Shown in pieces: positions 1 to 64,000 of a stretch of 64,000 nucleotides of DNA. Position 1 is the stretch's first letter. Each line of letters opens with the position of its first letter. Origin of the DNA: Rhizobium sp. Root483D2 (GTDB taxonomy: Bacteria; Pseudomonadota; Alphaproteobacteria; Rhizobiales; Rhizobiaceae). Below the pieces are notes generated by a model that saw nothing but the letters and a program-made list of their open reading frames with translations, searched no databases and was not told where the DNA came from. Location of the stretch: positions 1-64,000 of the forward strand of contig NZ_LMFB01000008.1 in the NCBI RefSeq assembly GCF_001426685.1, read 5' to 3'. A program made the translations under genes and the position numbers.

Positions 1-47
1 GAATATCGTAAGAGCCTCGGCCTGAGCATTTAAAACAGTCCAAGTTT

Positions 48-251
48 TTATCCGCACCCCCGCTTTGCTATCCAAGGCGCTTTCACAAACACCTCGTCTG
101 CGTCCTTACAATCAGTTCCGGTGGCGACTATATCCCTGTAGAACAGGTTGATGGCGGTTCCCCCCTTGAGCGCGAATACATCCTGCCGAGCGATGTAGGG
201 CAACGTCCTGACCAGCAGCTCGACCTGCCGCATATAGCGATCACGCGCCAT
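48..251 (-). pseudogene. Truncated AbiEii toxin (type IV toxin-antitoxin)
   Basis: The reading frame opens at an ATG that overlaps the end of the upstream antitoxin gene by 11 bp, the coupling expected of abiE operons. Its first ~41 residues match the AbiEii/AbiGii nucleotidyltransferase toxin start, including the ALKGGTAINLFYRD segment. After RDI the expected catalytic continuation (SVDIDL-like, with the metal-binding aspartates) is replaced by unrelated residues, and the frame stops after 67 codons, against roughly 250-300 for the family. I infer that a recombination or insertion event removed the toxin's active site, so the product should be inactive. Confidence 0.72.
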
Positions 252-1095
252 CGATAATCTCCTTTGGCACCAGGTCTGCAGGGATTGTGATGCGATAAAC
301 GGGGTGAAGCCGGCCGCCTGGGACAAGTGCCCGATCGCCACGTCCCATATCGATTTTCGATTTGTCGATATGCTTGAGCCACGCATGCGCATGCTTGTCG
401 GCATAGACGAAGAAAAGGCGTTTCACCTTTACACTGCGGCACTGGGTCAACAGCGTCGTCAACATTTTCGGACGCAAATTGACCATTGCCTCAAACATCA
501 TATCGATGTTGTGAAAGCTCTCGTTCTTTGGAAGTTCATCGAGCACCTCCAGTATCGCCCGCTCTGCGGACGACATTTTGATAGGCCATCGCCACGGGCT
601 CATGGCCAGTTCCTCATCTGGATTATCGGAGAGGCTGAATTCGCTATCCTCAACGCCGTTGTTCTCGTTGGAGAACAGTCCATGACTTCGCCGGATGAAC
701 CTGGCATCGATTGTCAGTGTCAGTAGCCAGTCAGGTATATCGGAGCCATAGAGAAAGACGCGCGTATCGCCGCCGAGCTGCAGGTAGTGGGAATGCCCGC
801 GCAATCCAAGCGCGGTCAGACCTCCCACGTGGAATGCATGTCCCATGATCCATTGCGCGGATAACAAGGGAATTTTCCAACCCGTGACGGCTTGCGTCGT
901 TTCTCTTGCCGAAAATGGGCGTCGGTAGACGCCTGTCGCGATCCGCTCGAGCCAACCCTGTTTGATATACGCCGACACGGACTGCCGTGAGATCGCATGG
1001 CGTGCCGTCCAAGCCGAATCGACAAGAAAGCCGGGCGGAACCGACTGGATAAGATACTTTAGCTTTGGCGTCGTTTGTTCATTCATCATAGACAT
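241..1095 (-). CDS. AbiEi-type antitoxin / transcriptional regulator
   Basis: This 284-residue protein resembles AbiEi antitoxins: an N-terminal winged-helix segment (about residues 10-60, with the YIKQGWLERIATGVYRRP stretch) and a C-terminal antitoxin domain containing the SSAERAILEVLDELP and YADKHAHAWLKHID segments. AbiEi proteins repress their own promoter and neutralise the AbiEii nucleotidyltransferase. The gene is full length and is followed, with overlap, by only the first 67 codons of abiEii. The start has three nearby ATG choices (1095, 1089, 1086) and no clear Shine-Dalgarno sequence. The antitoxin therefore appears to be an orphan on this replicon. Confidence 0.8.
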   Translation of the reverse strand: MSMMNEQTTPKLKYLIQSVPPGFLVDSAWTARHAISRQSVSAYIKQGWLERIATGVYRRPFSARETTQAVTGWKIPLLSAQWIMGHAFHVGGLTALGLRGHSHYLQLGGDTRVFLYGSDIPDWLLTLTIDARFIRRSHGLFSNENNGVEDSEFSLSDNPDEELAMSPWRWPIKMSSAERAILEVLDELPKNESFHNIDMMFEAMVNLRPKMLTTLLTQCRSVKVKRLFFVYADKHAHAWLKHIDKSKIDMGRGDRALVPGGRLHPVYRITIPADLVPKEIIDGA

Positions 1096-1234
1096 TATGG
1101 CATGATTTCAAAGTAGATTTCAAGCGCACTTTAACGTATGCCACTATTGCAAATATCACGTTGACAAATCATGGAAAGGTCAAAGTGGCTTGGCAGTCGC
1201 GAGGCTCTTCCTGCCGCGATGGTGTTGTGCTTAA

Positions 1235-1696
1235 ACCTCAACTGCGAGCGTCCATTCCGCAGGCCATCGCCCCGACACAGCTCAGGCACTGCGCATCTCC
1301 GAAAGCTTCGGCCTTACCCTCATCGACAGCGACGGGATCCGCGATCTCCACAGCGGCCAGTTGATCGAAAGCGCCGATGCCCTGAAAGACGGCCTCGCCG
1401 AAAAGGCCATGCAGATCCACATGCAGCGCATCGTCGGATCTTTCGTCGGCTCAGCCTACGGCGCCGGGCAATTCTACAGCCGCGCGGTCACCGAAGCCCG
1501 CGATCTCACCACGAAGCTTTCCAACGATACCAGAGATGAGGACCTCGACGGCCCTGTTGGCTTCGACAGCCGAGCCCAGCGCAAGCGCGAGTTCGCAGCC
1601 GATATGGGCCTGCAGGCCCACGTGCTTCGAATGGCCGCCGAAGGTGCTGTCTCGGCTTACGAGGACATCACAGGCGAAACCTGGAAGCCTTACTAG
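1235..1696 (+). pseudogene. Plasmid hypothetical protein, 5' end missing
   Basis: The frame is open from 1235 after an in-frame stop at 1232. It reads smoothly through ALRISESFGLTLIDSDG and LAEKAMQIHMQRIVGSFVG to a C-terminus ending EDITGETWKPY. The only usable ATG in good sequence is at 1361, in the middle of what looks like continuous protein, so I infer that the 5' end was lost, probably replaced by the sequence around 1160-1240. I do not recognise a family. It is followed by a strong terminator, which suggests a real gene end. A shorter functional product from 1361 (111 residues) cannot be excluded. Confidence 0.45.
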
Positions 1697-1774
1697 CGCA
1701 CGGTCGAGCAGCCTGCCAACTCGGTCGACAGACAAGCCGCCACTGCCCAGATGTCAGCATTCGAATAGCCGGAT

Positions 1775-1796
1775 GCGGGGCTTCGGCCCCGCTTTT
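1775..1796 (+). terminator. Rho-independent terminator
   Basis: A 7-bp GC stem GCGGGGC / GCCCCGC around a TTCG tetraloop is followed directly by TTTT. It lies 79 bp after the end of the truncated plasmid gene. Confidence 0.8.
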
Positions 1797-1845
1797 CACC
1801 AGCGTCCGGTACCGTCCCTACAACCTGGTTCGGAAAAAGAAAAAA

Positions 1846-1868
1846 GGGCCGACGGAAAACCGCGGCCC
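1846..1868 (-). terminator. Probable minus-strand terminator
   Basis: A stem of GGGCCG-a-CGG / CCG-CGGCCC around AAAA is preceded on the plus strand by a run of A, which is a T-run on the minus strand. It would stop transcripts coming from the oxidoreductase gene that ends at 2076. The stretch 1869-2075 shows no convincing gene apart from a possible four-codon ORF at 1936-1950. Confidence 0.55.
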
Positions 1869-2075
1869 ATAAAGTGTGAAGGTCATGGACCTCCAGAGGG
1901 GAACAGCTGCTGCGGCGGAACTGGGAGGAGCCGCCATGTGCATCAGCTGAAGCCTGTATGCCCGAATTTTCATCGCGTTGCACTTAATTTTTGTGCAGTG
2001 CAGCTATGCGTTCTTGGCTTGAAGGAACGTAACCCCGTGTTCTGGCATCATTTCGGCGCGCTTTTCGGGCGAACA

Positions 2076-2744
2076 CTACCAGGTGATCAACGGCGTCTTG
2101 CGCAGCCAATGATCCGTGGTGACTTGATCCAGCACGAAGGTCGCAACGTTTTCGCGCGAGATGGAGCCTCCGCGGAACTGGTTCAAGCTCGTGAGCGTCT
2201 GGATCGTGGTGCGCCTAGGCTTGTTGTTGAGAACTGAAGGACGGACAATGGTCCAATTCAGATCGCTGCCCTTGATGATGGCCTCTTGGCGGTTTCTGTC
2301 GGCGTATACTTTGCGCAAAAGCAGCGGGAAGATCAGCTTGTCGAACAGAAACCCGCCATGGCCTGCGCTATCCCCCGCGCCCATTCCGGTGATGGTGATG
2401 AGACGCGAGACGTGCTCTGCCTTCATGGTATTGACGACCGCTCGGGTTGCAGTCGAGAGAAGGGTGACTTCACGAAACGGGCTTGCGGGTGTTCCAAGTG
2501 CGCTGATGACGGCATCGCGACCCTTGACGGCCTGGCGCAACACCTTCTCGTCACGGGCGTCTCCAACGACGATCTTCGCTCCCCTCATGTCCGCGGCCTT
2601 TTCCGGCGAGCGCACCAGGAGGGTGACATCGTAGCCGCGGCTGAGGGCCTGGCTGACGATGTGGCGGCCGGTTGGCCCGGTGGCGCCGAGGACCACGATC
2701 TTCGGTGCGGCGGAGAAATCTATGTCAGTGATGGAGGTGGTCAT
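2076..2744 (-). CDS. NAD(P)-binding oxidoreductase (NmrA/SDR-like)
   Basis: This 222-residue protein begins a Rossmann fold at residues 14-26 with KIVVLGATGPTGR, the GxxGxxG nucleotide-binding loop of atypical extended SDRs. It continues with the SALGTP and TVRPSVLNN-like segments typical of the flavin-reductase/NmrA-like subgroup. The length is normal for one-domain members. The substrate is unknown. It is the most downstream of three minus-strand genes (4193 to 2076) that point away from a LysR regulator at 4300, so it may belong to that regulator's target operon, with gaps of 36 and 69 bp. Confidence 0.75.
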   Translation of the reverse strand: MTTSITDIDFSAAPKIVVLGATGPTGRHIVSQALSRGYDVTLLVRSPEKAADMRGAKIVVGDARDEKVLRQAVKGRDAVISALGTPASPFREVTLLSTATRAVVNTMKAEHVSRLITITGMGAGDSAGHGGFLFDKLIFPLLLRKVYADRNRQEAIIKGSDLNWTIVRPSVLNNKPRRTTIQTLTSLNQFRGGSISRENVATFVLDQVTTDHWLRKTPLITW

Positions 2745-2813
2745 GATCGGGTCCTCTTGAAAGGCAGGGCTCCTCTCAGGAGGTAGCCCGGGTTTGGTTG
2801 TTGTGATCGGTAA

Positions 2814-3287
2814 TCAGAGCCTGCCCCCTGCGAGCAGTTCTCGGGTCCGCTTCAGCGTCGATACGAGGGCCGATTTGTAGCCCTTGTCGCTGTCGAACTG
2901 CGTCTGCTCGGCCTGCTCCTCAGGACCATTCGGCTGCTTGCCGCGTAGGCCGAGGTAGCAGTAGAACTTCAGCTGCAGCGCGCCGGCTTCGTCCTCGAAT
3001 AGCTCATTGACGATGGCGCCCTCGCGTGGGCCGCCTGCCTGGAAGAAGGTGACCTTGCTCTGCGGCTCAAGCGTGATGATTTCCCTGATGTCAGAGCCAG
3101 CAATGGTGGCTTCGCGCACGAAGTGGGTCGCACTTTCCTCGACGACGTCGCAGCGGGTGCAGAGGCCGGGCGGGAGAAAGAGGCGCGCATCGCGCGCCTT
3201 CAGCTCCAGGCCCTTCCACACCTGCTCCCTGGTGAGTTTTGTTTCGCCTTCCGGATTCACCGGGACTGTTGCGGTCGAATAGATCAT
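2814..3287 (-). CDS. AtaL-like / DUF1857 SRPBCC-fold protein
   Basis: This 157-residue protein matches the small AtaL-like (DUF1857) family of START/SRPBCC-fold proteins. Recognisable features are the LTREQVWKGLELKARDARLFLPP opening, the central REIITLEPQSKVTFFQ strand and the C-terminal YKSALVSTLKRTRELL helix. SRPBCC folds bind hydrophobic ligands. No catalytic role is established for this subgroup. It sits between two NmrA-type oxidoreductases on the same strand, suggesting co-expression. Confidence 0.68.
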   Translation of the reverse strand: MIYSTATVPVNPEGETKLTREQVWKGLELKARDARLFLPPGLCTRCDVVEESATHFVREATIAGSDIREIITLEPQSKVTFFQAGGPREGAIVNELFEDEAGALQLKFYCYLGLRGKQPNGPEEQAEQTQFDSDKGYKSALVSTLKRTRELLAGGRL

Positions 3288-3323
3288 GATGATCGTCCTT
3301 GTTTAAAATTGTGGGCGCCTGCG

Positions 3324-4193
3324 TCAGGCAGAAGCAGCGGTTTGCGAGGCAAAGTCTCGATAAGAGCGAAGCGGACGGCCGAGAAGCGTCGTCAGGCGCT
3401 CGACATCGCCGCCCTCGGGCAGCATGCCATCAGTCAGGAAGCGCTCGCCCATCATGCGCATGTCATAGGCCATCCACGGCGGCATGAACTGCTTGAGGTT
3501 CTGTTCGAAAGCTGCCGTATCACCGCCGCCATAGTTGATCTGACGGCCCAGAACGTCCGACCAGATAGCAGCTATATCCGTGCCGGTGAGTGTGTCAGGA
3601 CCCACGAGGTTGATGCGATTGGTCGGAAGCGGCTGTGCGGCCCTTTCGCGTCTCAGCAGTTCAATTGCAGCAATCTCCGCGATATCGCGGACGTCGATCA
3701 TAGCAAGGCCCTTGTCGCCGACGGGCATCGGGTAGACGCCATAGCCAGTGATGACGTCCTTGATCGTCAGATCGTTCTGGATGAAGTAGGCCGGGCGCAG
3801 GATGGTGGCGTTGAACCCCATCTGCTCGATCATCCGCTCGACGCCGAATTTGCCGGCGAAGTGCGGCACGTTCACGTAGACGTCCGGGTGAATGACCGAC
3901 AGGTAGACGATCCGTTCGATGCCAGCCGAGCGGGCGACGTTGAGGGCGATCAAAGCCTGGGTGAACTCGTCTGGTGCGACAGCGTTCAGCAGGAAGAGTG
4001 TCGACACACCGTCGAAGGCGGAACGCAGGGAGTCGACGTCGAGGAAGTCACCTTTGGCGACGGCAACGCCTGCCGGGAAATTGGCCTTGGAGGGGTCGCG
4101 GACGAGAGCGCGGACATCAGCGCCGCTGTCGACAAGGTACTGGATGGCTTGGCCGCCGATATTGCCGGTGGCGCCGGTAACGAGAATGGTCAT
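3324..4193 (-). CDS. NmrA-family NAD(P)-binding oxidoreductase
   Basis: This 289-residue protein opens with MTILVTGATGNIGGQAIQYL, a classic GxxGxxG Rossmann loop. It carries the NmrA/azoreductase-like middle region (ILRPAYFIQND) and a C-terminal substrate lobe ending near TLLGRPLRSYRDF. Length and architecture fit the NmrA/QorB-like quinone or azo reductase group; the substrate cannot be told. It is divergent from the LysR gene at 4300 across a 106-bp region holding two inverted repeats. That is the usual layout for a LysR target. Confidence 0.75.
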   Translation of the reverse strand: MTILVTGATGNIGGQAIQYLVDSGADVRALVRDPSKANFPAGVAVAKGDFLDVDSLRSAFDGVSTLFLLNAVAPDEFTQALIALNVARSAGIERIVYLSVIHPDVYVNVPHFAGKFGVERMIEQMGFNATILRPAYFIQNDLTIKDVITGYGVYPMPVGDKGLAMIDVRDIAEIAAIELLRRERAAQPLPTNRINLVGPDTLTGTDIAAIWSDVLGRQINYGGGDTAAFEQNLKQFMPPWMAYDMRMMGERFLTDGMLPEGGDVERLTTLLGRPLRSYRDFASQTAASA

Positions 4194-4237
4194 GGGATTT
4201 TCTCCGGGTTGGTATTGCTTGACACCCGGAATATGAC

Positions 4238-4277
4238 TGGTTCATTGTTAAACCAATAGACTGTTAAATTAGACAGT
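4238..4277. promoter_or_regulatory. Divergent LysR/NmrA control region with two inverted repeats
   Basis: TGGTT-8-AACCA (4238-4255) and ACTGT-8-ACAGT (4260-4277) lie head to tail between the divergent NmrA and LysR genes. Dyads of this size spaced like this resemble LysR recognition and activation sites (T-N11-A type). The assignment as the operator of the 4300 regulator is inference from position. Confidence 0.45.
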
Positions 4278-4299
4278 TCGTCTCACAGGTGGAACGATC

Positions 4300-5190
4300 A
4301 TGGATCTCGTCGCTCTTGCCGATTTCAACCTTGTCGCGCGTCACGGTGGCTTCGGCAAAGCTTCGCGGGCGTCCGGCCGTCCCAAAGCGACCTTGTCTCG
4401 ACGAGTGACCGAACTGGAGGCTGCCCTTCAGCTTCGGCTGTTTGAACGTGGCGCGCGCAACCTGAAACTCACCGAGGAAGGACGCGCCCTTCACGAGCGG
4501 ACAGCCGCTCTGCTGACGGAGCTCGACGAAACGGCGGCCACCATCGCGGCCGGCGGGGACAAGCCGCGCGGCAGGTTGCGCATCAGCGCGCCACTGCTGT
4601 TTTCGCAGACTGCCATGGGCAGGATCGCGGCGGGATTTGCATTGAAATATCCCGACGTGCGGTTGGAAGTCACCACAGAGGACCGAGCCGTAGACATGAT
4701 CGAGGAAGGCTATGACCTGGTCATCCGTGTCAATCCGGACCCGGACGAAAGTCTGGTCGGCCGAGCCTTTCTGCATGATCGTCTGGTCGTCGTGGCAAGC
4801 CCCGACCTTCCCCGCCCAGTGGCTGATCTCTCGGCGCCAGGTGTCGTGCGCGGGGCGGGCGATCGGCAGACCTGGAGCGTCGTGACTTCAGAAGGACCCG
4901 CCACAATCTGGATCGAGCCCATCCTCGCCCTATCCTCGCTTATCATGGTTCGGGACGCCGTGCGAACGGGCGTCGGCGCTGCTCGTATGCCGATTTCGCT
5001 GGTGAGCCACGATCTGGCCGACGGCACTTTGCTGCACTGGGGCGATATCGAGGGCTCCGAGATCGCGCTATGGGCGCTTTACCCGTCGCGGCGACTGTTG
5101 AGCGCCCGTGTCTCCGCCTTCCTGGATTTTCTGAAGCGGGCTTTTCCCAACGGAACGCCCGATGAACTGGCGGCCTACATCGGCAAGTGA
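4300..5190 (+). CDS. LysR-family transcriptional regulator
   Basis: This 296-residue protein has the LysR helix-turn-helix in residues 1-60 (VARHGGFGKASRASGRPKAT, then SRRVTELEAALQLRLFERG) and a substrate-binding lobe with the typical GRLRISAPLLF start at about residue 90. The length is normal. A purine-rich ribosome site (aggtgga) precedes the ATG. It is divergent from the NmrA-AtaL-NmrA cluster, its probable target. The effector is unknown. Confidence 0.85.
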   Translation: MDLVALADFNLVARHGGFGKASRASGRPKATLSRRVTELEAALQLRLFERGARNLKLTEEGRALHERTAALLTELDETAATIAAGGDKPRGRLRISAPLLFSQTAMGRIAAGFALKYPDVRLEVTTEDRAVDMIEEGYDLVIRVNPDPDESLVGRAFLHDRLVVVASPDLPRPVADLSAPGVVRGAGDRQTWSVVTSEGPATIWIEPILALSSLIMVRDAVRTGVGAARMPISLVSHDLADGTLLHWGDIEGSEIALWALYPSRRLLSARVSAFLDFLKRAFPNGTPDELAAYIGK

Positions 5191-5220
5191 CGGACCGAAC
5201 GTTCCAATTTTTCAGTCGCG

Positions 5221-6126
5221 CTAGCGTTGGCCAGCAGTGTTTACGCGCGAATAAGCGCCGGGCGGCATTCCTACATGCCGACTAAACGCAACGCTGAAGG
5301 CGCTTGCCGATCCATAGCCGACGCGTTGCGCAATCTCCGCCGTGGCGACATCCTCGCGGAGCAACGCCTTCGCCAGCGCCATGCGCCAACCGGTCGCGTA
5401 TTCCATCGGGGCGACGCCAACCTCCCTCCGGAAACGATCAAAGAAGGTCGACCGGGACATGGCGGCATCCCGCGCAAGTGTTTCTACCGTCATGCTGCGA
5501 CCTGGATCCGCGTGGATCTGGCGCAAGGTCGGTGCCAGCAGAGGATCGGCCATGCCGCGCAGGAGACCGGGCGGGGCCGCAGCGCTTCTCGTTGATCGCA
5601 AAGCTTCGATCAACAGTACCTCCAGCAACCGGTGAAGCACCATCTCGCGGGCGGTACGGTCGGCTCTCGTTTCGTCATTTATCATCCGGACCAATATCGC
5701 CAGCCGGTCTTCGCCTCGAACATGGATGATCTCCGGCAGCAACGAGACGAGAAGAGCTTTGTCATCCGAGCCAAAGGCACAATGGCCGACCATCGCCTTG
5801 ATTTCCGCAGGCGCTTCCGGGTCTCCGAGCCGGAAGACGCCCGGGCTGGTTTCAAGACGCTGGGCAAGCGCTCCGCGCGGCGGCGGTTCTAGGCTGCTCA
5901 TCGTGAACGAGAAGATTTCAGGAACCAGCACGAAGTCGCCGGCTGTCAGCAAAATTGGCTCACGACCGGCGATCGTCATCCGGCAATGGCCCTCTACTAC
6001 CGCGCAGTAAAAGGGGCTTCCAAGTTCCGTGCGCTCGACGAGCCACTGACCGCCACCCGTCACCAGCTTTGAGATCGACGGCATTGGCTTGAGCAGGGAA
6101 ACGACTTGGGCAATTGGATCGCTCAT
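5221..6126 (-). CDS. AraC-family transcriptional regulator (cupin N-domain)
   Basis: This 301-residue protein has an N-terminal AraC-binding cupin region (about 1-190, with PFYCAVVEGHCRMTIAGREP and the DFVLVP strand) and two C-terminal HTH motifs at about 195-295 (TVETLARDAAMSRSTFFDRF and EIAQRVGYGSASAFSVAFSR). It is divergent from the SDR and hydrolase genes at 6225 and 7022, with 98 bp between, so it probably controls them. This regulator type is often found beside SDR genes in rhizobia. Confidence 0.85.
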   Translation of the reverse strand: MSDPIAQVVSLLKPMPSISKLVTGGGQWLVERTELGSPFYCAVVEGHCRMTIAGREPILLTAGDFVLVPEIFSFTMSSLEPPPRGALAQRLETSPGVFRLGDPEAPAEIKAMVGHCAFGSDDKALLVSLLPEIIHVRGEDRLAILVRMINDETRADRTAREMVLHRLLEVLLIEALRSTRSAAAPPGLLRGMADPLLAPTLRQIHADPGRSMTVETLARDAAMSRSTFFDRFRREVGVAPMEYATGWRMALAKALLREDVATAEIAQRVGYGSASAFSVAFSRHVGMPPGAYSRVNTAGQR

Positions 6127-6224
6127 GATTTCGGACTCAGACTAAAAATTCTTGGACAATCAAATATAGCAAGTCCGCGACGGCAGGTCCATCTTCTGGC
6201 AAGTTAATCGTCAGGAGACAGAAC

Positions 6225-6983
6225 ATGCCAAACATCCTCATCACCGGTTGCTCATCCGGTTTCGGTCTCGCCATCGCGCAAACGTTTGTGACGGAGGGAT
6301 GGGACGTGGTGGCGACCATGCGCACGCCGCAGACCGATCTGATGCCCCACAGCGAAAAACTTAAGATACTGGCGCTGGACGTGACCAGCGCCGACAGCAT
6401 CACGAAGGCGGTCGAAGCGGCCGGGCCGATCGATGCTCTGGTCAACAATGCCGGCGTCGGCATGCTCAATGTACTGGAAGGCGCCGAGATGCCGAAAATC
6501 CGCGAACTGTTTGAAACGAACGTGTTCGGCGCGATGGCGATGACCAAAGCCGTTCTTCCACAGATGCGTATCCGTCGCTCAGGCGTTATCGTCAACGTCA
6601 GCTCCAGCGTCACCATCAAGCCGCTGGCCGCACTCTCCGTCTACAGTGCCAGCAAGGCAGCGCTGAACGCTTTCACGGAAAGTCTCGCTCTGGAGACCGC
6701 TCTGTTCGGGGTGCGAGCGAAACTTGTTCTGCCGGGTTCGGCGCCGACGACCGGGTTCGGCAAAAATGCCGTCGCACGTATGGGAATGGATATCCCCGAG
6801 CCATACAGCGCATTCGTTCACGACTACCTGACAACACTACGCTCCGGCACAGAATTCACGACGCCGGATGATGTCGCAGACGCCGTCTGGCGCGCCGTGA
6901 CGGAACCGGATGCACCGATGAAAACGCCCGCTGGCACCGATGCGAAAACCTGGTTCCGCGACGCAGGCCACTCGCTGGCCTGA
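6225..6983 (+). CDS. SDR-family NAD(P)-dependent oxidoreductase
   Basis: This 252-residue classical short-chain dehydrogenase has the cofactor loop TGCSSGFG near residue 7, the NNAG motif near residue 82, and the catalytic tyrosine/lysine in YSASKAALNAF near residue 137. The serine of the triad lies in the preceding VSSSV strand. Length is standard. The substrate is unknown. It is likely co-transcribed with the hydrolase that follows 38 bp later and controlled by the divergent AraC protein. Confidence 0.85.
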   Translation: MPNILITGCSSGFGLAIAQTFVTEGWDVVATMRTPQTDLMPHSEKLKILALDVTSADSITKAVEAAGPIDALVNNAGVGMLNVLEGAEMPKIRELFETNVFGAMAMTKAVLPQMRIRRSGVIVNVSSSVTIKPLAALSVYSASKAALNAFTESLALETALFGVRAKLVLPGSAPTTGFGKNAVARMGMDIPEPYSAFVHDYLTTLRSGTEFTTPDDVADAVWRAVTEPDAPMKTPAGTDAKTWFRDAGHSLA

Positions 6984-7021
6984 AGACGACCGCCCCAAAA
7001 TCAATGTTTAAGGACCCGAAC

Positions 7022-7966
7022 GTGAACAATCTGATCGATCTCGCCAAACATATTCCCACGCCCGAGGCCACGCTCACTGTGGCCTATACCCCAATCCGTT
7101 TGCCGATGGTCGGCCGCCAACCGCTGGAACTGCGTCTGACCGCGCCTGCGACCGGCGGCAACCTTCCCATCGTGCTGCTGTCGCATGGGTTCGGCCCCTC
7201 CAACTACATCCCGTCAAAAGACGGTTACGCCCCGCTGGCCCAGTTCTGGGCGGAACGGGGTTTCGCGGTCATCCAGCCGACGCATGCGAGTTCGCGCGTC
7301 GGTGGCTTGCCTTCGGATGCCCCCGGCGCGCCGTTTTTCTGGCGCGAGCGCGTCGAGGAGATAAAGGCGATCCTCAACCAATTATCCGAGGTTGAACGGC
7401 AGGCGCCCGCCGTTGCGGGCCGGATGGATCATTCGCGCATCGGTGCGGCCGGTCATTCTTTCGGTGGTCACACCGTCGGGCTCCTGCTAGGCGCGCAGCT
7501 GAATGGTGAGGATTTCTCCGATCCGCGTATCTCGGCAGGCATTCTAATGACGACTCCGGGGCGAGGCGGCAAGGATATGATCGAGGAGAACGCTGCCCGG
7601 TTTCCGTTCTTCGACGTTGATTTTTCGACGCTGACGACACGCAGCCTTGTCGTCTGCGGTGATACGGACAATCCGCATTTCACAACGCGTGGCCCTGAAT
7701 GGCATGCGGATGCGTTTCACGATGCGCCGGGCGCAGAGGCCCTGTTGACGATGCACCGCGTCGGACACGGGCTTGGCGGGATCGCCGGGCTTGACGCTAA
7801 GGAAACAGAAATCGAGGCACCCGACGCGCTGGAAGCTTTGAGGCGCCTGACGCTCGCCTGGCTTCAGACGGTGCTGGGAGCGGATGAAGGTGCATGGCCC
7901 GGCGCATGCCTTGCGCTCGAGGGTGACGCCGCGCCGCTTGCGGATGTCACACAAGGCCAGAACTAA
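7022..7966 (+). CDS. Alpha/beta hydrolase (dienelactone-hydrolase/lipase-like)
   Basis: The protein of about 314 residues shows the IVLLSHGFG oxyanion region and the nucleophile elbow GHSFGGHT. The acid is likely in VVCGDTDNPHF and the catalytic histidine in MHRVGHGLGG. These are the features of the chlorophyllase/PAF-acetylhydrolase-like branch. I prefer the GTG at 7022 because AAGGA lies 7 nt upstream; an ATG at 7004 would add six residues but has no ribosome site. No signal peptide is seen. Its position after an SDR suggests a joint role in degrading an ester- or ketone-containing compound. Confidence 0.75.
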   Translation: MNNLIDLAKHIPTPEATLTVAYTPIRLPMVGRQPLELRLTAPATGGNLPIVLLSHGFGPSNYIPSKDGYAPLAQFWAERGFAVIQPTHASSRVGGLPSDAPGAPFFWRERVEEIKAILNQLSEVERQAPAVAGRMDHSRIGAAGHSFGGHTVGLLLGAQLNGEDFSDPRISAGILMTTPGRGGKDMIEENAARFPFFDVDFSTLTTRSLVVCGDTDNPHFTTRGPEWHADAFHDAPGAEALLTMHRVGHGLGGIAGLDAKETEIEAPDALEALRRLTLAWLQTVLGADEGAWPGACLALEGDAAPLADVTQGQN

Positions 7967-8383
7967 AATTGGTAAAGTCGATTTGCGGCCAGGTTGCTCT
8001 TCGCGATCTGGCCGTTGGTGGCTTAAAGGAACCGGTTGCACGGCGGAAAACTTCGAGCGGCTTGAAGCCCTGGATTGGTCCAGGGTGTGGTCTGTCTGAA
8101 GCTGGGAGTGGGGAGTGAGCACGTCTCAGTCTTGTCACCCGTCCAGGCATGGCACCACAACCACCAGCGCTAAGAAGCAATGCAGCGTTCCCGGGAACCT
8201 CCCAAATCCAGTCGTTGGCTTCGACCAAGTGTTTGGGGCTTGTGGGCGCTATGCATCCATTCCATTGGTCGCCACCCGATGATGCCAATGTGTATCCCTT
8301 GATCCGCCAGCTGGCACGTCCACTGCGGTCTCGATGGGGCATGTCTGACCAAAGACCGCCTCGCGGTGCTCGGCTCGATCGGC

Positions 8384-8530
8384 ATCCGCAACGGCCGGCT
8401 CGTTTTCTTCCCCTGACTGCAAGCAGCCATTCCTCGCGAGGCAAGAAAGCCTCTCCCTGGCCGTCCTCCACTCCGTTTCGGCCTTTCAGGTGCGGGCCGA
8501 TCGTCCCCGGTCCTATCGACTGCCATCGAG
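8384..8530 (+). repeat. Plasmid leader repeat, copy 1 (diverged)
   Basis: About 150 bp of non-coding DNA that aligns by eye with 10124-10271. Shared blocks include TTCTTCCCCTG, CATTCCTCGCGAGGCAA, GCCGTCCT and a CGAC-GC-ATCGAG end. Copy 2 is the untranslated leader of the DUF736 gene. Copy 1 is followed by the IS110-type transposase instead of a plasmid gene. The flanking stretch 7967-8383 holds no gene I can support. Confidence 0.6.
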
Positions 8531-8602
8531 ATCCTATGAGTAATGGCGGCGATCTGTTTTGATCTGGTTGACGTCAATGCCGTTGCAGAAAGGAGCAGGA
8601 CG

Positions 8603-9757
8603 ATGTCGCAGGATGGTGTTTATGCAGCAGGAACTCCCCAAAGAGAGCTCGGGGCGATTTTCACCTCGATCGAATTGAGCAAAAAGACGTGGCTACTGAC
8701 CTCGATGTCACCCGGCGCCGGTGAGAAGATGTCTCGTCACATTATTGCCGGTGGCGATATCACCGGCCTTTTTGCCCAACTCACTATGTTGCGGCGAAGG
8801 GCGTACGACCGAACCGGCTCCGATTATCCGTTCGTCATTATACAGGAGGCCGGCCTCGATGGATTCTGGGTCCACCGCGCGCTGACGGCAGAGGGCTACG
8901 AGAGCCATGTCGTTGACGCGGCCTCCATTGCAACATCACGACGCAAGCGGCGGGTGAAGACCGATAGATTAGACGGCGAGAGTTTGATCCGAGCGTTGCT
9001 CGCCTTCAAGCGGGGAGAGCCGCGGGTCTGCTCGATGTTGCGCGTGCCGACCCCGGATGAAGAAGATCGCCGTCGCATCGTCCGGGAGCGGAAAGTTCTG
9101 ATGGAAGAGCGTATTCGACACAGCAACCGTATCAAGGGTCTGCTCTTCTCGCAGGGGATCACTGACTACGATCCCCTGCGACGTGATCGCCGCGAACAGT
9201 TGGAGACGCTTCGTACGGGCGATGGGCGAGCTTTGCCGCTACACATGAAACGGCAGGTCTTGCGCGAGATGACCCGCATGGAACTGCTGATCGACCAGAT
9301 CAAGGAGGTTGAGGCAGAACGTGACGACATGCTTGCGGAGGAACGGCAGTCGGCTCGCGAAGTGGTATTGCTGTCGAAGGTCGTGGGTATCGGGCCAGAG
9401 TTTGCTGCAGTCCTTTGGGGTGAGGGCTTGTTTCGACGGTTCGACAATCGGCGGCAAGTCGCCGCCTACGCGGGGCTTGCGCCAACGCCTTGGCAGAGCG
9501 GATCGATTGACCGGGAGCAGGGCATTGGCAAGTCCGGGAACCCTCGGCTTAGATCGACCCTGTTGGAGATGGCCTGGCTTTGGTTGAGGCATCAGCCCGC
9601 CTCAACGCTCAGCCGTTGGTTCAATGAACGAGTCGCGCAAAATGGCGGCCGCTTCAAGAAGGTGATGATCACGGCACTGGCGCGCAAGCTGGTTGTGGCG
9701 TTGTGGAAATATGCCAGCGCGGGCGTCGTGATCGAGGGCGCGGTGGTCAGACCGTGA
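8603..9757 (+). CDS. IS110-family transposase
   Basis: This 384-residue protein has the DEDD (RuvC-like) N-terminal domain, with an acidic residue in AIFTSIELSKKTW, a glutamate in FVIIQEAGLDG and the K-TDRLDGE segment. The C-terminal transposase_20 domain has the VVGIGPEFAAVLWGE and RQVAAYAGLAPTPWQSGS motifs and the IGKSGNPRLRSTLLEMAW signature. The start at 8603 is supported by AAAGGAGC 7-8 nt upstream. IS110 elements lack long terminal repeats, so I cannot fix the element's ends; they probably lie between 8531 and about 10060. Confidence 0.88.
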   Translation: MSQDGVYAAGTPQRELGAIFTSIELSKKTWLLTSMSPGAGEKMSRHIIAGGDITGLFAQLTMLRRRAYDRTGSDYPFVIIQEAGLDGFWVHRALTAEGYESHVVDAASIATSRRKRRVKTDRLDGESLIRALLAFKRGEPRVCSMLRVPTPDEEDRRRIVRERKVLMEERIRHSNRIKGLLFSQGITDYDPLRRDRREQLETLRTGDGRALPLHMKRQVLREMTRMELLIDQIKEVEAERDDMLAEERQSAREVVLLSKVVGIGPEFAAVLWGEGLFRRFDNRRQVAAYAGLAPTPWQSGSIDREQGIGKSGNPRLRSTLLEMAWLWLRHQPASTLSRWFNERVAQNGGRFKKVMITALARKLVVALWKYASAGVVIEGAVVRP

Positions 9758-10123
9758 CCGTTTAAGCGCATACCAGTTCGGCACAGGCCTGATCAGCCTC
9801 GCCGGAACCAGGTGGACGACCGCATCGCGGCTTGGCTTCAAATGCCGTCATCGAGAATGGTCTCGTCCTCCTGAGCCCTAGCCGCCGTAGGCGGGATTGT
9901 GGTGCGGCCGTTGAAACGGCGACCGGATATGAGGTTGATACGTGCAGGGCGCGCGGATCAAGAAACGGGCTCAGACCGAAGGTTCTAAAGGCGAATTCGA
10001 TGCGCCACCAGTGCCGGTCCATGGTTGGAAGATCGTTGTCCAGCATCGTTCTCGTGAGAGACCGGTGTCCGGAGCGGCCCCTTGCGACCTCTCTTCAGGC
10101 TGGTCTGACGCCAATCTGTCCTG
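9758..10123. other. Non-coding stretch after the transposase
   Basis: No open frame here looks like protein. It probably holds the right end of the IS110-type element and old flanking DNA. The right boundary cannot be set because the family leaves no clear terminal repeat. Confidence 0.35.
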
Positions 10124-10271
10124 ATCCTGCAACGGCTTCGCCGAACTTCTTCCCCTGCGTCGTCGCCGCATTCCTCGCGAGGCAACAAGTCCGGCTTTCG
10201 CCGTCCTACGCTTAGCGCTGCGGCCCTTGGGATGCAGTCGGCCTGATTGGCGTCTTACGACCGCTATCGAG
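10124..10271 (+). repeat. Plasmid leader repeat, copy 2 (upstream of DUF736)
   Basis: This is the better-preserved copy of the leader described at 8384-8530. It begins near ATCCTGCAACGGC and runs through TTCTTCCCCTG, CATTCCTCGCGAGGCAA and CCGCTATCGAGG to within 45 bp of the DUF736 start. CCTCGCGAGG is a 10-bp perfect palindrome inside it and is conserved in both copies. Confidence 0.6.
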
Positions 10272-10314
10272 GCCGCAAGGGGCGGCTTCGGCAAACTCAG
10301 TCAGGAGAATGACA

Positions 10315-10629
10315 ATGGCTACCATCGGAACCTTCCAACAATCCGGCAACGACTTCAGCGGCGAGATCGTCACTCTTTCCCTCCAGACCAAAAACGTCCG
10401 CATCGTTTCCGATACGCGCTCCAGCGGCGAAAACGCTCCCAGCCACCGCGTCTTCGTCGGCCGGATCGAAATCGGAGCCGCCTGGTCCAAGCAGTCCAAC
10501 GAGGGCCGCAACTACCTCGGTCTCAAACCCGACGACCCGAGCTTTCCGGCCCCGATCTACGCAACGCTGATCGAGGTCGAAGGCGAGGAAGGCCTCTCCC
10601 TCATCTGGTCCCGCTCGAACCGGGACTGA
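10315..10629 (+). CDS. DUF736 family protein
   Basis: This 104-residue protein matches DUF736, a small family very common on rhizobial plasmids. It starts MATIGTFQQSGNDFSGEIVT, has the RVFVGRIEIGAAWSK core and the YLGLKPDDPSFPAPIYATL strand, and ends GLSLIWSRSNRD. Function is unknown. The ATG at 10315 is preferred over the one at 10309 because AGGAG lies 7 nt before it. It is convergent with the HU gene and shares a bidirectional terminator with it. Confidence 0.9.
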   Translation: MATIGTFQQSGNDFSGEIVTLSLQTKNVRIVSDTRSSGENAPSHRVFVGRIEIGAAWSKQSNEGRNYLGLKPDDPSFPAPIYATLIEVEGEEGLSLIWSRSNRD

Positions 10630-10637
10630 GACTGGAG

Positions 10638-10657
10638 GCCCCGCCGCAGGGCGGGGC
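10638..10657. terminator. Hairpin between convergent DUF736 and HU genes
   Basis: An 8-bp GC stem GCCCCGCC / GGCGGGGC around GCAG, 8 bp after the DUF736 stop and 13 bp before the HU stop. No long T-run follows, so termination strength is uncertain. Confidence 0.6.
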
Positions 10658-10670
10658 TCTCCATCAAGAA

Positions 10671-10949
10671 TCACTTGTTCAGTGCATCCTTGAGCGCCTT
10701 GGCCGGCGCGAAGGTCAGCTTCTTCGAAGCCGCAACAGTCATCTTTTCTCCGGTCGCGGGATTGCGGCCCTCGCGCTCCGGCGATGCCTTCACCTTAAAC
10801 TTTCCGAAGCCTGGGATTGAGGTTTCAGCGTCGGAGCCTGCGGCATCGGCGATGGCCTGGAACACGGCTTCAACGATGCCCTTGGCCTGAACCTTTGTCA
10901 GTCCGTTGTCGGCCGCAATCTTGTCGGCAATTTCATTGGTGGTGGTCAT
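10671..10949 (-). CDS. HU-family DNA-binding protein
   Basis: This 92-residue histone-like protein has the N-terminal helical body (NEIADKIAADNGLTKVQAKG), the FGKFKVKASPEREGRNPATGE beta arm with the intercalating proline in RNPATGE, and a basic C-terminal helix ending FAPAKALKDALNK. HU bends DNA. Plasmid-borne copies often help transfer or reduce the cost of carriage. It is a monocistronic gene with its own upstream region (10950-11030). Confidence 0.9.
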   Translation of the reverse strand: MTTTNEIADKIAADNGLTKVQAKGIVEAVFQAIADAAGSDAETSIPGFGKFKVKASPEREGRNPATGEKMTVAASKKLTFAPAKALKDALNK

Positions 10950-11031
10950 GAAAAATTCCTCGCAAATTAAATAATGCGAAATCCGTGTCAGGTTCTGACC
11001 GGATTGTCATCGGCGACAATGGGGATGAGGG

Positions 11032-11298
11032 TCAGATCCGCTTGATGTCCACAGGTCGTTTAGGCCGATAGCCCCGTTTGCGCTTCTCCCTGAGAACATC
11101 AAGGAACAGGCTGACGGCTTGGCTCTCATTGTCGAACAGATGCACCATCTGCTGTCCGCGCGTTCCAATCCGGCCCCAAGCGCGGACTAGAGACACCTCG
11201 CCAAACAGTGTCGGCTGAACAGCTAGCGCGTAAAAGCGAGCCATGTTCTTCTCCGGCGCGATACGCTCGACGTAGAGGTGGTAGGGCTGCGTGATCAT
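11032..11298 (-). CDS. WGR-domain protein
   Basis: This 88-residue protein consists essentially of one WGR domain. The LYVERIAPEKNMARFYALAV strand pair is followed by LVRAWGRIGTRGQ, the domain's signature Trp-Gly-Arg. WGR domains bind nucleic acid ends in PARP and other proteins; stand-alone versions are common on rhizobial plasmids. I use the ATG at 11298; an upstream TTG at 11334 would add 12 residues but falls outside the domain. Confidence 0.82.
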   Translation of the reverse strand: MITQPYHLYVERIAPEKNMARFYALAVQPTLFGEVSLVRAWGRIGTRGQQMVHLFDNESQAVSLFLDVLREKRKRGYRPKRPVDIKRI

Positions 11299-11391
11299 GC
11301 CCGCAGAATCGCGCGTTTGGAATCTGCCGTCCAATGACAGTTTTGAATCGGACGGGCATTATCGATTCACAACGTTGATCCTTGGTCCGTT

Positions 11392-11832
11392 TCATTCGCA
11401 CCAACTCCGTCGCGATCCTTCCCACTTCCGAGCCAAGCCTTCGGCGACGAGAATATCGCCGACCGATCGTCGCTCGCGGTAGACGATCCTGAGCTTGCGT
11501 CCGAAGCGATCCTCATCTCTGGCGGTCGCCTTGAACGAGAGCGGACCCGAATTGAGAATCTCGAGCAGACGCTGTTTCGCCGCAAGACCTCGCTCGCGTT
11601 CGCGCTCACATCTCGGCGGGCTGAGCTCCGGCGTGTCGATGTCGGCGATCCTGATCTTTTCCGCTCGAAACCAGAAGGTATCTCCATCCACCACGCAGGT
11701 GATCCTATGGCCGCCATTGCACATCGAGAAGGTTTCACTTGCGCTGCTTGGCGACGCTGAGGCAACAGATGCAAGGATGCCAATGGCTAAGGGCGATAGG
11801 CTGGCAATTGCCGTAAAAAGTCTCACTTTCAT
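11392..11832 (-). CDS. Secreted thermonuclease-family (SNase-like) nuclease
   Basis: This 146-residue protein has a signal peptide (residues 1-~26, ending near SVASA) and an SNase fold with CVVDGDTFWF, IRIADIDTPEL and EDRFGRKLRIV, giving the calcium-binding aspartates and catalytic arginines. Cysteine pairs (CNGGHRITC) are typical of the rhizobial plasmid versions. It lies 40 bp downstream of traG on the same strand, so it may be expressed with the transfer genes and act in the periplasm. Confidence 0.85.
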   Translation of the reverse strand: MKVRLFTAIASLSPLAIGILASVASASPSSASETFSMCNGGHRITCVVDGDTFWFRAEKIRIADIDTPELSPPRCERERERGLAAKQRLLEILNSGPLSFKATARDEDRFGRKLRIVYRERRSVGDILVAEGLARKWEGSRRSWCE

Positions 11833-11872
11833 GTCTCCTCAGTGTCTGTCGTTGGAGCGGCCTTATAGCTCT

Positions 11873-13798
11873 TCACCCCTTCTGTGCTAGCTTATGAAAC
11901 CGGTTTTCTCCGACGGACGCGCTCATATCCCTGCGCCGAAACCAGATGGCGCGTCCGCATCTGAGCGGCGGATTGCCTGATGTGAACACGATCTGCTCGT
12001 CGGCGCGCATGCGCAGCACCTCATGCGGCAAGATCAGTGGACGGCGGCTGAGCTGCCGGGAGCGTGAACGCGACGATCCCTTTATCCCTGACGAGCGGTT
12101 TGTCTGGTCGACTTCGACCGTCGTATCGCCGCAGCGTTTAGAGATATAGTCGGCAGTATCAGGGTCGTTGATCGCGGCAAACGAGATCCACGACGCGGAT
12201 TCGAACCATTTGCTCGTCGCGTCCCGCCCGCCATAGGCCTCGCGCATCTGGCCGATGGACTGGAAGATCATCGTCAGCGTGATGCCGTATTTGCGTCCGG
12301 CGTCGCGGGTGGTTTCGAGGATTCGCAGATAGCCGAGCCTGGCGACTTCGTCGAGCAGGAAGAGAGCGCGACCTTTCACATCGCCGTTCCGATTGTAGAT
12401 GGCATTGAGCAGCGATCCGATAACCACACGCGCCAGTCCCGGATGGGCTTCGAGGACCTTTAGATCGAGCGCAATGAAGATGTCTGTCCCACCATCAGCG
12501 AGATCGTCGATCGAGAAACTGTCACCCGAGACGAGGGCGGCATAGTTCGGATAGGACAGCCAGTGGGTTTCTTTCACCGCATTGGCGTAGACCCCGGAAA
12601 ACGTCTCCGGCGTCATGTTGACGAACACCGAGACGTTCTCCTTCACGAAATCCGATTGCGACTGTTCGTAGATTTTTGTCAGACGCGCCCGCAGTTGTGG
12701 TTCAGGCTCCGACAGGTTGGTCCGCACACGGCGCAACGTCTGGTCTTCCTCGTCCGTGTGACCGGACAGGCAGACGTCTGCGATGAGGGCCGTCAGAAGC
12801 TGCATCGCCGATGCCCGGAAGAAGTCGTCACGGGCAGATGCCAATCGCGGATTGTCGGTCATGATCCAGGTCGCGACGGCGACGATGTCCTCTTCCTTCG
12901 TGCTGCCGTGTCGCCCAATCCAGTCGAGCGCATTGAAGCCGACGCCTGACGCCGAGGGATCGAGAATGATCACCTTTCGGCCAGCCTTGCGGCGATGCTC
13001 CGATACCATCGGCGCGACCTCGCTCGACGGGTCGAGGACGACGAGGCCGCCACCCCACTTGAGCGCCGTCGGGACCGTGACCGACGTCGTCTTGAAACCG
13101 CCGGAGCCGGCGAAGACGATGCCATGCGAGGAGCCGAAGGAGCCGTCGAAGCATAGGAGCGGTCTGTTGCCGCCCGCGCCCCAGGTCGACGGATCATGGG
13201 CGCGGAACGACACTGCCGCAACGCTATCGCGATCGACGCGATAACGTTCGCCGACGACGATGCCGCCTGGATCGGGGAAAAGTTTTGCAGCCTCCTGCAC
13301 CTTCATCCAGTCGGCCTCGCCATGCACCGCTCGCTTTCCGCCGATCCGCCGTGGTGCGGCTTTGGCAAATGCTGCGTTACCCTTCATCGCGACGCGCAGT
13401 GCGAAGACGCCGGCGAGGAACGTTGTCGATGCGCCCAGCATCGTTGCGGGGTCCGCATATCCGAGCACGGATTGTCCTTTCGGGATGTCACTAGTTATCC
13501 CGGCCAGGCGAACCCCCTCGCGCAGGAGAGCGATGAGGATTGACACTCCATTTCCGCCGACGACACCCCATCCTGCAGCCTTGATACCCGCAGCGCCATT
13601 TGCCGCGAACAGAAAGATCGTGCCGATTGCAGCCGCGGTCGCATAGGGCAGCGCAAGGCCGATCCGCCCGAGCATCAGCTTGGCCTGCGCCGTCTTGCCG
13701 AGCGCGGCCAGCCAGTGTTCGATCCCCGGCATGAAAACCACGACGACGATCATCGTCGTCGCCGGGATGACGGCGAGGAACACCTTACTCGCCGTCAT
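11873..13798 (-). CDS. traG: TraG, type IV coupling protein
   Basis: This 641-residue VirD4/TraG-type ATPase links the relaxosome to the mating channel at the inner membrane. It has three or four N-terminal membrane segments (about 7-25, 48-66, 75-95, 115-135), a Walker A loop [10 protein letters not shown] at about 230-239 and a Walker B LFLLDE at about 479-484. It overlaps the traD stop by 14 bp and forms the traCDG operon, transcribed away from oriT. Length is close to the ~640-660 residues of Ti plasmid TraG. Confidence 0.93.
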
Positions 13799-14000
13799 GA
13801 GCGAACGCCTCCGCGCCTATCACTGTCAGGCGCGATTGCTCCGTATCGTTGCCCTTGAGGCGACGACTGGCATCGATCAGCAGGCCGAGCAGTAGTGCCC
13901 GCTTCTCGTAACGCAGTCCTGCCTTGACGATGAGGCCACCGAGTTCGATTTTTTCGCGGGTGTCTTTCTTTCGCGCGTCAGCCGTCATTGTGCGGGCCAT
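13785..14000 (-). CDS. traD: TraD, conjugal transfer accessory protein
   Basis: This 71-residue protein is the usual size of Ti-plasmid TraD and carries its conserved core [19 protein letters not shown] and the YEKRALLLG helix, ending near the IGAEAF motif. It is thought to act with TraA and TraC in the relaxosome or its coupling to TraG. The ATG at 14000 gives the family's usual length, 4 bp after the traC stop. Confidence 0.9.
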
Positions 14001-14004
14001 GCGT

Positions 14005-14301
14005 TCAAGCCTCACCAGGCCTGCCCGCAGGCGCGCCAGTTTCGATCGTCGTGACCGTCTCGCCGGCGGTCCTGCCGTCGCCGACATTTCTCTTCCCGGT
14101 CGCACTTCCTTTGCCTCCGCGAAACCGCCTAGTGATCTCCTCGAACGCAGCCTGTAACTCGGTTTCCTCGATCTCGATCTCACCGAGGCCGGCCTTCAAC
14201 GCGATCCGGCCGATGCGCTCGGCCTCGCGTGTTTCCGCTTGTCTCAGCTGATCCTGCAATCTGGCGATTTCTTCCCTGATCTTCGATGATGGTTTCTTCA
14301 T
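14005..14301 (-). CDS. traC: TraC, relaxosome accessory protein
   Basis: This 98-residue protein starts [19 protein letters not shown], a coiled-coil-like N-terminus typical of TraC. A glutamate-rich centre follows ([18 protein letters not shown]), then a basic GGK/RK-rich tail. It is the first gene of traCDG, reading away from the tra box and oriT. TraC is needed for processing at oriT in Ti plasmids, together with TraA and TraD. Confidence 0.88.
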
Positions 14302-14375
14302 TCCGGTCGCATCTCCCTGGAAATCTTGGCGGCGCTGTTCCGTTGCAAGATTTCCCCAAAAGCACATCCGAAGGA

Positions 14376-14393
14376 ATGTGCAGATCTGCACGT
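14376..14393. promoter_or_regulatory. tra box (TraR operator)
   Basis: ATGTGCAGATCTGCACGT. Its reverse complement ACGTGCAGATCTGCACAT is the classical 18-bp tra box of Ti plasmids. It sits between the divergent traCDG and traAF operons, where TraR with its acyl-homoserine lactone activates both. TraR itself is encoded at 18844-19548. Confidence 0.92.
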
Positions 14394-14440
14394 CGGCAAA
14401 GCCGACACTTTGGAGGATGATCCCGCCGTTCCGAAGGAGC

Positions 14441-14480
14441 GGATCCAAGGGCGCAATTATACGTCGCTGATGCGACGCTT
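14441..14480. other. oriT (transfer origin, IncQ/Ti-type nic region)
   Basis: The segment holds CCAAGGGCGCAATTAT, whose complement ATTGCGCCCTTGG resembles the RSF1010/Ti nic core (TGCGCCCT). Next to it is an inverted repeat CGTCGC-TGAT-GCGACG (14462-14477). Position between traC and traA is as in Ti plasmids. The exact nick is inferred by homology and was not derived here. Confidence 0.8.
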
Positions 14481-14559
14481 TGCTTAGAGGCCTCGACACT
14501 GGCTGACTTGGTCGTGCCGCTCCGGATGAACGACGTGCGAACCGGGAGTTTTTTGCGCC

Positions 14560-17500
14560 GTGGCCATCGCCCACTTTTCAGCCAGCATCGTCAGCCGCGG
14601 ATCAGGCCGCAGCGTCGTGCTGTCTGCGGCCTACCGGCACTGCGCAAAGATGGAGTACGAGCGTGAGGCCCGCACCATCGACTACACCCGCAAGAAGGGC
14701 TTGCTGCACGAGGAGTTCGTCCTCCCTGCCGATGCTCCGAAATGGGTCCGTGCCCTGGTCGCAGATCGCTCTGTCGCCGGAGCTTCGGAAGCCTTCTGGA
14801 ACAAGATCGAGGCCTTCGAGAAGCGTTCCGATGCGCAGCTCGCTCGCGACCTGACCATAGCGCTTCCACTGGAGCTGTCGTCCGAGCAGAACATCGCCCT
14901 GGTGCGGGACTTCGTCGACAAGCATATCCTCGCAAAAGGTATGGTCGCGGACTGGGTCTACCATGACAATCCCGGCAATCCGCATATCCACTTGATGACC
15001 ACATTGCGCCCACTGACCGAGGACGGGTTCGGATCGAAGAAGGTGGCGGTGATTGGCGAGGATGGCCAGCCGGTCCGCACGAAGTCCGGGAAAATCCTCT
15101 ATGAGCTCTGGGCGGGTTCGACCGACGACTTTAATTCCTTACGCGATGGATGGTTCGAGCGGCTGAATCATCACCTGGGGCTCGGCGGCATCGATCTCCG
15201 TATCGACGGCCGTTCCTATGAGAAGCAGGCCATCGAGCTTGAACCCACCATTCATCTCGGCGTCGGGGCGAAAGCCATCGCGCGGAAGGCGGAAGAACAG
15301 GGTGTTCGGCCAGAGCTCGAACGGATCGAACTGAACGAACAGCGGCGGTCGGAAAACGTGCGTCGTATCCTGCGCAATCCAGCCATCGTGCTCGACCTGA
15401 TCACGCGAGAGAAGAGCGTCTTCGATGAACGCGATGTCGCGAAGGTTCTGCATCGTTATGTCGATGACCCGGCTGTTTTCCAGCAACTGATGTTACGCAT
15501 CATCCTGAACCCCGAGGTTCTCCGGCTGCAGCGTGACACGATCGAGTTCGCGACCGGAGAAAAGGTGCCAGCCCGTTACTCGACCCGTGCGATGATCCGG
15601 CTGGAAGCGACGATGGTGCGGCAGGCAATCTGGCTGTCAAACCGGGACGGTCAAGCTGTCTCCGATGCCGCTCTGGACGCAACGTTCCGGCGGCATGAGC
15701 GGTTGTCGGACGAGCAGAAAACTGCGATCGAGCGGATCGCCGGTCCCGCCCGGATCGCCGCCGTGGTCGGGCGTGCCGGCGCCGGCAAGACGACCATGAT
15801 GAAAGCCGCCCGTGAGGCGTGGGAACTGGCCGGATATCGTGTGGTTGGCGGCGCGCTTGCCGGCAAGGCGGCGGAGGGGCTTGAGAAGGAAGCCGGGATC
15901 CAGAGCCGGACGCTCGCGTCATGGGAACTGCGCTGGAACCGTGGTCGCGACGTTCTCGATGACAAAACCGTCTTCGTTCTGGACGAGGCCGGCATGGTCG
16001 CCTCAAAACAGATGGCCGGCTTTGTCGATGCCGTCGTCAGGGGCGGCGCCAAGATCGTTCTCGTCGGCGATCCCGAACAGCTTCAGCCGATCGAGGCGGG
16101 GGCCGCCTTCCGCGCCATCGTTGACCGCATCGGTTATGCCGAACTCGAGACGATCTATCGCCAGCGCGAGGACTGGATGCGCAAGGCATCGCTCGATCTG
16201 GCCCGAGGCAACGTGGAAAAGGCGCTGACCGCCTATGATGCCAATGTCAGGATCACGGGAACGCGCCTCAAGGCCGAGGCGGTCGAGCGGCTGATCGGTG
16301 ACTGGAACCACGATTACGATCAGTCGAAGACAACGTTGATCCTCGCGCATCTGCGCCGCGACGTGCGCATGCTCAACATCATGGCCCGTGAAAAACTCGT
16401 CGAACGCGGCATTGTCGGTGAGGGCCATGTCTTCAAAACGGCTGACGGCATTCGCCAGTTCGACGTGGGCGATCAGATCGTCTTCCTGAAGAACGAGACC
16501 TCGCTCGGCGCCAAAAACGGCATGATCGCTCATGTCATCGAGGCCGCATCGAACAGGATCGTTGCGGTCGTCGGAGAGGGTGATCAGCGCCGGCAGGTTA
16601 TCGTCGAGCAACGCTTCTACAGCAATCTCGATCATGGTTACGCCACCACGATTCATAAAAGCCAAGGCGCGACCGTCGACCGTGTAAAGGTGTTGGCAAG
16701 CCTCTCGCTGGACCGGCATCTGACCTATGTGGCGATGACCCGTCATCGCGAGGATTTGCAGCTTTACTACGGACGCCGGTCCTTCGCCTTCAAGGGCGGC
16801 CTTGCCAAGGTACTCTCCCGAAAGAATGCCAAGGAGACCACGCTCGATTACGAGCGCGGAAAACTCTACCGCGAGGCGCTGCGGTTCGCTGAAAGTCGCG
16901 GGCTCAACATCGTCCAGGTGGCCCGCACACTTGTCCGCGACCGGCTCGACTGGACGCTGCGCCAGAGGACGAAATTGGTCGAGCTTGGCCAGCGCCTTGC
17001 CGTCTTTGCAGAGCGCCTCGGTCTGCACCATCCCCCAGAAACCCAAACGATGAAGGAGGCCGTGCCCATGGTCGCAGGCATCAAGACATTTTCCGTTTCC
17101 GTCGCCGATACGGTAGAGAACAAGCTCGACACCGATCCAGCCCTCAGACAACAATGGGAAGAGGTTTCGACCCGTTTTGCTTACGTCTTTGCCGATCCCG
17201 AGACCGCCTTCCGGGCAATGAACTTCGATGCGGTGCTAGTGGATAAGGAAACGGCGAAACTGGCGCTTCAGACGCTGACGACCGCCCCGGCGTCGATCGG
17301 ACCGCTCAGGGGTAAGACAGGCGTTCTTGCCAGCAGGACAGAGCGCGAGGACCGTCGCGTTGCGGACCTCAATGTTCCGGCCTTGAAGCGCGATCTTGAG
17401 CAGTATCTGAGGATGCGCGAGACCGCCGTGCAGCGGCTGCAGGCGGATGAACAGGTATTGCGTCAGCGCGTGTCGATCGACATCCCGGCGCTCTCGCCGG

Positions 17501-17862
17501 CAGCACATGTGGTGCTGGAGCGCGTGCGTGATGCGATCGACCGCAACGATCTGCCGGCGGCCATGGCCTATGCACTGAGCAGTCGGGAAACCAAACTGGA
17601 AATTGACGGGTTCAACCAAGCCGTCACCGAACGCTTCGGCGAGCGTACCTTGCTCACCAATGCCGCGCGCGAACCATCCGGAAAGCTCTTCGACAAACTC
17701 TCCGAAGGGATGCAGCCCGAGCAGAAGGAGCGTCTGAAGGAAGCCTGGCCGATCATGCGCACGTCCCAGCAACTCGCCGCTCACGAGCGCACCGTCCAGA
17801 CCCTGCGGCAAGCCGAGGATTTGCGTCTCGCCCAGCGCCAGACGCCGGTGATGAAACAATGA
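14560..17862 (+). CDS. traA: TraA, conjugative relaxase/helicase
   Basis: This 1100-residue bifunctional transfer enzyme has an N-terminal MobA/MobL relaxase (residues 1-~215) with a candidate catalytic tyrosine in SAAYRHCAK and the metal-binding [10 protein letters not shown] motif at about 136-145. A RecD/TraI-like helicase follows, with Walker [11 protein letters not shown] (404-413), Walker B VFVLDEAG (471-478) and C-terminal helicase motifs ([19 protein letters not shown]). The GTG start fits the family opening [14 protein letters not shown]. It overlaps traF by 4 bp (ATGA). Length equals Ti TraA (~1100). Confidence 0.95.
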
Positions 17863-18386
17863 GGCGGCCGCTCCTCCTGGCCCTGGCCGCCGCGGCCGGG
17901 ATGATCGCTGGTCTAGCGGCAATCGCCTATATGGGCGGCTTTCGGTTGAATCTGACGCCGAGCGAGCCGCTTGGGCTCTGGCGTATCGTGGTCCTGCAGC
18001 GTCCGGTCGAAGCCGGCGATCTCGTGTTCATCTGCCCACCGGCAACCGCTTCATTCGAGGAAGCACGGCGCCGCGGCTATGTCAGGCGTGGCCTCTGCCC
18101 GGGTGGCTATGCGCCGCTGATCAAGACAGTGGCGGCGCTTCCCGGACAGCATGTGGAAATAGGCGCGAATGTCACTGTCGACGGTAGGCCTCTCGCCTCA
18201 TCGATCGTTCGCGCGAGCGATGGCGAGGGCAGGGCGATCACACCGTTCAAAACCGGCATCGTGCCACTGAGATATCTGTTTCTTCACTCATCCTTTGCGA
18301 GCTCCTATGATAGTCGGTATTTTGGACCGGTTCCCGACACGGGCCTTCTCGGCCTGGCGCGGCCGGTCCTCACATTCGATCCATAA
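17859..18386 (+). CDS. traF: TraF, pilin-processing S26 peptidase
   Basis: This 175-residue TraF-type signal peptidase-like protease has an N-terminal membrane anchor (about 5-25). It has a serine in the [11 protein letters not shown] segment and the lysine in the [14 protein letters not shown] segment, forming the Ser-Lys dyad of the family. TraF cyclises or matures the conjugative pilin. It is translationally coupled to traA. Its 3' end overlaps the start of the truncated traB frame. Confidence 0.9.
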
Positions 18387-18650
18387 CTGGCGGCGATCCT
18401 GCCTGCTCATCGCGGTATCTGTCACTTGCGGCTGGACTGCCTGGAGCGGCCATGTCTTGACCCTTCCGGTTGCTGTGTTGTTTCCGGCGCTCTGGGCGAT
18501 GTCGCCGTCCAGACTGACCGCGTTGCTCGTGTCGGCCGGATATTTTCTGGCTGCCTCGCGTGGGCTGCCGCCGGGCGTCGCCAACTTCTATGCCGCCGAT
18601 CTCTGGCCTGGGCTTCTGCTCTGGGCAGCAGCTTCTCTCTCCTTTGCCGG
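18307..18650 (+). pseudogene. traB: traB, 3' truncated by deletion
   Basis: The frame matches the N-terminal ~115 residues of TraB, a membrane protein of about 400 residues. It has the LTLPVAVLFPALWAMSPSRL, LVSAGYFLAASRGLP and GVANFYAADLWPGLLLW segments. At about 18650 homology stops inside SLSFAG, and the sequence switches to the 3' end of traM in another frame. The missing portion is all of the enzymatic C-terminal domain. The start codon is uncertain because the frame overlaps traF by about 80 bp. Confidence 0.78.
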
Positions 18651-18796
18651 CACTGCCGGAAAGCTACAGGTCAGAGGAATTGACCGGTGGCCCACAGCAT
18701 CTTCGTTACATTGAGGCCAGCATCGAGATGCACGCGCAGATGAGCGCAGTGAGTACCCTGATCAGCATGCTCGGCTACATCCCGACCGTTAACTAA
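18645..18796 (+). pseudogene. traM: traM remnant (C-terminal half of TraR antiactivator)
   Basis: The reading PALPESYRSEELTGGPQHL, continuing RYIEASIEMHAQMSAVSTL and ISMLGYIPTVN, matches the C-terminal half of TraM, the 102-residue protein that binds TraR and blocks its DNA binding. The N-terminal half and start are gone: the sequence joins traB directly. Convergence with traR 47 bp further on is the native Ti arrangement, so only the traB-traH-traM interior was lost. The remaining piece has no start signal of its own. Confidence 0.82.
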
Positions 18797-18843
18797 TCCG
18801 GATTCATGGCCATACATGGTGAGCAACTCGGCCACCGGCGCTC

Positions 18844-20012
<1,169 letters not shown>

Positions 20013-20135
20013 GAATTGATCCTGACGCCGGCGGCGGAATATCTCAATTTTCGCCGCCACCAGCCTCTCGGCGTCAGTCAATCGAGCGTCAGCGCCAGGA
20101 ATGAAGTGCTGGAAAAGGAGCGCGTATTCCGCTAG
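20013..20135 (+). pseudogene. LysR-regulator relic (HTH only)
   Basis: The frame reads LTPAAEYLNFRRHQPLGVS followed by QSSVSARNEVLEKE, the recognition-helix region of LysR proteins (pattern NFRRAAEALGVSQSSVSARI-LE). It stops before the rest of the protein and has substitutions at normally conserved sites. It is a short decayed fragment. Confidence 0.55.
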
Positions 20136-20195
20136 GGCGGCAGCGATGTGGGTTTTGCATGTGCCGGGCCAACCAACCAGACAATCGCGCTTGCC
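20130..20195 (-). pseudogene. IstB (IS21 helper ATPase) relic
   Basis: Read on the minus strand, the DNA gives RYPGKRDCLVGWPGTCKTHI and then AAALA. This is the P-loop of IstB ATPases (normally GGPGTGKTH) with the invariant glycine before lysine changed to cysteine. Only this patch survives, pointing to an old IS21-family insertion. Confidence 0.55.
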
Positions 20196-20372
20196 AGGAT
20201 AGCGCGCAGGTCTGTTCCATTGAACCCGCTGTAATTTTTCCTCACGACGTTCTGGAACAGCTAATCGACTGTGCCAACCGCTTCATCATTTTTGGAGAAG
20301 AACTACGGGAGCAATCAGGCTATTAGCACAGATGGGCTAATCGGCTCCGTGCCCCATCTCATCCTATCCGGA

Positions 20373-21661
20373 ATGGGGTTGTACCGTACTGCCGATGATA
20401 AAGTGGTTTGTCGGAATCAGGCACAACCATCACGCAGAGGAGCGCAGTCATGAAACATTACGCCGGCCTCGATGTCTCGGTCAAAGAAACAAGCGTCTGT
20501 ATCGTTGATGAAAGCGGGAAACTATGCCGGGAACGGAAGGTGGTCTCTCACCCGGAGGACCTTGTAGCCATCCTGAGTGATCCGGCAGTCAGCTTGGAGA
20601 GAGTGGGTATTGAGGCTGGACCGTTGTCGCAATGGCTGTTTGAAGGGCTGGCAAAAGCGGGCTTTCCGGTTTTTTGCATCGAGACGCGACACACCAAGGC
20701 ATTCCTTGACGCTCTGCAACAGAACAAGAGCGACCGGAACGACGCGCGCGGCATTGCCCATATGATGCGGGTCGGCCTGTTCAAGGACGTGCATGTGAAG
20801 ACGCTCACCAGCCAGAAGCGCCGCGCCTTGTTAGGGGCCCGATCGTTGCTGCAGGAAAAAGCGATAGACTTGGAGAACGAGATGCGTGTGCTTTTGCGCA
20901 ACTTCGGACTGAAGGTTGGCCACGCCTCGGGCGGCACGTTCGAGAGAAGGATACTCGAGCTCGTCGAACACGACCCTGAGCTAGCGGAAATCATGGAGCC
21001 ACTGCTCGCCGGACGACGCAAGTTGCGAGAAGGGCTCGCCAAACTGGAAAAGAGGGTTTTAGCTGAGGCGAAGCAGGATGACGTTTGCAGGCGGCTGATG
21101 ACGGTGCCAGGCGTCGGGCCGGTCGTCTCACTCGCCTATGTCTCGACGATCGATATCCCCAGCAGGTTTCGTCATTCTCGATCAGTCGGAGCGATATTGG
21201 GTCTTACGCCCGTACTGAAACAATCCGGCGAAGTGAGCCGGGTCGGCCACGTCTCCCTGCGCGGGGATGCCATGATGCGAAAGCTGCTCTACGAGGCCGC
21301 TCAGTCGATGATGACGCGTGTGGTGAAATGGTGCTGGCTGAAGGCATGGGCCATGAACATTGCCAAGCGGCACGGCAGCAAGAAAGCCAAGGTGGCATTG
21401 GCCCGCCGTCTCGCGGTCGTCATGCACCGCATGTGGGTGGATGGCTCGGAATTCCGCTGGACAAGGGAGGACACTGTCTCAACCGTAGCGGCATGACGGT
21501 CAGCCACAAAGGCGAGCGAGAGAATCGAATTCAGGGTTCCGCGTAGCGGCGGAAGACGTCCTTCGCGGACGATGGTGATGTGAGTTCGTGGCGGCGTTTA
21601 TTCCGATGATCCGTCATCAGGATGCAGCATAGATTGGACCACATCATCTACAGAACCCCAT
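20373..21661 (+). mobile_element. IS110-family (IS1111-type) insertion sequence
   Basis: A transposase gene lies between ATGGGGTT (20373-20380) and its inverted copy AACCCCAT (21654-21661). Short subterminal inverted repeats of this kind are typical of the IS1111 branch of IS110. The true ends should lie a few bases outside, and IS110 elements usually make no target duplication, so the limits are approximate. Confidence 0.6.
20450..21496 (+). CDS. IS110-family (IS1111-type) transposase
   Basis: This 348-residue transposase opens MKHYAGLDVSVKETSVCIVD with the first catalytic aspartate. It then has GIEAGPLSQWL and the KSDRNDARGIAHMMR motif, completing the DEDD domain. The C-terminal transposase_20 domain shows LMTVPGVGPVVSLAYVSTID, then GLTPVLKQSGEVSR and LRGDAMMRKLLYEAA. 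Length is standard and no frameshift is seen, so it may be active. It is a different lineage from the transposase at 8603. Confidence 0.9.
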   Translation: MKHYAGLDVSVKETSVCIVDESGKLCRERKVVSHPEDLVAILSDPAVSLERVGIEAGPLSQWLFEGLAKAGFPVFCIETRHTKAFLDALQQNKSDRNDARGIAHMMRVGLFKDVHVKTLTSQKRRALLGARSLLQEKAIDLENEMRVLLRNFGLKVGHASGGTFERRILELVEHDPELAEIMEPLLAGRRKLREGLAKLEKRVLAEAKQDDVCRRLMTVPGVGPVVSLAYVSTIDIPSRFRHSRSVGAILGLTPVLKQSGEVSRVGHVSLRGDAMMRKLLYEAAQSMMTRVVKWCWLKAWAMNIAKRHGSKKAKVALARRLAVVMHRMWVDGSEFRWTREDTVSTVAA

Positions 21662-21852
21662 CGTGGGAGGGCTTAGTGCCGATCCCGGAGAGAAGCGCGG
21701 GCCGCGAAAAGACGTTGAACGCTAGCCAAGATATACGCAGGAGACGACTACTTCTATATAGCGGCGCTTTCGGCTGGAAAATGCCCCAGAAGCGACGTTG
21801 CGTTCTGGGCAAATTGCGCTAGGCATCATCCGTTTGAAATCGGGAGTTGCCC

Positions 21853-22272
21853 TTGGATTACCACCTAGACGAACTTGGTTTTCTTCAAAACCCGTGGTTC
21901 CATGATGGTGGGCTGACGGGCATCACGGTCGAGGACGATGTCGTGAAATTAGGTCTGAAGATGGTCGATGGACAGCAGTTCTCATTGACGCTCAGCGACA
22001 CGGTGGCGTTTGTCGCGACTGACTTTCAGTTGGGCAACATTATATTCGACATACGCCTCTCCAAATGTACCGATATTACCCAAGATCGACTTTCAGCCTT
22101 GTACCCGTCCCCTCATCAATCAGCAGCCGAACGCTTCCACGATGCATACGGCAAAGCAATCGATGAAAAGCGCGCGGAAATCCTCATTGGCAAACTGACC
22201 CTCTTTGAACTGACCAGCAGCTACGGTTGCGAAATCGTTGCCCTATGCAGAGAGGTATCGGTGTCTCGCTGA
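21853..22272 (+). CDS. Hypothetical protein
   Basis: This 139-residue frame starts at a TTG with GGGAG about 6 nt upstream; an in-frame TTG at 21847 touches the ribosome site and is less likely. The product is soluble and beta-rich in its first half (LGFLQNPWFHDGGLTGITV and DDVVKLGLKMVDGQQFSLTL) with an acidic, helical C-terminal half. I recognise no family. Single-domain proteins of this look can be immunity or scaffold-type proteins, but nothing nearby supports a role. It sits alone between an insertion sequence and a decayed LysR gene. Confidence 0.55.
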   Translation: MDYHLDELGFLQNPWFHDGGLTGITVEDDVVKLGLKMVDGQQFSLTLSDTVAFVATDFQLGNIIFDIRLSKCTDITQDRLSALYPSPHQSAAERFHDAYGKAIDEKRAEILIGKLTLFELTSSYGCEIVALCREVSVSR

Positions 22273-22776
22273 GCCGTCTAACCGCAAAGGAGACTATTGT
22301 GGACGGCTATATTGCTGCGGCCAGCCCTGGAAAAGCGCAAAAGAGCTTGACCTCATCCCGCCGATTAGAGAAGCGCCGCCGGCGCCGCAGGTCAACATCA
22401 GCTATAGAACATAGTGCTTTGCCTTGGCACAATGTGGTAGGTCCGCCAGCTAGCCAAGCGAATAGCAAGCCTGGAGCGACTAGTTCCTGAGCCTGCGAAG
22501 TACCCCCTGCGAAGCGGCGAAATTTGCCCTCCTTGTCCTCGAACCATGCGTCCAACGCACAGTACGGGATCGCGCGGTTGGTGTTTCAGTTCGATAAACA
22601 GCGTGTGCCTGAGTAATGATGTCCTCATCAGACAGATCACCCTGGCTGGGGGTGCAAAGGTCCGTTTGATGCAGCTTCGTGGATCGTTGGTGCGCACACT
22701 ACTATAGTCTCCCGCTTCTGAGTTGTCGTTGATGATCGCTGGATGCTTCGGCGCCTGCATCTTGGCTCGCACCATA
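22273..22776. other. Non-coding stretch
   Basis: No open frame here has convincing protein character. It lies between the orphan hypothetical gene and the decayed LysR gene and appears to be degraded flanking DNA. Confidence 0.35.
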
Positions 22777-23684
22777 TCACCGAAGCTCAGCCGGGGGTCT
22801 TTGATGCCGGACCAGCGAGCGGGCAATATCGATGATATCGTCCCGCGAGGCCGTTGGATCTTTCATATTCCAGGCAACCCCCATGCCAATCTTGAAATCC
22901 ACCCCCCTCACCTTTCGAAGCTCGAAATTGCGGTTGGGAAATCTCTCGTCCATTGCGGTGCAAAGCCAATGCCAAGGCCTGCTGATACCAACGAGATCAG
23001 CGCGAAGGTGTCGTCGCAGCTATAGGCGATATTGCGGGCCAGATCGTGCTCGGCAAACATCTCGGCAAAGTACCGCTCTGTATAGGAGAGGTTCTGGCGC
23101 GAAAACGAGATGATCTTTTGATCGCGCAGGTCTTCGATGTCGATCTCTGCCAGATTGGCAAGACGGCTTTCCTTGGCCACAGCGAGCAGATATTCATCAT
23201 TCGCCATGGAGAAGAACCGCAGGCTTCCGATGTTCTCCACGGGCCGGATGAAGCCAAGGTTGATCTGGCCGGATTCCAGGCTGCGGATGATATCGCTGGT
23301 CGAGCCGCTCTGGATCTGCAGCTGGATGTCGGGATGTTTACGAGCGATCTTCGACAGAAAGGTTGGAAGCACGCCGATGGTGGCTGGATAGATCGTGCCG
23401 ATCCGGATCTTGCGCACGGTCTTGCCGGCAGCCGAACGCGTCGCTTGCGCACTCATATCGATATCGCTCAAAATCCGCACACTGCGGTTATAGAATGTCT
23501 CGCCGGCAACCGTAAGCTCTACCCGCCGTGTCGAACGGACAAACAGCTGCACGCCCAGCTCCCGCTCCAGCGCCTGGATCTGCGTCGACAGGGCCGGCTG
23601 GGCGATATGCACCCGTACTGCCGCCCTGCCGAAATGCAACTCCTCGGCAACAGCGACGAAGTAGGTGAGTTGGCGCAGTTCCAT
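22777..23684 (-). pseudogene. LysR-family regulator with a 3' frameshift
   Basis: The first ~250 codons give a normal LysR protein: HTH with AVRVHIAQPALSTQIQALERE, then LLAVAKESRLANLAEIDI and SAGLGIGFAPQWTRDF. It then hits a premature stop at 22908. The expected tail continues in another frame: FPNRNFELRKVRGVDFKIG, then GVAWNMKDPTASRDDIIDIA and RSLV, up to a stop at 22777. A one-base loss near 22942 explains this. The truncated 258-residue product lacks the last substrate-domain strands and is probably unstable or deregulated. Confidence 0.8.
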
Positions 23685-23693
23685 TTATCCTAC

Positions 23694-23720
23694 ATATTGT
23701 TGGTTTTGATACCAACATAT
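23694..23720. promoter_or_regulatory. Imperfect inverted repeat between LysR and XRE genes
   Basis: ATATTGTTGGT-TTTGAT-ACCAACATAT. The arms match except for one extra T on the left. It lies 10 bp upstream of the LysR start, in the control region shared with the XRE gene at 23763, and could be bound by either regulator. Confidence 0.45.
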
Positions 23721-23762
23721 CGTACATGGACCCGTGTGGTTTGTCATGAACAAATTGTGGGG

Positions 23763-24098
23763 ATGGAGCCATTTGCTAGAAACTTACGCTTACGCGCCGC
23801 GAAACTCGGTATTTCGAATGCCGAGGTGGCTCGCCGTGCCGACCTGAGCGATCGCCGCTATGGCAATTACGTCAGTGGACGGCGGGAGCCGGACCTAGCG
23901 ACGTTAATTCGTATTTCAAGAGTTTTGGGTGTCAGCGTGGACGAACTGGTAGGTTCGACAGTCGAAAAACGGACTGAAAGCAAGGAGCATCTACTTCAAG
24001 AACGCATCGAGGCTGCACTGCGAACTCTTGACCATGACGATCTTCAGAGACTTGCCATCATGGTCGAGGCACTTGCGGTTGCTCGCACCCCCCCATGA
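23763..24098 (+). CDS. XRE-family transcriptional regulator
   Basis: This 111-residue protein has a Cro/C1-type HTH in residues 5-62 (LRAAKLGISNAEVARRADLS, DRRYGNYVSGRREPDLATL, LGVSVDELVG) and a short helical tail with two charged helices. The length is usual for plasmid or phage XRE repressors. Only this C-terminal part of a much longer open frame is real; upstream of 23763 that frame runs antisense to the LysR gene. No partner toxin is evident. Confidence 0.8.
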   Translation: MEPFARNLRLRAAKLGISNAEVARRADLSDRRYGNYVSGRREPDLATLIRISRVLGVSVDELVGSTVEKRTESKEHLLQERIEAALRTLDHDDLQRLAIMVEALAVARTPP

Positions 24099-24387
24099 AC
24101 GGCTCACGCCCGCGGCGACTCGGAAATTTGCTCGCCTTGATAGGAACGATCAACAGTTTCAGTTGGATTTCAGTAGTTTCAGCTACTTAGGTAACTCCGG
24201 GCGAGAGTATCCGTAGCGAGCAACGGAGGCGGACTGTGTAACGTACATCCACATTGGTTGCGGATGACATTCAAATAGCTGCGCACAGCATCAATCGCTT
24301 TGGCGCAACTTAGCGAGGGCATCATCTAAGAGCTAGCGCCCCATAATGAACAAGCACCGTTGCCTACCTTTTTGATCCATTCTTGCA
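24099..24387. other. Non-coding stretch
   Basis: I see no gene, RNA or clear repeat here. It separates the XRE gene from the LysR fragment and has lower protein-like character in all frames. Confidence 0.35.
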
Positions 24388-24657
24388 GTGAGCGCACCAA
24401 ATTCCTTTGCTTTGGGACTGGAGGGCGGGTTTGCCACAGCGAAGTCGCTCGGGGAAGATAGGAGAATAGTTTGCGCATCACCTGCGTACCTAGAAAAAAA
24501 TGGCACACCAATGCATCCGGATGACTTCGCCAAACACGACTGCATCACGATGCGTTTTGTACAATATCTTGATCGTGAGTGGCCCTCTGTCGTAGACGGC
24601 GCCGTGCGAAACGTTGCAGTAAAAGGCCGTCGGGTTGCCAATGGGGGGGAACCCTGA
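24388..24657 (+). pseudogene. LysR substrate-binding domain relic
   Basis: The frame reads SLGEDRRIVCASPAYLEKNG, then TPMHPDDFAKHDCITM and DREWPSVVDGAVRNVAVKGR. This is the middle of a LysR effector domain (pattern L-DDRRIVCASPAYLE-HGTP-TPDDL-HNCL). Both ends are missing, there is no HTH, and the sequence degenerates after GGEP. It is an isolated fragment directly upstream of the replication region. Confidence 0.7.
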
Positions 24658-24792
24658 GTTTTGAAGCATAGGTGGATCGGTTTCGTCCGGTTGTTTTCGT
24701 ATGGTCAACCAGGGCGTGATCCATCTCGCGGCCAATCAATCATTCTGGGGAAACCGCTGCTAACCGCACCGAAGCGGTGTCGCTCCAAAGAA

Positions 24793-24808
24793 GTTGTACT
24801 TGTACAAC
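24793..24808. promoter_or_regulatory. Candidate parS / RepB-binding palindrome
   Basis: GTTGTAC-TT-GTACAAC has perfect 7-bp arms 144 bp before repA. Except for the central TT in place of GC it fits the alphaproteobacterial repABC parS pattern GTT-N4-GC-N4-AAC. Assignment as the centromere site is inference from pattern and position. Confidence 0.5.
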
Positions 24809-24898
24809 AACAGCTTCCCGAATCCGGATGCTGTTGGTTAATCTGTCGTTAACGAAAAAGACTTTGCCACGCCGGATAGAATCGGGCCTAATGAGATC

Positions 24899-24915
24899 AG
24901 CGCATTTTATGCGCT
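24899..24915. promoter_or_regulatory. Inverted repeat upstream of repA (probable RepA operator)
   Basis: AGCGCAT-TTT-ATGCGCT, perfect 7-bp arms, centred 45 bp before the repA start. A further AGCGC half-site follows at 24928-24932. In repABC plasmids RepA (with RepB) represses its own promoter through such a dyad. Confidence 0.55.
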
Positions 24916-24951
24916 AATCAAATAATAAGCGCGGATTGAGTCGGGGCCAAT

Positions 24952-26151
24952 ATGTTGAACATCGCAGGCAATAAAAATGGTGAGAGCCTGCGCTCTCTGA
25001 TCGCCTCTGATGCCGAAGAATTGTCGCGCCAGTTGCAGGCGCACCAACAGCGCACATTCCCGCCCACAGCGCAAAAGAATATTCGCCAGTTCACACCGGC
25101 AGAGGCTGCCGATTTCATTGGTATCCACCAGGGATATTTGCGTCAGATCGTGGCGGACGGCCATGGGCCTGAGCCCTTGGCCAATGGCCGCCGTCAATAT
25201 TCGGTGCAGGATATCGAAAACCTCCGTTATCTTCTCGACGAAGGCGGGAAGGGGCCTCGCAAATATGTCCGTCATCGGCGCGAGGGTGAAAAGCTCCAGG
25301 TCATCTCCGTGATGAACTTCAAGGGCGGTTCGGGAAAGACCACGACATCGGCGCATCTTGCACAGTTTCTCGCTTTGCGCGGCTACCGGGTTCTTGCCAT
25401 CGATCTCGATCCGCAGGCATCGCTCTCGGCGCTGTTTGGGCATCAGCCGGAATTCGACGTCGGCGAAAATGAAACGCTTTACGGTGCGATCCGTTATGAT
25501 GGCGCCAGGCGGGACGTGACGGACATCGTACGGGCGACCTATACGCCCAATCTCCATATCATTCCGGGAAATCTGGAATTGATGGAGTTCGAGCATGAAA
25601 CCCCCAAGGCTCTGGCCGGCCGGCATCAATCGGATTCGATGTTCTTTGCCCGTATCGGCGAATGCCTCGCCGAGATCGAAAGCGCCTACGACATTGTGGT
25701 GATCGATTGCCCGCCGCAATTGGGCTTCTTGACGCTCTCAGCGCTCTGCGCGGCGACGGCAGTTCTCATCACTGTGCATCCGCAGATGCTGGACGTGATG
25801 TCGATGAGCCAGTTCCTTCATATGACCGGGGATCTGCTGTCGGTCGTCGAAGAAGCCGGCGGTTCGATGGACTATGATTGGATGCGCTATCTCGTGACGC
25901 GGTATGAGCCGAACGACGGTCCGCAATCGCAGATGTCAGGCTTCATGCGCTCGATTTTCGGAAACCGGGTTCTGGAAAATTCGATGGTCAAATCGACGGC
26001 GATTTCCGATGCTGGGCTGACCAAGCAGACGCTTTATGAAGTGGACAGGAACCAGTTCACCAGAGGTACCTATGACCGGGCGCTCGAATCCCTCACGGCC
26101 GTGAACACGGAAATAGAGGATCTGATCAAGCGAACATGGGGAAGGAAGTAA
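24952..26151 (+). CDS. repA: RepA, plasmid partitioning ATPase (ParA-like)
   Basis: This 399-residue RepA has an N-terminal DNA-binding region (about 45-105, FTPAEAADFIGIHQGYLRQI), which autoregulates the operon. It has a deviant Walker A KGGSGKTTT at about 124-132, Walker A' in AIDLDPQASLSALFG and Walker B VVIDCPPQLGFLT. Length matches the family (~400). With RepB and parS it segregates the replicon. The repB start follows 3 bp after its stop, so translation is coupled. Confidence 0.96.
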   Translation: MLNIAGNKNGESLRSLIASDAEELSRQLQAHQQRTFPPTAQKNIRQFTPAEAADFIGIHQGYLRQIVADGHGPEPLANGRRQYSVQDIENLRYLLDEGGKGPRKYVRHRREGEKLQVISVMNFKGGSGKTTTSAHLAQFLALRGYRVLAIDLDPQASLSALFGHQPEFDVGENETLYGAIRYDGARRDVTDIVRATYTPNLHIIPGNLELMEFEHETPKALAGRHQSDSMFFARIGECLAEIESAYDIVVIDCPPQLGFLTLSALCAATAVLITVHPQMLDVMSMSQFLHMTGDLLSVVEEAGGSMDYDWMRYLVTRYEPNDGPQSQMSGFMRSIFGNRVLENSMVKSTAISDAGLTKQTLYEVDRNQFTRGTYDRALESLTAVNTEIEDLIKRTWGRK

Positions 26152-26154
26152 CAC

Positions 26155-27180
26155 GTGGCGCGCAAGAATGTTTTTAACCTGATCGAATCCGATGTGAGCC
26201 CGCAGGTGGACAATGAGCCTGCGTTTGCCAATTCGCGGCCGCTTGCTGGTTTTGAAAAGCCGTTGAAACGGGCAAGTCCCGTTGGCGCCATATCCCAGTC
26301 GCTGGGTGGCGTGCATGAGAAGGCACAACGTGTCGATGCGCTGGAGAAGCAGCTTGCTCAGGGGCAGGCGATCGTCGAGCTCGACACGGCGGTACTCGAC
26401 AGTTCGTTTGTTGTCGATCGGCTCGGCGTGAGTTCGCAAGACCAGGCGCTTCTGGTTTCTCAGATTCGCGAACATGGGCAGCAGGTGCCTATCCTTGTAC
26501 GTCCGCACCCGGAGAGGGAAGGGCGCTTTCAGGTTGCCTATGGTCACCGCCGCCTGGCCGCCATCAAGACGATCGGCGGCCCCATCCGCGCCGTCATTCG
26601 CGATCTCACTGACGAACAGCTCGTTGTCAGCCAGGGGCAGGAAAACAACGCGCGGACAGACCTGACATTTATCGAACGCGCCTTCTTTGCCTCACGCCTG
26701 GAAGGACGCAATTTCAGCCGCGATGTCATCATGTCCGCTTTGGGTGTCGATAAGGCTGCCCTGTCGCGCATGATCGCGCTGGTAAACCGGCTGCCTGCCG
26801 AACTTATCGAGGCAATTGGTGCCGCCCCCGGCTTTGGCCGGACGCGCTGGGCCGAGCTTGCCGATCTGATCGAAGACGAGAGCCGGAGGCAGCGAGCGCT
26901 CGAATCACTTCGCGCCGCAGGTTTTGACAGCCTGACGTCAGACGCGCGCTTCCAGGCGGTCTACGACCGGTTGCGAGAGAGCAGGGACAAGGCGCGAAGC
27001 GCGTTTTGGAGTGCCGGTACCGGCCGCAAGGCGGTGAGAATATCCGAGACGGGCGACGCGTTGAAACTGGTGTTCGACAAGACGGTCGAGCCGGATTTTG
27101 GCGCCTATGTGGAAGGGAAGCTTTCCGCGCTTTACGGCGATTTCGTGCAATCGAAAGAGACAACAGGAACAGGAGACTGA
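26155..27180 (+). CDS. repB: RepB, partitioning centromere-binding protein (ParB-like)
   Basis: This 341-residue RepB has a ParB N-domain with SQIREHGQQVPILVRPHPE and the YGHRRLAAIKTIG nucleotide/partner motif, then an HTH (VIMSALGVDKAALSRMIAL) that recognises parS. The C-terminal dimerisation region ends ALYGDFVQSKE. The start is a GTG with GAAGGAAG upstream. The length (~320-340) and order are standard. Confidence 0.95.
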   Translation: MARKNVFNLIESDVSPQVDNEPAFANSRPLAGFEKPLKRASPVGAISQSLGGVHEKAQRVDALEKQLAQGQAIVELDTAVLDSSFVVDRLGVSSQDQALLVSQIREHGQQVPILVRPHPEREGRFQVAYGHRRLAAIKTIGGPIRAVIRDLTDEQLVVSQGQENNARTDLTFIERAFFASRLEGRNFSRDVIMSALGVDKAALSRMIALVNRLPAELIEAIGAAPGFGRTRWAELADLIEDESRRQRALESLRAAGFDSLTSDARFQAVYDRLRESRDKARSAFWSAGTGRKAVRISETGDALKLVFDKTVEPDFGAYVEGKLSALYGDFVQSKETTGTGD

Positions 27181-27194
27181 ATCGCAAAAGAAAA

Positions 27195-27285
27195 AGGCCC
27201 CCAAACGTTTCCGTCGTGGAAGCCCCTCTCATAAGTTTCGCAGCTAGAGAATCACATTTCCACGAATCATAGTCAAGAGTCTTTG
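27195..27285 (-). ncRNA. Antisense counter-transcribed RNA in the repB-repC gap (RepE-type)
   Basis: The 154-bp repB-repC gap carries the usual repABC incompatibility RNA on the minus strand. A -35-like TTGACT lies at 27273-27278 (minus), with a weak -10 about 17 bp on. The transcript runs through GCTTCC-ACGAC-GGAAAC to a GGGGGCC followed by TTTTTC, which looks like its terminator. In related plasmids this RNA limits RepC synthesis. The exact ends are inferred. Confidence 0.6.
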
Positions 27286-27334
27286 GCATCGTTTTGGTGA
27301 GCAAATTTCTTTTGCCTTTTACAAGGTGAAGAAA

Positions 27335-28549
27335 ATGCAGGTTGGAAGTGTGACGACGCCCTTTGGGCGGCGGCCGATGACACTTGCCATGGTGGCAAAT
27401 CAAGTTTTGGCCCAAGAGATCGAGCCGGAAAAGTCGGTCGACAAGTGGAAACTCTATCGCAGTTTGTGCGAGGCACGTTCGCGCCTTCAGATAACCGACC
27501 GTGCTTTGGCGGTTATGAACGCTCTCTTGAGCTTTTATCCGAAGAATGAGCTGTCGGTGGACAACGGCCTCGTCGTCTTTCCCTCGAATGCGCAGCTATC
27601 ATTGCGTGCCCATGGAATGGCGGAGCAGACGTTGCGCCGGCATCTTGCGGTGCTTGTCGAGACGGGGCTTCTGTCGCGCAAGGACAGTGCCAACGGCAAG
27701 CGCTATGCGCGCCGTGACCGGGCGGGCTCGATCGACGAGGCCTTCGGCTTCTCCCTAGCACCGCTTCTGGCACGAGCCGATGATATCGAACGGCTGGCAG
27801 ACGAGGTTGTTGCTGAGCGCCTGCATACGCAGCGCCTGCGCGAGCGATTGACCATCTGCAGCCGCGACCTATCAAAGCTCATCGAAACGGCGCTGGAGGA
27901 GGGGATTGCGGGCGATTGGACAGGCACGCATCTGCATTATAGCGCTCTTTTAGGCGCGCTCCCGCGCAAGCCAGGGGCGATTGAGCTGACGGTAGCGCTG
28001 GGCGAAATCGAGGCATTGCGCGACGAGGTGGCCAACCGATTGGAAACACAGATTAATCAGCAAAAAACAAGCGGCAATGCCCCCCAAAATGAGCGCCACA
28101 TACAGAATTCAAATCCCGACTGTATTCCTGAATCTGAACCTGCTCTCGAAAAGAAGCAGGAGGAAAATTCCGTGACCGGGCGGCACGGTGGGAATGACCG
28201 GGTCAAGGCGTTCCCACTCAACATGGTGCTGTCGGCATGCCCGGATATCACCATGTACGGGCCGGGCGGCGGTATTTCCAGCTGGCGTGACCTGATGGCT
28301 GCCGCGGAGGTGGTGCGCTCGATGTTGGGCGTCAGTCCCAGCGCCTATCATCAGGCTTGCGAAATTCTCGGTCCTGAAAATGCGGCGGCCGTGATGGCTT
28401 GCATCCTAGAGCGGGGCGGCCAGATCAATTCTGCCGGTGGATATCTCCGCGATCTGACTCGCAGAGCCGAAAAGGGCGAGTTTTCCCTCGGGCCAATGTT
28501 GATGGCGCTGATGCGGGCCAATGCGCCGGGGGACCGGAAAGCCGGGTAG
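27335..28549 (+). CDS. repC: RepC, replication initiator
   Basis: This 404-residue initiator has the family opening MQVGSVTTPFGRRPMTLAM, winged-helix motifs (NAQLSLRAHGMAEQTLRRHL, VETGLLSRKDSANGKRYARR) and a C-terminal domain ending in the AGGYLRDLTRRAEKG region. The start at 27335 is preferred over GTG 27326 because AAGG lies 8 nt before it and the sequence agrees with other RepC proteins. The origin is normally inside repC in an AT-rich segment; the 28050-28140 stretch is the most AT-rich part here. RepC is controlled by the antisense RNA upstream. Confidence 0.95.
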   Translation: MQVGSVTTPFGRRPMTLAMVANQVLAQEIEPEKSVDKWKLYRSLCEARSRLQITDRALAVMNALLSFYPKNELSVDNGLVVFPSNAQLSLRAHGMAEQTLRRHLAVLVETGLLSRKDSANGKRYARRDRAGSIDEAFGFSLAPLLARADDIERLADEVVAERLHTQRLRERLTICSRDLSKLIETALEEGIAGDWTGTHLHYSALLGALPRKPGAIELTVALGEIEALRDEVANRLETQINQQKTSGNAPQNERHIQNSNPDCIPESEPALEKKQEENSVTGRHGGNDRVKAFPLNMVLSACPDITMYGPGGGISSWRDLMAAAEVVRSMLGVSPSAYHQACEILGPENAAAVMACILERGGQINSAGGYLRDLTRRAEKGEFSLGPMLMALMRANAPGDRKAG

Positions 28550-28590
28550 GGCAGGGGGCCTTGTCCAGCCCGCAGAGCCCTGTTTGCAGT

Positions 28591-30588
28591 CTAGGCTGGC
28601 CTTCGCAACCGGGACGCCTGATCGTCAATCGGGGGAAGCGCGTGAAAATCTTCCGGGGGCGCGGGCCGGCCGACATGAAAGCCTTGAACATGATCGATGC
28701 GAAATTCGCGCATGAGCTCCAGCTGTTCGTCGGTTTCGACACCTTCAACGAGGATTTTGTGGCCGCGATTGCGCACCAGCCCGATAATATCCTGCAGCAT
28801 GGCCTTACCCCTTGCGGTGCTGCTGTCGTGCAGGAAGGAACGATCAATCTTGACGGTATCGAAATCGATAAGACGCAGCCAGGAGAGACCGGCAAAACCC
28901 GTTCCGAAATCATCGAGCCAGATCCGGATACCCAGCATCTTCAGATCGCTGATGCAGTGCAGGATGTCGGAATTCATCTCCATTTCGATGCCCTCGGTGA
29001 TCTCGAAGGCAAGCCTGCCGCCGGCAACGCCGGTATCGCCAAGGATGGCAGCCACGGATGTGGCAAAACCGGGGGTCTTCAGCTGGATTGGCGACACGTT
29101 GACGCTGACGACACGGACATGATTGTCGATCAGGAGATCGGCACAGACTTTGCGGATTGCCCAATATCCAAGGTTCAAGATGGCGCCGGTTCGCTCTGCG
29201 ATCGGGATGAAGAGAACGGGAGAAACGGCGGTTCCATCCAGCATCTTCAAACGCATCAGAGCCTCGACCGCCTCGAGGCGGCCGGTGGAAACGTTGCGGA
29301 TCGGTTGATAGACCAGCGATACGAGGTTCTGACCGGTGGCGATTTTCAGGAGGGCCGCAATATTTTCGCTCTCATCGCTGCTTTGCGGATCATTGGGGTC
29401 GAACAGCTTCGCGCAGTTGCGTCCGCTTGCCTTGGCGGCATACAGGGCGCGATCGGCCTCGTGGATGATCTTTTCAAGTTTCGTGCCGGCCTGGCTCCGG
29501 GTGAACGCAGCCCCAACGCTGACCGTGACGATCGACATGCCATCGCGGCGCTGCTGGTGCACCAGGCCCATGCTTTCCACGGTCTGGCAGATGTTTTCCG
29601 CCAGATCGGCAACCTCTTCCAGAGTGTCCACGCGCGCAAGCACGACGAACTCTTCACCGCCATAACGGCCGATCGAGCCATTGTAGCGCTTTATCGAATC
29701 CGCAAGGGCATCGGCCACCAGAATAAGGCATCGATCACCTTCCTGATGGCCGTAGCAATCGTTGTATTTTTTGAAGAAATCGACATCGATGAGGATGGCC
29801 GCAAAACTGGTGCCATATCTCTGCCAGTCGCTCCAGTAGTCCCTGAGCCGTTGATCGATGGCGCGGCGGTTTTCAAGTCCGGTCAGCGGGTCGGTATTTG
29901 ATAACCGGAGCAGTGCATCGCCGCGCTCCGACGCCTCTTTTTGCTGAAGCTTCGCCTCGAAAGCATTCAGAAACACCTTGTAGCGCTCCCTGTTCAGTTT
30001 CCAGTTCACATAGGAGGTGAAAACGAAGCAGGAGATGCAAAATGTTCCGAATGCAAGCTTGTAGGAGTGGTCGATCAGCGGAAAAGACTGCAACGCAGCC
30101 AGGAAAATGAACAGGATAATGGCTGAGGCAATCAGGGACAGGCGGAACTGGAAGCTGAAAAACAGATTGACGCTCATCATGAAGATTGCGCCGAACACCA
30201 TGTAATAGGAGATGCTGACGGTATCGGCCGTCATCAACGACGGGTAGAGCCAACCGGCATAGGCAACAACCAGGCTGGCGGCGCAGGTTGTGTCAATCAC
30301 ATCCGCACTGGCATTCCAGCGAACCTCGGCTTCCAACAGGAAGAAGGCAATGGTCCCGATGACGAAACGGGATGCAACCACATATTCTGCGACGTCCGGA
30401 ACGAGAAGAACGTCGGTGATCGAAAACAGCAGGTAGACGGCGATCGCGATCCACATGCCGTGACGCGTATCCTGGCGGCGGATGTTCTGGCCTTCCTCCT
30501 TGTAGAGCGTGCGAAGCTCCGCCGATGCCGGCCGTAACGGCTCAGCATTGAGGTCGATCTCCACTACATCGGCCAGCGTGTGCTTCAT
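28591..30588 (-). CDS. Membrane GGDEF-EAL cyclic-di-GMP enzyme
   Basis: This protein of ~665 residues has six or so membrane segments in the first ~190 residues. A GGDEF domain follows with an intact active loop GRYGGEEFVVL and the DVDFFKKYND metal site, then an EAL domain with VEALMRL, DDFGTGFAGLSWL, KIDRSF, EGVET and VQGFHVGRP. Both catalytic signatures look complete, so it may make and/or hydrolyse c-di-GMP. The ATG at 30588 (MKHTLADVVEIDLN) is preferred; an ATG at 30735 would add 49 residues with no family-like features. It is convergent with repC and divergent from the methyltransferase. Confidence 0.9.
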   Translation of the reverse strand: MKHTLADVVEIDLNAEPLRPASAELRTLYKEEGQNIRRQDTRHGMWIAIAVYLLFSITDVLLVPDVAEYVVASRFVIGTIAFFLLEAEVRWNASADVIDTTCAASLVVAYAGWLYPSLMTADTVSISYYMVFGAIFMMSVNLFFSFQFRLSLIASAIILFIFLAALQSFPLIDHSYKLAFGTFCISCFVFTSYVNWKLNRERYKVFLNAFEAKLQQKEASERGDALLRLSNTDPLTGLENRRAIDQRLRDYWSDWQRYGTSFAAILIDVDFFKKYNDCYGHQEGDRCLILVADALADSIKRYNGSIGRYGGEEFVVLARVDTLEEVADLAENICQTVESMGLVHQQRRDGMSIVTVSVGAAFTRSQAGTKLEKIIHEADRALYAAKASGRNCAKLFDPNDPQSSDESENIAALLKIATGQNLVSLVYQPIRNVSTGRLEAVEALMRLKMLDGTAVSPVLFIPIAERTGAILNLGYWAIRKVCADLLIDNHVRVVSVNVSPIQLKTPGFATSVAAILGDTGVAGGRLAFEITEGIEMEMNSDILHCISDLKMLGIRIWLDDFGTGFAGLSWLRLIDFDTVKIDRSFLHDSSTARGKAMLQDIIGLVRNRGHKILVEGVETDEQLELMREFRIDHVQGFHVGRPAPPEDFHALPPIDDQASRLRRPA

Positions 30589-30894
30589 GCACGTTCCATG
30601 GGGTTGCGTCGCATCCTTCCACCCTTGAACTGAAATTCCGGCTGCGACCATAACCCGCGATATTTGCACGCGCAGGAAAGCGAGGCAGCCCATCAAGAAA
30701 AGACAGCACTTTTCGGCACAGTAGGCGACGTACATTAAGTTTTCCTGAATTTGCCGTAGGTTAGCAGGCTCGGGCGATCAAACCAACTGTTACGCGAGCA
30801 CGTTAACCATGACATGCGGTTACGTGCAATTTTGATTGGCACTGCACGCGTTTTTCTCCATAGTGTTAACGATCCGTTAACGCATGAGGCTCGA

Positions 30895-31938
30895 GTGACC
30901 CAATTTAAGATTGCCTTTGATGGCGAAAGCCTGATCACCCCTGCGGCCATAACCACAGAACTTTCATCCTCCAAAACCGATCTTCACTATGAGCAACTTG
31001 CAACCGGCCGCGTGGAAGTCGCGCTGGCGCTGAAGATTGCGCAGCAGCAGATCACCGATGAGCAGAGCCCCGCGCTGATCATCCATCGCCTGATCGGCAC
31101 GCTTCATGAAACGCGGCGCAAATATCATCACAATGTCTGGCAGGAACTGATCCCGATCGTGCAGAACCATCCGGTCGCCGATTTCTTCCATGAGGATCCC
31201 TTCACGCGCTGGTCGTTCATGAAGCCGCGTGGTTATTCCGGCGATGCGCAGTTGATCGACTTCATCTACGGCCATCCAAGCGTTTCGGGGGAAATCGCCA
31301 AGGCTTCGCCGCTCGGCAAGGAACTCTACGGTTACACCAGCCAGTCGCCATCTCCGGTTGCAGTGCGCGAACGGCGCGATCTTCTGACACGCTATGTCGA
31401 TGAAATCGCGACGGAAAAAGGTCCGGATACGGAAATTCTGACTGTCGCGGCCGGCCATTTGCGCGAGGCTGACAATTCTGTTGCTCTGCGCGAAAAGCGG
31501 ATCAAGCGTTGGGTGGCCCTCGATCAGGACCCGCTCAGCGTCGGCTCGATGGTCCGCGACTTCAACGGCACCTGCGTCGAGGCGATCGACGGCTCCGTTC
31601 GCGGCCTTTTGACAAAATCACACACACTTGGCAAGTTCGACTTCATTTATGCGGCAGGTCTCTACGATTATCTCGCCGACAAGGTGGCGATCAAGTTGAC
31701 GCAGACCTGCCTGGATATGTTGAAGCCAAACGGCGTGTTTCTGTTCGCCAATTTCTCGCGCGACGTCGATGATGACGGCTATATGGAAACCTTCATGAAC
31801 TGGGCATTGCTGCTGCGTTCAGAGGCGGAAATGTGGAACATCGTCAACGCCAGTGCTGACCGCAACGCGGTTGAGGCGCGTGTCGAATTCGGTGAAAACC
31901 GCCATATCGTCTACGGTATTATCCGCAAACACGGCTGA
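30895..31938 (+). CDS. Class I SAM-dependent methyltransferase
   Basis: This 347-residue protein has an N-terminal helical region (about 1-120), the RGYSGDAQLIDFIYGHP segment, and a Rossmann-like methyltransferase core with EILTVAAGHLREAD (motif I variant), KRWVALDQDPLSVGS (acidic end of beta-2) and FDFIYAAGLYDYL (motif IV). Members of this group are sometimes annotated as 3-hydroxypalmitate methyl ester (PhcB-like) biosynthesis proteins, but the substrate is not shown. The GTG at 30895 has GAGG about 7 nt upstream; an ATG at 30814 would add 27 residues. Confidence 0.7.
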   Translation: MTQFKIAFDGESLITPAAITTELSSSKTDLHYEQLATGRVEVALALKIAQQQITDEQSPALIIHRLIGTLHETRRKYHHNVWQELIPIVQNHPVADFFHEDPFTRWSFMKPRGYSGDAQLIDFIYGHPSVSGEIAKASPLGKELYGYTSQSPSPVAVRERRDLLTRYVDEIATEKGPDTEILTVAAGHLREADNSVALREKRIKRWVALDQDPLSVGSMVRDFNGTCVEAIDGSVRGLLTKSHTLGKFDFIYAAGLYDYLADKVAIKLTQTCLDMLKPNGVFLFANFSRDVDDDGYMETFMNWALLLRSEAEMWNIVNASADRNAVEARVEFGENRHIVYGIIRKHG

Positions 31939-31947
31939 GACTTGAGA

Positions 31948-31966
31948 GGGGCGGCCAGGCCGCCCC
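31948..31966. terminator. Bidirectional terminator hairpin
   Basis: GGGGCGGCC-A-GGCCGCCCC, a perfect 9-bp stem, located between the convergent methyltransferase and fuconate dehydratase genes. Confidence 0.7.
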
Positions 31967-31972
31967 GATCCA

Positions 31973-33250
31973 TCAACCCTTGAACAGATATTGCTCGATG
32001 GATGCCTGTTTCATCTCGATGGAGAAGCCGGCGGCCTGGGGCGGCATATAGGCGGCGTCCTGAATGATGCAGGGCTCCAGGAAATGTTCGTGCAAGTGGT
32101 CGACATATTCGATCACCCGGCCATCCTTGGTGCCGGATACCGCGACATAGTCGATCATCGACAGGTGCTGCACATATTCGCAAAGGCCGACGCCGCCGGC
32201 ATGCGGCCAGACCGGCAGGTCATATTTTGCGGCAATCAGCAGCACGGCCAGCACCTCGTTCAGCCCACCCATGCGGCATGAATCGATCTGCACGATGTCG
32301 ATCGCGCCCTCGGCGATGAACTGTTTGAACATGATGCGGTTCTGGCACATTTCGCCGGTCGCAACCTTCACGGCGCCGATGCCTGCTCGGATCTTGCGGT
32401 GTCCGGCAACATCGTCGGGGCTGGTCGGTTCTTCGATGAAGAATGGCTTGGCAAAGGCGAGCTTGTTCACCCATTCGATGGCTTCGTTGACTTCCCAGAC
32501 CTGGTTGGCGTCGATCATCAGGTAACGATCCGGGCCGATGACCTCGCGGGCGATACGCAGGCGGCGGATGTCGTCATCGAGATCACGGCCGACCTTCATC
32601 TTGATATGGTTGAAGCCGGCATCGATCGCTTCCTGGCAGAGGCGGCGCAGTTTGTCATCGTCATAGCCGAGCCAGCCCGCGGATGTCGTGTAGCAGGCAT
32701 AGCCTTCCGCCTCGAGCGTTGCGATACGCTCGGCCTTACCGGCTTCGGCGCGCTTGAGAATGGCGACCGCTTCGTCGCGTGTAAGCACGTCGGTGAGGTA
32801 GCGGTAATCGACGATATCGGCGATCTCTTCGGCCGGCATGTCGGCGACCAAGCGCCAGACGGGCTTGCCGGCCTGTTTGGCAAGCAAATCCCAGACGGCA
32901 TTGACGACGGCGCCGGTGGCAAGATGCATGGCGCCCTTGTCGGGGCCGATCCAGCGCAGCTGGCTGTCGCCGGTCAGATGCCGCCAGAACTTTCCGGGAT
33001 GCGCGAGGATATCGCCAAGTTCGGCGCCGATGACCAGATGTTTCATGGCATTGATCGCCGCGCAGCAGATTTCATTGCCGCGGCCGATCGTAAACGTCAG
33101 CCCGTGGCCCGAAAGGCCGTCCGTATCGGTATCGAGAGTGACGTAGGCCGCCGAGTAATCCGGATCGGGGTTCATCGCGTCCGAACCATCCAGGCTCAGC
33201 GAGGTGGGGAAGCGCAGGTCAAAGACGCGAAGATCGGTGATGCGGGTCAT
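31973..33250 (-). CDS. L-fuconate dehydratase (enolase superfamily)
   Basis: This 425-residue enzyme matches L-fuconate dehydratase, which converts L-fuconate to 2-keto-3-deoxy-L-fuconate. It has HIKMKVGRDLDDDIRRLRIA with the catalytic KxK lysine, the metal ligands in YLMIDANQVW, FFIEEPTSPDD and ATGEMCQNR, and the fuconate-dehydratase signature DSCRMGGLNEVLAVLLIAAK followed by VWPHAGGVGLCEYVQHL. The ATG at 33250 has GGAGC 6 nt upstream. It is the distal gene of a sugar-acid operon that also supplies the next two enzymes of the pathway. Confidence 0.9.
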   Translation of the reverse strand: MTRITDLRVFDLRFPTSLSLDGSDAMNPDPDYSAAYVTLDTDTDGLSGHGLTFTIGRGNEICCAAINAMKHLVIGAELGDILAHPGKFWRHLTGDSQLRWIGPDKGAMHLATGAVVNAVWDLLAKQAGKPVWRLVADMPAEEIADIVDYRYLTDVLTRDEAVAILKRAEAGKAERIATLEAEGYACYTTSAGWLGYDDDKLRRLCQEAIDAGFNHIKMKVGRDLDDDIRRLRIAREVIGPDRYLMIDANQVWEVNEAIEWVNKLAFAKPFFIEEPTSPDDVAGHRKIRAGIGAVKVATGEMCQNRIMFKQFIAEGAIDIVQIDSCRMGGLNEVLAVLLIAAKYDLPVWPHAGGVGLCEYVQHLSMIDYVAVSGTKDGRVIEYVDHLHEHFLEPCIIQDAAYMPPQAAGFSIEMKQASIEQYLFKG

Positions 33251-33330
33251 GGGTTTGCTCCGGAATGGATGGCGGCGTCGGTCGTGAATGGGAGCTGGCC
33301 GGTGCGAGCGATCCCGCACCGGCCAAGGCT

Positions 33331-34176
33331 CTAGATATCTGCCCGTGTGGTTTGCTTCTGGCTTCCGAGACCTTCGATGCCGAGTTCGACGACATCACCG
33401 GCTTTCAGATAACGTGGCGGCTTCATGCCCATCCCGACGCCGGGCGGCGTCCCTGTCGAAATGATGTCGCCGGGATGCAGCGACATGAACTGGCTGAGAT
33501 AGGACACGAGGAAGGCCGCCCCGTAGACCATGGTCTTCGTCGTGCCGTTCTGCACCGTCTCGCCATTGACCTTCAGCCAGAGCCCGAGATTCTGCGGATC
33601 GGCAACCTCGTCCTTCGTCACCAGCCAGGGGCCGATCGGGCCGAATGTGTCGCAGGATTTGCCCTTGGTCCACTGGCCCGAGCGCTCGATCTGGAAGGCG
33701 CGTTCGGAAACGTCGTGCACGGTGCAATAGCCGGCTACATAATCGAGGGCGTCTGCCTCGGACACATATTTGGCCGTCTTGCCGATGACCACGCCCAGTT
33801 CGACTTCCCAATCGGTCTTTTCCGAACCGCGCGGGATGACGAGGTCATCGTTCGGGCCGACGATCGCCGAGGTCGCCTTCATGAAGATCACGGGTTCCGG
33901 CGGAACGGCCATGCCGGATTCGGCGGCATGGTCGGCATAGTTGAGACCGATGCAGATGAATTTCCCGGTTCCGGCAACGCAAGGTCCAATGCGCGGCGTG
34001 CCCTCGACCAGCGGCAGGGTCGATAGATCGAGATTTGCCAGTGTGGCCAATGTGGCCGGGTCGATATCCTTGCCACCGATATCGGCGACATGGCCAGACA
34101 GGTCACGGATCGCGCCATCGGCGTCGAGAATGGCCGGCTTTTCGGCGCCGGGTGTACCATAGCGAAGAAGTTTCAT
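33331..34176 (-). CDS. Fumarylacetoacetate-hydrolase family, likely 2,4-diketo-3-deoxy-L-fuconate hydrolase
   Basis: This 281-residue FAH-fold enzyme has CIGLNYADHAAESG, the metal-binding DWEVELGVVIGK (Glu-x-Glu) and an aspartate further on. The substrate loop is SERAFQIERSGQWTKGKSCD and the C-terminal IISTGTPPGVGMGMKPP. It is typical of the ureidoglycolate-lyase-annotated group that in fucose pathways cleaves 2,4-diketo-3-deoxy-L-fuconate to pyruvate and lactate. Position between a fuconate dehydratase and a KDF-dehydrogenase-like SDR supports this role. Substrate specificity is inferred. Confidence 0.82.
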   Translation of the reverse strand: MKLLRYGTPGAEKPAILDADGAIRDLSGHVADIGGKDIDPATLATLANLDLSTLPLVEGTPRIGPCVAGTGKFICIGLNYADHAAESGMAVPPEPVIFMKATSAIVGPNDDLVIPRGSEKTDWEVELGVVIGKTAKYVSEADALDYVAGYCTVHDVSERAFQIERSGQWTKGKSCDTFGPIGPWLVTKDEVADPQNLGLWLKVNGETVQNGTTKTMVYGAAFLVSYLSQFMSLHPGDIISTGTPPGVGMGMKPPRYLKAGDVVELGIEGLGSQKQTTRADI

Positions 34177-34199
34177 AAGGGTGTTCCTGTTTTAGGGCG

Positions 34200-34934
34200 T
34201 TAGATCGTCCAGCCGCCGTCGATGGCGTAGGCCTGGCCGGTTGTATAGGTGGCGCCGGCGAGATAGACCGCGAGGCCGGCGATCTCTTCCGGCGTGCCCA
34301 GCCGGCCCATCGGCTGGCGGGCGATGAAGGCGGCGCGGGCGGTATCGTAGTCGCCCTGCGAGCGCATGCGTTCCTGCAGCGACGGGCTTTCGACCGTGCC
34401 AGGGCAAATGGCATTGCAGCGGATGCCCTGCGCGACATAATCGGCAGCTATGGCCTTGGTCAGGCCGATGACGGCTGCCTTGGTGACGCCATAGGCAAAG
34501 CGGTTGGGCACGCCCTTGATGCTGGAGGCGACCGACGACATGTTGACGATCGAGCCGTCGCCACGCGCCAGCATGCCGGGAAGGACGGCGCGGATGGTGC
34601 GGATCATCGCCTTGACATTGAGGTCGAACGCGAATTCGAGATCGCTATCCTTCATCTCCAGAACCGAGCCGCCATGAACGACGCCGGCGCAGTTGAACAG
34701 AACGTCGATATCGCCGATTTCGGCGACCAGCTTTGAGACCGCATCGGCTTCCAGCACATTGAGAATGTGGGTGGTAACACCCGGCTCATTGCCGAGCTTA
34801 GCAAGCGCCTCGGCATTGATGTCGGTGGCATGGACGGTGGCACCCGCACGGGCGAAGGCGAGGGCCGAGGCCTGGCCGATGCCTTGGGCTGCAGCGGTGA
34901 TCAGGACTTTCTTGCCGGTCAGATTGGCGGTCAT
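34200..34934 (-). CDS. SDR, likely 2-keto-3-deoxy-L-fuconate dehydrogenase
   Basis: This 244-residue classical SDR has KVLITAAAQGIGQASALAFA (cofactor loop), DVLFNCAGVVHGG (NCAG motif), a serine in VNMSSVASSIKG and FAYGVTKAAVIGLTKAIA with the YxxxK pair. The QGIRCNAICPGTVESPSLQ stretch is common in 2-keto-3-deoxy-L-fuconate dehydrogenases. It would oxidise the dehydratase product to the 2,4-diketo acid. It lies 23 bp upstream of the FAH hydrolase gene in the same operon. Confidence 0.85.
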   Translation of the reverse strand: MTANLTGKKVLITAAAQGIGQASALAFARAGATVHATDINAEALAKLGNEPGVTTHILNVLEADAVSKLVAEIGDIDVLFNCAGVVHGGSVLEMKDSDLEFAFDLNVKAMIRTIRAVLPGMLARGDGSIVNMSSVASSIKGVPNRFAYGVTKAAVIGLTKAIAADYVAQGIRCNAICPGTVESPSLQERMRSQGDYDTARAAFIARQPMGRLGTPEEIAGLAVYLAGATYTTGQAYAIDGGWTI

Positions 34935-34948
34935 GTCATTAGCCTCTT

Positions 34949-35398
34949 TTAGGTTTTCTTGCGTTCGACGATAAGAATGTGATCGGCGGCGAGCACGACT
35001 TCGTCCCGTTGGTTGATGACTTCGCAGCGTTCAGTGACACGGCCGGATGCCGGCCGTTTCGGGTCGTCATCCTTGGCCGCGATCGTGACGCGCGTGCGGA
35101 TGGTATCACCGATATGGACCGGACGGACGAAACGCAATCGATCATAGCCGTAGGAAAATGCGACGGGATTGATCAGCGATGCGGTGAGGCCGACGCCGAT
35201 GGAAAAGATCATCGTACCATGGGCGATACGCTGGCCGCCGGGCAGGGTCTTGGCAAATTCCGCATCCATGTGATGCGGGAAGAAATCACCGGTATGGCCG
35301 GCATGCACGACGAAATCGGTCTCGGTAATGGTACGGCCGGTGGTCAGCCTGACGGAGCCGGTTTCATAGTCTTCGAAATGGATGATCTGTTCGCTCAC
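34949..35398 (-). CDS. MaoC-family dehydratase (hot-dog fold)
   Basis: This 149-residue single hot-dog domain has [20 protein letters not shown] and the hydratase motif [15 protein letters not shown] with the catalytic Asp-x4-His, then [20 protein letters not shown] second MaoC protein at 46784 shares a SYGYD+LRF++PV+IGDTI pattern. MaoC enzymes hydrate enoyl-CoA-like or other unsaturated substrates; the substrate here is unclear. Its end and the next gene's start are close (14 bp). Confidence 0.82.
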
Positions 35399-36474
35399 GG
35401 TTCAAACCTCGGCAAGGGCGCAAGCGGCGTCGCCGGCTGCGCACTGGATTGATAGGCGGCCTCGACCAGAGCCATGGTTTGCCAGGCATCTTCGACGGAG
35501 CCGATCAGGACATCGTCCTCGCCGGTGGCAAAGCGCTGCAGGTTGGCCATGCGATTGGCAAAGGCATCGGGAAACCATGCGCCCTGCAACGGTACGGAAA
35601 TCCATTCCTCACCACCGGCAGGGCGGATCCAGAGCTCGTCCGGCTCGCCGCGCGGATAGTCGAGATTGACGCCCAGCTTGACATAGGCAGCGCCCTTGGT
35701 GCCGGAAATGCGAAACTCGCAGGCCTGGAACTTGCGGCCGAAATCATGGTCGTGATTGACGGACAGAACGCAGCGCAGCCTGTCGCCATAAACGAGAATG
35801 GCCGCCGTGCGGGTCTGGGCGACGTCATGGTTGGGATGACCCATGGTTTTGGCGTGGACACCGCGTGGATTGCCGATCAGACCCCGGATGAAATCAAAGT
35901 AATGAATGGAGTGCATGGCGATTTCGATCCGTGGCAGACCTTTCAAAAAAGGCCATAGTCCCCACGGCGTGGCGAGCGCCAGCCAAGCGTCGAAATCGAC
36001 GATCTCGCCGAGAAAACCACGATCGACAGCATCTTTGAGAGCCAGCATCATCGGCGCAAACCGCAGCTGGAAATTGACGGCCGCCTTTAGCTGGCGCGTG
36101 CGGCAGATCGTCAGGATTTCGGTTGCGGCGGCAAGGTCCGCGCCCATCGGCTTCTGAATGAGCGCGGCAGCGCCAATCGGCAGTTTCGACAGGATGGCGG
36201 CATGTGTTGCGGGGGGCGTAGCGAGGTCGAAAATGGCGCCCTGGACTGCGAGAGCTTCGTTTTCATCCGCAAACGCACGGATGCCCCATGTTTCCGCCAA
36301 TACACGGGCCTTTCCGGAATCCGGATCGTAAACCCCCGCAACCGGAAAACCGGCATTCCTATAAGCCGGCAAATGCGCATCGCCAACGATGCTGCCGGCG
36401 CCGAAAATAACAATGGGACGCGGGGCATTAGGCTTTGGCCACCATTGGCGCAGCGTTGTGGGATCGAAGATCAT
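35395..36474 (-). CDS. Gfo/Idh/MocA-family oxidoreductase
   Basis: This 359-residue protein has an N-terminal Rossmann fold ([20 protein letters not shown] at about 20-39), the [17 protein letters not shown] (EKP-like, here QKP) motif and a C-terminal substrate domain ([33 protein letters not shown]). The QKP variant keeps the catalytic lysine. It is the first gene after the repeat region, preceded by GGAGAGGG 7 nt from the ATG. Probably a sugar or polyol dehydrogenase for this locus. Confidence 0.82.
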
Positions 36475-36476
36475 GT

Positions 36477-36615
36477 CGTTACCCTCTCCTTGAGGGGGAG
36501 GGCAGGACCGTAGGTCCGGGGTGGGGTGACGGCCGCGAACGCAGAGCTTGTGGCGATCACCCCCACCCGCGCGTGCCGTGCGACCTCCCCCCTCAAGGGG
36601 GAGGTAAAGGGCGAC
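36477..36615. repeat. Palindromic intergenic mosaic repeat (rhizobial type)
   Basis: A large inverted repeat with arms CCCTCTCCTTGAGGGGGAGGG and ACCTCCCCCCTCAAGGGGGAGGT; each arm is itself a hairpin. The interior contains GGGGTGGGGTGA facing GATCACCCCCACCC. It resembles the RIME-like palindromic elements scattered in Rhizobiaceae intergenic DNA. It is not a CRISPR or an insertion sequence. Confidence 0.7.
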
Positions 36616-36649
36616 CGGCTGATGTGGAATGAAGTCGCCGGGCAACGAT

Positions 36650-36802
36650 CTCCCTCTTCTCCCCAGCGGGGAGAAGTGCCGAGCGGATGCGAGGCGATGA
36701 GGGGGGCTTCGGCGGAGCCGGAGCCAGGGTGAGGTGGCCTTCGGCCCCCCTCATCCGGCGTTTCACGCCACCTTCTCCCCGCTGGGGAGAAGAGGGAGGA
36801 CG
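36650..36802. repeat. Palindromic intergenic mosaic repeat, second type
   Basis: Arms CTCCCTCTTCTCCCCAGCGG and its inverse CCGCTGGGGAGAAGAGGGAG flank GATGAGGGGGGCTTCGGC and its inverse near GCCCCCCTCATCC. It is the familiar rhizobial element built on CTTCTCCCC-GCTGGGGAGAAG. Confidence 0.72.
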
Positions 36803-36855
36803 CCGAGGGCCATATGCGATTGCCCTTTCCCTGTGAGTGAATTCGGCCAAACATC

Positions 36856-37185
36856 TCAATCATGATGAAAAACCTCTTCCATCATTGCCCACCACTCCCC
36901 GTCTTTGCGTGTGGACAGCGGCTTTTGGCAGGGCATGCAGACCGACCACCATTCCTTGTTTTTCGGATGCGCCGCCATCTTCGCCATATCGGCGTCGAAG
37001 TCGGAGCCGGTATATTCCCAGTAGCCGAACAGCAGGTTTTCCGGCTCCTTCAGGAAGATCGAGTAGTTGGTGATGTTGCAGTCCGAGATCAGGTCCAGGA
37101 TTTCCGGCCACACGGCTGCATGCAGCCGCCGGTATTCCGCGATCTTGGTGGGCTCAAGCCCGATCACCATGCTCATGCGCTGCAT
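36856..37185 (-). CDS. L-rhamnose/L-fucose mutarotase family protein
   Basis: This 109-residue ferredoxin-like-fold enzyme matches L-rhamnose mutarotase (RhaM): EYRRLHAAVWPEILDLISDC with the catalytic histidine, NYSIFLKEPENLLFGYWEY and KNKEWWSVCMPCQKPLS with the tryptophan pair and cysteines. It interconverts sugar anomers. In this fucose-type locus a fucose or related deoxy-sugar is the likely substrate, which is inference. The stop-start gap to the enolase-superfamily gene is 12 bp. Confidence 0.88.
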   Translation of the reverse strand: MQRMSMVIGLEPTKIAEYRRLHAAVWPEILDLISDCNITNYSIFLKEPENLLFGYWEYTGSDFDADMAKMAAHPKNKEWWSVCMPCQKPLSTRKDGEWWAMMEEVFHHD

Positions 37186-37197
37186 CGCCGTCTCCCG

Positions 37198-38313
37198 TCA
37201 GGCCCGGAATTCGCGGGTGAATTCTTCGACCGAGCGCGATTTGACCGCATCCCAATCCCAGGAAATGCCGATGCCCGGCTCGGATGGTGCCAGCGCCTTG
37301 CCATCGACGATCTCCATGCGCTTGTCCGTCAGGTCGTCGAGCTGCGGAATATACTCGACATATTTGCCGTTCTGTACGGCGCAAACGAGGCTGACATGCA
37401 GCTCCATCAGAAAATGCGGGCAGACTGGAATATCGAAGGCTTCGGCTGCATGCGCAACCTTCAGCCATGGCGTGATGCCGCCGATGCGGGCAACATCGAC
37501 CTGAACGATCGAGCAGGCGCCCTTTTGCATATATTCACGGAAATGGCGGATCGAATACATCGATTCGCCGACGGCAATCGGCGTCGTGGTCGAGCGCGAA
37601 AGCCGGATATGGCCGTCAAGATCGTCGGCCGGAAGCGGCTCCTCGATCCAGGCGAGATCCAGTTCCTGCAGGCGTCCAGCGCGCCGGATCGCCTCATCGA
37701 CGGCAAAGCCCTGATTGCAATCGGTCATGATCTCGAAGGCCGGTCCAACGGCCGCGCGCACCGCCGACAGCCGGTCATAATCTTCCGAACCGTGCGGGCG
37801 GCCGATCTTGATCTTGGAGCCGGAAAAGCCTTTGGCTTTCGCCTGCAGCGCATCATCGACCAGCGCCTGCTTGTCGATATGCAGCCAGCCACCCTCGGTC
37901 GTGTAGAGCGGGCAACGGTCGCGGGCGCCGCCGGCGAGCTTCCAGAGCGGCAGGTTCTGCTTCTTTGCGCGCAGATCCCAGAGTGCCGTATCGACAGCCG
38001 CGAGCGCCAGCGCCGTGATCGGGCCGATCGTGGTGGCATGCGTGGCAAATTCCAGCTTGTGCCAGATCGCCTCGATGCAATCGGGATCCGCGCCGATCAA
38101 CAGCGGCACGAGATGGTCCGACAAAAGCCGCATGACGGAGGAGCCGCCTGTGCCGATCGTATAGCTATAGCCGGTTCCGGTTGCGCCATCGGAATCGGTG
38201 ATGGTGACGAAAGGGGTTTCCTGGCTGACAAAGCTCTGGATCGCATCGGTCCGCTTCACCTTCGGCTGAAGGTCCACCATGCGCAGTTCAATTCTCTCTA
38301 TACGGGCCATCAA
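37198..38313 (-). CDS. Mandelate racemase/muconate lactonizing-family enzyme
   Basis: This 371-residue enolase-superfamily protein has a KIKIGRP (KxK) motif with catalytic lysine, metal ligands in EIMTDCNQGFAVDEA and LAWIEEPLPADDLDG and GESMYSIRHF, and the VARIGGITPWLKVAHAAEAF region followed by CPHFLMELH with a catalytic histidine. It is probably a sugar-acid dehydratase, but distinct from the fuconate dehydratase at 31973. A second dehydratase suggests the locus handles a second sugar acid, for example a pentonate or galactonate type. Confidence 0.85.
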   Translation of the reverse strand: MMARIERIELRMVDLQPKVKRTDAIQSFVSQETPFVTITDSDGATGTGYSYTIGTGGSSVMRLLSDHLVPLLIGADPDCIEAIWHKLEFATHATTIGPITALALAAVDTALWDLRAKKQNLPLWKLAGGARDRCPLYTTEGGWLHIDKQALVDDALQAKAKGFSGSKIKIGRPHGSEDYDRLSAVRAAVGPAFEIMTDCNQGFAVDEAIRRAGRLQELDLAWIEEPLPADDLDGHIRLSRSTTTPIAVGESMYSIRHFREYMQKGACSIVQVDVARIGGITPWLKVAHAAEAFDIPVCPHFLMELHVSLVCAVQNGKYVEYIPQLDDLTDKRMEIVDGKALAPSEPGIGISWDWDAVKSRSVEEFTREFRA

Positions 38314-38320
38314 AGCTTCC

Positions 38321-39418
38321 TCAGGGTACCAGGCTCTTGCCGGTGGTCAGGTCGAACAGGTGCGCTTGCGAAAGATCGAAGCTCATCTTGATGGACTGGC
38401 CGGAGGGCAGGGGGCGCGGATTGAGCATGCGCGATACCCAATCGCGGCCGTTGAAACCGACAAAGACCAATGTTTCGTTGCCCAGCGGCTCGGTGATCGA
38501 CACCGGCAGCTCCAGTTCGGCGACCGCCTCGGCATCACCGGAATTGAGCCCATGGCCCGTTGGAAAGAAATCGTCCGGCCGCAGGCCGAATGTCAGCTTC
38601 TGGCCGGCCGTGAGGCTCTGGCGGAATTTCGGTGGGATTGGCAGCGTTGCGCCGCTGGCAAAGACAAGCTTGCCATCATCCACCGTCACATCATCCATGT
38701 TCATCGGCGGCGAGCCGATGAAGCCGGCCACGAACTTGGTGAGCGGCCGGTTGAACACCTCTTCCGGCGTGCCGATCTGCTCGATATGGCCGTCGCGCAT
38801 GATGACGATACGGTCTGACAGCGTCATCGCCTCGACCTGGTCATGCGTGACATAGATCATTGTCGCCTGCATGCGGGCATGCAGCTTCTTGATTTCGGTT
38901 CGAACCTGCGTGCGCAGCTTGGCATCGAGATTGGACAGCGGCTCGTCGAACAGGAACACGTCCGGGCGCCGGACGATAGCCCGGCCCATGGCGACGCGCT
39001 GGCGCTGGCCACCCGAAAGCTGCGACGGACGCCGCTCAAGCAGATGCGAGAGATCGAGGATGGCGGCGGCATCGGCCACCTTCTCCTTGATTTCATCGGC
39101 TGGGCGCCCGGCGATCTTCAGCGAAAATCCCATGTTTTCGCCCACCGTCATATGCGGATAGAGCGCGTAGGACTGGAACACCATCGAGATATTGCGGGCG
39201 CGGGGCGGCAGGTCGTTGACGACATTGCCGCCGATCTCGATCGTGCCGCCGCTGACGTCTTCGAGGCCCGCGATCATGCGCAGCGTCGTTGATTTTCCGC
39301 AGCCGGACGGGCCGACCAGGGCGATGAACTCACGGTCCTTCACTTCGAGGTCGATGCCGTGCACCACTTCCAGTGCGCCGTAGCGCTTGACCAGTTTCTT
39401 CAGACTGACAGGAGCCAT
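38321..39418 (-). CDS. Sugar ABC transporter ATPase (UgpC/MalK-type)
   Basis: This 365-residue ATPase has Walker A GPSGCGKST near 37, the signature LSGGQRQRVAMGRAIVR near 135, Walker B VFLFDEPLSN and the switch histidine in TMIYVTHDQVEAM. A C-terminal TOBE/OB regulatory domain follows. It energises the two permeases encoded directly upstream (3 bp gap). The full transporter with the binding protein at 41258 imports the locus substrate. Confidence 0.94.
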   Translation of the reverse strand: MAPVSLKKLVKRYGALEVVHGIDLEVKDREFIALVGPSGCGKSTTLRMIAGLEDVSGGTIEIGGNVVNDLPPRARNISMVFQSYALYPHMTVGENMGFSLKIAGRPADEIKEKVADAAAILDLSHLLERRPSQLSGGQRQRVAMGRAIVRRPDVFLFDEPLSNLDAKLRTQVRTEIKKLHARMQATMIYVTHDQVEAMTLSDRIVIMRDGHIEQIGTPEEVFNRPLTKFVAGFIGSPPMNMDDVTVDDGKLVFASGATLPIPPKFRQSLTAGQKLTFGLRPDDFFPTGHGLNSGDAEAVAELELPVSITEPLGNETLVFVGFNGRDWVSRMLNPRPLPSGQSIKMSFDLSQAHLFDLTTGKSLVP

Positions 39419-39421
39419 GAT

Positions 39422-40294
39422 TTATCCTTTGACCGCGCCGAAGGTGAGGCCGGAGACGAGGTGTTTTTGTATGATGAAGGTGAGTGTCAGCGCCGGGATG
39501 ATCATCACGACGGCGAGTGCGCACATGCCGCGCCAGTCGATGGTGAACTCGGCGGTATAGTCGAGCAAGCCGACCGGCAACGTCTTGGAGTTCACCGAGC
39601 GGGTGATCTGCGAGGCCAGCGCATATTCGTTCCAGGAGATGAGAAAGGCGAAGATACCAGCGGATGCGATGCCGGGACCGGCCAGCGGAAATTCCACCTG
39701 CCAGAACGCCTGCCAGCGGGTGCAGCCGTCGATCTGGGCGGCTTCCGCCAGGTCCTTCGGCACCTGCCTGAAGAAGCCGTCGATCAGCCAGATGGTGAAG
39801 GGTACGTTGAGCGCGACATAGGTCAGGATCAGCGCAAAATGCGTATCGATGATGCCGGTGCGGGCAAAGATCATGAACAAAGGCAGCGACAGCGCGATGC
39901 CGGGCACGGCGCGGGTCAGCATGAACCCGAGGAAGATCGCCGACTTGCCCTTGAACTTGTAGCGCGCAAAAGCGTAGCCGCCGGCCATGCCGATCCCCAG
40001 CGCAATGAATGTCGACGTGATGGAGACGATCAGCGAGTTGCGGAAATAGGACCAGACGGGAATGCCGCCCTGGCCTGCGCCTGAAAACATCGAGCGATAA
40101 GCGTCAAGCGACAGATCCTGGGGGATCCAGACCGGCGGCTTTGCCATGATCTCGACGGTCGGGCGCAGCGACGACAGGATGATCCAGAAGCCGGGCAGGC
40201 AGATGATCAGCATCGCCACGAACAGGGTGATGACATGGACGAGCGCATAAAGCCGCTTGCGCAGGCGGTGGGACGAATTGATATCCATTACCAC
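39422..40294 (-). CDS. Sugar ABC transporter permease (MalG-type)
   Basis: This 290-residue permease has six membrane segments and the EAA loop EAAQIDGCTRWQAFWQVEFPLAGPG that contacts the ATPase. It overlaps the companion permease by 7 bp and is followed 3 bp later by the ATPase, giving a tightly coupled operon. Confidence 0.93.
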   Translation of the reverse strand: MVMDINSSHRLRKRLYALVHVITLFVAMLIICLPGFWIILSSLRPTVEIMAKPPVWIPQDLSLDAYRSMFSGAGQGGIPVWSYFRNSLIVSITSTFIALGIGMAGGYAFARYKFKGKSAIFLGFMLTRAVPGIALSLPLFMIFARTGIIDTHFALILTYVALNVPFTIWLIDGFFRQVPKDLAEAAQIDGCTRWQAFWQVEFPLAGPGIASAGIFAFLISWNEYALASQITRSVNSKTLPVGLLDYTAEFTIDWRGMCALAVVMIIPALTLTFIIQKHLVSGLTFGAVKG

Positions 40295-41184
40295 TCAGCT
40301 CCGATCTGCTGGCGCGCGGCTGCGAGCTTGCGGAAGAAATAGACGGTGAAGAGGATCGACAGGACGATGGCGAAATAGGCCATGGCATTGGCCAGCCCCA
40401 TACGGGCATCGCCATAGGCGGTGCGTCCGACCAGCGTCCACAAAAGCTCGGTGCGCTTGGCCGGGCCGCCATCGGTCATGATCTTGACGATGTCATAGGC
40501 TCTCGCCACATCCAGCGAGCGGATGGTCATGGCGATGAAGGCAAACGGCATCAGATAGGGCCAGGTGACATAGCGGAAAGTTTGCAGCGGGGTGCAGCCA
40601 TCGACATGGGCGGCCTCGATCGGATCGCGCGGCATGGCGAGAAGACCGGCCAGAATGAGGATTGCGAACACCGAGGTCGATGACCAGACTTCGGCAACGG
40701 TGATCGAAAATAGCGCCAGGTTGCCGTCGATCAGCCACGGGATCGCCTGGTCGGTCAGCCCCAGCGATTGCAGGGCGTTGTTGATCAGGCCGATATTGTC
40801 GTTGAACAGAAACTTGAACTGAAAACCGACGAGAACCGGCGAAAACATCATTGGAAACATCATCAGCGTGCGCAGCAGCCGCTGACCGCGCACGGCCTTG
40901 GAGACCAAGAGCGCAAGGCCGAGACCGAGCAGCATTTCGGCATTCAGCGCGATCGTCAGGAACAGGACAGTGCGTCCGAACGCGACCCAGAAATCCCAGC
41001 TCGAAATGACGGTGATATAGTTGCGCAGCCCGATGAAGACATAGAGCGATTCCGGCTTTGTGAGGCGAAACGGCGTGAAGCTCGAATAGAAGGATAGCGC
41101 GAGCGGCACGACGACGACGGCCGCCAGAACCAGGAATGCCGGAAACAGCAGCAGCACCGGGGCCGATAATCTGGATAGTTTCAT
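40288..41184 (-). CDS. Sugar ABC transporter permease (MalF/UgpA-type)
   Basis: This 298-residue permease has six membrane segments beginning LLLFPAFLVLAAVVVVPLAL and an EAA loop EAAHVDGCTPLQTFRYVTWP. I start at the ATG at 41184 (MKLSRLSAPV); upstream codons to 41232 are unlike the family. It pairs with the MalG-type permease. Confidence 0.92.
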   Translation of the reverse strand: MKLSRLSAPVLLLFPAFLVLAAVVVVPLALSFYSSFTPFRLTKPESLYVFIGLRNYITVISSWDFWVAFGRTVLFLTIALNAEMLLGLGLALLVSKAVRGQRLLRTLMMFPMMFSPVLVGFQFKFLFNDNIGLINNALQSLGLTDQAIPWLIDGNLALFSITVAEVWSSTSVFAILILAGLLAMPRDPIEAAHVDGCTPLQTFRYVTWPYLMPFAFIAMTIRSLDVARAYDIVKIMTDGGPAKRTELLWTLVGRTAYGDARMGLANAMAYFAIVLSILFTVYFFRKLAAARQQIGAEW

Positions 41185-41257
41185 GTCGCGCCCTTTGATT
41201 TGCGCCGGAAATGAAAAGCGGCGCCACGGCATCAGCCGTGGCGCCGCATCAGTTCAA

Positions 41258-42574
41258 TCAAAGCTTGCCGGCATCCTGCAAGATGGCCGTGGCCTTTTCG
41301 GCGGCCGCATCAAGCGCCTGCTTGGAGGTCTTGTCGCCAAGGATAGCAGCCTGCAGCTCGGGATAAACCGAGTTGGAAATCTCGATCCATTCGGCTGTCT
41401 GCGGAACCGGGAAGGCATTCTTTGCCGCTTCCTGGAAGGCCTGCAGCACTTCGGTCTTATAGGCGTCGCCCTCGGCGGCCTTGATGTTGAAATCCCAGAC
41501 GGCGCTGCGTGTCGGCAGCGGACCGGTCGCCGATTCCAGCTTCTGGCTGTCTTCGTTGGTCAGCCACCAGACCAGCGATGCGGCGGCTTCCTTGTTGGCG
41601 CAGGATTCCGTGACCGAGAAGCCATGGTGACCGGACCAGCCGGTGCGCTTGCCGGACGAACCGGCCGGCTGCACCTTCACGCCGACATTGCCCGCGACCT
41701 TGGAGGACTTCGGGTCGTTGAAGAAGCTCGCCCAGCCAGGCCAGTCGAGATTGAGCGCGATCGAGCCGGAGGCAAAGCCCTGGCCGAGATCGTCCCAGAG
41801 ATAGTTGGTGGTCCCGGCCGGAACGGCCTTGGTCTTGTAAAGATTGACGAACCAGTCGAGCGCGCGCACGCCGGCGTCCGAATTGAAGGCCGGGCGGCCG
41901 TCCTTGCCGAGATATTCGCCACCTTCGGCAACCAGCATCTCATAGAAGCGGCCGTTGATCGCCTCTTCCTTGCCGGCAAACTGCGTGCCGTAGAAAGTCG
42001 GCGGCGCGGAGAAGAACTCGGCCTGGTCGGTGACCTGTGCCCATGTGTCCGGGGGTGTCAGGTCGTAGCCGTACTTCGCCTTGAATGCCGTCTTCTTGGC
42101 GTCGTCCTGATAGAGGCTCTTTTGATAATAGAGCGCTGACACGTCGAACTGGGCGCGCGGCAGCATGACCAGCTTGCCGTCAAGCGTCGAGGCGGCAATC
42201 AGCGCCGGGACGAATTTGGCAAGTTCCTCGGCCGGGATCAGCGGCGTCAGATCGGTATAGATATCCGGATATTGCGGCGCAAACGACGAATGGTTCGAGC
42301 CGACGCACCAGCTGAGGCCACCGGTGGCGATATCCGACTTGATTTCCTTGTCGAGCTCAAAATGGTTCTTTTTCGAGAGAATGTTGACCTTGGCGCCCGT
42401 CGCCTTTTCCCACTCGCCGATGCGCTCGTAGAGCTTTTCATATTGCTGGCCGCCGATGAGCTTTGCGTCGATCGTGACGCCATCGAATTTGCCGGGCAGG
42501 TCAGCAGCTTGCGCCGCGACCGAGCAGGCAAACACCATTACCCCGGCGGATACGCCGGAAAGCAGCTTGTTCAT
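41258..42574 (-). CDS. ABC transporter extracellular solute-binding protein
   Basis: This 438-residue family-1 sugar-binding protein has a signal peptide (MNKLLSGVSAGVMVFACSVA, cleavage near AQA-AD). The body has DLTPLIPAEELAKF, SIALNLDWPGWASFF and AAASLVWWLTNEDSQKLES. It is the first gene of the transporter operon, divergent from the IclR regulator at 42743. The substrate is probably a sugar or sugar acid handled by the downstream dehydratases. Confidence 0.92.
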   Translation of the reverse strand: MNKLLSGVSAGVMVFACSVAAQAADLPGKFDGVTIDAKLIGGQQYEKLYERIGEWEKATGAKVNILSKKNHFELDKEIKSDIATGGLSWCVGSNHSSFAPQYPDIYTDLTPLIPAEELAKFVPALIAASTLDGKLVMLPRAQFDVSALYYQKSLYQDDAKKTAFKAKYGYDLTPPDTWAQVTDQAEFFSAPPTFYGTQFAGKEEAINGRFYEMLVAEGGEYLGKDGRPAFNSDAGVRALDWFVNLYKTKAVPAGTTNYLWDDLGQGFASGSIALNLDWPGWASFFNDPKSSKVAGNVGVKVQPAGSSGKRTGWSGHHGFSVTESCANKEAAASLVWWLTNEDSQKLESATGPLPTRSAVWDFNIKAAEGDAYKTEVLQAFQEAAKNAFPVPQTAEWIEISNSVYPELQAAILGDKTSKQALDAAAEKATAILQDAGKL

Positions 42575-42615
42575 GACTTTTCCTCCTCACGTCCTCACCA
42601 TCCCAATGGCAGGGA

Positions 42616-42633
42616 TTCCTCATTTGTGAGGAA
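42616..42633. promoter_or_regulatory. Inverted repeat in IclR/transporter divergent region
   Basis: TTCCTCA-TTTG-TGAGGAA, perfect 7-bp arms, 42 bp before the binding-protein gene. A candidate IclR operator or promoter control site. Confidence 0.5.
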
Positions 42634-42651
42634 TTGATTTATATACAAACA

Positions 42652-42667
42652 GCAAACGGTCCGTTGC
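42652..42667. promoter_or_regulatory. Candidate IclR operator
   Basis: GCAAACGG-T-CCGTTGC, an imperfect palindrome with one extra A in the left arm. It lies between the divergent transporter and IclR genes and resembles IclR-family operators in size. Confidence 0.45.
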
Positions 42668-42742
42668 GTCAAGCCGCAACTTTGCTTTGTCGCGCGCCTC
42701 GTATGCGTATATGAAGTGTTTCATTCACAGGGGGATGTGTTG

Positions 42743-43528
42743 ATGGACGCTGATGAATCCGACCGTTATCGCGCGCCAGCGCTCGACAAGGGGCTCGATA
42801 TTCTCGAGCTTTTGGCTGGCGTCGATGGCGGACTGACGCAGGCCGAGATTTCCAAGAAGCTGGAGCGCAGCCCGAACGAGTTCTACCGGATGCTCGACCG
42901 GCTGGTGCGGCGCGGCTATGTCACGCGGATCGACGGCGATCGTTATTCTCTGACGCTGAAGCTGTTCGGCTTGGCGCAACTGCACGCACCTGTCCGGCGA
43001 CTGGCATCCTACGCAACGCCGCTGATGCGAGACCTTGCCCAGCGCAGCCGCCAGGCCAATCATCTGGCGGTGTTTGACCGTGGCTTCGCCGTTGTCATCG
43101 CGCAGCAGGAAGCCCCGGATTACTGGGGTATCTCGATCCGCGTCGGCTCGCATATCAGTCTTTTCGACACCGGATCAGGCCATGTCCTACTGGCCTTCCG
43201 CAGCGAGGAAGAGCGGCAGATGATGATCTCCGAGCATGTCAAAAGCCAGTCCGAACCGCCGCTGTCTGACGATTTTTTCGAGCGGCTCGACCGGATCCGC
43301 GAGCGCGGTTATGAAATGATGGCCAGCGCCCAGACCGCCGGCGTCTACAATCTGTCTGCCCCGATCCTTGGACCGGACGGGCGCGGTATTGCGGCATTGA
43401 CTTGCCCTTATATCGCTCTGGTCAACGCGCCGTCTGCGCCTGATATAACCGAAAGCATCGCGCTGTTGCAAAAGACTGCCGCCCAGTTGTCCCTGCTTGC
43501 CGGATCGGACGTGAACCATTCGGAATGA
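42743..43528 (+). CDS. IclR-family transcriptional regulator
   Basis: This 261-residue protein has an N-terminal winged helix (ALDKGLDILELLAGVDGGLT, EISKKLERSPNEFYRMLDRL) and a C-terminal effector domain with HISLFDTGSGHVLLAF and MMASAQTAGVYNLSAPILGP. AGGGGGAT precedes the ATG at 42743, which I prefer over the upstream ATG at 42716. It probably represses the divergent ABC transporter and sugar-acid operon until the sugar or a derivative is present. Confidence 0.9.
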   Translation: MDADESDRYRAPALDKGLDILELLAGVDGGLTQAEISKKLERSPNEFYRMLDRLVRRGYVTRIDGDRYSLTLKLFGLAQLHAPVRRLASYATPLMRDLAQRSRQANHLAVFDRGFAVVIAQQEAPDYWGISIRVGSHISLFDTGSGHVLLAFRSEEERQMMISEHVKSQSEPPLSDDFFERLDRIRERGYEMMASAQTAGVYNLSAPILGPDGRGIAALTCPYIALVNAPSAPDITESIALLQKTAAQLSLLAGSDVNHSE

Positions 43529-43622
43529 GAAAGCTTCAATGTGGGAAATGATAAAATTCTTATTTGAATGATCTCTTCCTATGTGAAATAATTAAATGAG
43601 ACGCCGGGGAGGAAACGGACCA

Positions 43623-44459
43623 GTGATCATCGACACCCATCTGCATCTGATCGACAGGGCAGCACTTGCCTATCCGTGGCTGTCAGGGGTTCCGGCGCTG
43701 GATCATGACTTTCTCTACGAAACCTATGCGACCGAGGCGAAACGCTGCGGTATCGCGGCCGCACTTCATATGGAAGTCGATGTCGATCCCAATGAGATCG
43801 AAGCCGAGATCGGTTATATCCAAGGCCTTTCGAAAAAGCCTGGAAACCTGATCACCGGCGCAATCGCTGCCTGCCGTCCGGAAGAGGCCGGTTTTGCCGC
43901 TTATCTTGAACGTCAGCGCGCCAACCCGTTCGTCAAGGGCTTTCGCCGCGTGCTGCACGTCGTGCCCGATGATGTGTCGGAAGGCGCACTGTTTCGCGAG
44001 AATATCAAGCGCCTTGGCGAAACCGGCCTGTCCTTCGACCTTTGCGTCCTGCCGCATCAGATTCCGAACGCCATTGCGCTTGCCGATCTCGCGCCGGACG
44101 TTCAGTTCATCCTCGACCATTGCGGCGTCCCGGCCATCGCGTCCGGCGCGGTCCAGCCGTGGCGGGACAATATGAGCGAGATCGCCAAACGCCCGAATGT
44201 GACCGCCAAGATGTCCGGCGTCGTCGCCTATGCGGAGGCGGAAAGCTGGTCCGTCGAAACCCTGCGTCCCTATGTCGAGCACACGATCGCACAGTTCGGA
44301 TGGGGGCGTGTTGTCTGGGGCAGCGACTGGCCGGTCTGCACGCTGGGTGGCGGCCTGTCGACCTGGACGGCTGCAACGCATGCGCTTTTGGCCGGGTGTT
44401 CGCAAACGGAGCGCGATCAGCTTCTGTCGGGCAATGCCAAGAGGATTTGGCGTCTATAA
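43623..44459 (+). CDS. Amidohydrolase, likely sugar lactonase (L-fuconolactonase-type)
   Basis: This 278-residue amidohydrolase_2 protein starts IIDTHLHLID (HxH metal site) and carries VQFILDHCGVPAIASG (Asp/His) and RVVWGSDWPVCTL (active-site aspartate). In fucose catabolism a member of this family opens L-fuconolactone, which gives the substrate of the fuconate dehydratase at 31973. The GTG at 43623 follows GGGGAGGA by about 9 nt. It ends at a strong terminator. Confidence 0.82.
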   Translation: MIIDTHLHLIDRAALAYPWLSGVPALDHDFLYETYATEAKRCGIAAALHMEVDVDPNEIEAEIGYIQGLSKKPGNLITGAIAACRPEEAGFAAYLERQRANPFVKGFRRVLHVVPDDVSEGALFRENIKRLGETGLSFDLCVLPHQIPNAIALADLAPDVQFILDHCGVPAIASGAVQPWRDNMSEIAKRPNVTAKMSGVVAYAEAESWSVETLRPYVEHTIAQFGWGRVVWGSDWPVCTLGGGLSTWTAATHALLAGCSQTERDQLLSGNAKRIWRL

Positions 44460-44460
44460 A

Positions 44461-44494
44461 CAGGCGGCCGGCGTGATCCGCCGGCCTGCTTTTT
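44461..44494 (+). terminator. Rho-independent terminator after the lactonase gene
   Basis: GGCCGGCG-TGATC-CGCCGGCC stem extended by CAG/CTG, followed by a TTTTT run. Confidence 0.8.
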
Positions 44495-44495
44495 A

Positions 44496-45626
44496 TCAAA
44501 AGCTCTCCGCGAACAATCGATTGATGTCACCGACGACCGTCCTAGCGGATTGACGCTGCAACAGGCCCTCGTTGAGGCGGTCGGATGCCGCCTGCTGGAA
44601 GCCCATGTAGCCGTTATGACGGGGCCGGACCCAGGCGGCATCGAGCGTTGCGCGGGTGCCGCGATAGAAATCTGCGGTGGCGAGGTTGACGGCGGCATCC
44701 TCCCACGCCCACGCATGGCCGGGTTGTCCGCCGGCTACCGCATACCCCGCTTTCTGGACATCACCGCTGGCGATCCAGTAGGCAAAGTCGATCGCGGCAT
44801 CGGGGTTTTCAGAAAAAGCCGAGACGGCAATGCCGGTCCCGCCCAGTGCCGAGCCCACCGGCCCGCTTTTACCCGCAGGAGGAATGTCGCCGAAGCGGAT
44901 GAGGCGTGGGCGGAAATCCTTCACCGAATAGCTGACATAACCATAGATCAGTGGCGCGGCGACAGCGGTTGCTTCGGGTGCTGCCATTCGCTCGAGAACG
45001 GCGATGGGGTCCATTTCAAAACAGGCCGGATCCATCAAAGCTTCGATTTCACGCAGCATCTCAAAAACCTGTACCCCCGTTTCAACATCGACCAAGTCCC
45101 CCGGACCTTCGACCGCGCAGGGCCGCCCGAGATTGCCGCAGAGCGTGTAAAAGCTCATCAGCGAATGGGGCGGGCGCAGCGGAATGAGAACCTTGCCGGC
45201 CCGTGCCAGCTCAAGCACCTCGGCCCAACTCTTGGGTGGGGTGTCCATGAGATCGGGCCGCCAGGCCTGCACCTGCGTGGCCGCATCGATCGGAAAGGCC
45301 CATTGGCGGCCCTGCCAGGTGTAACTCGGATAGGATTGCCCAACACTGGCTGCCGCCAGAGCATTTCGCTCGATCTCGCGCCCGGCTACGTCCAATGGCA
45401 AGAGGCATTTCTCATGGGTGATCTGCCCGACATGCGGATGATCGATGACGATGAGATCGAACTGCCGCGCCAGCTCTTCGACGGGGAATGTCTCGAAATC
45501 CTGCAGCGCCCGCTTTTCCCATTCGACCTTGACACCCGTGTCCTCAAGCCAGCGGCTGGAACAGGCGACCATCGGATCGTAGCCGCGCGGATGGTTCCAG
45601 GTCATGCCTTTGAGTGTGATGGTCAT
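44496..45626 (-). CDS. Solute-binding-protein homologue without a signal peptide
   Basis: This 376-residue protein has the fold signatures of family-1 ABC solute-binding proteins: VKVEWEKRALQDFETFPVEE, QFDLIVIDHPHVGQI, WAFPIDAATQVQAWRPDL, SALGGTGIAVSAFSENPDAA and AIDFAYWIASGDVQ. It begins MTITLKGMTWNHPRGYD with no hydrophobic signal segment, so it should stay in the cytoplasm. No permease or ATPase is adjacent. It overlaps the CaiB gene by 4 bp (ATGA), suggesting one functional unit with CaiB and MaoC. Its role is unknown; it could be a ligand-binding or scaffold protein. Confidence 0.8.
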   Translation of the reverse strand: MTITLKGMTWNHPRGYDPMVACSSRWLEDTGVKVEWEKRALQDFETFPVEELARQFDLIVIDHPHVGQITHEKCLLPLDVAGREIERNALAAASVGQSYPSYTWQGRQWAFPIDAATQVQAWRPDLMDTPPKSWAEVLELARAGKVLIPLRPPHSLMSFYTLCGNLGRPCAVEGPGDLVDVETGVQVFEMLREIEALMDPACFEMDPIAVLERMAAPEATAVAAPLIYGYVSYSVKDFRPRLIRFGDIPPAGKSGPVGSALGGTGIAVSAFSENPDAAIDFAYWIASGDVQKAGYAVAGGQPGHAWAWEDAAVNLATADFYRGTRATLDAAWVRPRHNGYMGFQQAASDRLNEGLLQRQSARTVVGDINRLFAESF

Positions 45627-46783
45627 AGGCCGAACTCTTCGCGAATAGCCTGGCTATGTTCGCCGATGCGCGGCGCGGCGCGATCGACCTTGGCGCGCAC
45701 GCCGTTGACGCGCAGCGGCGAGCGGGTCGTCGTGATGGAAATATTGTCGTCGCGGGTCACGGTCTGCAGCATGTCGAGAACCTGAAAGCCTTCGCTTTCC
45801 AGAAGCTCGTTCCAGTTCAGCACCCGGGCGCACCAGATGTCCGCCGGCTCCAGGATTGCCAGCCATTCATCCGTCGTCTTGGTGGCGATGCGCTTGGCGA
45901 TCAGCGCCTTGATCTCGTCGCGGGCGGTAAACCAGGTGGATGAGGTGTCGCGGTAAGGCGCGAGTTCCTCCATGCCGAGCAGGTCGGCAAGTTTCGGGAT
46001 CGGCGTCATGGCGATGGCAAGATACCCGTCGGCTGCGGCATAGACGCCGTAGGGTGCAGAGAGATAGGCATGGGCACTGCGGAAATTCGACCGTTTCGGC
46101 AAGCGCTTTCCGTCGTTGAGATGGGTGGTCAACACCTCAAACTGGAAATCAACGAGGGCTTCGAGCAGGCTGGTCTCGACATGGCTGCCGGTGCCCTTGA
46201 CGCTGCGGCGCACCAGCGCTGCGAGAATGCCCTGGGCAAGTGCTGCACCAGCCAGCATGTCGCCGATCGCCAGGCCGAACGGGACAGGTCCCTGGTCTTC
46301 ATCGCCGTTCAGCCACATCACGCCGGAGCGCGATTGCGCCAGGAGGTCCTGTCCGGGCCGTTTGACCCAGGGGCCTTCCTCGCCGTAACCGCTGATCGAC
46401 GCATAGACCAGGCGTGGGTTGATCGCCTTGACGGCCTCGTAATTCAGCCCCAGCCGTTCGATCACGCCCGGCCGGAAATTCTGGATCAGCACATCGGCCT
46501 GGGCAAGCAACGTCCGCAGCGCAGCCAGATCCTTCTCGTCCTTCAGATCGATGGACAGGCTTTCCTTGGCGCGGTTGATTGCATGGAAAATGGTGGAATC
46601 GCCGCCGATCTCGGTGTCGCTGAGATAAAGCCGCCGCGACAGGTCGCCGCCATCCGGCCGTTCGATCTTGATGACGCGGGCACCCAGATCCATCAGCCTT
46701 AGGGAGCAATAGGGTCCGGACAGGAACTGGCTGAGATCGACGACGATCAGGCCGGCGAGGGGTAGGTCGGTATCGGCTGGCAT
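45623..46783 (-). CDS. CaiB/BaiF-family CoA-transferase
   Basis: This 386-residue type III CoA-transferase has LAGLIVVDLSQFLSGPYCSL, the catalytic aspartate region PGQDLLAQSRSGVMWLNGDE and GSHVETSLLEALVDF. These enzymes move CoA between organic acids through an aspartyl intermediate. It is flanked without gaps by the leaderless binding-protein homologue and MaoC, implying that a CoA-activated acid is processed by the three proteins. Confidence 0.9.
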   Translation of the reverse strand: MPADTDLPLAGLIVVDLSQFLSGPYCSLRLMDLGARVIKIERPDGGDLSRRLYLSDTEIGGDSTIFHAINRAKESLSIDLKDEKDLAALRTLLAQADVLIQNFRPGVIERLGLNYEAVKAINPRLVYASISGYGEEGPWVKRPGQDLLAQSRSGVMWLNGDEDQGPVPFGLAIGDMLAGAALAQGILAALVRRSVKGTGSHVETSLLEALVDFQFEVLTTHLNDGKRLPKRSNFRSAHAYLSAPYGVYAAADGYLAIAMTPIPKLADLLGMEELAPYRDTSSTWFTARDEIKALIAKRIATKTTDEWLAILEPADIWCARVLNWNELLESEGFQVLDMLQTVTRDDNISITTTRSPLRVNGVRAKVDRAAPRIGEHSQAIREEFGL

Positions 46784-47338
46784 TTATTGTTTTTCCGTCT
46801 TGCCGGCAAAATCGGCGGGGTTCTTGTATTTCACGGTCTGCAGATGCTCGCAGTAGAGCACCAGTTCGCCTTCACCCTTGAAGATTTCATAGCTGGCGCG
46901 GATCAGTCCCATGTCCTTATAGCGCGGCGTCTTCTCGAAATTGGTGCGGATCGCGTAGATCGTGTCGCCGATGAAGACCGGCTTGATAAAGCGCAGCTTG
47001 TCATAGCCATAGGAAAAGGCGTTGACGCAATTGGTGGCGACAAGCCCGAGGCCGGCTGAGAACACGAAGGCTCCCGCAATCAGCCGCTTGCCGAAAATGC
47101 CCTCGCGCTCGGCAAACATCTGATCCTGTACATAAGGGTGAATATCGGTGACCAGCATGTTGAACATGTGGCTGTCGCCTTCGGCCATCGTGCGCCGCAA
47201 GGAGCGGATGCGCTGTCCTGCCGGCCAATCCTCGTAGAACCAGTTTTCAGCATTCCAGACCGGAAGCGAAGCATGGTCTTCCGGCATGTCGGAAGGGTGG
47301 GTGGAGGACACGCCAACGGTGGGTGCAGTCGCGCTCAT
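46784..47338 (-). CDS. MaoC-family dehydratase
   Basis: This 184-residue hot-dog protein has [20 protein letters not shown] (the usual DxxxH is less plain here), [16 protein letters not shown] and [20 protein letters not shown]. The end abuts the CaiB start, so the unit is MaoC-CaiB-SBP. With CaiB, mesaconyl-type or beta-hydroxyacyl-CoA chemistry is a fair guess. The 47339-47688 gap carries a dyad at 47401. Confidence 0.82.
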
Positions 47339-47400
47339 GGCGTTCCTGCCGCGCGAATTCCGTCTCGCTCTGTCATATCCAAGCGTACCTCCAATTTTCT

Positions 47401-47423
47401 TATGTAAAGAAGATTTTCACATA
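47401..47423. promoter_or_regulatory. Candidate operator upstream of the MaoC-CaiB-SBP operon
   Basis: TATGTAAAGA-AGA-TTTTCACATA; the arms match at 8 of 10 positions. A TATGTGAAA half-site also occurs at 43580-43588 upstream of the lactonase gene. A shared GntR-, FadR- or IclR-type regulator is possible but not shown. Confidence 0.35.
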
Positions 47424-47688
47424 TGGATGATTTTTGCAAGCGTGAACCGGCGCTTTAAGCCTGCGTGCAGGTGGCGAAAACGATTGCCCGCACGAAAAAC
47501 GAGGTGCGAGGTGAGGGAGGGGCTGAATTGTAAATGGGATGTGCAAGATGACGGATAAGCCGGATGGAACACTCCATTCCGGCTGAAAGGGCTTTTTCGG
47601 CCGCTAAAACCAGCAAAGCCAGGCGCTGGATACCAAGCGTTAACTATATGCTTTGTAAATCAGAATCACCAACATGGAGAACCGCCTG

Positions 47689-48003
47689 ATGAGTGCTGCG
47701 TTGAAGGATGTGCGTTTTTCGGAAACGGAAGAACGGGTCGTACCGTTTCCCCTGTCGGGACAGGCCAGCACCATCAGACGCTGCGCGCGCGAGCTTGAAA
47801 ACGTCCATGGCGAGGAAGCTCTGCAATATTGGAAAAGAGAATGCCGCGCACTGGCCGAACGCCTGAGCAATCTCGGCGTCGGTGAAGACGCTGTCCGCAA
47901 TCAGGTCCTGTCGTTCCAGACGGAGGTCCAGGTCGAGATGATGCGGCGTTATTCGGACCGTCTGGCAGCTGAGGCGCAGGACGGCTACACGCTCAATTCC
48001 TGA
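47689..48003 (+). CDS. DUF6074-like small protein
   Basis: This 104-residue protein has the pattern RVVPFPLSGQASTIRRCARE followed by a second helical block (WKRECRALAERLSNLGV) that resembles the rhizobial DUF6074 family (VIPFP-x-R-FVRRTA-x..LA). Function unknown. The ATG at 47689 has GGAGA 8 nt upstream; an ATG at 47674 would add five residues without a ribosome site. It ends at a bidirectional terminator. Confidence 0.55.
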   Translation: MSAALKDVRFSETEERVVPFPLSGQASTIRRCARELENVHGEEALQYWKRECRALAERLSNLGVGEDAVRNQVLSFQTEVQVEMMRRYSDRLAAEAQDGYTLNS

Positions 48004-48057
48004 TCAGTCTCTCCGGTCGGAAACATCAAGACTTCGATGCCTTGGGTCAGGGCATAG

Positions 48058-48082
48058 AAAAGGGCAGCCGGGCTGCCCTTTT
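48058..48082. terminator. Bidirectional terminator
   Basis: AAAAGGGCAGCC-G-GGCTGCCCTTTT, a perfect 12-bp stem with T-tails on both strands, between the convergent DUF6074-like and aspartate decarboxylase genes. Confidence 0.85.
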
Positions 48083-48100
48083 GCAATTGTAACAAGCCGG

Positions 48101-49717
<1,617 letters not shown>

Positions 49718-51403
49718 TCAGACGAAGGCGACGACGAGCGGGCCAAGCAGTGTCAGGAAGACGTTGGCGAGCGCGTAGGTAATGGCGAAGGGTGTGGTGG
49801 GGACGGTATTTCCTGCCTTGTCGAGGATTTCGCCAAAGGCGGGATTGGCGCTGCGTGAGCCGGAAAGCGCACCGGCGAAGATGGCGGTATTGTCGTAGCG
49901 CAGGATGTAGCGGCCGACGAGCATGGTGATGATCAGCGGCAGGATGGTGACGACGACGCCGATCAGGAAGATCGACATGCCGTTTGCCGCGATCGTGTGC
50001 ACGGCCTGTTGACCGGATTGCAGCCCGACGACAGCGACGAAGCCGGCAAGGCCGAGATCGCGCAGCAATGTCGAGGCGGCCGTCGGCATATTGCCGAGCG
50101 TCATGTTTCGGCTGCGGTACCAGCCGAAGGCGAGGCCTGCGAGCAGCGCGCCGCCGCCGCTGCCGAGCGTCAGCGGAATGGAGCCGATGCGGATGACCGC
50201 AAGGCCGATCAGCAAACCGATGACGATACCCAGCCCATGGAAGACGAAATCGGTCTTGTCGCTGGGGGTGATCACGGTGCCCACCCGCTTGGCGATGCGC
50301 TGCAGGTCTTCCTGCAATCCGTGCACGGTGACGAGGTCACCCGCCTCGATGCGGGTATCGGCTACGAGCGTCAGCGGGTTGCCGCCGCGCTTGACCTGGA
50401 GCACGAAGACGCCGTGGCGCAACTCCTTGGTCGCCTCGATGATCTCGGCAACCGTTTTGCCGGCAAACTCCTTGTTGCCGACGACGACATCCCGCGTCGC
50501 CACGACCATGTCCATGCCGTCGGAAGATTGGGTTTCAGGCCCGATCGTGTCTGCCATGCCGACCACGCCTGCGCGGCGGCCGACAACGAGAACAATGTCG
50601 TCGGTTTGCAATTTGAGATCGGGTTCGACGCCGATGATGGCGCCCGCGCGCTTTACCCGCTCGATGGCAAGTGCTGCTCCGGTTGCGCTCCTTTCGATTT
50701 CCGCGATCGTGCGCCCAGCAGCCTGGCGAACCTGGAACAGCCGTCCGACGAGATCGGGAAGGGCAGGGGTTTCCCCAGGTCCATAGACCTTGGCGCCCGC
50801 CAGCATCTCGGCCTCGGCCTTGACCGCCTCGTCCCGGATGCTGCGGCCCATGAACCAGGGCAGGATGTTGACGCAGACGATGATCGCCCCGAAGGAGCCG
50901 AAAATATAGGTGACGGCATAGCCGATCGCGACATTGGCCTGCAGGCGTTGCGTTTCGTCAGCGGCAAGGCCGAGCTTGCCGATGGCTGAACTGGCGGTGC
51001 CGATGATCGCCGATTGGGTGAGGCCACCGGCGGCGATGCCGGCTGCAAGTCCCTTGTCGAGACCAAACATCTTGGCGAGCACGACGACGGTCACAAGCCC
51101 GCTGATGGCAAGCACGGCAGCCATGACGATTTCACGGATCGACTTGCGTCCAAGCGAGCGGAAGAATTGCGGGCCACTCTCGAAGCCGACGGCGTAAATG
51201 AACAGCGCGAAAAGGACGGCCTTGATGCCGTTGTCGATGGTGATGCCGATCTGGCTGAGCACGACTGCAACCAGAAGCGAGCCGGCGACACCGCCGAGCT
51301 GGAATTTTCCGAATTGGAACTTGCCGATCCAATATCCACCGGCCAGGGAAAGAAACAGAGCAATTTCAGGAGATTGTTGAAAAATCGACTGCAGGAATGA
51401 CAT
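49718..51403 (-). CDS. aspT: Aspartate-alanine antiporter AspT
   Basis: This 561-residue membrane antiporter has an N-terminal transmembrane block (about 10-190), two TrkA-C/RCK-like cytosolic domains (about 210-370, GVEPDLKLQTDDIVLVVG and TRIEAGDLVTVHGLQ) and a second membrane block. The duplicated aspartate-alanine exchanger domain contains GGLTQSAIIGTASSAIG and GALSGSRSANPAFGEI. GGAGGGG lies before the ATG at 51403. With AspD it forms the aspartate-alanine exchange cycle that generates proton motive force and resists acid. Confidence 0.92.
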   Translation of the reverse strand: MSFLQSIFQQSPEIALFLSLAGGYWIGKFQFGKFQLGGVAGSLLVAVVLSQIGITIDNGIKAVLFALFIYAVGFESGPQFFRSLGRKSIREIVMAAVLAISGLVTVVVLAKMFGLDKGLAAGIAAGGLTQSAIIGTASSAIGKLGLAADETQRLQANVAIGYAVTYIFGSFGAIIVCVNILPWFMGRSIRDEAVKAEAEMLAGAKVYGPGETPALPDLVGRLFQVRQAAGRTIAEIERSATGAALAIERVKRAGAIIGVEPDLKLQTDDIVLVVGRRAGVVGMADTIGPETQSSDGMDMVVATRDVVVGNKEFAGKTVAEIIEATKELRHGVFVLQVKRGGNPLTLVADTRIEAGDLVTVHGLQEDLQRIAKRVGTVITPSDKTDFVFHGLGIVIGLLIGLAVIRIGSIPLTLGSGGGALLAGLAFGWYRSRNMTLGNMPTAASTLLRDLGLAGFVAVVGLQSGQQAVHTIAANGMSIFLIGVVVTILPLIITMLVGRYILRYDNTAIFAGALSGSRSANPAFGEILDKAGNTVPTTPFAITYALANVFLTLLGPLVVAFV

Positions 51404-51548
51404 AGGCCCCTCCGGATCAATGCTGCTTGTGCGCCATAATTTGATCAGAAACGAGGGTTGCGGCGGGGTCAATAAAAAACTTGCGCGGGAAGATTAACGC
51501 AGTTCAGCTTTTGTGCAGATTTGAGACTCATTGCCAAAAAAACGAAAA

Positions 51549-51570
51549 CGCCCGGCATTTTCGCCGGGCG
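51549..51570 (-). terminator. Terminator of the rpiB operon
   Basis: CGCCCGGC-ATTTTC-GCCGGGCG stem with a minus-strand T-run (an A-run on the plus strand), 62 bp beyond the rpiB stop. Confidence 0.75.
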
Positions 51571-51631
51571 TTCATTCTGCAGGACCTGAGGGAGGATCTA
51601 CATGTCCTGCGGAAGCGGTGTGATCAGACCG

Positions 51632-52069
51632 TTACTTGCCAGCGTCGAGGCGGTCGATTGCCTCGACATTGCCTGCCGACGAGCCGTTCGGATCGAATTC
51701 GGATTCCAGCCACTTATCGACGATGGCCTTGGCCAGTTCCGGGCCGATGACGCGGGCGCCCATGGTGATGATCTGGGCATTGTTGGATTTGGCGGCGCGT
51801 TCTGCCGAATAGGTATCATGGGTGAGGGCGGCGCGGATGCCCGGCACCTTGTTGGCAGAGATCGAGACGCCAATGCCGGTCCCGCAGATGAGGATACCAC
51901 GGTCGTTCTGACCGTTGACGATGGTTTCGGCCAAACCCTTGGACAGGTCGGCATAAAAGCCGGACTGGCTGAGATTGGAGACTTCAAGGCCGCTCTTGGT
52001 GGCGAGATGGGCTTCGATGATGTCGAGAAGCGGCTTGCCCGCGCTGTCGGCGCCGATTGCGATTTTCAT
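51632..52069 (-). CDS. RpiB-family sugar-phosphate isomerase (EryI-like)
   Basis: This 145-residue enzyme has [18 protein letters not shown], the [20 protein letters not shown] region, [20 protein letters not shown] and [20 protein letters not shown]. The active-site cysteine lies in ICGTGIG. Together with a TpiA2-like and a DeoR gene it matches the Brucella/Sinorhizobium eryI set, where it converts D-erythrulose-4-phosphate to D-erythrose-4-phosphate. That substrate is inferred from the neighbours. Confidence 0.85.
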
Positions 52070-52097
52070 GGCTTTAATCCTTCCGTTGACTGTTGTT

Positions 52098-52865
52098 TCA
52101 GAGCGCCGATGCGACGCGTTTGAGGATGTCGAGATAGCCTGAGACGTCCCAGGCCGAGCGGCCGATGAACAGGCCGTCAATATGTGGTTTGGCAATCAGC
52201 TCCTCGCAATTGCCGGGATTGACGCTGCCGCCGTAGAGAACCGGAACGGAAACGCCCAGGCTTGCCTTCGCCCATTCGGCAATCTCCGCATGACGTTCAT
52301 CGGCATAATCGGCAGAGGCCGGAATGCCGTTGACGCCGATCGCCCAGACCGGCTCATAGGCCAGAAGCACCGGCTTTACCTTGTCAGCGCCGTCGAGCAG
52401 CGCGAGCGCGCCTTCGACCTGGCGGCGCAGGACCGTAGTGGCTTGGCCGGCCTCGCGCTCGGCCAGCGTTTCGCCGATGCAGATGAGCGGGATCAGGCCG
52501 TGCCGGACGGCAGCGGCCGTCTTCAGGCCGACCGTGCGGTCCGTCTCGCCGAAATGCTCGCGCCGCTCGCTATGGCCGAGCTCGACGATATCGAGATTGC
52601 AATCCTTCAGCATGACCGGCGAGATTTCGCCGGTCCAGGCGCCGGCATCATCCCAGTGCATGTTCTGCGCGCCGACCTTGACGCTGGTTGCGGCAAGCCG
52701 CTCCTTCACCTGACGCGTGGCCGTGAACGGCGGGATGACGAAACGCTGGACGCGGTTGTCTCGTTCCGCATCAGCCTCCGCCAGCCCATCGGCAAAGACC
52801 ATCGCCTCGGCGAGCGTCTTGTTCATCTTCCAGCTGGTTCCAACCCAGACGGATGTCTTTGTCAT
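52098..52865 (-). CDS. Triose-phosphate-isomerase-family enzyme (TpiA2/EryH-like)
   Basis: This 255-residue TIM barrel has [20 protein letters not shown] (catalytic lysine), [15 protein letters not shown] (histidine), [14 protein letters not shown] (glutamate) and [18 protein letters not shown]. The opening and length match the second TpiA of erythritol pathways (L-erythrulose-1-phosphate isomerase) rather than the glycolytic enzyme. It overlaps the DeoR gene by 4 bp. Confidence 0.88.
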
Positions 52866-53674
52866 CGTGTTTCCTCCGCGGTCTTTCCGCTGATCTTGTG
52901 AAGCTTGATCCCGGCTTCCTTGAGGCCTTGCTCGAAGGACGGTTCGATTTCGGCGCCGGTCAGCACCATGCCGAATGCATCGAGCCCAGTCAGAAAGTGC
53001 AGGGCGGATTTGCCGAACTTGCCGTGATCGACGAGCAGAACGCTGCGTGCCGCCGACTGCATCATCTGCCGCTTGGTCTGGACCACTTCCTGATCCTGAT
53101 GAAACGCGGATGCGCCATGAATGGCCGAGCTGGACAGGAATGCCATATCGGCGCGCAGCGAGCGCAGGGCCTCCTCCGTGGTGATGCCGAAGAAGCCGTT
53201 GAACTTTTTCGAATACTGGCCGCCGAGCGAGATCACATCGATGCCGGCGACCGTTGCCAGCTTGTTGATCACGCCGAGATTGTTGGTGATCACCGTCAGC
53301 GGCCGGATCTCCTTGAGATAATCGGCAACGCCGCCTGCCGTCGATCCATCGTCGATGATGATGATCTGGCCCGGTTCGATCAGCGAGGCGGCATGCTGTG
53401 CCAGCCGCCGCTTTTCCTCCGCTGCAATCTTCTCGCGATAACGGAAATCGCTTTCGAACTGCGGGCTCGACTGGATAGAGGCCCCGCCATGCACCTTGCG
53501 CAGAAGGCCTGCCTGTTCGAGGTCATCGAGATCGCGGTGCACGGTCATCTTGCTGACGGCAAAACGGCCGGCCAGATCCTCGACCGAAGCCGAGCCCGTT
53601 TCCATCAGGATATCCATGATCGCCTGGCGCCGGTCTTCGGGCTTCATCGGGATGCTTTCGCGTGGCCTATTCAC
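52862..53674 (-). CDS. DeoR-family transcriptional regulator (EryR-like)
   Basis: This 270-residue protein has an N-terminal winged helix (RRQAIMDILMETGSASVEDL, VSKMTVHRDLDDLEQAGLLR) and a C-terminal sugar-phosphate-binding lobe (IIIDDGSTAGGVADYL, VLLVDHGKFGKSALHFL). It heads the DeoR-TpiA2-RpiB operon, usual in erythritol and related polyol loci. An ATG at 53647 is a possible later start. No kinase or dehydrogenase of that pathway lies nearby in this window. Confidence 0.9.
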   Translation of the reverse strand: MNRPRESIPMKPEDRRQAIMDILMETGSASVEDLAGRFAVSKMTVHRDLDDLEQAGLLRKVHGGASIQSSPQFESDFRYREKIAAEEKRRLAQHAASLIEPGQIIIIDDGSTAGGVADYLKEIRPLTVITNNLGVINKLATVAGIDVISLGGQYSKKFNGFFGITTEEALRSLRADMAFLSSSAIHGASAFHQDQEVVQTKRQMMQSAARSVLLVDHGKFGKSALHFLTGLDAFGMVLTGAEIEPSFEQGLKEAGIKLHKISGKTAEETR

Positions 53675-53909
53675 CCGTGAGATATAACGATATCTGTGAG
53701 AATTTCAACTGTATAAATGGTATTTTGTGATATTTTAATGTTACAATGTGATGTTTACGGACGGCGCTGCGGCGTCCGATCAGGGCTGGCCGGTTTTTAC
53801 GGCTTGAGGGAAATTGCTTTGTTGCATCAGCCTGTTGCGGCAGGGGCGAATGCCGTGCCATGACTGTTGCGGAGAACCGGACGCAGTGCCGGAGCGGGAG
53901 AGACCATTC

Positions 53910-55214
53910 ATGACCAAGACCGACATCGCTCGCCGGGTCTATAACAACGCCTGGAAACTCGATCCGGTCGTGCGCAGCCTGCTCGACACGGATTTCTACA
54001 AACTCCTGATGCTGCAGATGATCTGGCGGCTCTATCCGGATGTCGATGCGACCTTCTCGGTGATCAACCGGACGAAAACGGTTCTCTTGACCGACGAGAT
54101 CGACGAGCAGGAACTGCGCGAGCAACTGGATTATGTCCGCGGCCTGCGGTTTACCAAGAAGGAAATGATCTGGCTCGCCGGCAACACCTTCTATGGCCGC
54201 AAGCAGATCTTCGCGCCGGATTTCCTCGCCTGGCTCGCCGATTTCCAGCTGCCGGACTACGAGCTTTCGCGCAAGCACGGTCAGTATGAATTGACCTTTC
54301 CCGGCAAGTGGACCCACACCTCCATGTGGGAGATCCCGGCGCTGGCGATCATCAACGAGCTGCGCTCCCGCACGGCGATGAAGGATATGGGGCCATTTGC
54401 GCTGGATGTGCTCTATGCTCGCGCCAAAGCCAAGATGTGGTCCAAGGTCGAGCAGTTGAAGACCCATCCAGACCTGCGGATTTCCGATTTCGGCACGCGC
54501 CGTCGCCACAGCTTCCTGTGGCAGCGCTGGTGCGTCGAGGCGCTGAAGGAAGGCATCGGCAAATCCTTTTCCGGCACCAGCAACGTGCTTCTGGCCATGG
54601 ATACCGATCTGGAAGCGCTCGGCACCAACGCCCACGAACTGCCGATGGTGGCGGCAGCGCTTGCCCGCACCGATGCAGAGCTTGGGGCGGCACCCTACAA
54701 GGTTCTGCAGGACTGGAACCAGCTTTACGGCGGCAACCTTCTGATCGTCCTGCCGGACGCCTTCGGCACGGCGGCATTCCTGCGCAATGCGCCCGACTGG
54801 GTCGCCGACTGGACCGGTTTCCGGCCGGACAGCGCGCCGCCGATCGAGGGCGGCGAAAAGATCATTGCCTGGTGGAAGAAGATGGGACGCGACCCCAAGG
54901 AAAAACTGCTGATCTTTTCCGACGGCCTGGATGTCGAAACGATCCTGGAAACCTACGAGCATTTTCAGGGACGCGTGCGCATGAGCTTCGGCTGGGGCAC
55001 CAACCTGACCAATGATTTTGCCGGATGCGCGCCGACCCAGATCAGCGGCCTCAACCCGATTTCCATCGTCTGCAAGGTGATCGATGCCGACGGCCATCCA
55101 GCGGTCAAACTGTCGGACAATCCCCGCAAGGCGACGGGTGAGCCTTCCGAGGTCGAACGCTATCTCAAGTACTTCGGAACGGAAGATTTTGCCGAGCTGG
55201 CCGTCAAGGTCTGA
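53910..55214 (+). CDS. pncB: Nicotinate phosphoribosyltransferase
   Basis: This 434-residue enzyme of NAD salvage forms nicotinate mononucleotide. It has [40 protein letters not shown] and [20 protein letters not shown] (phosphohistidine region), then [20 protein letters not shown] and [14 protein letters not shown]. The ATG at 53910 gives the family start [20 protein letters not shown]; upstream codons are unlike it. It ends at a strong terminator. Confidence 0.95.
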
Positions 55215-55235
55215 GCGGCAACCCTTCATAACGAA

Positions 55236-55268
55236 AAACCCAGCCGGCGGAGGTGCCCGGCTGGGTTT
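55236..55268 (+). terminator. Terminator after pncB
   Basis: AAACCCAGCCGG-CGGAGGTGC-CCGGCTGGGTTT, a perfect 12-bp stem, 21 bp after the pncB stop. Confidence 0.8.
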
Positions 55269-55312
55269 GCGTGCGCATTCTTGGGGGATGCGCCGGGAGA
55301 ACTTTAGTTCCG

Positions 55313-55576
55313 TTACGCGCTCATGCGGAGGCAGTCGGAGCGCGAAGCGAGCGGGTGTACCATCGACAGCAGGCGGCGCTTGGGCGCTGCAAGCAGGTTG
55401 GTCGTATGATTTTTGGCGCTCACCGTTCCCGGCTGCATTTCGCGCAGCGCGCTGGCAGCGGAGTAGAGGAGCGTTTTCATTTCATTGGTCGTGACGCCGT
55501 CCGCACGCATGACGGCACGGATCATCGGGTCTGTCAGGACCTCGTGGATCGTCAGATCGCTGTTTGCCTGGTGCAT
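55313..55576 (-). CDS. Small conserved rhizobial hypothetical protein
   Basis: This 87-residue protein reads MHQANSDLTIHEVLTDPMIR, then VMRADGVTTNEMKTLL and YSAASALREMQ. This looks like the small soluble proteins found across Rhizobiaceae that carry a short LTDP-I--VM-AD motif. Function unknown. It is divergent from the TetR gene; the ATG at 55576 gives the compact form, and the upstream codons are Arg-rich non-protein sequence. Confidence 0.6.
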   Translation of the reverse strand: MHQANSDLTIHEVLTDPMIRAVMRADGVTTNEMKTLLYSAASALREMQPGTVSAKNHTTNLLAAPKRRLLSMVHPLASRSDCLRMSA

Positions 55577-55638
55577 TGGGGTATTCCTTCGGGTTCGTCG
55601 TCTTTTCCGGCGGGCGGGTCCCATCCGGTGTCTCAAAC

Positions 55639-55698
55639 TTGACATCGTTTTCATGTGGTGTTACCAGTAAGTAACACCTGAATAGTTACCGACCGGTC
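55639..55698 (+). promoter_or_regulatory. TetR promoter/operator region
   Basis: TTGACA (55639-55644) is followed by the perfect dyad GTGTTAC-CAGTAA-GTAACAC (55658-55677), which would overlap the -10, and by the palindrome GACCGGTC (55691-55698) close to the TetR start. Both dyads are plausible TetR operators. Confidence 0.5.
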
Positions 55699-55704
55699 AC
55701 ACCT

Positions 55705-56385
55705 ATGTCAAGAAGCTTTGCCGATAAAAATTCGAAATCCGTATCGTCTCCGAAACCGGCCGATGTAAGGCTGGAAAAAGGTGACTGTGTGCAGGCGCGT
55801 CCGGCGCCGCGGGACCGTATCGTTTCAACGGCTTGTGAGCTGTTCCGGCAACACGGCATCCGCGGTATTGGCGTCGATGCGATCGCCGAGGCGGCCGAGA
55901 CCAACAAGATGACGCTGTACCGTCATTTCGGCTCGAAGGACGACCTGATTTGCGAGACACTCAGGTTCACATCCGACAAAGCGGCGGCCTTCTGGGACCA
56001 GCTCGAAGCCGACCATCCCAAGGATCCGATGGCGCAGCTGCAGAGCTGGGTGAAAGCCCGGGCACAATGTCTGGCCGATAACAAATATGGTTGCGACCTG
56101 GCCAATGCCGCCGTCGAACTGAAAGAGCAGGGGCATCCGGCCCATGTGGTGATCGAGAACTTCAAGCTTGCGCAACGCCGCCGTCTCGAACAGCTCTGTC
56201 GCGATGCCGGCGTCAGCGAACCGGAGCTGCTATCCGACACGCTGTCGATGCTGATGGAGGGCGCGCAGGTGAGCAAGCTTGCCACCGGCAGCGAAGGCCC
56301 GTCGATGCGGTTCATGCGGGCTTGCGAAGCGGCCATCGCCTCGTTCCGCCAGCCGGCAAAGGTAGCTGCCGAAACAGTCGCCTGA
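55705..56385 (+). CDS. TetR/AcrR-family transcriptional regulator
   Basis: This 226-residue protein has an N-terminal extension of ~30 residues, then the TetR HTH (IVSTACELFRQHGIRGIGVD, IAEAAETNKMTLYRHFGSKD) and a helical ligand domain with WVKARAQCLADNKYGCDLAN. It may control itself through dyads at 55658 and 55691. The next operon starts 172 bp downstream, and whether this protein regulates it is unknown. Confidence 0.9.
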   Translation: MSRSFADKNSKSVSSPKPADVRLEKGDCVQARPAPRDRIVSTACELFRQHGIRGIGVDAIAEAAETNKMTLYRHFGSKDDLICETLRFTSDKAAAFWDQLEADHPKDPMAQLQSWVKARAQCLADNKYGCDLANAAVELKEQGHPAHVVIENFKLAQRRRLEQLCRDAGVSEPELLSDTLSMLMEGAQVSKLATGSEGPSMRFMRACEAAIASFRQPAKVAAETVA

Positions 56386-56557
56386 ATTCACAGCTGCCTA
56401 GTGGCATGTCGGATATTGCTCGCATAGGCTGATTGTTGTCACCCTCGAAGCTTTCGATGGAACAATAAGGCCCCGTGCCCATTTACTCATTGATTGAAAG
56501 CGCAGCCTTTGCGCCTTTAGCCGCAGCCCTGCGGCGCACGCCAACGAGAAGGACAGC

Positions 56558-57379
56558 ATGTCCCCCATACAGGACTTCACCGTCACTCCGGACCCTGCAG
56601 ATTGGTGGACAGCCCATCGTGGCTCCTCGCCGATCGTCGGCACGGCCATCCACAACGGCCATCATATCCGCAACGCGCTTGGAGACCATCTTGGTCTCAG
56701 CGACGCGGAGCGGCTGCGTGAGGAAGACCCGTTCACCGAATTTTTCATCCGCGACCTGCCAAACCGCATCGTCTTTCATCGCTCCCGTTTCGAAATCGAT
56801 CTCAACCGGGCGCGTGACGGCGCAATCTATCTGACTCCGGAACAGGCTTGGGGTTTGAAGGTCTGGTCAAGGCCGCTGCCGGAGGACGCGATTGCGGCCT
56901 CGCTTGGCGTACATGATGCCTATTATGCGATGCTGGAGAATTATTTTCGCGGCGTCGAACAGCAGTTCGGCTCCTTCGTTGTACTCGACATGCACAGCTA
57001 CAATCACCGCCGCGACGGGGCGGACGGCCCTGAAATGCCGTTCGAAAAGGCGCCACAGATCAACATTGGCACATCTTCAATGGACCGCGAGCGCTGGGCG
57101 GACGTGCTCGATCCCTTCATCGAACAGCTGCGCCGCTTCCGGTTTCGTGGCGAGCCGATGGATGTGCGTGAAAACATCGCCTTTCAGGGCAAGGGCGAGC
57201 AGACCCGTTTCGTGCATGAGCGGTTTCCCGAAACCGGATGTGCCATCGCCATCGAGTTCAAGAAATTCTTCATGGACGAATGGACCGGGGAACCGGACCT
57301 TGAGGCGCTGGCCGCGATGCGCGAAATGATCCGCCAGTCGCTTCCTGTCCTTTTGGAAAGCCTGCGAGCGCGGCCATGA
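56558..57379 (+). CDS. N-formylglutamate amidohydrolase-like enzyme
   Basis: This 273-residue protein belongs to the N-formylglutamate amidohydrolase family, a zinc carboxypeptidase-like fold. It has TAIHNGHHIR (first metal ligand region), LREEDPFTEFFIRDLPNRIV, SRFEIDLNRARDGAIYLTPE and VVLDMHSYNHRRDG (metal histidine). The hut pathway genes are absent, so histidine catabolism is unlikely. Its stop overlaps the start of the QEGLA gene (ATGA), and the operon continues with an ATP-grasp ligase, so a role in trimming an amide-linked product is a fair inference. Confidence 0.82.
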   Translation: MSPIQDFTVTPDPADWWTAHRGSSPIVGTAIHNGHHIRNALGDHLGLSDAERLREEDPFTEFFIRDLPNRIVFHRSRFEIDLNRARDGAIYLTPEQAWGLKVWSRPLPEDAIAASLGVHDAYYAMLENYFRGVEQQFGSFVVLDMHSYNHRRDGADGPEMPFEKAPQINIGTSSMDRERWADVLDPFIEQLRRFRFRGEPMDVRENIAFQGKGEQTRFVHERFPETGCAIAIEFKKFFMDEWTGEPDLEALAAMREMIRQSLPVLLESLRARP

Positions 57380-59274
57380 CCAGCCCGCACCGCAAACAGC
57401 CGCAGGCGGCAAGCCGTCATCCGCAATGGCTGGAAGACATCCTCGATTGCATCCGCACGGACAAATCGGTCCGCAAGGATTTTGACAATGGCGGCCGCTT
57501 GCATATCGACCGGCCTCTGCCTTTTCTCTCCGTTCATATTGCCAAGGGCAGGGAAGATCTGGCGGCGCGCGATATCGCTGCAGCCAATGCGTCCTATCTG
57601 ATCGTCGAGGATATCAGCGAGGCGCTGCCGATCATCCTGGCTGTCGGCGGTGTGCTGCGCGACCGTTTCGGGGCGTTTCTGCTTCTGGATATCGATGAGT
57701 TCGATCATGACACGCTGATCACCGACGACGCTCCCTATCTGCCGCCCTTTGAGATCGGCATCGCCGCGACCGGCGACCCGGCAGCGCAGAAGGCTGGTTC
57801 GGCTTTGGCTGAGGGTGCCGATGTCGGCGAAGTCAAGTTCCGCACTCCGCATGTCAACCGGTTCGACCTGGAGGCCGACGCTCAAGCGGCAGCGCTCGCA
57901 GCGCAAACCTGCTTCCCGCTGGTTGCCGTCCGCTTTGCACCGATCTACCAGGCGCCGGAATCCGGCAATATCTACCCCGATCTGCGTGAACGCCTCGTTG
58001 CCAATATCTTTGATGCCGGACTAAAGGCTTTCGCAGCCTTTGTCGGCGTGACCCAGAGCCTGAAGCTGACCACACACCGGGCGCTCGGCCGCAAGGCTTT
58101 CGTCGATGCCGTCAGCCGCGCCGACCGCAGCATGGATGAAGTGGCCTCGAGCTTCGATTTCTTGCTGGCGGTCACGCCGATCAACACGGACGCCGCCTGG
58201 AAGGCGTTCAAGGCGGCAAAGTTCAAGCAGGAACCGCAGTTTCTCTACCGGCCGCTGTCGGTGCAGGTCGAGGCAGAAAAACGCAAGCTCTTCTCCGTCG
58301 CATTCGATCGCTTCGAGGATCCGGTTCTCTACCATCTCTACCGTGAGAAACAGCAGGAACTGGACCTCCAGCTGTCCTTGATCTCCGCCCGCGAAACCAG
58401 CCGCTTCGTCGAATATGGCCGCGCGCTCTATGGTCCGGTCGAGCTTCCGCTCCACCGGGCCGCCACCGATATCCTCGTAAAGACGGCTTCGTTTGCCGAC
58501 GATGGCGATGATGTCGAGGACGATCCGCAGACTGCCGATTGCGAAGAGGTCGCTGGGGCCGCGCGCGCCATGATCGGCGATTATCACCGGCAATATCCGG
58601 ATTTTGCAGCGGAAATCGAGCTACGCGACGACCTGCCGTCCGGCCTTATGGTGTCAGGCGAACGCCTGCTCATCTCCCGCCAGACCCTGATGCCGAAGGC
58701 ACGGGTGCATGCGCTGCTGAGCCACGAGATCGGCGTGCATCTCCTCACCTATTTCAACGGCTCGGCACAGGGGCTGCGGCTCTTCCGCTCCGGTCTGGCC
58801 GGTTATGAGGGCATGCAGGAAGGTCTTGCAGTCTTTTCCGAATATATGGCCGGCGGCATGACGGTCGGGCGATTGCGCCTGATTGCCGCCAGGGTCGTTG
58901 CCTGTGCGGCGATGCTGGAGGGGCGGCCGTTTACCGGCACTTACGCCATGCTCGTCGATGAACACCGGTTTGGACCGGTTGCTGCCTTTCATCTCGCCAT
59001 GCGAATCTATCGCGGCGGCGGCCTGGCCAAGGATGCGATCTATCTGCGTGGCCTGTTGGAACTGCTTGGCCATCTGAAAACGGGCGGCGCCCTCGACCCG
59101 TTCTGGATGGGCAAGATTTCCGCGTCGCATTTCCGGGTGATGCAGGAATTGAGCCTGCGCGGCCTGCTCAAGGCGCCCGTCATCCGCCCTGCCTTTCTCA
59201 CCCATCCGCAAGCACAAGCCCGCCTGGACAAGGCGCGGGCAGGACTGAACCCCCTGGATATGATCATCAGTTAG
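57376..59274 (+). CDS. DUF1704 family (QEGLA motif) metallopeptidase-like protein
   Basis: This 632-residue member of the flavohemoglobin expression-modulating QEGLA family (DUF1704) has a zinc-binding HEIGVH (450-455, HExxxH) and EGMQEGLAVFSEY with Q-E-G-L-A at 481-485 giving the third metal ligand region. The vertebrate relative MATCAP1 is a DUF1704 peptidase that removes the C-terminal tyrosine of alpha-tubulin. The bacterial substrate is unknown. It is translationally coupled to the amidohydrolase before it and is 8 bp from the ATP-grasp gene. Confidence 0.85.
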   Translation: MTSPHRKQPQAASRHPQWLEDILDCIRTDKSVRKDFDNGGRLHIDRPLPFLSVHIAKGREDLAARDIAAANASYLIVEDISEALPIILAVGGVLRDRFGAFLLLDIDEFDHDTLITDDAPYLPPFEIGIAATGDPAAQKAGSALAEGADVGEVKFRTPHVNRFDLEADAQAAALAAQTCFPLVAVRFAPIYQAPESGNIYPDLRERLVANIFDAGLKAFAAFVGVTQSLKLTTHRALGRKAFVDAVSRADRSMDEVASSFDFLLAVTPINTDAAWKAFKAAKFKQEPQFLYRPLSVQVEAEKRKLFSVAFDRFEDPVLYHLYREKQQELDLQLSLISARETSRFVEYGRALYGPVELPLHRAATDILVKTASFADDGDDVEDDPQTADCEEVAGAARAMIGDYHRQYPDFAAEIELRDDLPSGLMVSGERLLISRQTLMPKARVHALLSHEIGVHLLTYFNGSAQGLRLFRSGLAGYEGMQEGLAVFSEYMAGGMTVGRLRLIAARVVACAAMLEGRPFTGTYAMLVDEHRFGPVAAFHLAMRIYRGGGLAKDAIYLRGLLELLGHLKTGGALDPFWMGKISASHFRVMQELSLRGLLKAPVIRPAFLTHPQAQARLDKARAGLNPLDMIIS

Positions 59275-59282
59275 GAGCCACC

Positions 59283-60329
59283 ATGCGCGTCGCATTTTTC
59301 GTCAATTCGATCGAAAGCGAGGAACCTCATTTTACCACGACTGGGTTGGCGATGGCAGCGCTCGCGCGTGGCCACGACGTCTGTTACATCGCGCCGGGCG
59401 ATTTCGTCCTGCGTGCCGATGACAGCCTGATGGTACGGGCAACCACCGTTGCCGCAGGAAAATACAAGAATGCGCAGGCATTCCACGAGGGATTCCAGGG
59501 CAAGAATGCCAAGGTCCAGACGATCGACGTTCGCGAGGTCGATGTCATCTTCCTGCGCAACGACCCGTCGCTGGATTCCGACGACCGGCCATGGGCCGCG
59601 CATATCGGCGCCATGTTCGGACGCCTTGCCAGCGAACGCGGCTCGATCGTCGTCAACGACCCGGCTGGCCTGGCACTTGCGCAGAATAAACTTTATTTCC
59701 AGGGCTTTCCCGAGGCCGTGCGTCCGGAGACTTTGATCTCCAAGAGTATCGAGGAAATCCGCGCCTTCATTGCCGACCATCGCAAGGGCGTGATCCTCAA
59801 GCCGCTGCAGGGCTCGGGTGGCAAGAACGTCTTCAAGATTGCCACCCCCGACGATGCCAATCTCAACCAGATTTTCGAGGCGGTGAGTGGCGAAGGGTAC
59901 CTGATCGCGCAGGGCTATCTGCCCGAAGCCAAGGCCGGTGATATCCGTTTCTTCATGATGAACGGCAAGCCGCTGCAGCGCGACGGCGCCTATGCCGCCT
60001 TCCGCCGTGTTCCGGCCAAGGGCGAAGTGCGCTCCAACATGCATGCGGCCGGTACGGCAGAAGCGGTTAAGATCACCGATGACATCCTGGCCGTTGCCGA
60101 GATGGTGCGCCCCAAGCTGATCGAAGACGGCATGTTCCTGGTCGGCCTCGACATTGTCGGCGACAAGATCCTCGAGATCAACGTCTTCACGCCGGGCGGA
60201 ATTCCAGACATCGCCGCCATGCACAAGGTGGACTTTTCCGAGGATATTATCGAGGCCCTGGAGAAGAAGGCCGCCATCCGCAAAGCCTATGGCGGCACCA
60301 TGTCGAACCGGGCGCTCGCAACGCTATAG
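59283..60329 (+). CDS. ATP-grasp ligase, glutathione-synthase-like
   Basis: This 348-residue protein is related to prokaryotic glutathione synthase: IESEEPHFTTTGLAMAALAR, LRNDPSLDSDDRPWAAHIGA (acid substrate loop), GVILKPLQGSGGKNVFKI (ATP-grasp P-loop), KAGDIRFFMMNGKPLQRDGA and LVGLDIVGDKILEINVFTPG (metal ligands). It is longer than usual GshB (~315) and sits in an operon with peptidase-like proteins rather than gshA. It may ligate a different amino acid or peptide. Confidence 0.85.
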   Translation: MRVAFFVNSIESEEPHFTTTGLAMAALARGHDVCYIAPGDFVLRADDSLMVRATTVAAGKYKNAQAFHEGFQGKNAKVQTIDVREVDVIFLRNDPSLDSDDRPWAAHIGAMFGRLASERGSIVVNDPAGLALAQNKLYFQGFPEAVRPETLISKSIEEIRAFIADHRKGVILKPLQGSGGKNVFKIATPDDANLNQIFEAVSGEGYLIAQGYLPEAKAGDIRFFMMNGKPLQRDGAYAAFRRVPAKGEVRSNMHAAGTAEAVKITDDILAVAEMVRPKLIEDGMFLVGLDIVGDKILEINVFTPGGIPDIAAMHKVDFSEDIIEALEKKAAIRKAYGGTMSNRALATL

Positions 60330-60413
60330 CAGTTGGTTCCGTTCGCAGATGCTCCAGGCTGTTTTTGCTGATCATCTGTGCTATCGCGGGCGGCCTCAAC
60401 GATTGGAAGCGCC

Positions 60414-61094
60414 GTGATACCCTGGACCCTCATTGACACAGCGATCATGCCCGATGGCGGCGGCGAGCTGCGGCTGAAGCAGCGCGGAACCGAATTTTCG
60501 ATTATGCTCGGCACGATCGAACTTATGAACAGCCGGTTGAGCGGCTCTGAGGAGGCGTTGGCTCGTCTTTCCCATGAGCGTATCCGCACCCATTCAAAAC
60601 CGCATATGCTGATCGGCGGGCTCGGCATGGGCTTTACGCTGCGCGCTGCCCTCGTCGAACTGCCGCTGGATGCCCGGATCACGGTGGGCGAACTGGTGCC
60701 TGCCGTCGTTGCCTGGGCGCGCGGGCCGATGGCGGCGGTGTTTGCCGGCTGTGTGGATGATGCAAGGGTAACGATCCGCGAAGGCGATGTCGGCCGCCTC
60801 ATTCAGTCGGCAACCGGAGACTATGACGCGATCCTTCTCGACGTTGATAACGGGCCGGAGGGACTGACCCGCAGGGCAAACGACGATCTCTACAGCGTCG
60901 CCGGGCTACGCGAGGCGCGCAAGGCGCTCAGGCCCAACGGTGTTTTGTCCGTCTGGTCGTCAGCGCCCGATGCCGCCTTCACGCGCAGGCTGAAGCAGGC
61001 CGGCTTCGTGGTCGAGGAATTGTCGGTGCGCGCCAGCACCAAGGGCCGTGGCGCGCGCCATGTCATCTGGATGGCCACGAAAAAGGTGGCCTGA
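60414..61094 (+). CDS. Spermidine-synthase-like methyltransferase-fold protein
   Basis: This 226-residue protein with a Rossmann core has PHMLIGGLGMGFTLRAALVE (motif I with the AdoMet/dcAdoMet loop), RITVGELVPAVVAWARGP (acidic ligand), GDYDAILLDVDNGPEGLTRR (catalytic Asp-containing loop) and LRPNGVLSVWSSAPDAAF. It is shorter than spermidine synthases (~280). It may be an aminopropyl- or methyl-transferase acting on the operon's product. The GTG at 60414 follows GGAAG by 4 nt. Confidence 0.75.
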   Translation: MIPWTLIDTAIMPDGGGELRLKQRGTEFSIMLGTIELMNSRLSGSEEALARLSHERIRTHSKPHMLIGGLGMGFTLRAALVELPLDARITVGELVPAVVAWARGPMAAVFAGCVDDARVTIREGDVGRLIQSATGDYDAILLDVDNGPEGLTRRANDDLYSVAGLREARKALRPNGVLSVWSSAPDAAFTRRLKQAGFVVEELSVRASTKGRGARHVIWMATKKVA

Positions 61095-61105
61095 CGCTCT
61101 TTCCG

Positions 61106-61474
61106 TCAGAGGCCTTCGCGTTCCAGGAGGATACGCACTTCATCGAACCGGCGCTTGTTTTCCTCGTTCTTTTCATCGGCGGAATAGCAGGTGCTCGACA
61201 GGCAGAACTTTTTCAGCCGGAACGGTGCCGTGGCGCTCTCGAACTGGCATTCGATCGTATCGACCATGTCCTTCTTTTCGACGCCGTCGCGGGTCGAATA
61301 GGTCATGCGCGCGCCTGGCGGCTTGAGTTCGGGAAAGGACTGAACGACGCCGGTGTGCAGGGTCTCGGTCATCAGCAGATTCTTGGCGACCTTCACGCAC
61401 ATATCTTCAACCTTCACCGTCTGTGCAGCAGCCGGGGAGGCCAGCAGCACCAAGGCAAGCACGAATTTTTTCAT
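61106..61474 (-). CDS. Secreted small hypothetical protein
   Basis: This 122-residue protein has a signal peptide (MKKFVLALVLLASPAAA-Q) and a mature part with four cysteines (VEDMCVKVAKNL, DTIECQFESA, KFCLSSTCYSADEKNEEN). A periplasmic role is likely. It is convergent with the spermidine-synthase-like gene. I recognise no named family. Upstream codons to 61546 are not protein-like, so I use the ATG at 61474. Confidence 0.65.
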   Translation of the reverse strand: MKKFVLALVLLASPAAAQTVKVEDMCVKVAKNLLMTETLHTGVVQSFPELKPPGARMTYSTRDGVEKKDMVDTIECQFESATAPFRLKKFCLSSTCYSADEKNEENKRRFDEVRILLEREGL

Positions 61475-61792
61475 GATAAACTCCTGAAACGCCGGCCCCC
61501 ATGCCGGTGCGCCGGTCATAACGGTTATGAGCGCTTTTGGTTCCATAGCCTTGCGAGAAAACGCGTTTCGCTGGTTGTGGTTTGATGCCGGCGCACGTCA
61601 CGCACCGTCATCGCAGAACAGTTTTTCAAACCGCGTCTGGCACCTGGTCTTACGGCGTGTCATTCTGCTTTGACGCGAGGTTTGATCGTGGCGGATATTG
61701 AACGCGATATGTTGGTCTTAAACGGTGTTCCCTGGGAACCAAGCGCTCGCGCACAAGTTTCTATGTGGCCATTTCGACAAGGGTAAAAATAG

Positions 61793-62032
61793 ATGACGGA
61801 GATCAGTGAAGACGACATCAGATTGCGAGCCTATGCCCTTTGGGAATCCAATGGCCGCCCTGCTGGAAGTCATGATGTGCATTGGCTGCAGGCCCTGCGG
61901 GAACTGACGGAGGAAGCTGGCGCTTCAGGCGGCGATACTCCGAAAAAGAAAGCCAAGGCCGTCAAACCAAAAGCCGCTGTCCCCGAAGAACCAGTCAAAC
62001 CGGCTGCCCGCAAGCGCAGCAAAACTACATAA
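61793..62032 (+). CDS. DUF2934 protein
   Basis: This 79-residue protein has the DUF2934 core IRLRAYALWESNGRPAGSHD followed by HWLQALRELTEEAG, and then a lysine/alanine/proline-rich tail (PKKKAKAVKPKAAVPEEPVK). Such proteins are common and of unknown function; the basic tail suggests nucleic acid contact. The 62033-62281 gap holds no gene I can support. Confidence 0.85.
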   Translation: MTEISEDDIRLRAYALWESNGRPAGSHDVHWLQALRELTEEAGASGGDTPKKKAKAVKPKAAVPEEPVKPAARKRSKTT

Positions 62033-62281
62033 TTCTTTGAAAGCTCTCCTCTCGCTGCTTCGGTTTTACGTCAGCATCTAAAAACATGCGGGAGTGAACG
62101 AAAATCAGAGCACGTCCATCGCTTTATTTTGCGATGCAAAAACTTTTTGCGCTTGCGATGCGCTTTTCGGGGGACATCGTCATCGCTTTGCAACATCATG
62201 TCTTTGCGGCCTGCGTCGTGTCGCAGCTGCGTCGTTAATAACCGGTGATCCAAGGCCGGTGCTACAAGGAACGTGACCTGC

Positions 62282-63760
62282 GTGAAGATACTATCGGTGA
62301 CGTCGGAAGTCTTTCCATTGATCAAGACCGGCGGGCTTGCAGATGTGACAGGCTCGCTGCCCAAGGCCCTGGAGGGCTATAATTGCTATACGCGCACGCT
62401 GGTGCCTGGCTACCCGCAACTGTTTTCGAAGCTTCCCGACGCCCGCCAGATCTATTTCTTCCCTGACCTGTTCGGCGCTCCTGCCTCGTTGCTTGAAGCG
62501 CGCTATGAACAGCTCGATCTTTTAATCCTCGATGCGCCTTCCCTCTACAACCGGCCAGGCGGTCCTTATCTCGACGAAACCGGCCACGATCATCCCGACA
62601 ACTGGAAACGGTTTGCCGTCCTGTCTTATGTGGCATCGGCCATTGCCGGCGGGTTGCTGGCCAACTGGTCTCCCGATGTCGTTCACACCCATGACTGGCA
62701 GACCGCGCTGACCTCGGTTTACATGCACTATTCCAGCAATGCCCGGAAGGTTCCAAGCGTCCTGACGATCCACAACCTGGCATTCCAGGGACAGTTCCCG
62801 ACTTCGGTCGTCAACCAGATCGGCCTGCCGCCGGAAGCAATCTCCCTCGATTGCCTCGAATATTACGGCGATGTCAGCTATCTGAAGGGCGGCATCCGTA
62901 CCGCCAGCGCCATCACGACGGTGAGCCCCACCTATGCGCGTGAAGTCATCGGTCCGGAACTCGGCATGGGCATGGAAGGGGCGCTGAGCTCGCGTCCGCG
63001 CACCTTGACCGGGATCGTCAACGGCATCGACATGGATATCTGGAACCCGGCCACGGATGCCTACCTGCCTGTCAATTACGATCACAAGAGGATCAGGCAG
63101 CGGGGACAGAACCGCGCAAAACTCCTGGAGACCTTTCGCCTCGACGATGGCCCCGGACCCGTCTTTGCCGCCGTAACCCGGCTGACATGGCAAAAAGGCG
63201 GTGACATGCTGGCGGAGGTGGCAGAAGAAATCGCAGCGCTGGGCGGCCGTCTGATCGTGCTGGGCAAGGGTGAGGAACATATCGAGACGGCGCTTCTGGC
63301 GACTGCCGGCCGGCATCCCGATCGCATCGGCGTGCGTGTCGGCTATGACGAGGCGACGGCACATCTCATCCACGGTGGCAGCGATGTCATCATCCAGCCA
63401 TCGCGCTTTGAGCCTTGCGGGCTTACCCAGCTCTATGCTCTGCGGTACGGTGCGGTTCCGGTCGTGTCGCGCACCGGCGGCCTGTCGGAAACCATCATCG
63501 ATGCCAATGACGCGGCGATTTCGGCGCGGGTGGCAACCGGCTTCCAGTTCCATCCGGCAACGGCGGAAAACCTCCGTCTCTCCATCCACCGCGCCTTTGC
63601 AGCCTATCGTGAACCGAAGAAATGGGCCCGGCTGCAGAACCAGGGAATGAAGGCCAATTTCTCCTGGGAGCGCAGTGCCGAGCAATATGCGGCACTTTAC
63701 GCGCAGCTCATTCCGGCCCGCAAGACGCGGTCCGTTCCGCGCGTGAAGGCTGCAGAATAA
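62282..63760 (+). CDS. glgA: Glycogen synthase
   Basis: This 492-residue GT5 glycogen synthase has ILSVTSEVFPLIKTGGLADV (ADP-glucose binding), VHTHDWQTALTSVYM and SRFEPCGLTQLYALRYGAVP with the conserved E-x7-E region, then VSRTGGLSETI. It adds glucose from ADP-glucose to glycogen. The GTG at 62282 (VKILSVTSEVF) agrees with the family; a GTG at 62273 is only 2 nt from AAGGA. It is convergent with a debranching-type gene, as in glg clusters. Confidence 0.95.
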   Translation: MKILSVTSEVFPLIKTGGLADVTGSLPKALEGYNCYTRTLVPGYPQLFSKLPDARQIYFFPDLFGAPASLLEARYEQLDLLILDAPSLYNRPGGPYLDETGHDHPDNWKRFAVLSYVASAIAGGLLANWSPDVVHTHDWQTALTSVYMHYSSNARKVPSVLTIHNLAFQGQFPTSVVNQIGLPPEAISLDCLEYYGDVSYLKGGIRTASAITTVSPTYAREVIGPELGMGMEGALSSRPRTLTGIVNGIDMDIWNPATDAYLPVNYDHKRIRQRGQNRAKLLETFRLDDGPGPVFAAVTRLTWQKGGDMLAEVAEEIAALGGRLIVLGKGEEHIETALLATAGRHPDRIGVRVGYDEATAHLIHGGSDVIIQPSRFEPCGLTQLYALRYGAVPVVSRTGGLSETIIDANDAAISARVATGFQFHPATAENLRLSIHRAFAAYREPKKWARLQNQGMKANFSWERSAEQYAALYAQLIPARKTRSVPRVKAAE

Positions 63761-63799
63761 CGGCGCCGCGATGGCGCCGTTATCTTCGATTGATCCGTA

Positions 63800-64000
63800 T
63801 CAGGCCGGATGCAGCAGGGTGAGGCTGCGGGCGGGAAGCTCGAAGTCCGCCGGCACGTCCGTACCGGTTTCCGCCGCGTCTCCAGTCGTGAGCGCACAGG
63901 CCCAGGAGCCGGAGGACGAATCCGGCAGCTTGAACGGCACGGGTCCGTCATGCGGGTTGAACAGGATCAGTGCCTCTGACCAGACGCCATCGACACCTTT
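63800..64000 (-). CDS. Glycogen debranching-type enzyme, C-terminal end only (GlgX-like)
   Basis: The last 67 codons read on the minus strand give KGVDGVWSEALILFNPHDGP, then VPFKLPDSSSGSWACALTT and a tail ending ARSLTLLHPA. This resembles the C-terminal beta-sandwich of GlgX or isoamylase-type debranching enzymes. The catalytic part lies outside the window. Convergence with glgA supports a glycogen role. Confidence 0.65.
   Translation of the reverse strand, partial: KGVDGVWSEALILFNPHDGPVPFKLPDSSSGSWACALTTGDAAETGTDVPADFELPARSLTLLHPA

What the first reader, a model, noticed from the sequence alone, without database searches (positions are those of the whole stretch)
56558..61094. Operon pairing a DUF1704 peptidase with an ATP-grasp ligase: possible amino-acid tagging and removal system
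Seen: four genes on one strand, the first two overlapping by ATGA and the third 8 bp on. They encode an N-formylglutamate-amidohydrolase-like enzyme, a DUF1704 protein with HEIGVH and QEGLA, a glutathione-synthase-like ATP-grasp, and a spermidine-synthase-like protein. Known: the animal DUF1704 protein MATCAP1 removes a C-terminal tyrosine from tubulin, and tubulin tyrosine ligase is itself an ATP-grasp enzyme. Inference: the bacterial set may add an amino acid or amine to a protein or peptide and remove it again, or make and trim a peptide-like small molecule. No gshA, hut or polyamine pathway genes lie nearby to explain the enzymes by ordinary metabolism.
Basis: partly seen in the sequence, partly recalled or inferred. 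Interest (0 to 1): 0.75.

Follow-up and report, generated by a model that had tools for sequence, protein, structure and literature searches.

The report
Three-enzyme peptide make-and-break cassette
Bacteria from many phyla carry the same small gene set, one enzyme that joins building blocks and two zinc enzymes that cut such bonds, at times beside genes for pressure-sensitive channels and magnesium transporters; what it makes is unknown, and it looks like an unstudied system related to an enzyme that trims animal tubulin.

Summary
FGase (56558-57379), a DUF1704/MATCAP metallopeptidase (57376-59274) and a GshB-like ATP-grasp ligase (59283-60329) form a tight operon. The fourth, SpeE-like gene is an add-on of the host's genus and nearest relatives. 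The three-gene core is strongly conserved: of 114 long-form DUF1704 loci read, 112 have the ligase and 107 an FGase within 3 kb or fused, across about a dozen phyla. In one clade FGase and MATCAP are a single protein. In the window's clade the MATCAP protein carries an N-terminal domain with an FGase/M14-like fold that lacks the zinc histidines, a dead FGase. The ligase is unlikely to be the cell's glutathione synthase: a canonical GshB lies elsewhere, and this subfamily occurs in 31 of 297 family genomes, all among the 32 with DUF1704. Outside rhizobia, 19 of 55 loci have an MscS channel or CorA/MgtE magnesium transporter nearby, well above background. Best reading: two hydrolases and one ligase make and take apart one small peptide-like compound tied to ion or osmotic balance. 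Substrate and function are untested.

The parts
55705..56385 (+). TetR-family regulator gene upstream of the operon (226 aa)
   Evidence: PF00440 55.7 bits; a close homologue sits just upstream of the cassette in own-genus loci L092-L095 and near relatives L132-L136, and a more distant one (171 bits) near the cassette in L104/L163. Its role as the operon's regulator is inferred from position.
56558..57379 (+). Stand-alone FGase-type zinc amidohydrolase (273 aa)
57376..59274 (+). DUF1704/MATCAP-family metallopeptidase, two-domain long form (632 aa)
   Evidence: PF08014 308 bits; TIGR02421 366 bits; model pLDDT 92.4.
57376..58095 (+). N-terminal domain of the MATCAP protein: degenerate FGase/M14-like domain (about residues 1-240)
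58162..59268 (+). MATCAP catalytic domain (residues 263-631); zinc motif HEIGVH at residues 450-455, third ligand E482 in QEGLA
59283..60329 (+). GshB-like ATP-grasp ligase, PRK12458 subfamily (348 aa)
   Evidence: NF009110 480 bits against a cut-off of 408; below the cut-offs of the glutathione synthase equivalogs; closest solved relative 1gsa.
60378..61094 (+). Accessory SpeE/methyltransferase-like gene (238 aa), next to the cassette only in the host's genus and nearest relatives
   Evidence: PF01564 22.4 bits, cut-off 22.9; among loci L072-L211 homologues only in L092-L095, L132-L136 and, more distant and 4.3 kb from the MATCAP gene, in a Devosia MAG, L153.

Best explanation
The three core genes are one biochemical module acting on one small peptide-like compound in the cytoplasm. 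The ATP-grasp ligase joins an amino acid or amine to a free carboxylate of an acid that is not gamma-glutamylcysteine (inferred). The FGase-type zinc enzyme hydrolyses an N-acyl or other amide of an acidic amino acid, as HutG-, AstE- and M14-like enzymes do, and the MATCAP enzyme removes the residue at the carboxyl end, as its animal relatives do (both inferred from family). In the window's clade the dead FGase-like domain of the MATCAP protein probably holds the same compound, or docks the active FGase. The module thus makes and removes a peptide-type solute or effector, most likely under osmotic or ionic control. Shown here: the unit, its conservation, the fusion, the lost and kept active sites, co-occurrence, and enrichment of MscS and CorA nearby. 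Inferred: one shared substrate, reaction directions, cytoplasmic place, osmotic role. Rough odds: one module with one substrate 0.8; small molecule rather than protein 0.65; osmotic or ionic role 0.45.
For: Gene order FGase - MATCAP - ligase in loci of many phyla; of 114 long-form loci, ligase within 3 kb in 112, FGase near or fused in 107, both in 106. FGase and MATCAP fused in 6 loci. In L078, which lacks FGase and this ligase nearby, an AstE/AspA-family deacylase gene overlaps the start of the MATCAP gene, as if in FGase's place. The ligase subfamily occurs in 31 of 297 family genomes, all 31 among the 32 with PF08014; the exception has a contig that ends inside the ligase gene. Distances of the three proteins correlate, r 0.70-0.79 in 37 non-rhizobial unfused loci, 0 of 999 permutations as high. 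Separate canonical GshB. Extra ligase or MATCAP hits in 8 loci. MscS, confirmed by Pfam, in 13 of 55 non-rhizobial loci, about 0.9 expected; CorA in 8 of 55, about 0.2 expected. Pfam on 238 neighbour proteins: MscS 8, CorA 4, MgtE 2, TrkA_C 2. An MscS gene lies 8.4 kb beyond the operon in the host itself.
Against: No substrate is known and no biochemistry was done. Rhizobial loci outside the host's genus and nearest relatives mostly lack MscS in the stretch read: 8 of 59 have it, 7 of them in that genus group (one a duplicate), and CorA and MgtE 0 of 59. MscS and CorA genes are often kilobases away or on the other strand, so a shared stress island would be enough to explain them. Several of these loci come from the same broad clades and are not fully independent. 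One of my 14 HMM hits for MscS (L194) and two of 6 for MgtE (L078, L204) were not confirmed by Pfam and are dropped. Four loci (L082, L178, L191, L202) have the ligase but no FGase in the stretch read, and L078 has neither within 3 kb. Three family genomes hold a second copy of the ligase away from DUF1704.
Confidence: 0.4

Rival explanations
1. Protein tagging: the ligase adds an amino acid to the end or side chain of a protein, and MATCAP (and FGase) remove it, as RimK and tubulin modifiers do.
For: Animal MATCAP/TMCP enzymes remove C-terminal residues and glutamates from tubulin (abstract and passages of PMC10499314). The ligase's second-best solved relatives are RimK proteins. A true RimK (449 bits, cut-off 331) is the divergent neighbour of a short-form DUF1704 in L130 and another lies about 5 kb away in L120, and a RimK-family ligase lies next to the fused cassette in L073.
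Against: The cassette ligase is GshB-type with a GSH-S_N domain. FGase-type enzymes known to me act on small molecules. No protein partner recurs among the commonest families of 238 neighbour proteins.
Confidence: 0.2
2. Biosynthesis of a peptide-like natural product or metal chelator, with the two hydrolases as maturation steps rather than as a removal route.
For: Sporadic presence (32 of 297 family genomes; 9 of 385 in the class) and extra ligase copies in some loci look like a biosynthetic cluster; CorA and MgtE nearby would suit a metal theme.
Against: No exporter, carrier protein or tailoring enzyme recurs next to the core among the commonest neighbour clusters and families shown; the core is very uniform across phyla for such a cluster.
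Confidence: 0.2
3. Salvage: the hydrolases break down an imported or damaged peptide (for example a glutathione-like one) and the ligase is a repair or side activity.
For: Two of three enzymes are hydrolases; L086-L088 keep a MATCAP gene of the fused clade without FGase domain or ligase in the stretch read; L078 has MATCAP with an AstE/AspA deacylase and no cassette ligase nearby.
Against: The ligase is the most constant partner: 112 of 114 loci, and its presence tracks DUF1704 in 31 of 32 genomes.
Confidence: 0.12
4. An ordinary backup glutathione synthase that happens to sit with two peptidases.
For: GshB is the closest solved relative (141 bits to 1gsa).
Against: Scores lie below both glutathione synthase equivalog cut-offs, 209.6 of 299.05 and 226.5 of 272, though fused-clade ligases come closer (L076 277 bits, over the 272 of PRK05246); canonical GshB present; the TSPTGIRE loop of the host's own GshB is replaced by an F[ST]PGG-type loop, and by recall that loop contacts the glutamyl part in E. 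coli GshB.
Confidence: 0.05

Closest known systems
Human MATCAP1/TMCP1 (KIAA0895L) and MATCAP2/TMCP2
   Different: Bacterial protein has an added dead FGase-like domain, an FGase partner and a ligase; no tubulin; 18-19% identity.
N-formylglutamate amidohydrolases (HutG; PDB 2q7s, 2odf)
   Different: Far below the HutG equivalog cut-off, 24.6 of 278.75 bits; genetic setting is the cassette, not histidine use.
Bacterial glutathione synthase GshB (1gsa) and RimK ligases
   Same: Same GSH-S architecture; the Glu and Asn that bind Mg2+ in GshB by recall are kept as E298 and N300.
   Different: Separate curated subfamily (PRK12458), different loop after ExN, co-occurs with DUF1704.
TIGR02421 / COG3930 short-form DUF1704 (flavohemoglobin expression-modulating QEGLA protein)
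   Same: Same catalytic domain; a QEGLA protein gene is 27.5-fold up at 1% against 3% NaCl in Photobacterium damselae (PMC10308900, passage and section 19 part 1; the direction read from the sign of the fold change and the table layout).
   Different: Ten short forms make a separate clade; no FGase, no cassette ligase and no MscS hit in the 26 loci of the short group read. Which clade the Photobacterium gene belongs to was not tested.
ATP-grasp ligase plus peptidase gene clusters (Iyer et al. 2009, Mol BioSyst; recalled, paper not held) and the NAGGN osmolyte trio (recalled; its synthetase is TIGR03103, named)
   Same: A non-ribosomal peptide ligase kept with a peptidase; in NAGGN the product is an osmolyte.
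   Different: Different ligase and peptidase families. I cannot say whether the 2009 survey already listed this neighbourhood.

Membership tests
MATCAP / DUF1704 (PF08014) | Profile score over the curated cut-off | tested here: met
   308.3 bits, cut-off 27
MATCAP / DUF1704 (PF08014) | HExxxH zinc motif with a downstream EGLA glutamate | tested here: met
   Invariant in 27 of 27 and 43 of 43; by pattern in 116 of 117 long forms
MATCAP / DUF1704 (PF08014) | MATCAP fold | tested here: met
MATCAP / DUF1704 (PF08014) | Carboxypeptidase or deglutamylase activity | not testable with these tools
   Needs enzyme assay
N-formylglutamate amidohydrolase superfamily (PF05013) | Profile score and fold | tested here: met
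HutG N-formylglutamate deformylase (TIGR02017) | Equivalog score | tested here: not met
   24.6 bits, cut-off 278.75
Glutathione synthase GshB (TIGR01380, PRK05246) | Equivalog score | tested here: not met
   209.6 of 299.05 and 226.5 of 272 bits for the window protein
Glutathione synthase GshB | Being the cell's glutathione synthase | tested here: inconclusive
   A better GSH-S_ATP match (238 against 183 bits) lies on contig C12; activity of neither was tested
PRK12458 / NF009110 subfamily | Subfamily score | tested here: met
   480.2 bits, cut-off 408
Tubulin tyrosine ligase type ATP-grasp | Sequence relation to TTL | tested here: inconclusive
   9 solved sequences listed at E <= 0.001, GshB and RimK types first, no TTL among them; absence from a list is not exclusion
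Spermidine synthase / SpeE (gene 4) | Equivalog score | tested here: not met
   35.2 of 472, 28.7 of 260, 25.4 of 304 and 21.7 of 249.55 bits
Peptide osmolyte system such as NAGGN | Accumulated peptide solute under high salt | not testable with these tools
   Needs metabolite measurement

The most novel reading that the evidence does not exclude
The cassette makes and destroys a so far unknown peptide-type solute or ligand that works with MscS channels and CorA/MgtE transporters in bacterial volume and magnesium control; the eukaryotic tubulin-trimming MATCAP enzymes descend from, or share an ancestor with, peptidases whose original job was to take apart such a small compound.
Probability: 0.2. 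Interest if true: 0.85.

Novelty: new variant of a known kind. Interest (0 to 1): 0.6.

Why it matters
MATCAP was named recently as a tubulin detyrosinase (solved entries released 2022), and I found no tested job for its bacterial relatives; the bacterial name (flavohemoglobin expression-modulating) says little. A three-enzyme unit conserved over about a dozen phyla, with a Rosetta-stone fusion and a repeated setting near osmotic channels and magnesium transporters, turns an orphan family into a testable pathway with a defined ligase, defined hydrolases and a physiological condition to try. If true it may add a new kind of peptide solute or signal and a bacterial background for a tubulin-modifying enzyme.

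Tried and rejected
Glutathione synthase by another name: rejected as the main reading, because equivalog cut-offs are not met and a canonical GshB exists.

Four-gene operon: rejected. Among loci L072-L211 homologues of the SpeE-like gene occur only in L092-L095 and L132-L136 (host's genus and nearest relatives) and, more distant, 4.3 kb from the MATCAP gene in a Devosia MAG, L153.

TTL-like ligase: no support; not excluded.

FGase sequence against solved structures: no match at E <= 1 with a profile, and only chance-level matches with the single sequence. The single DUF1704 sequence also found none; its profile did. The fold comparison settled the FGase.

Other recurring partners: LysR genes (9 of 117 in A4) include a cluster in 8 loci of unnamed Pseudomonadota genomes, a very common family; a Pontibacter block of several genes is shared synteny of close relatives.

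MscS and CorA as a mere effect of common genes: not favoured, since response regulators (6 of 238), which by general knowledge are far commoner in genomes, were seen less often than MscS (8 of 238) among the same neighbours. A shared stress island remains possible. On re-check Pfam did not confirm one MscS hit (L194) or two MgtE hits (L078, a CBS/glyoxalase protein; L204, a CNNM/CorC protein).

Papers: (DUF1704) gave 1 paper, on malaria parasites; two searches gave the Photobacterium paper and, in 29, a V. vulnificus paper; others (34 papers, 20 listed; 317, 20 listed; 45, 25 listed; 11 listed; 1,202, 12 listed; 0 papers) gave nothing in the listings that describes this cassette. I saw search listings with starts of abstracts for these, passages of PMC10499314, PMC13269789, PMC10308900 and PMC3091676, and section 19 part 1 of PMC10308900. 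The held library lacks most subscription papers.

Rows dropped before counts: for the neighbour scan 8 of 55 loci were left out as same-genus or near duplicates, and 238 of 247 neighbour proteins were sent (9 left out when I wrote the lists; one of those, a transposase, had been scanned). G-handle loci and named loci overlap in part (for example L092 and L134, L093 and L132 are the same contigs), so the 114 loci are not 114 independent events. The search for related loci kept the best 80 of 565 relatives, so the 114 favour close relatives of the window. The 24 genomes used for the MscS and CorA background were chosen by me and include most of the loci with MscS hits. The 107 FGase loci include L073, whose fused FGase domain is itself degenerate.
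Full report
What is there. The window holds a + strand operon: a TetR gene (55705-56385), an FGase-family gene (56558-57379), a DUF1704 gene (57376-59274), a glutathione-synthetase-like ATP-grasp gene (59283-60329) and a SpeE-like gene (60378-61094). The FGase and DUF1704 genes overlap by ATGA and the ligase gene follows after 8 bp. Pfam now calls DUF1704 'MATCAP' after the human enzyme.

Conservation. PF08014 is rare: 9 of 385 genomes sampled in the class, 32 of 297 in the family, 47 of 398 in the phylum. Two sorts exist: short proteins of roughly 400-550 residues, and long ones of about 610-720. In 112 of 114 the ligase lies within 3 kb, in 107 an FGase lies within 3 kb or is fused, and in 106 both. 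The misses: L174 and L186 are at contig ends; L210 has its ligase 3.3 kb away; L082, L178, L191 and L202 have the ligase but no FGase in the stretch read; L078 has neither within 3 kb, but an AstE/AspA-family deacylase gene (PF24827, 127 bits) overlaps the start of its MATCAP gene, as if in FGase's place. The named loci span Pseudomonadota, Bacteroidota, Planctomycetota, Acidobacteriota, Gemmatimonadota, Campylobacterota, Calditrichota, Verrucomicrobiota, Kiritimatiellota, Myxococcota, Poribacteria and one Actinomycetota MAG; many are MAGs and may be misbinned. Of 43 MATCAP-ligase pairs on one strand within 300 bp in non-rhizobial loci, 38 have gaps of -4 to 49 bp. The ligase subfamily (NF009110) was found in 31 of 297 family genomes, every one also a PF08014 genome; the single PF08014 genome without it, G560, has a contig that ends inside the ligase gene. 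Three of the 31 (G455, G538, G600) hold a second copy away from DUF1704. A Fisher test on the presence table gives P about 3e-41, ignoring relatedness. Protein distances of the three partners correlate: r 0.86-0.89 over 42 non-rhizobial loci and 0.70-0.79 over 37 unfused ones, 0 of 999 permutations as high.

Setting. Outside rhizobia the flanks repeat a theme. An HMM seeded from four MscS genes hit 14 of 55 loci (784 kb); Pfam confirms 13, all but L194. The Pfam density in 24 of these genomes is 149 in 131.8 Mb, so about 0.9 were expected; Poisson P for 13 or more is about 1.5e-11, ignoring relatedness. CorA was hit in 8 of 55, about 0.2 expected from 37 in 131.8 Mb. MgtE was hit in 6 of 55, of which 4 hold up (L072, L080, L175, L195); in L175 it lies between MATCAP and ligase; L204 is a CNNM/CorC-type protein instead. 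Together 19 of 55 loci have at least one of MscS, CorA or MgtE. A Pfam scan of 238 neighbour proteins from 47 dereplicated loci found MscS 8, CorA 4, MgtE 2, TrkA_C 2. MscS and CorA are both there in L080, L082, L171 and L190. In the host, an MscS gene lies at C8 69518-71725, outside the window and 8.4 kb past the operon; of the loci of the host's genus group, L092, L094, L095 and L133-L136 also show one, L093 and L132 (one genome, shorter stretches) do not. Other rhizobial loci mostly do not: 8 of 59 in all, and CorA and MgtE 0 of 59. Short-group loci: MscS 0 of 26. A QEGLA-family gene in Photobacterium damselae is 27.5-fold up at 1% NaCl against 3%, and V. vulnificus has COG3930 and 'glutathione synthetase' with consecutive locus tags VV2_1203-1204; I did not place either in the tree.

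How it most likely works. One ligase and two zinc hydrolases on the same compound; the fusion and the retained dead domain argue that FGase and MATCAP meet the same substrate, and the AstE/AspA gene of L078 suggests that FGase's share is to remove an acyl-type group from an amino acid. Extra ligase or MATCAP hits in eight loci, five of them planctomycete, suggest that more than one residue can be added; in L176 two ligase hits are one gene read in two frames. A small peptide-like compound suits the FGase partner better than a protein does. The channel and transporter neighbours point to ionic or osmotic control. This is inference; no substrate is known.

Known or new. I found no description of this cassette in the searches listed under Tried and rejected. 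An earlier survey of ATP-grasp amidoligase neighbourhoods (Iyer et al. 2009, recalled, not held) may have listed it; the general kind, a peptide ligase kept with peptidases, is known. What is new here, as far as I could see, is the three-gene unit across phyla, the fusion and dead-domain history, the close co-occurrence and the channel/transporter setting.

Noticed in passing
L130:3046-3948 and L130:4265-5614; L120:3229-4146: A true RimK (S6 glutamate ligase, 449 bits) is the divergent neighbour of a short-form DUF1704 gene in L130; in L120 a RimK lies about 5 kb away. A glutamylation and deglutamylation pair is possible.
   Followed up: partly
L073:5748-6653: A RimK-family ligase (227 bits to rimK_fam) lies divergent next to the fused FGase-MATCAP cassette, which is followed by an MscS gene 21 bp on.
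   Followed up: partly
L078:11064-12110: An AstE/AspA-family deacylase gene overlaps the start of the MATCAP gene, in the place that FGase takes elsewhere; no cassette ligase nearby.
   Followed up: partly
L190, L194, L204, L186: Planctomycete loci with three ligase hits and, in L194, L204 and L186, two MATCAP genes; the order suggests duplication of the MATCAP-ligase pair.
   Followed up: no
L086, L087, L088: MATCAP genes of about 390 residues that branch with the fused clade but have no FGase domain and no ligase in the stretch read.
   Followed up: no
L153:1988-2656: A Devosia MAG has a homologue of the host's accessory SpeE-like gene (287 bits) 3.5 kb upstream of its FGase gene, so this gene may travel with the cassette.
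   Followed up: no
G538:C21:49988-51031, G600:C3:1026626-1027663, G455:C2:2322623-2323660: Second copies of the cassette-type ligase away from DUF1704 in three genomes of the family.
   Followed up: no
Photobacterium damselae A0J47_RS17025 (PMC10308900): A QEGLA-family gene rises 27.5-fold at 1% against 3% NaCl; clade not tested.
   Followed up: no
L117:8817 onwards: The DUF1704 gene of genome G082 is split over two reading frames and looks broken; left as it is.
   Followed up: no
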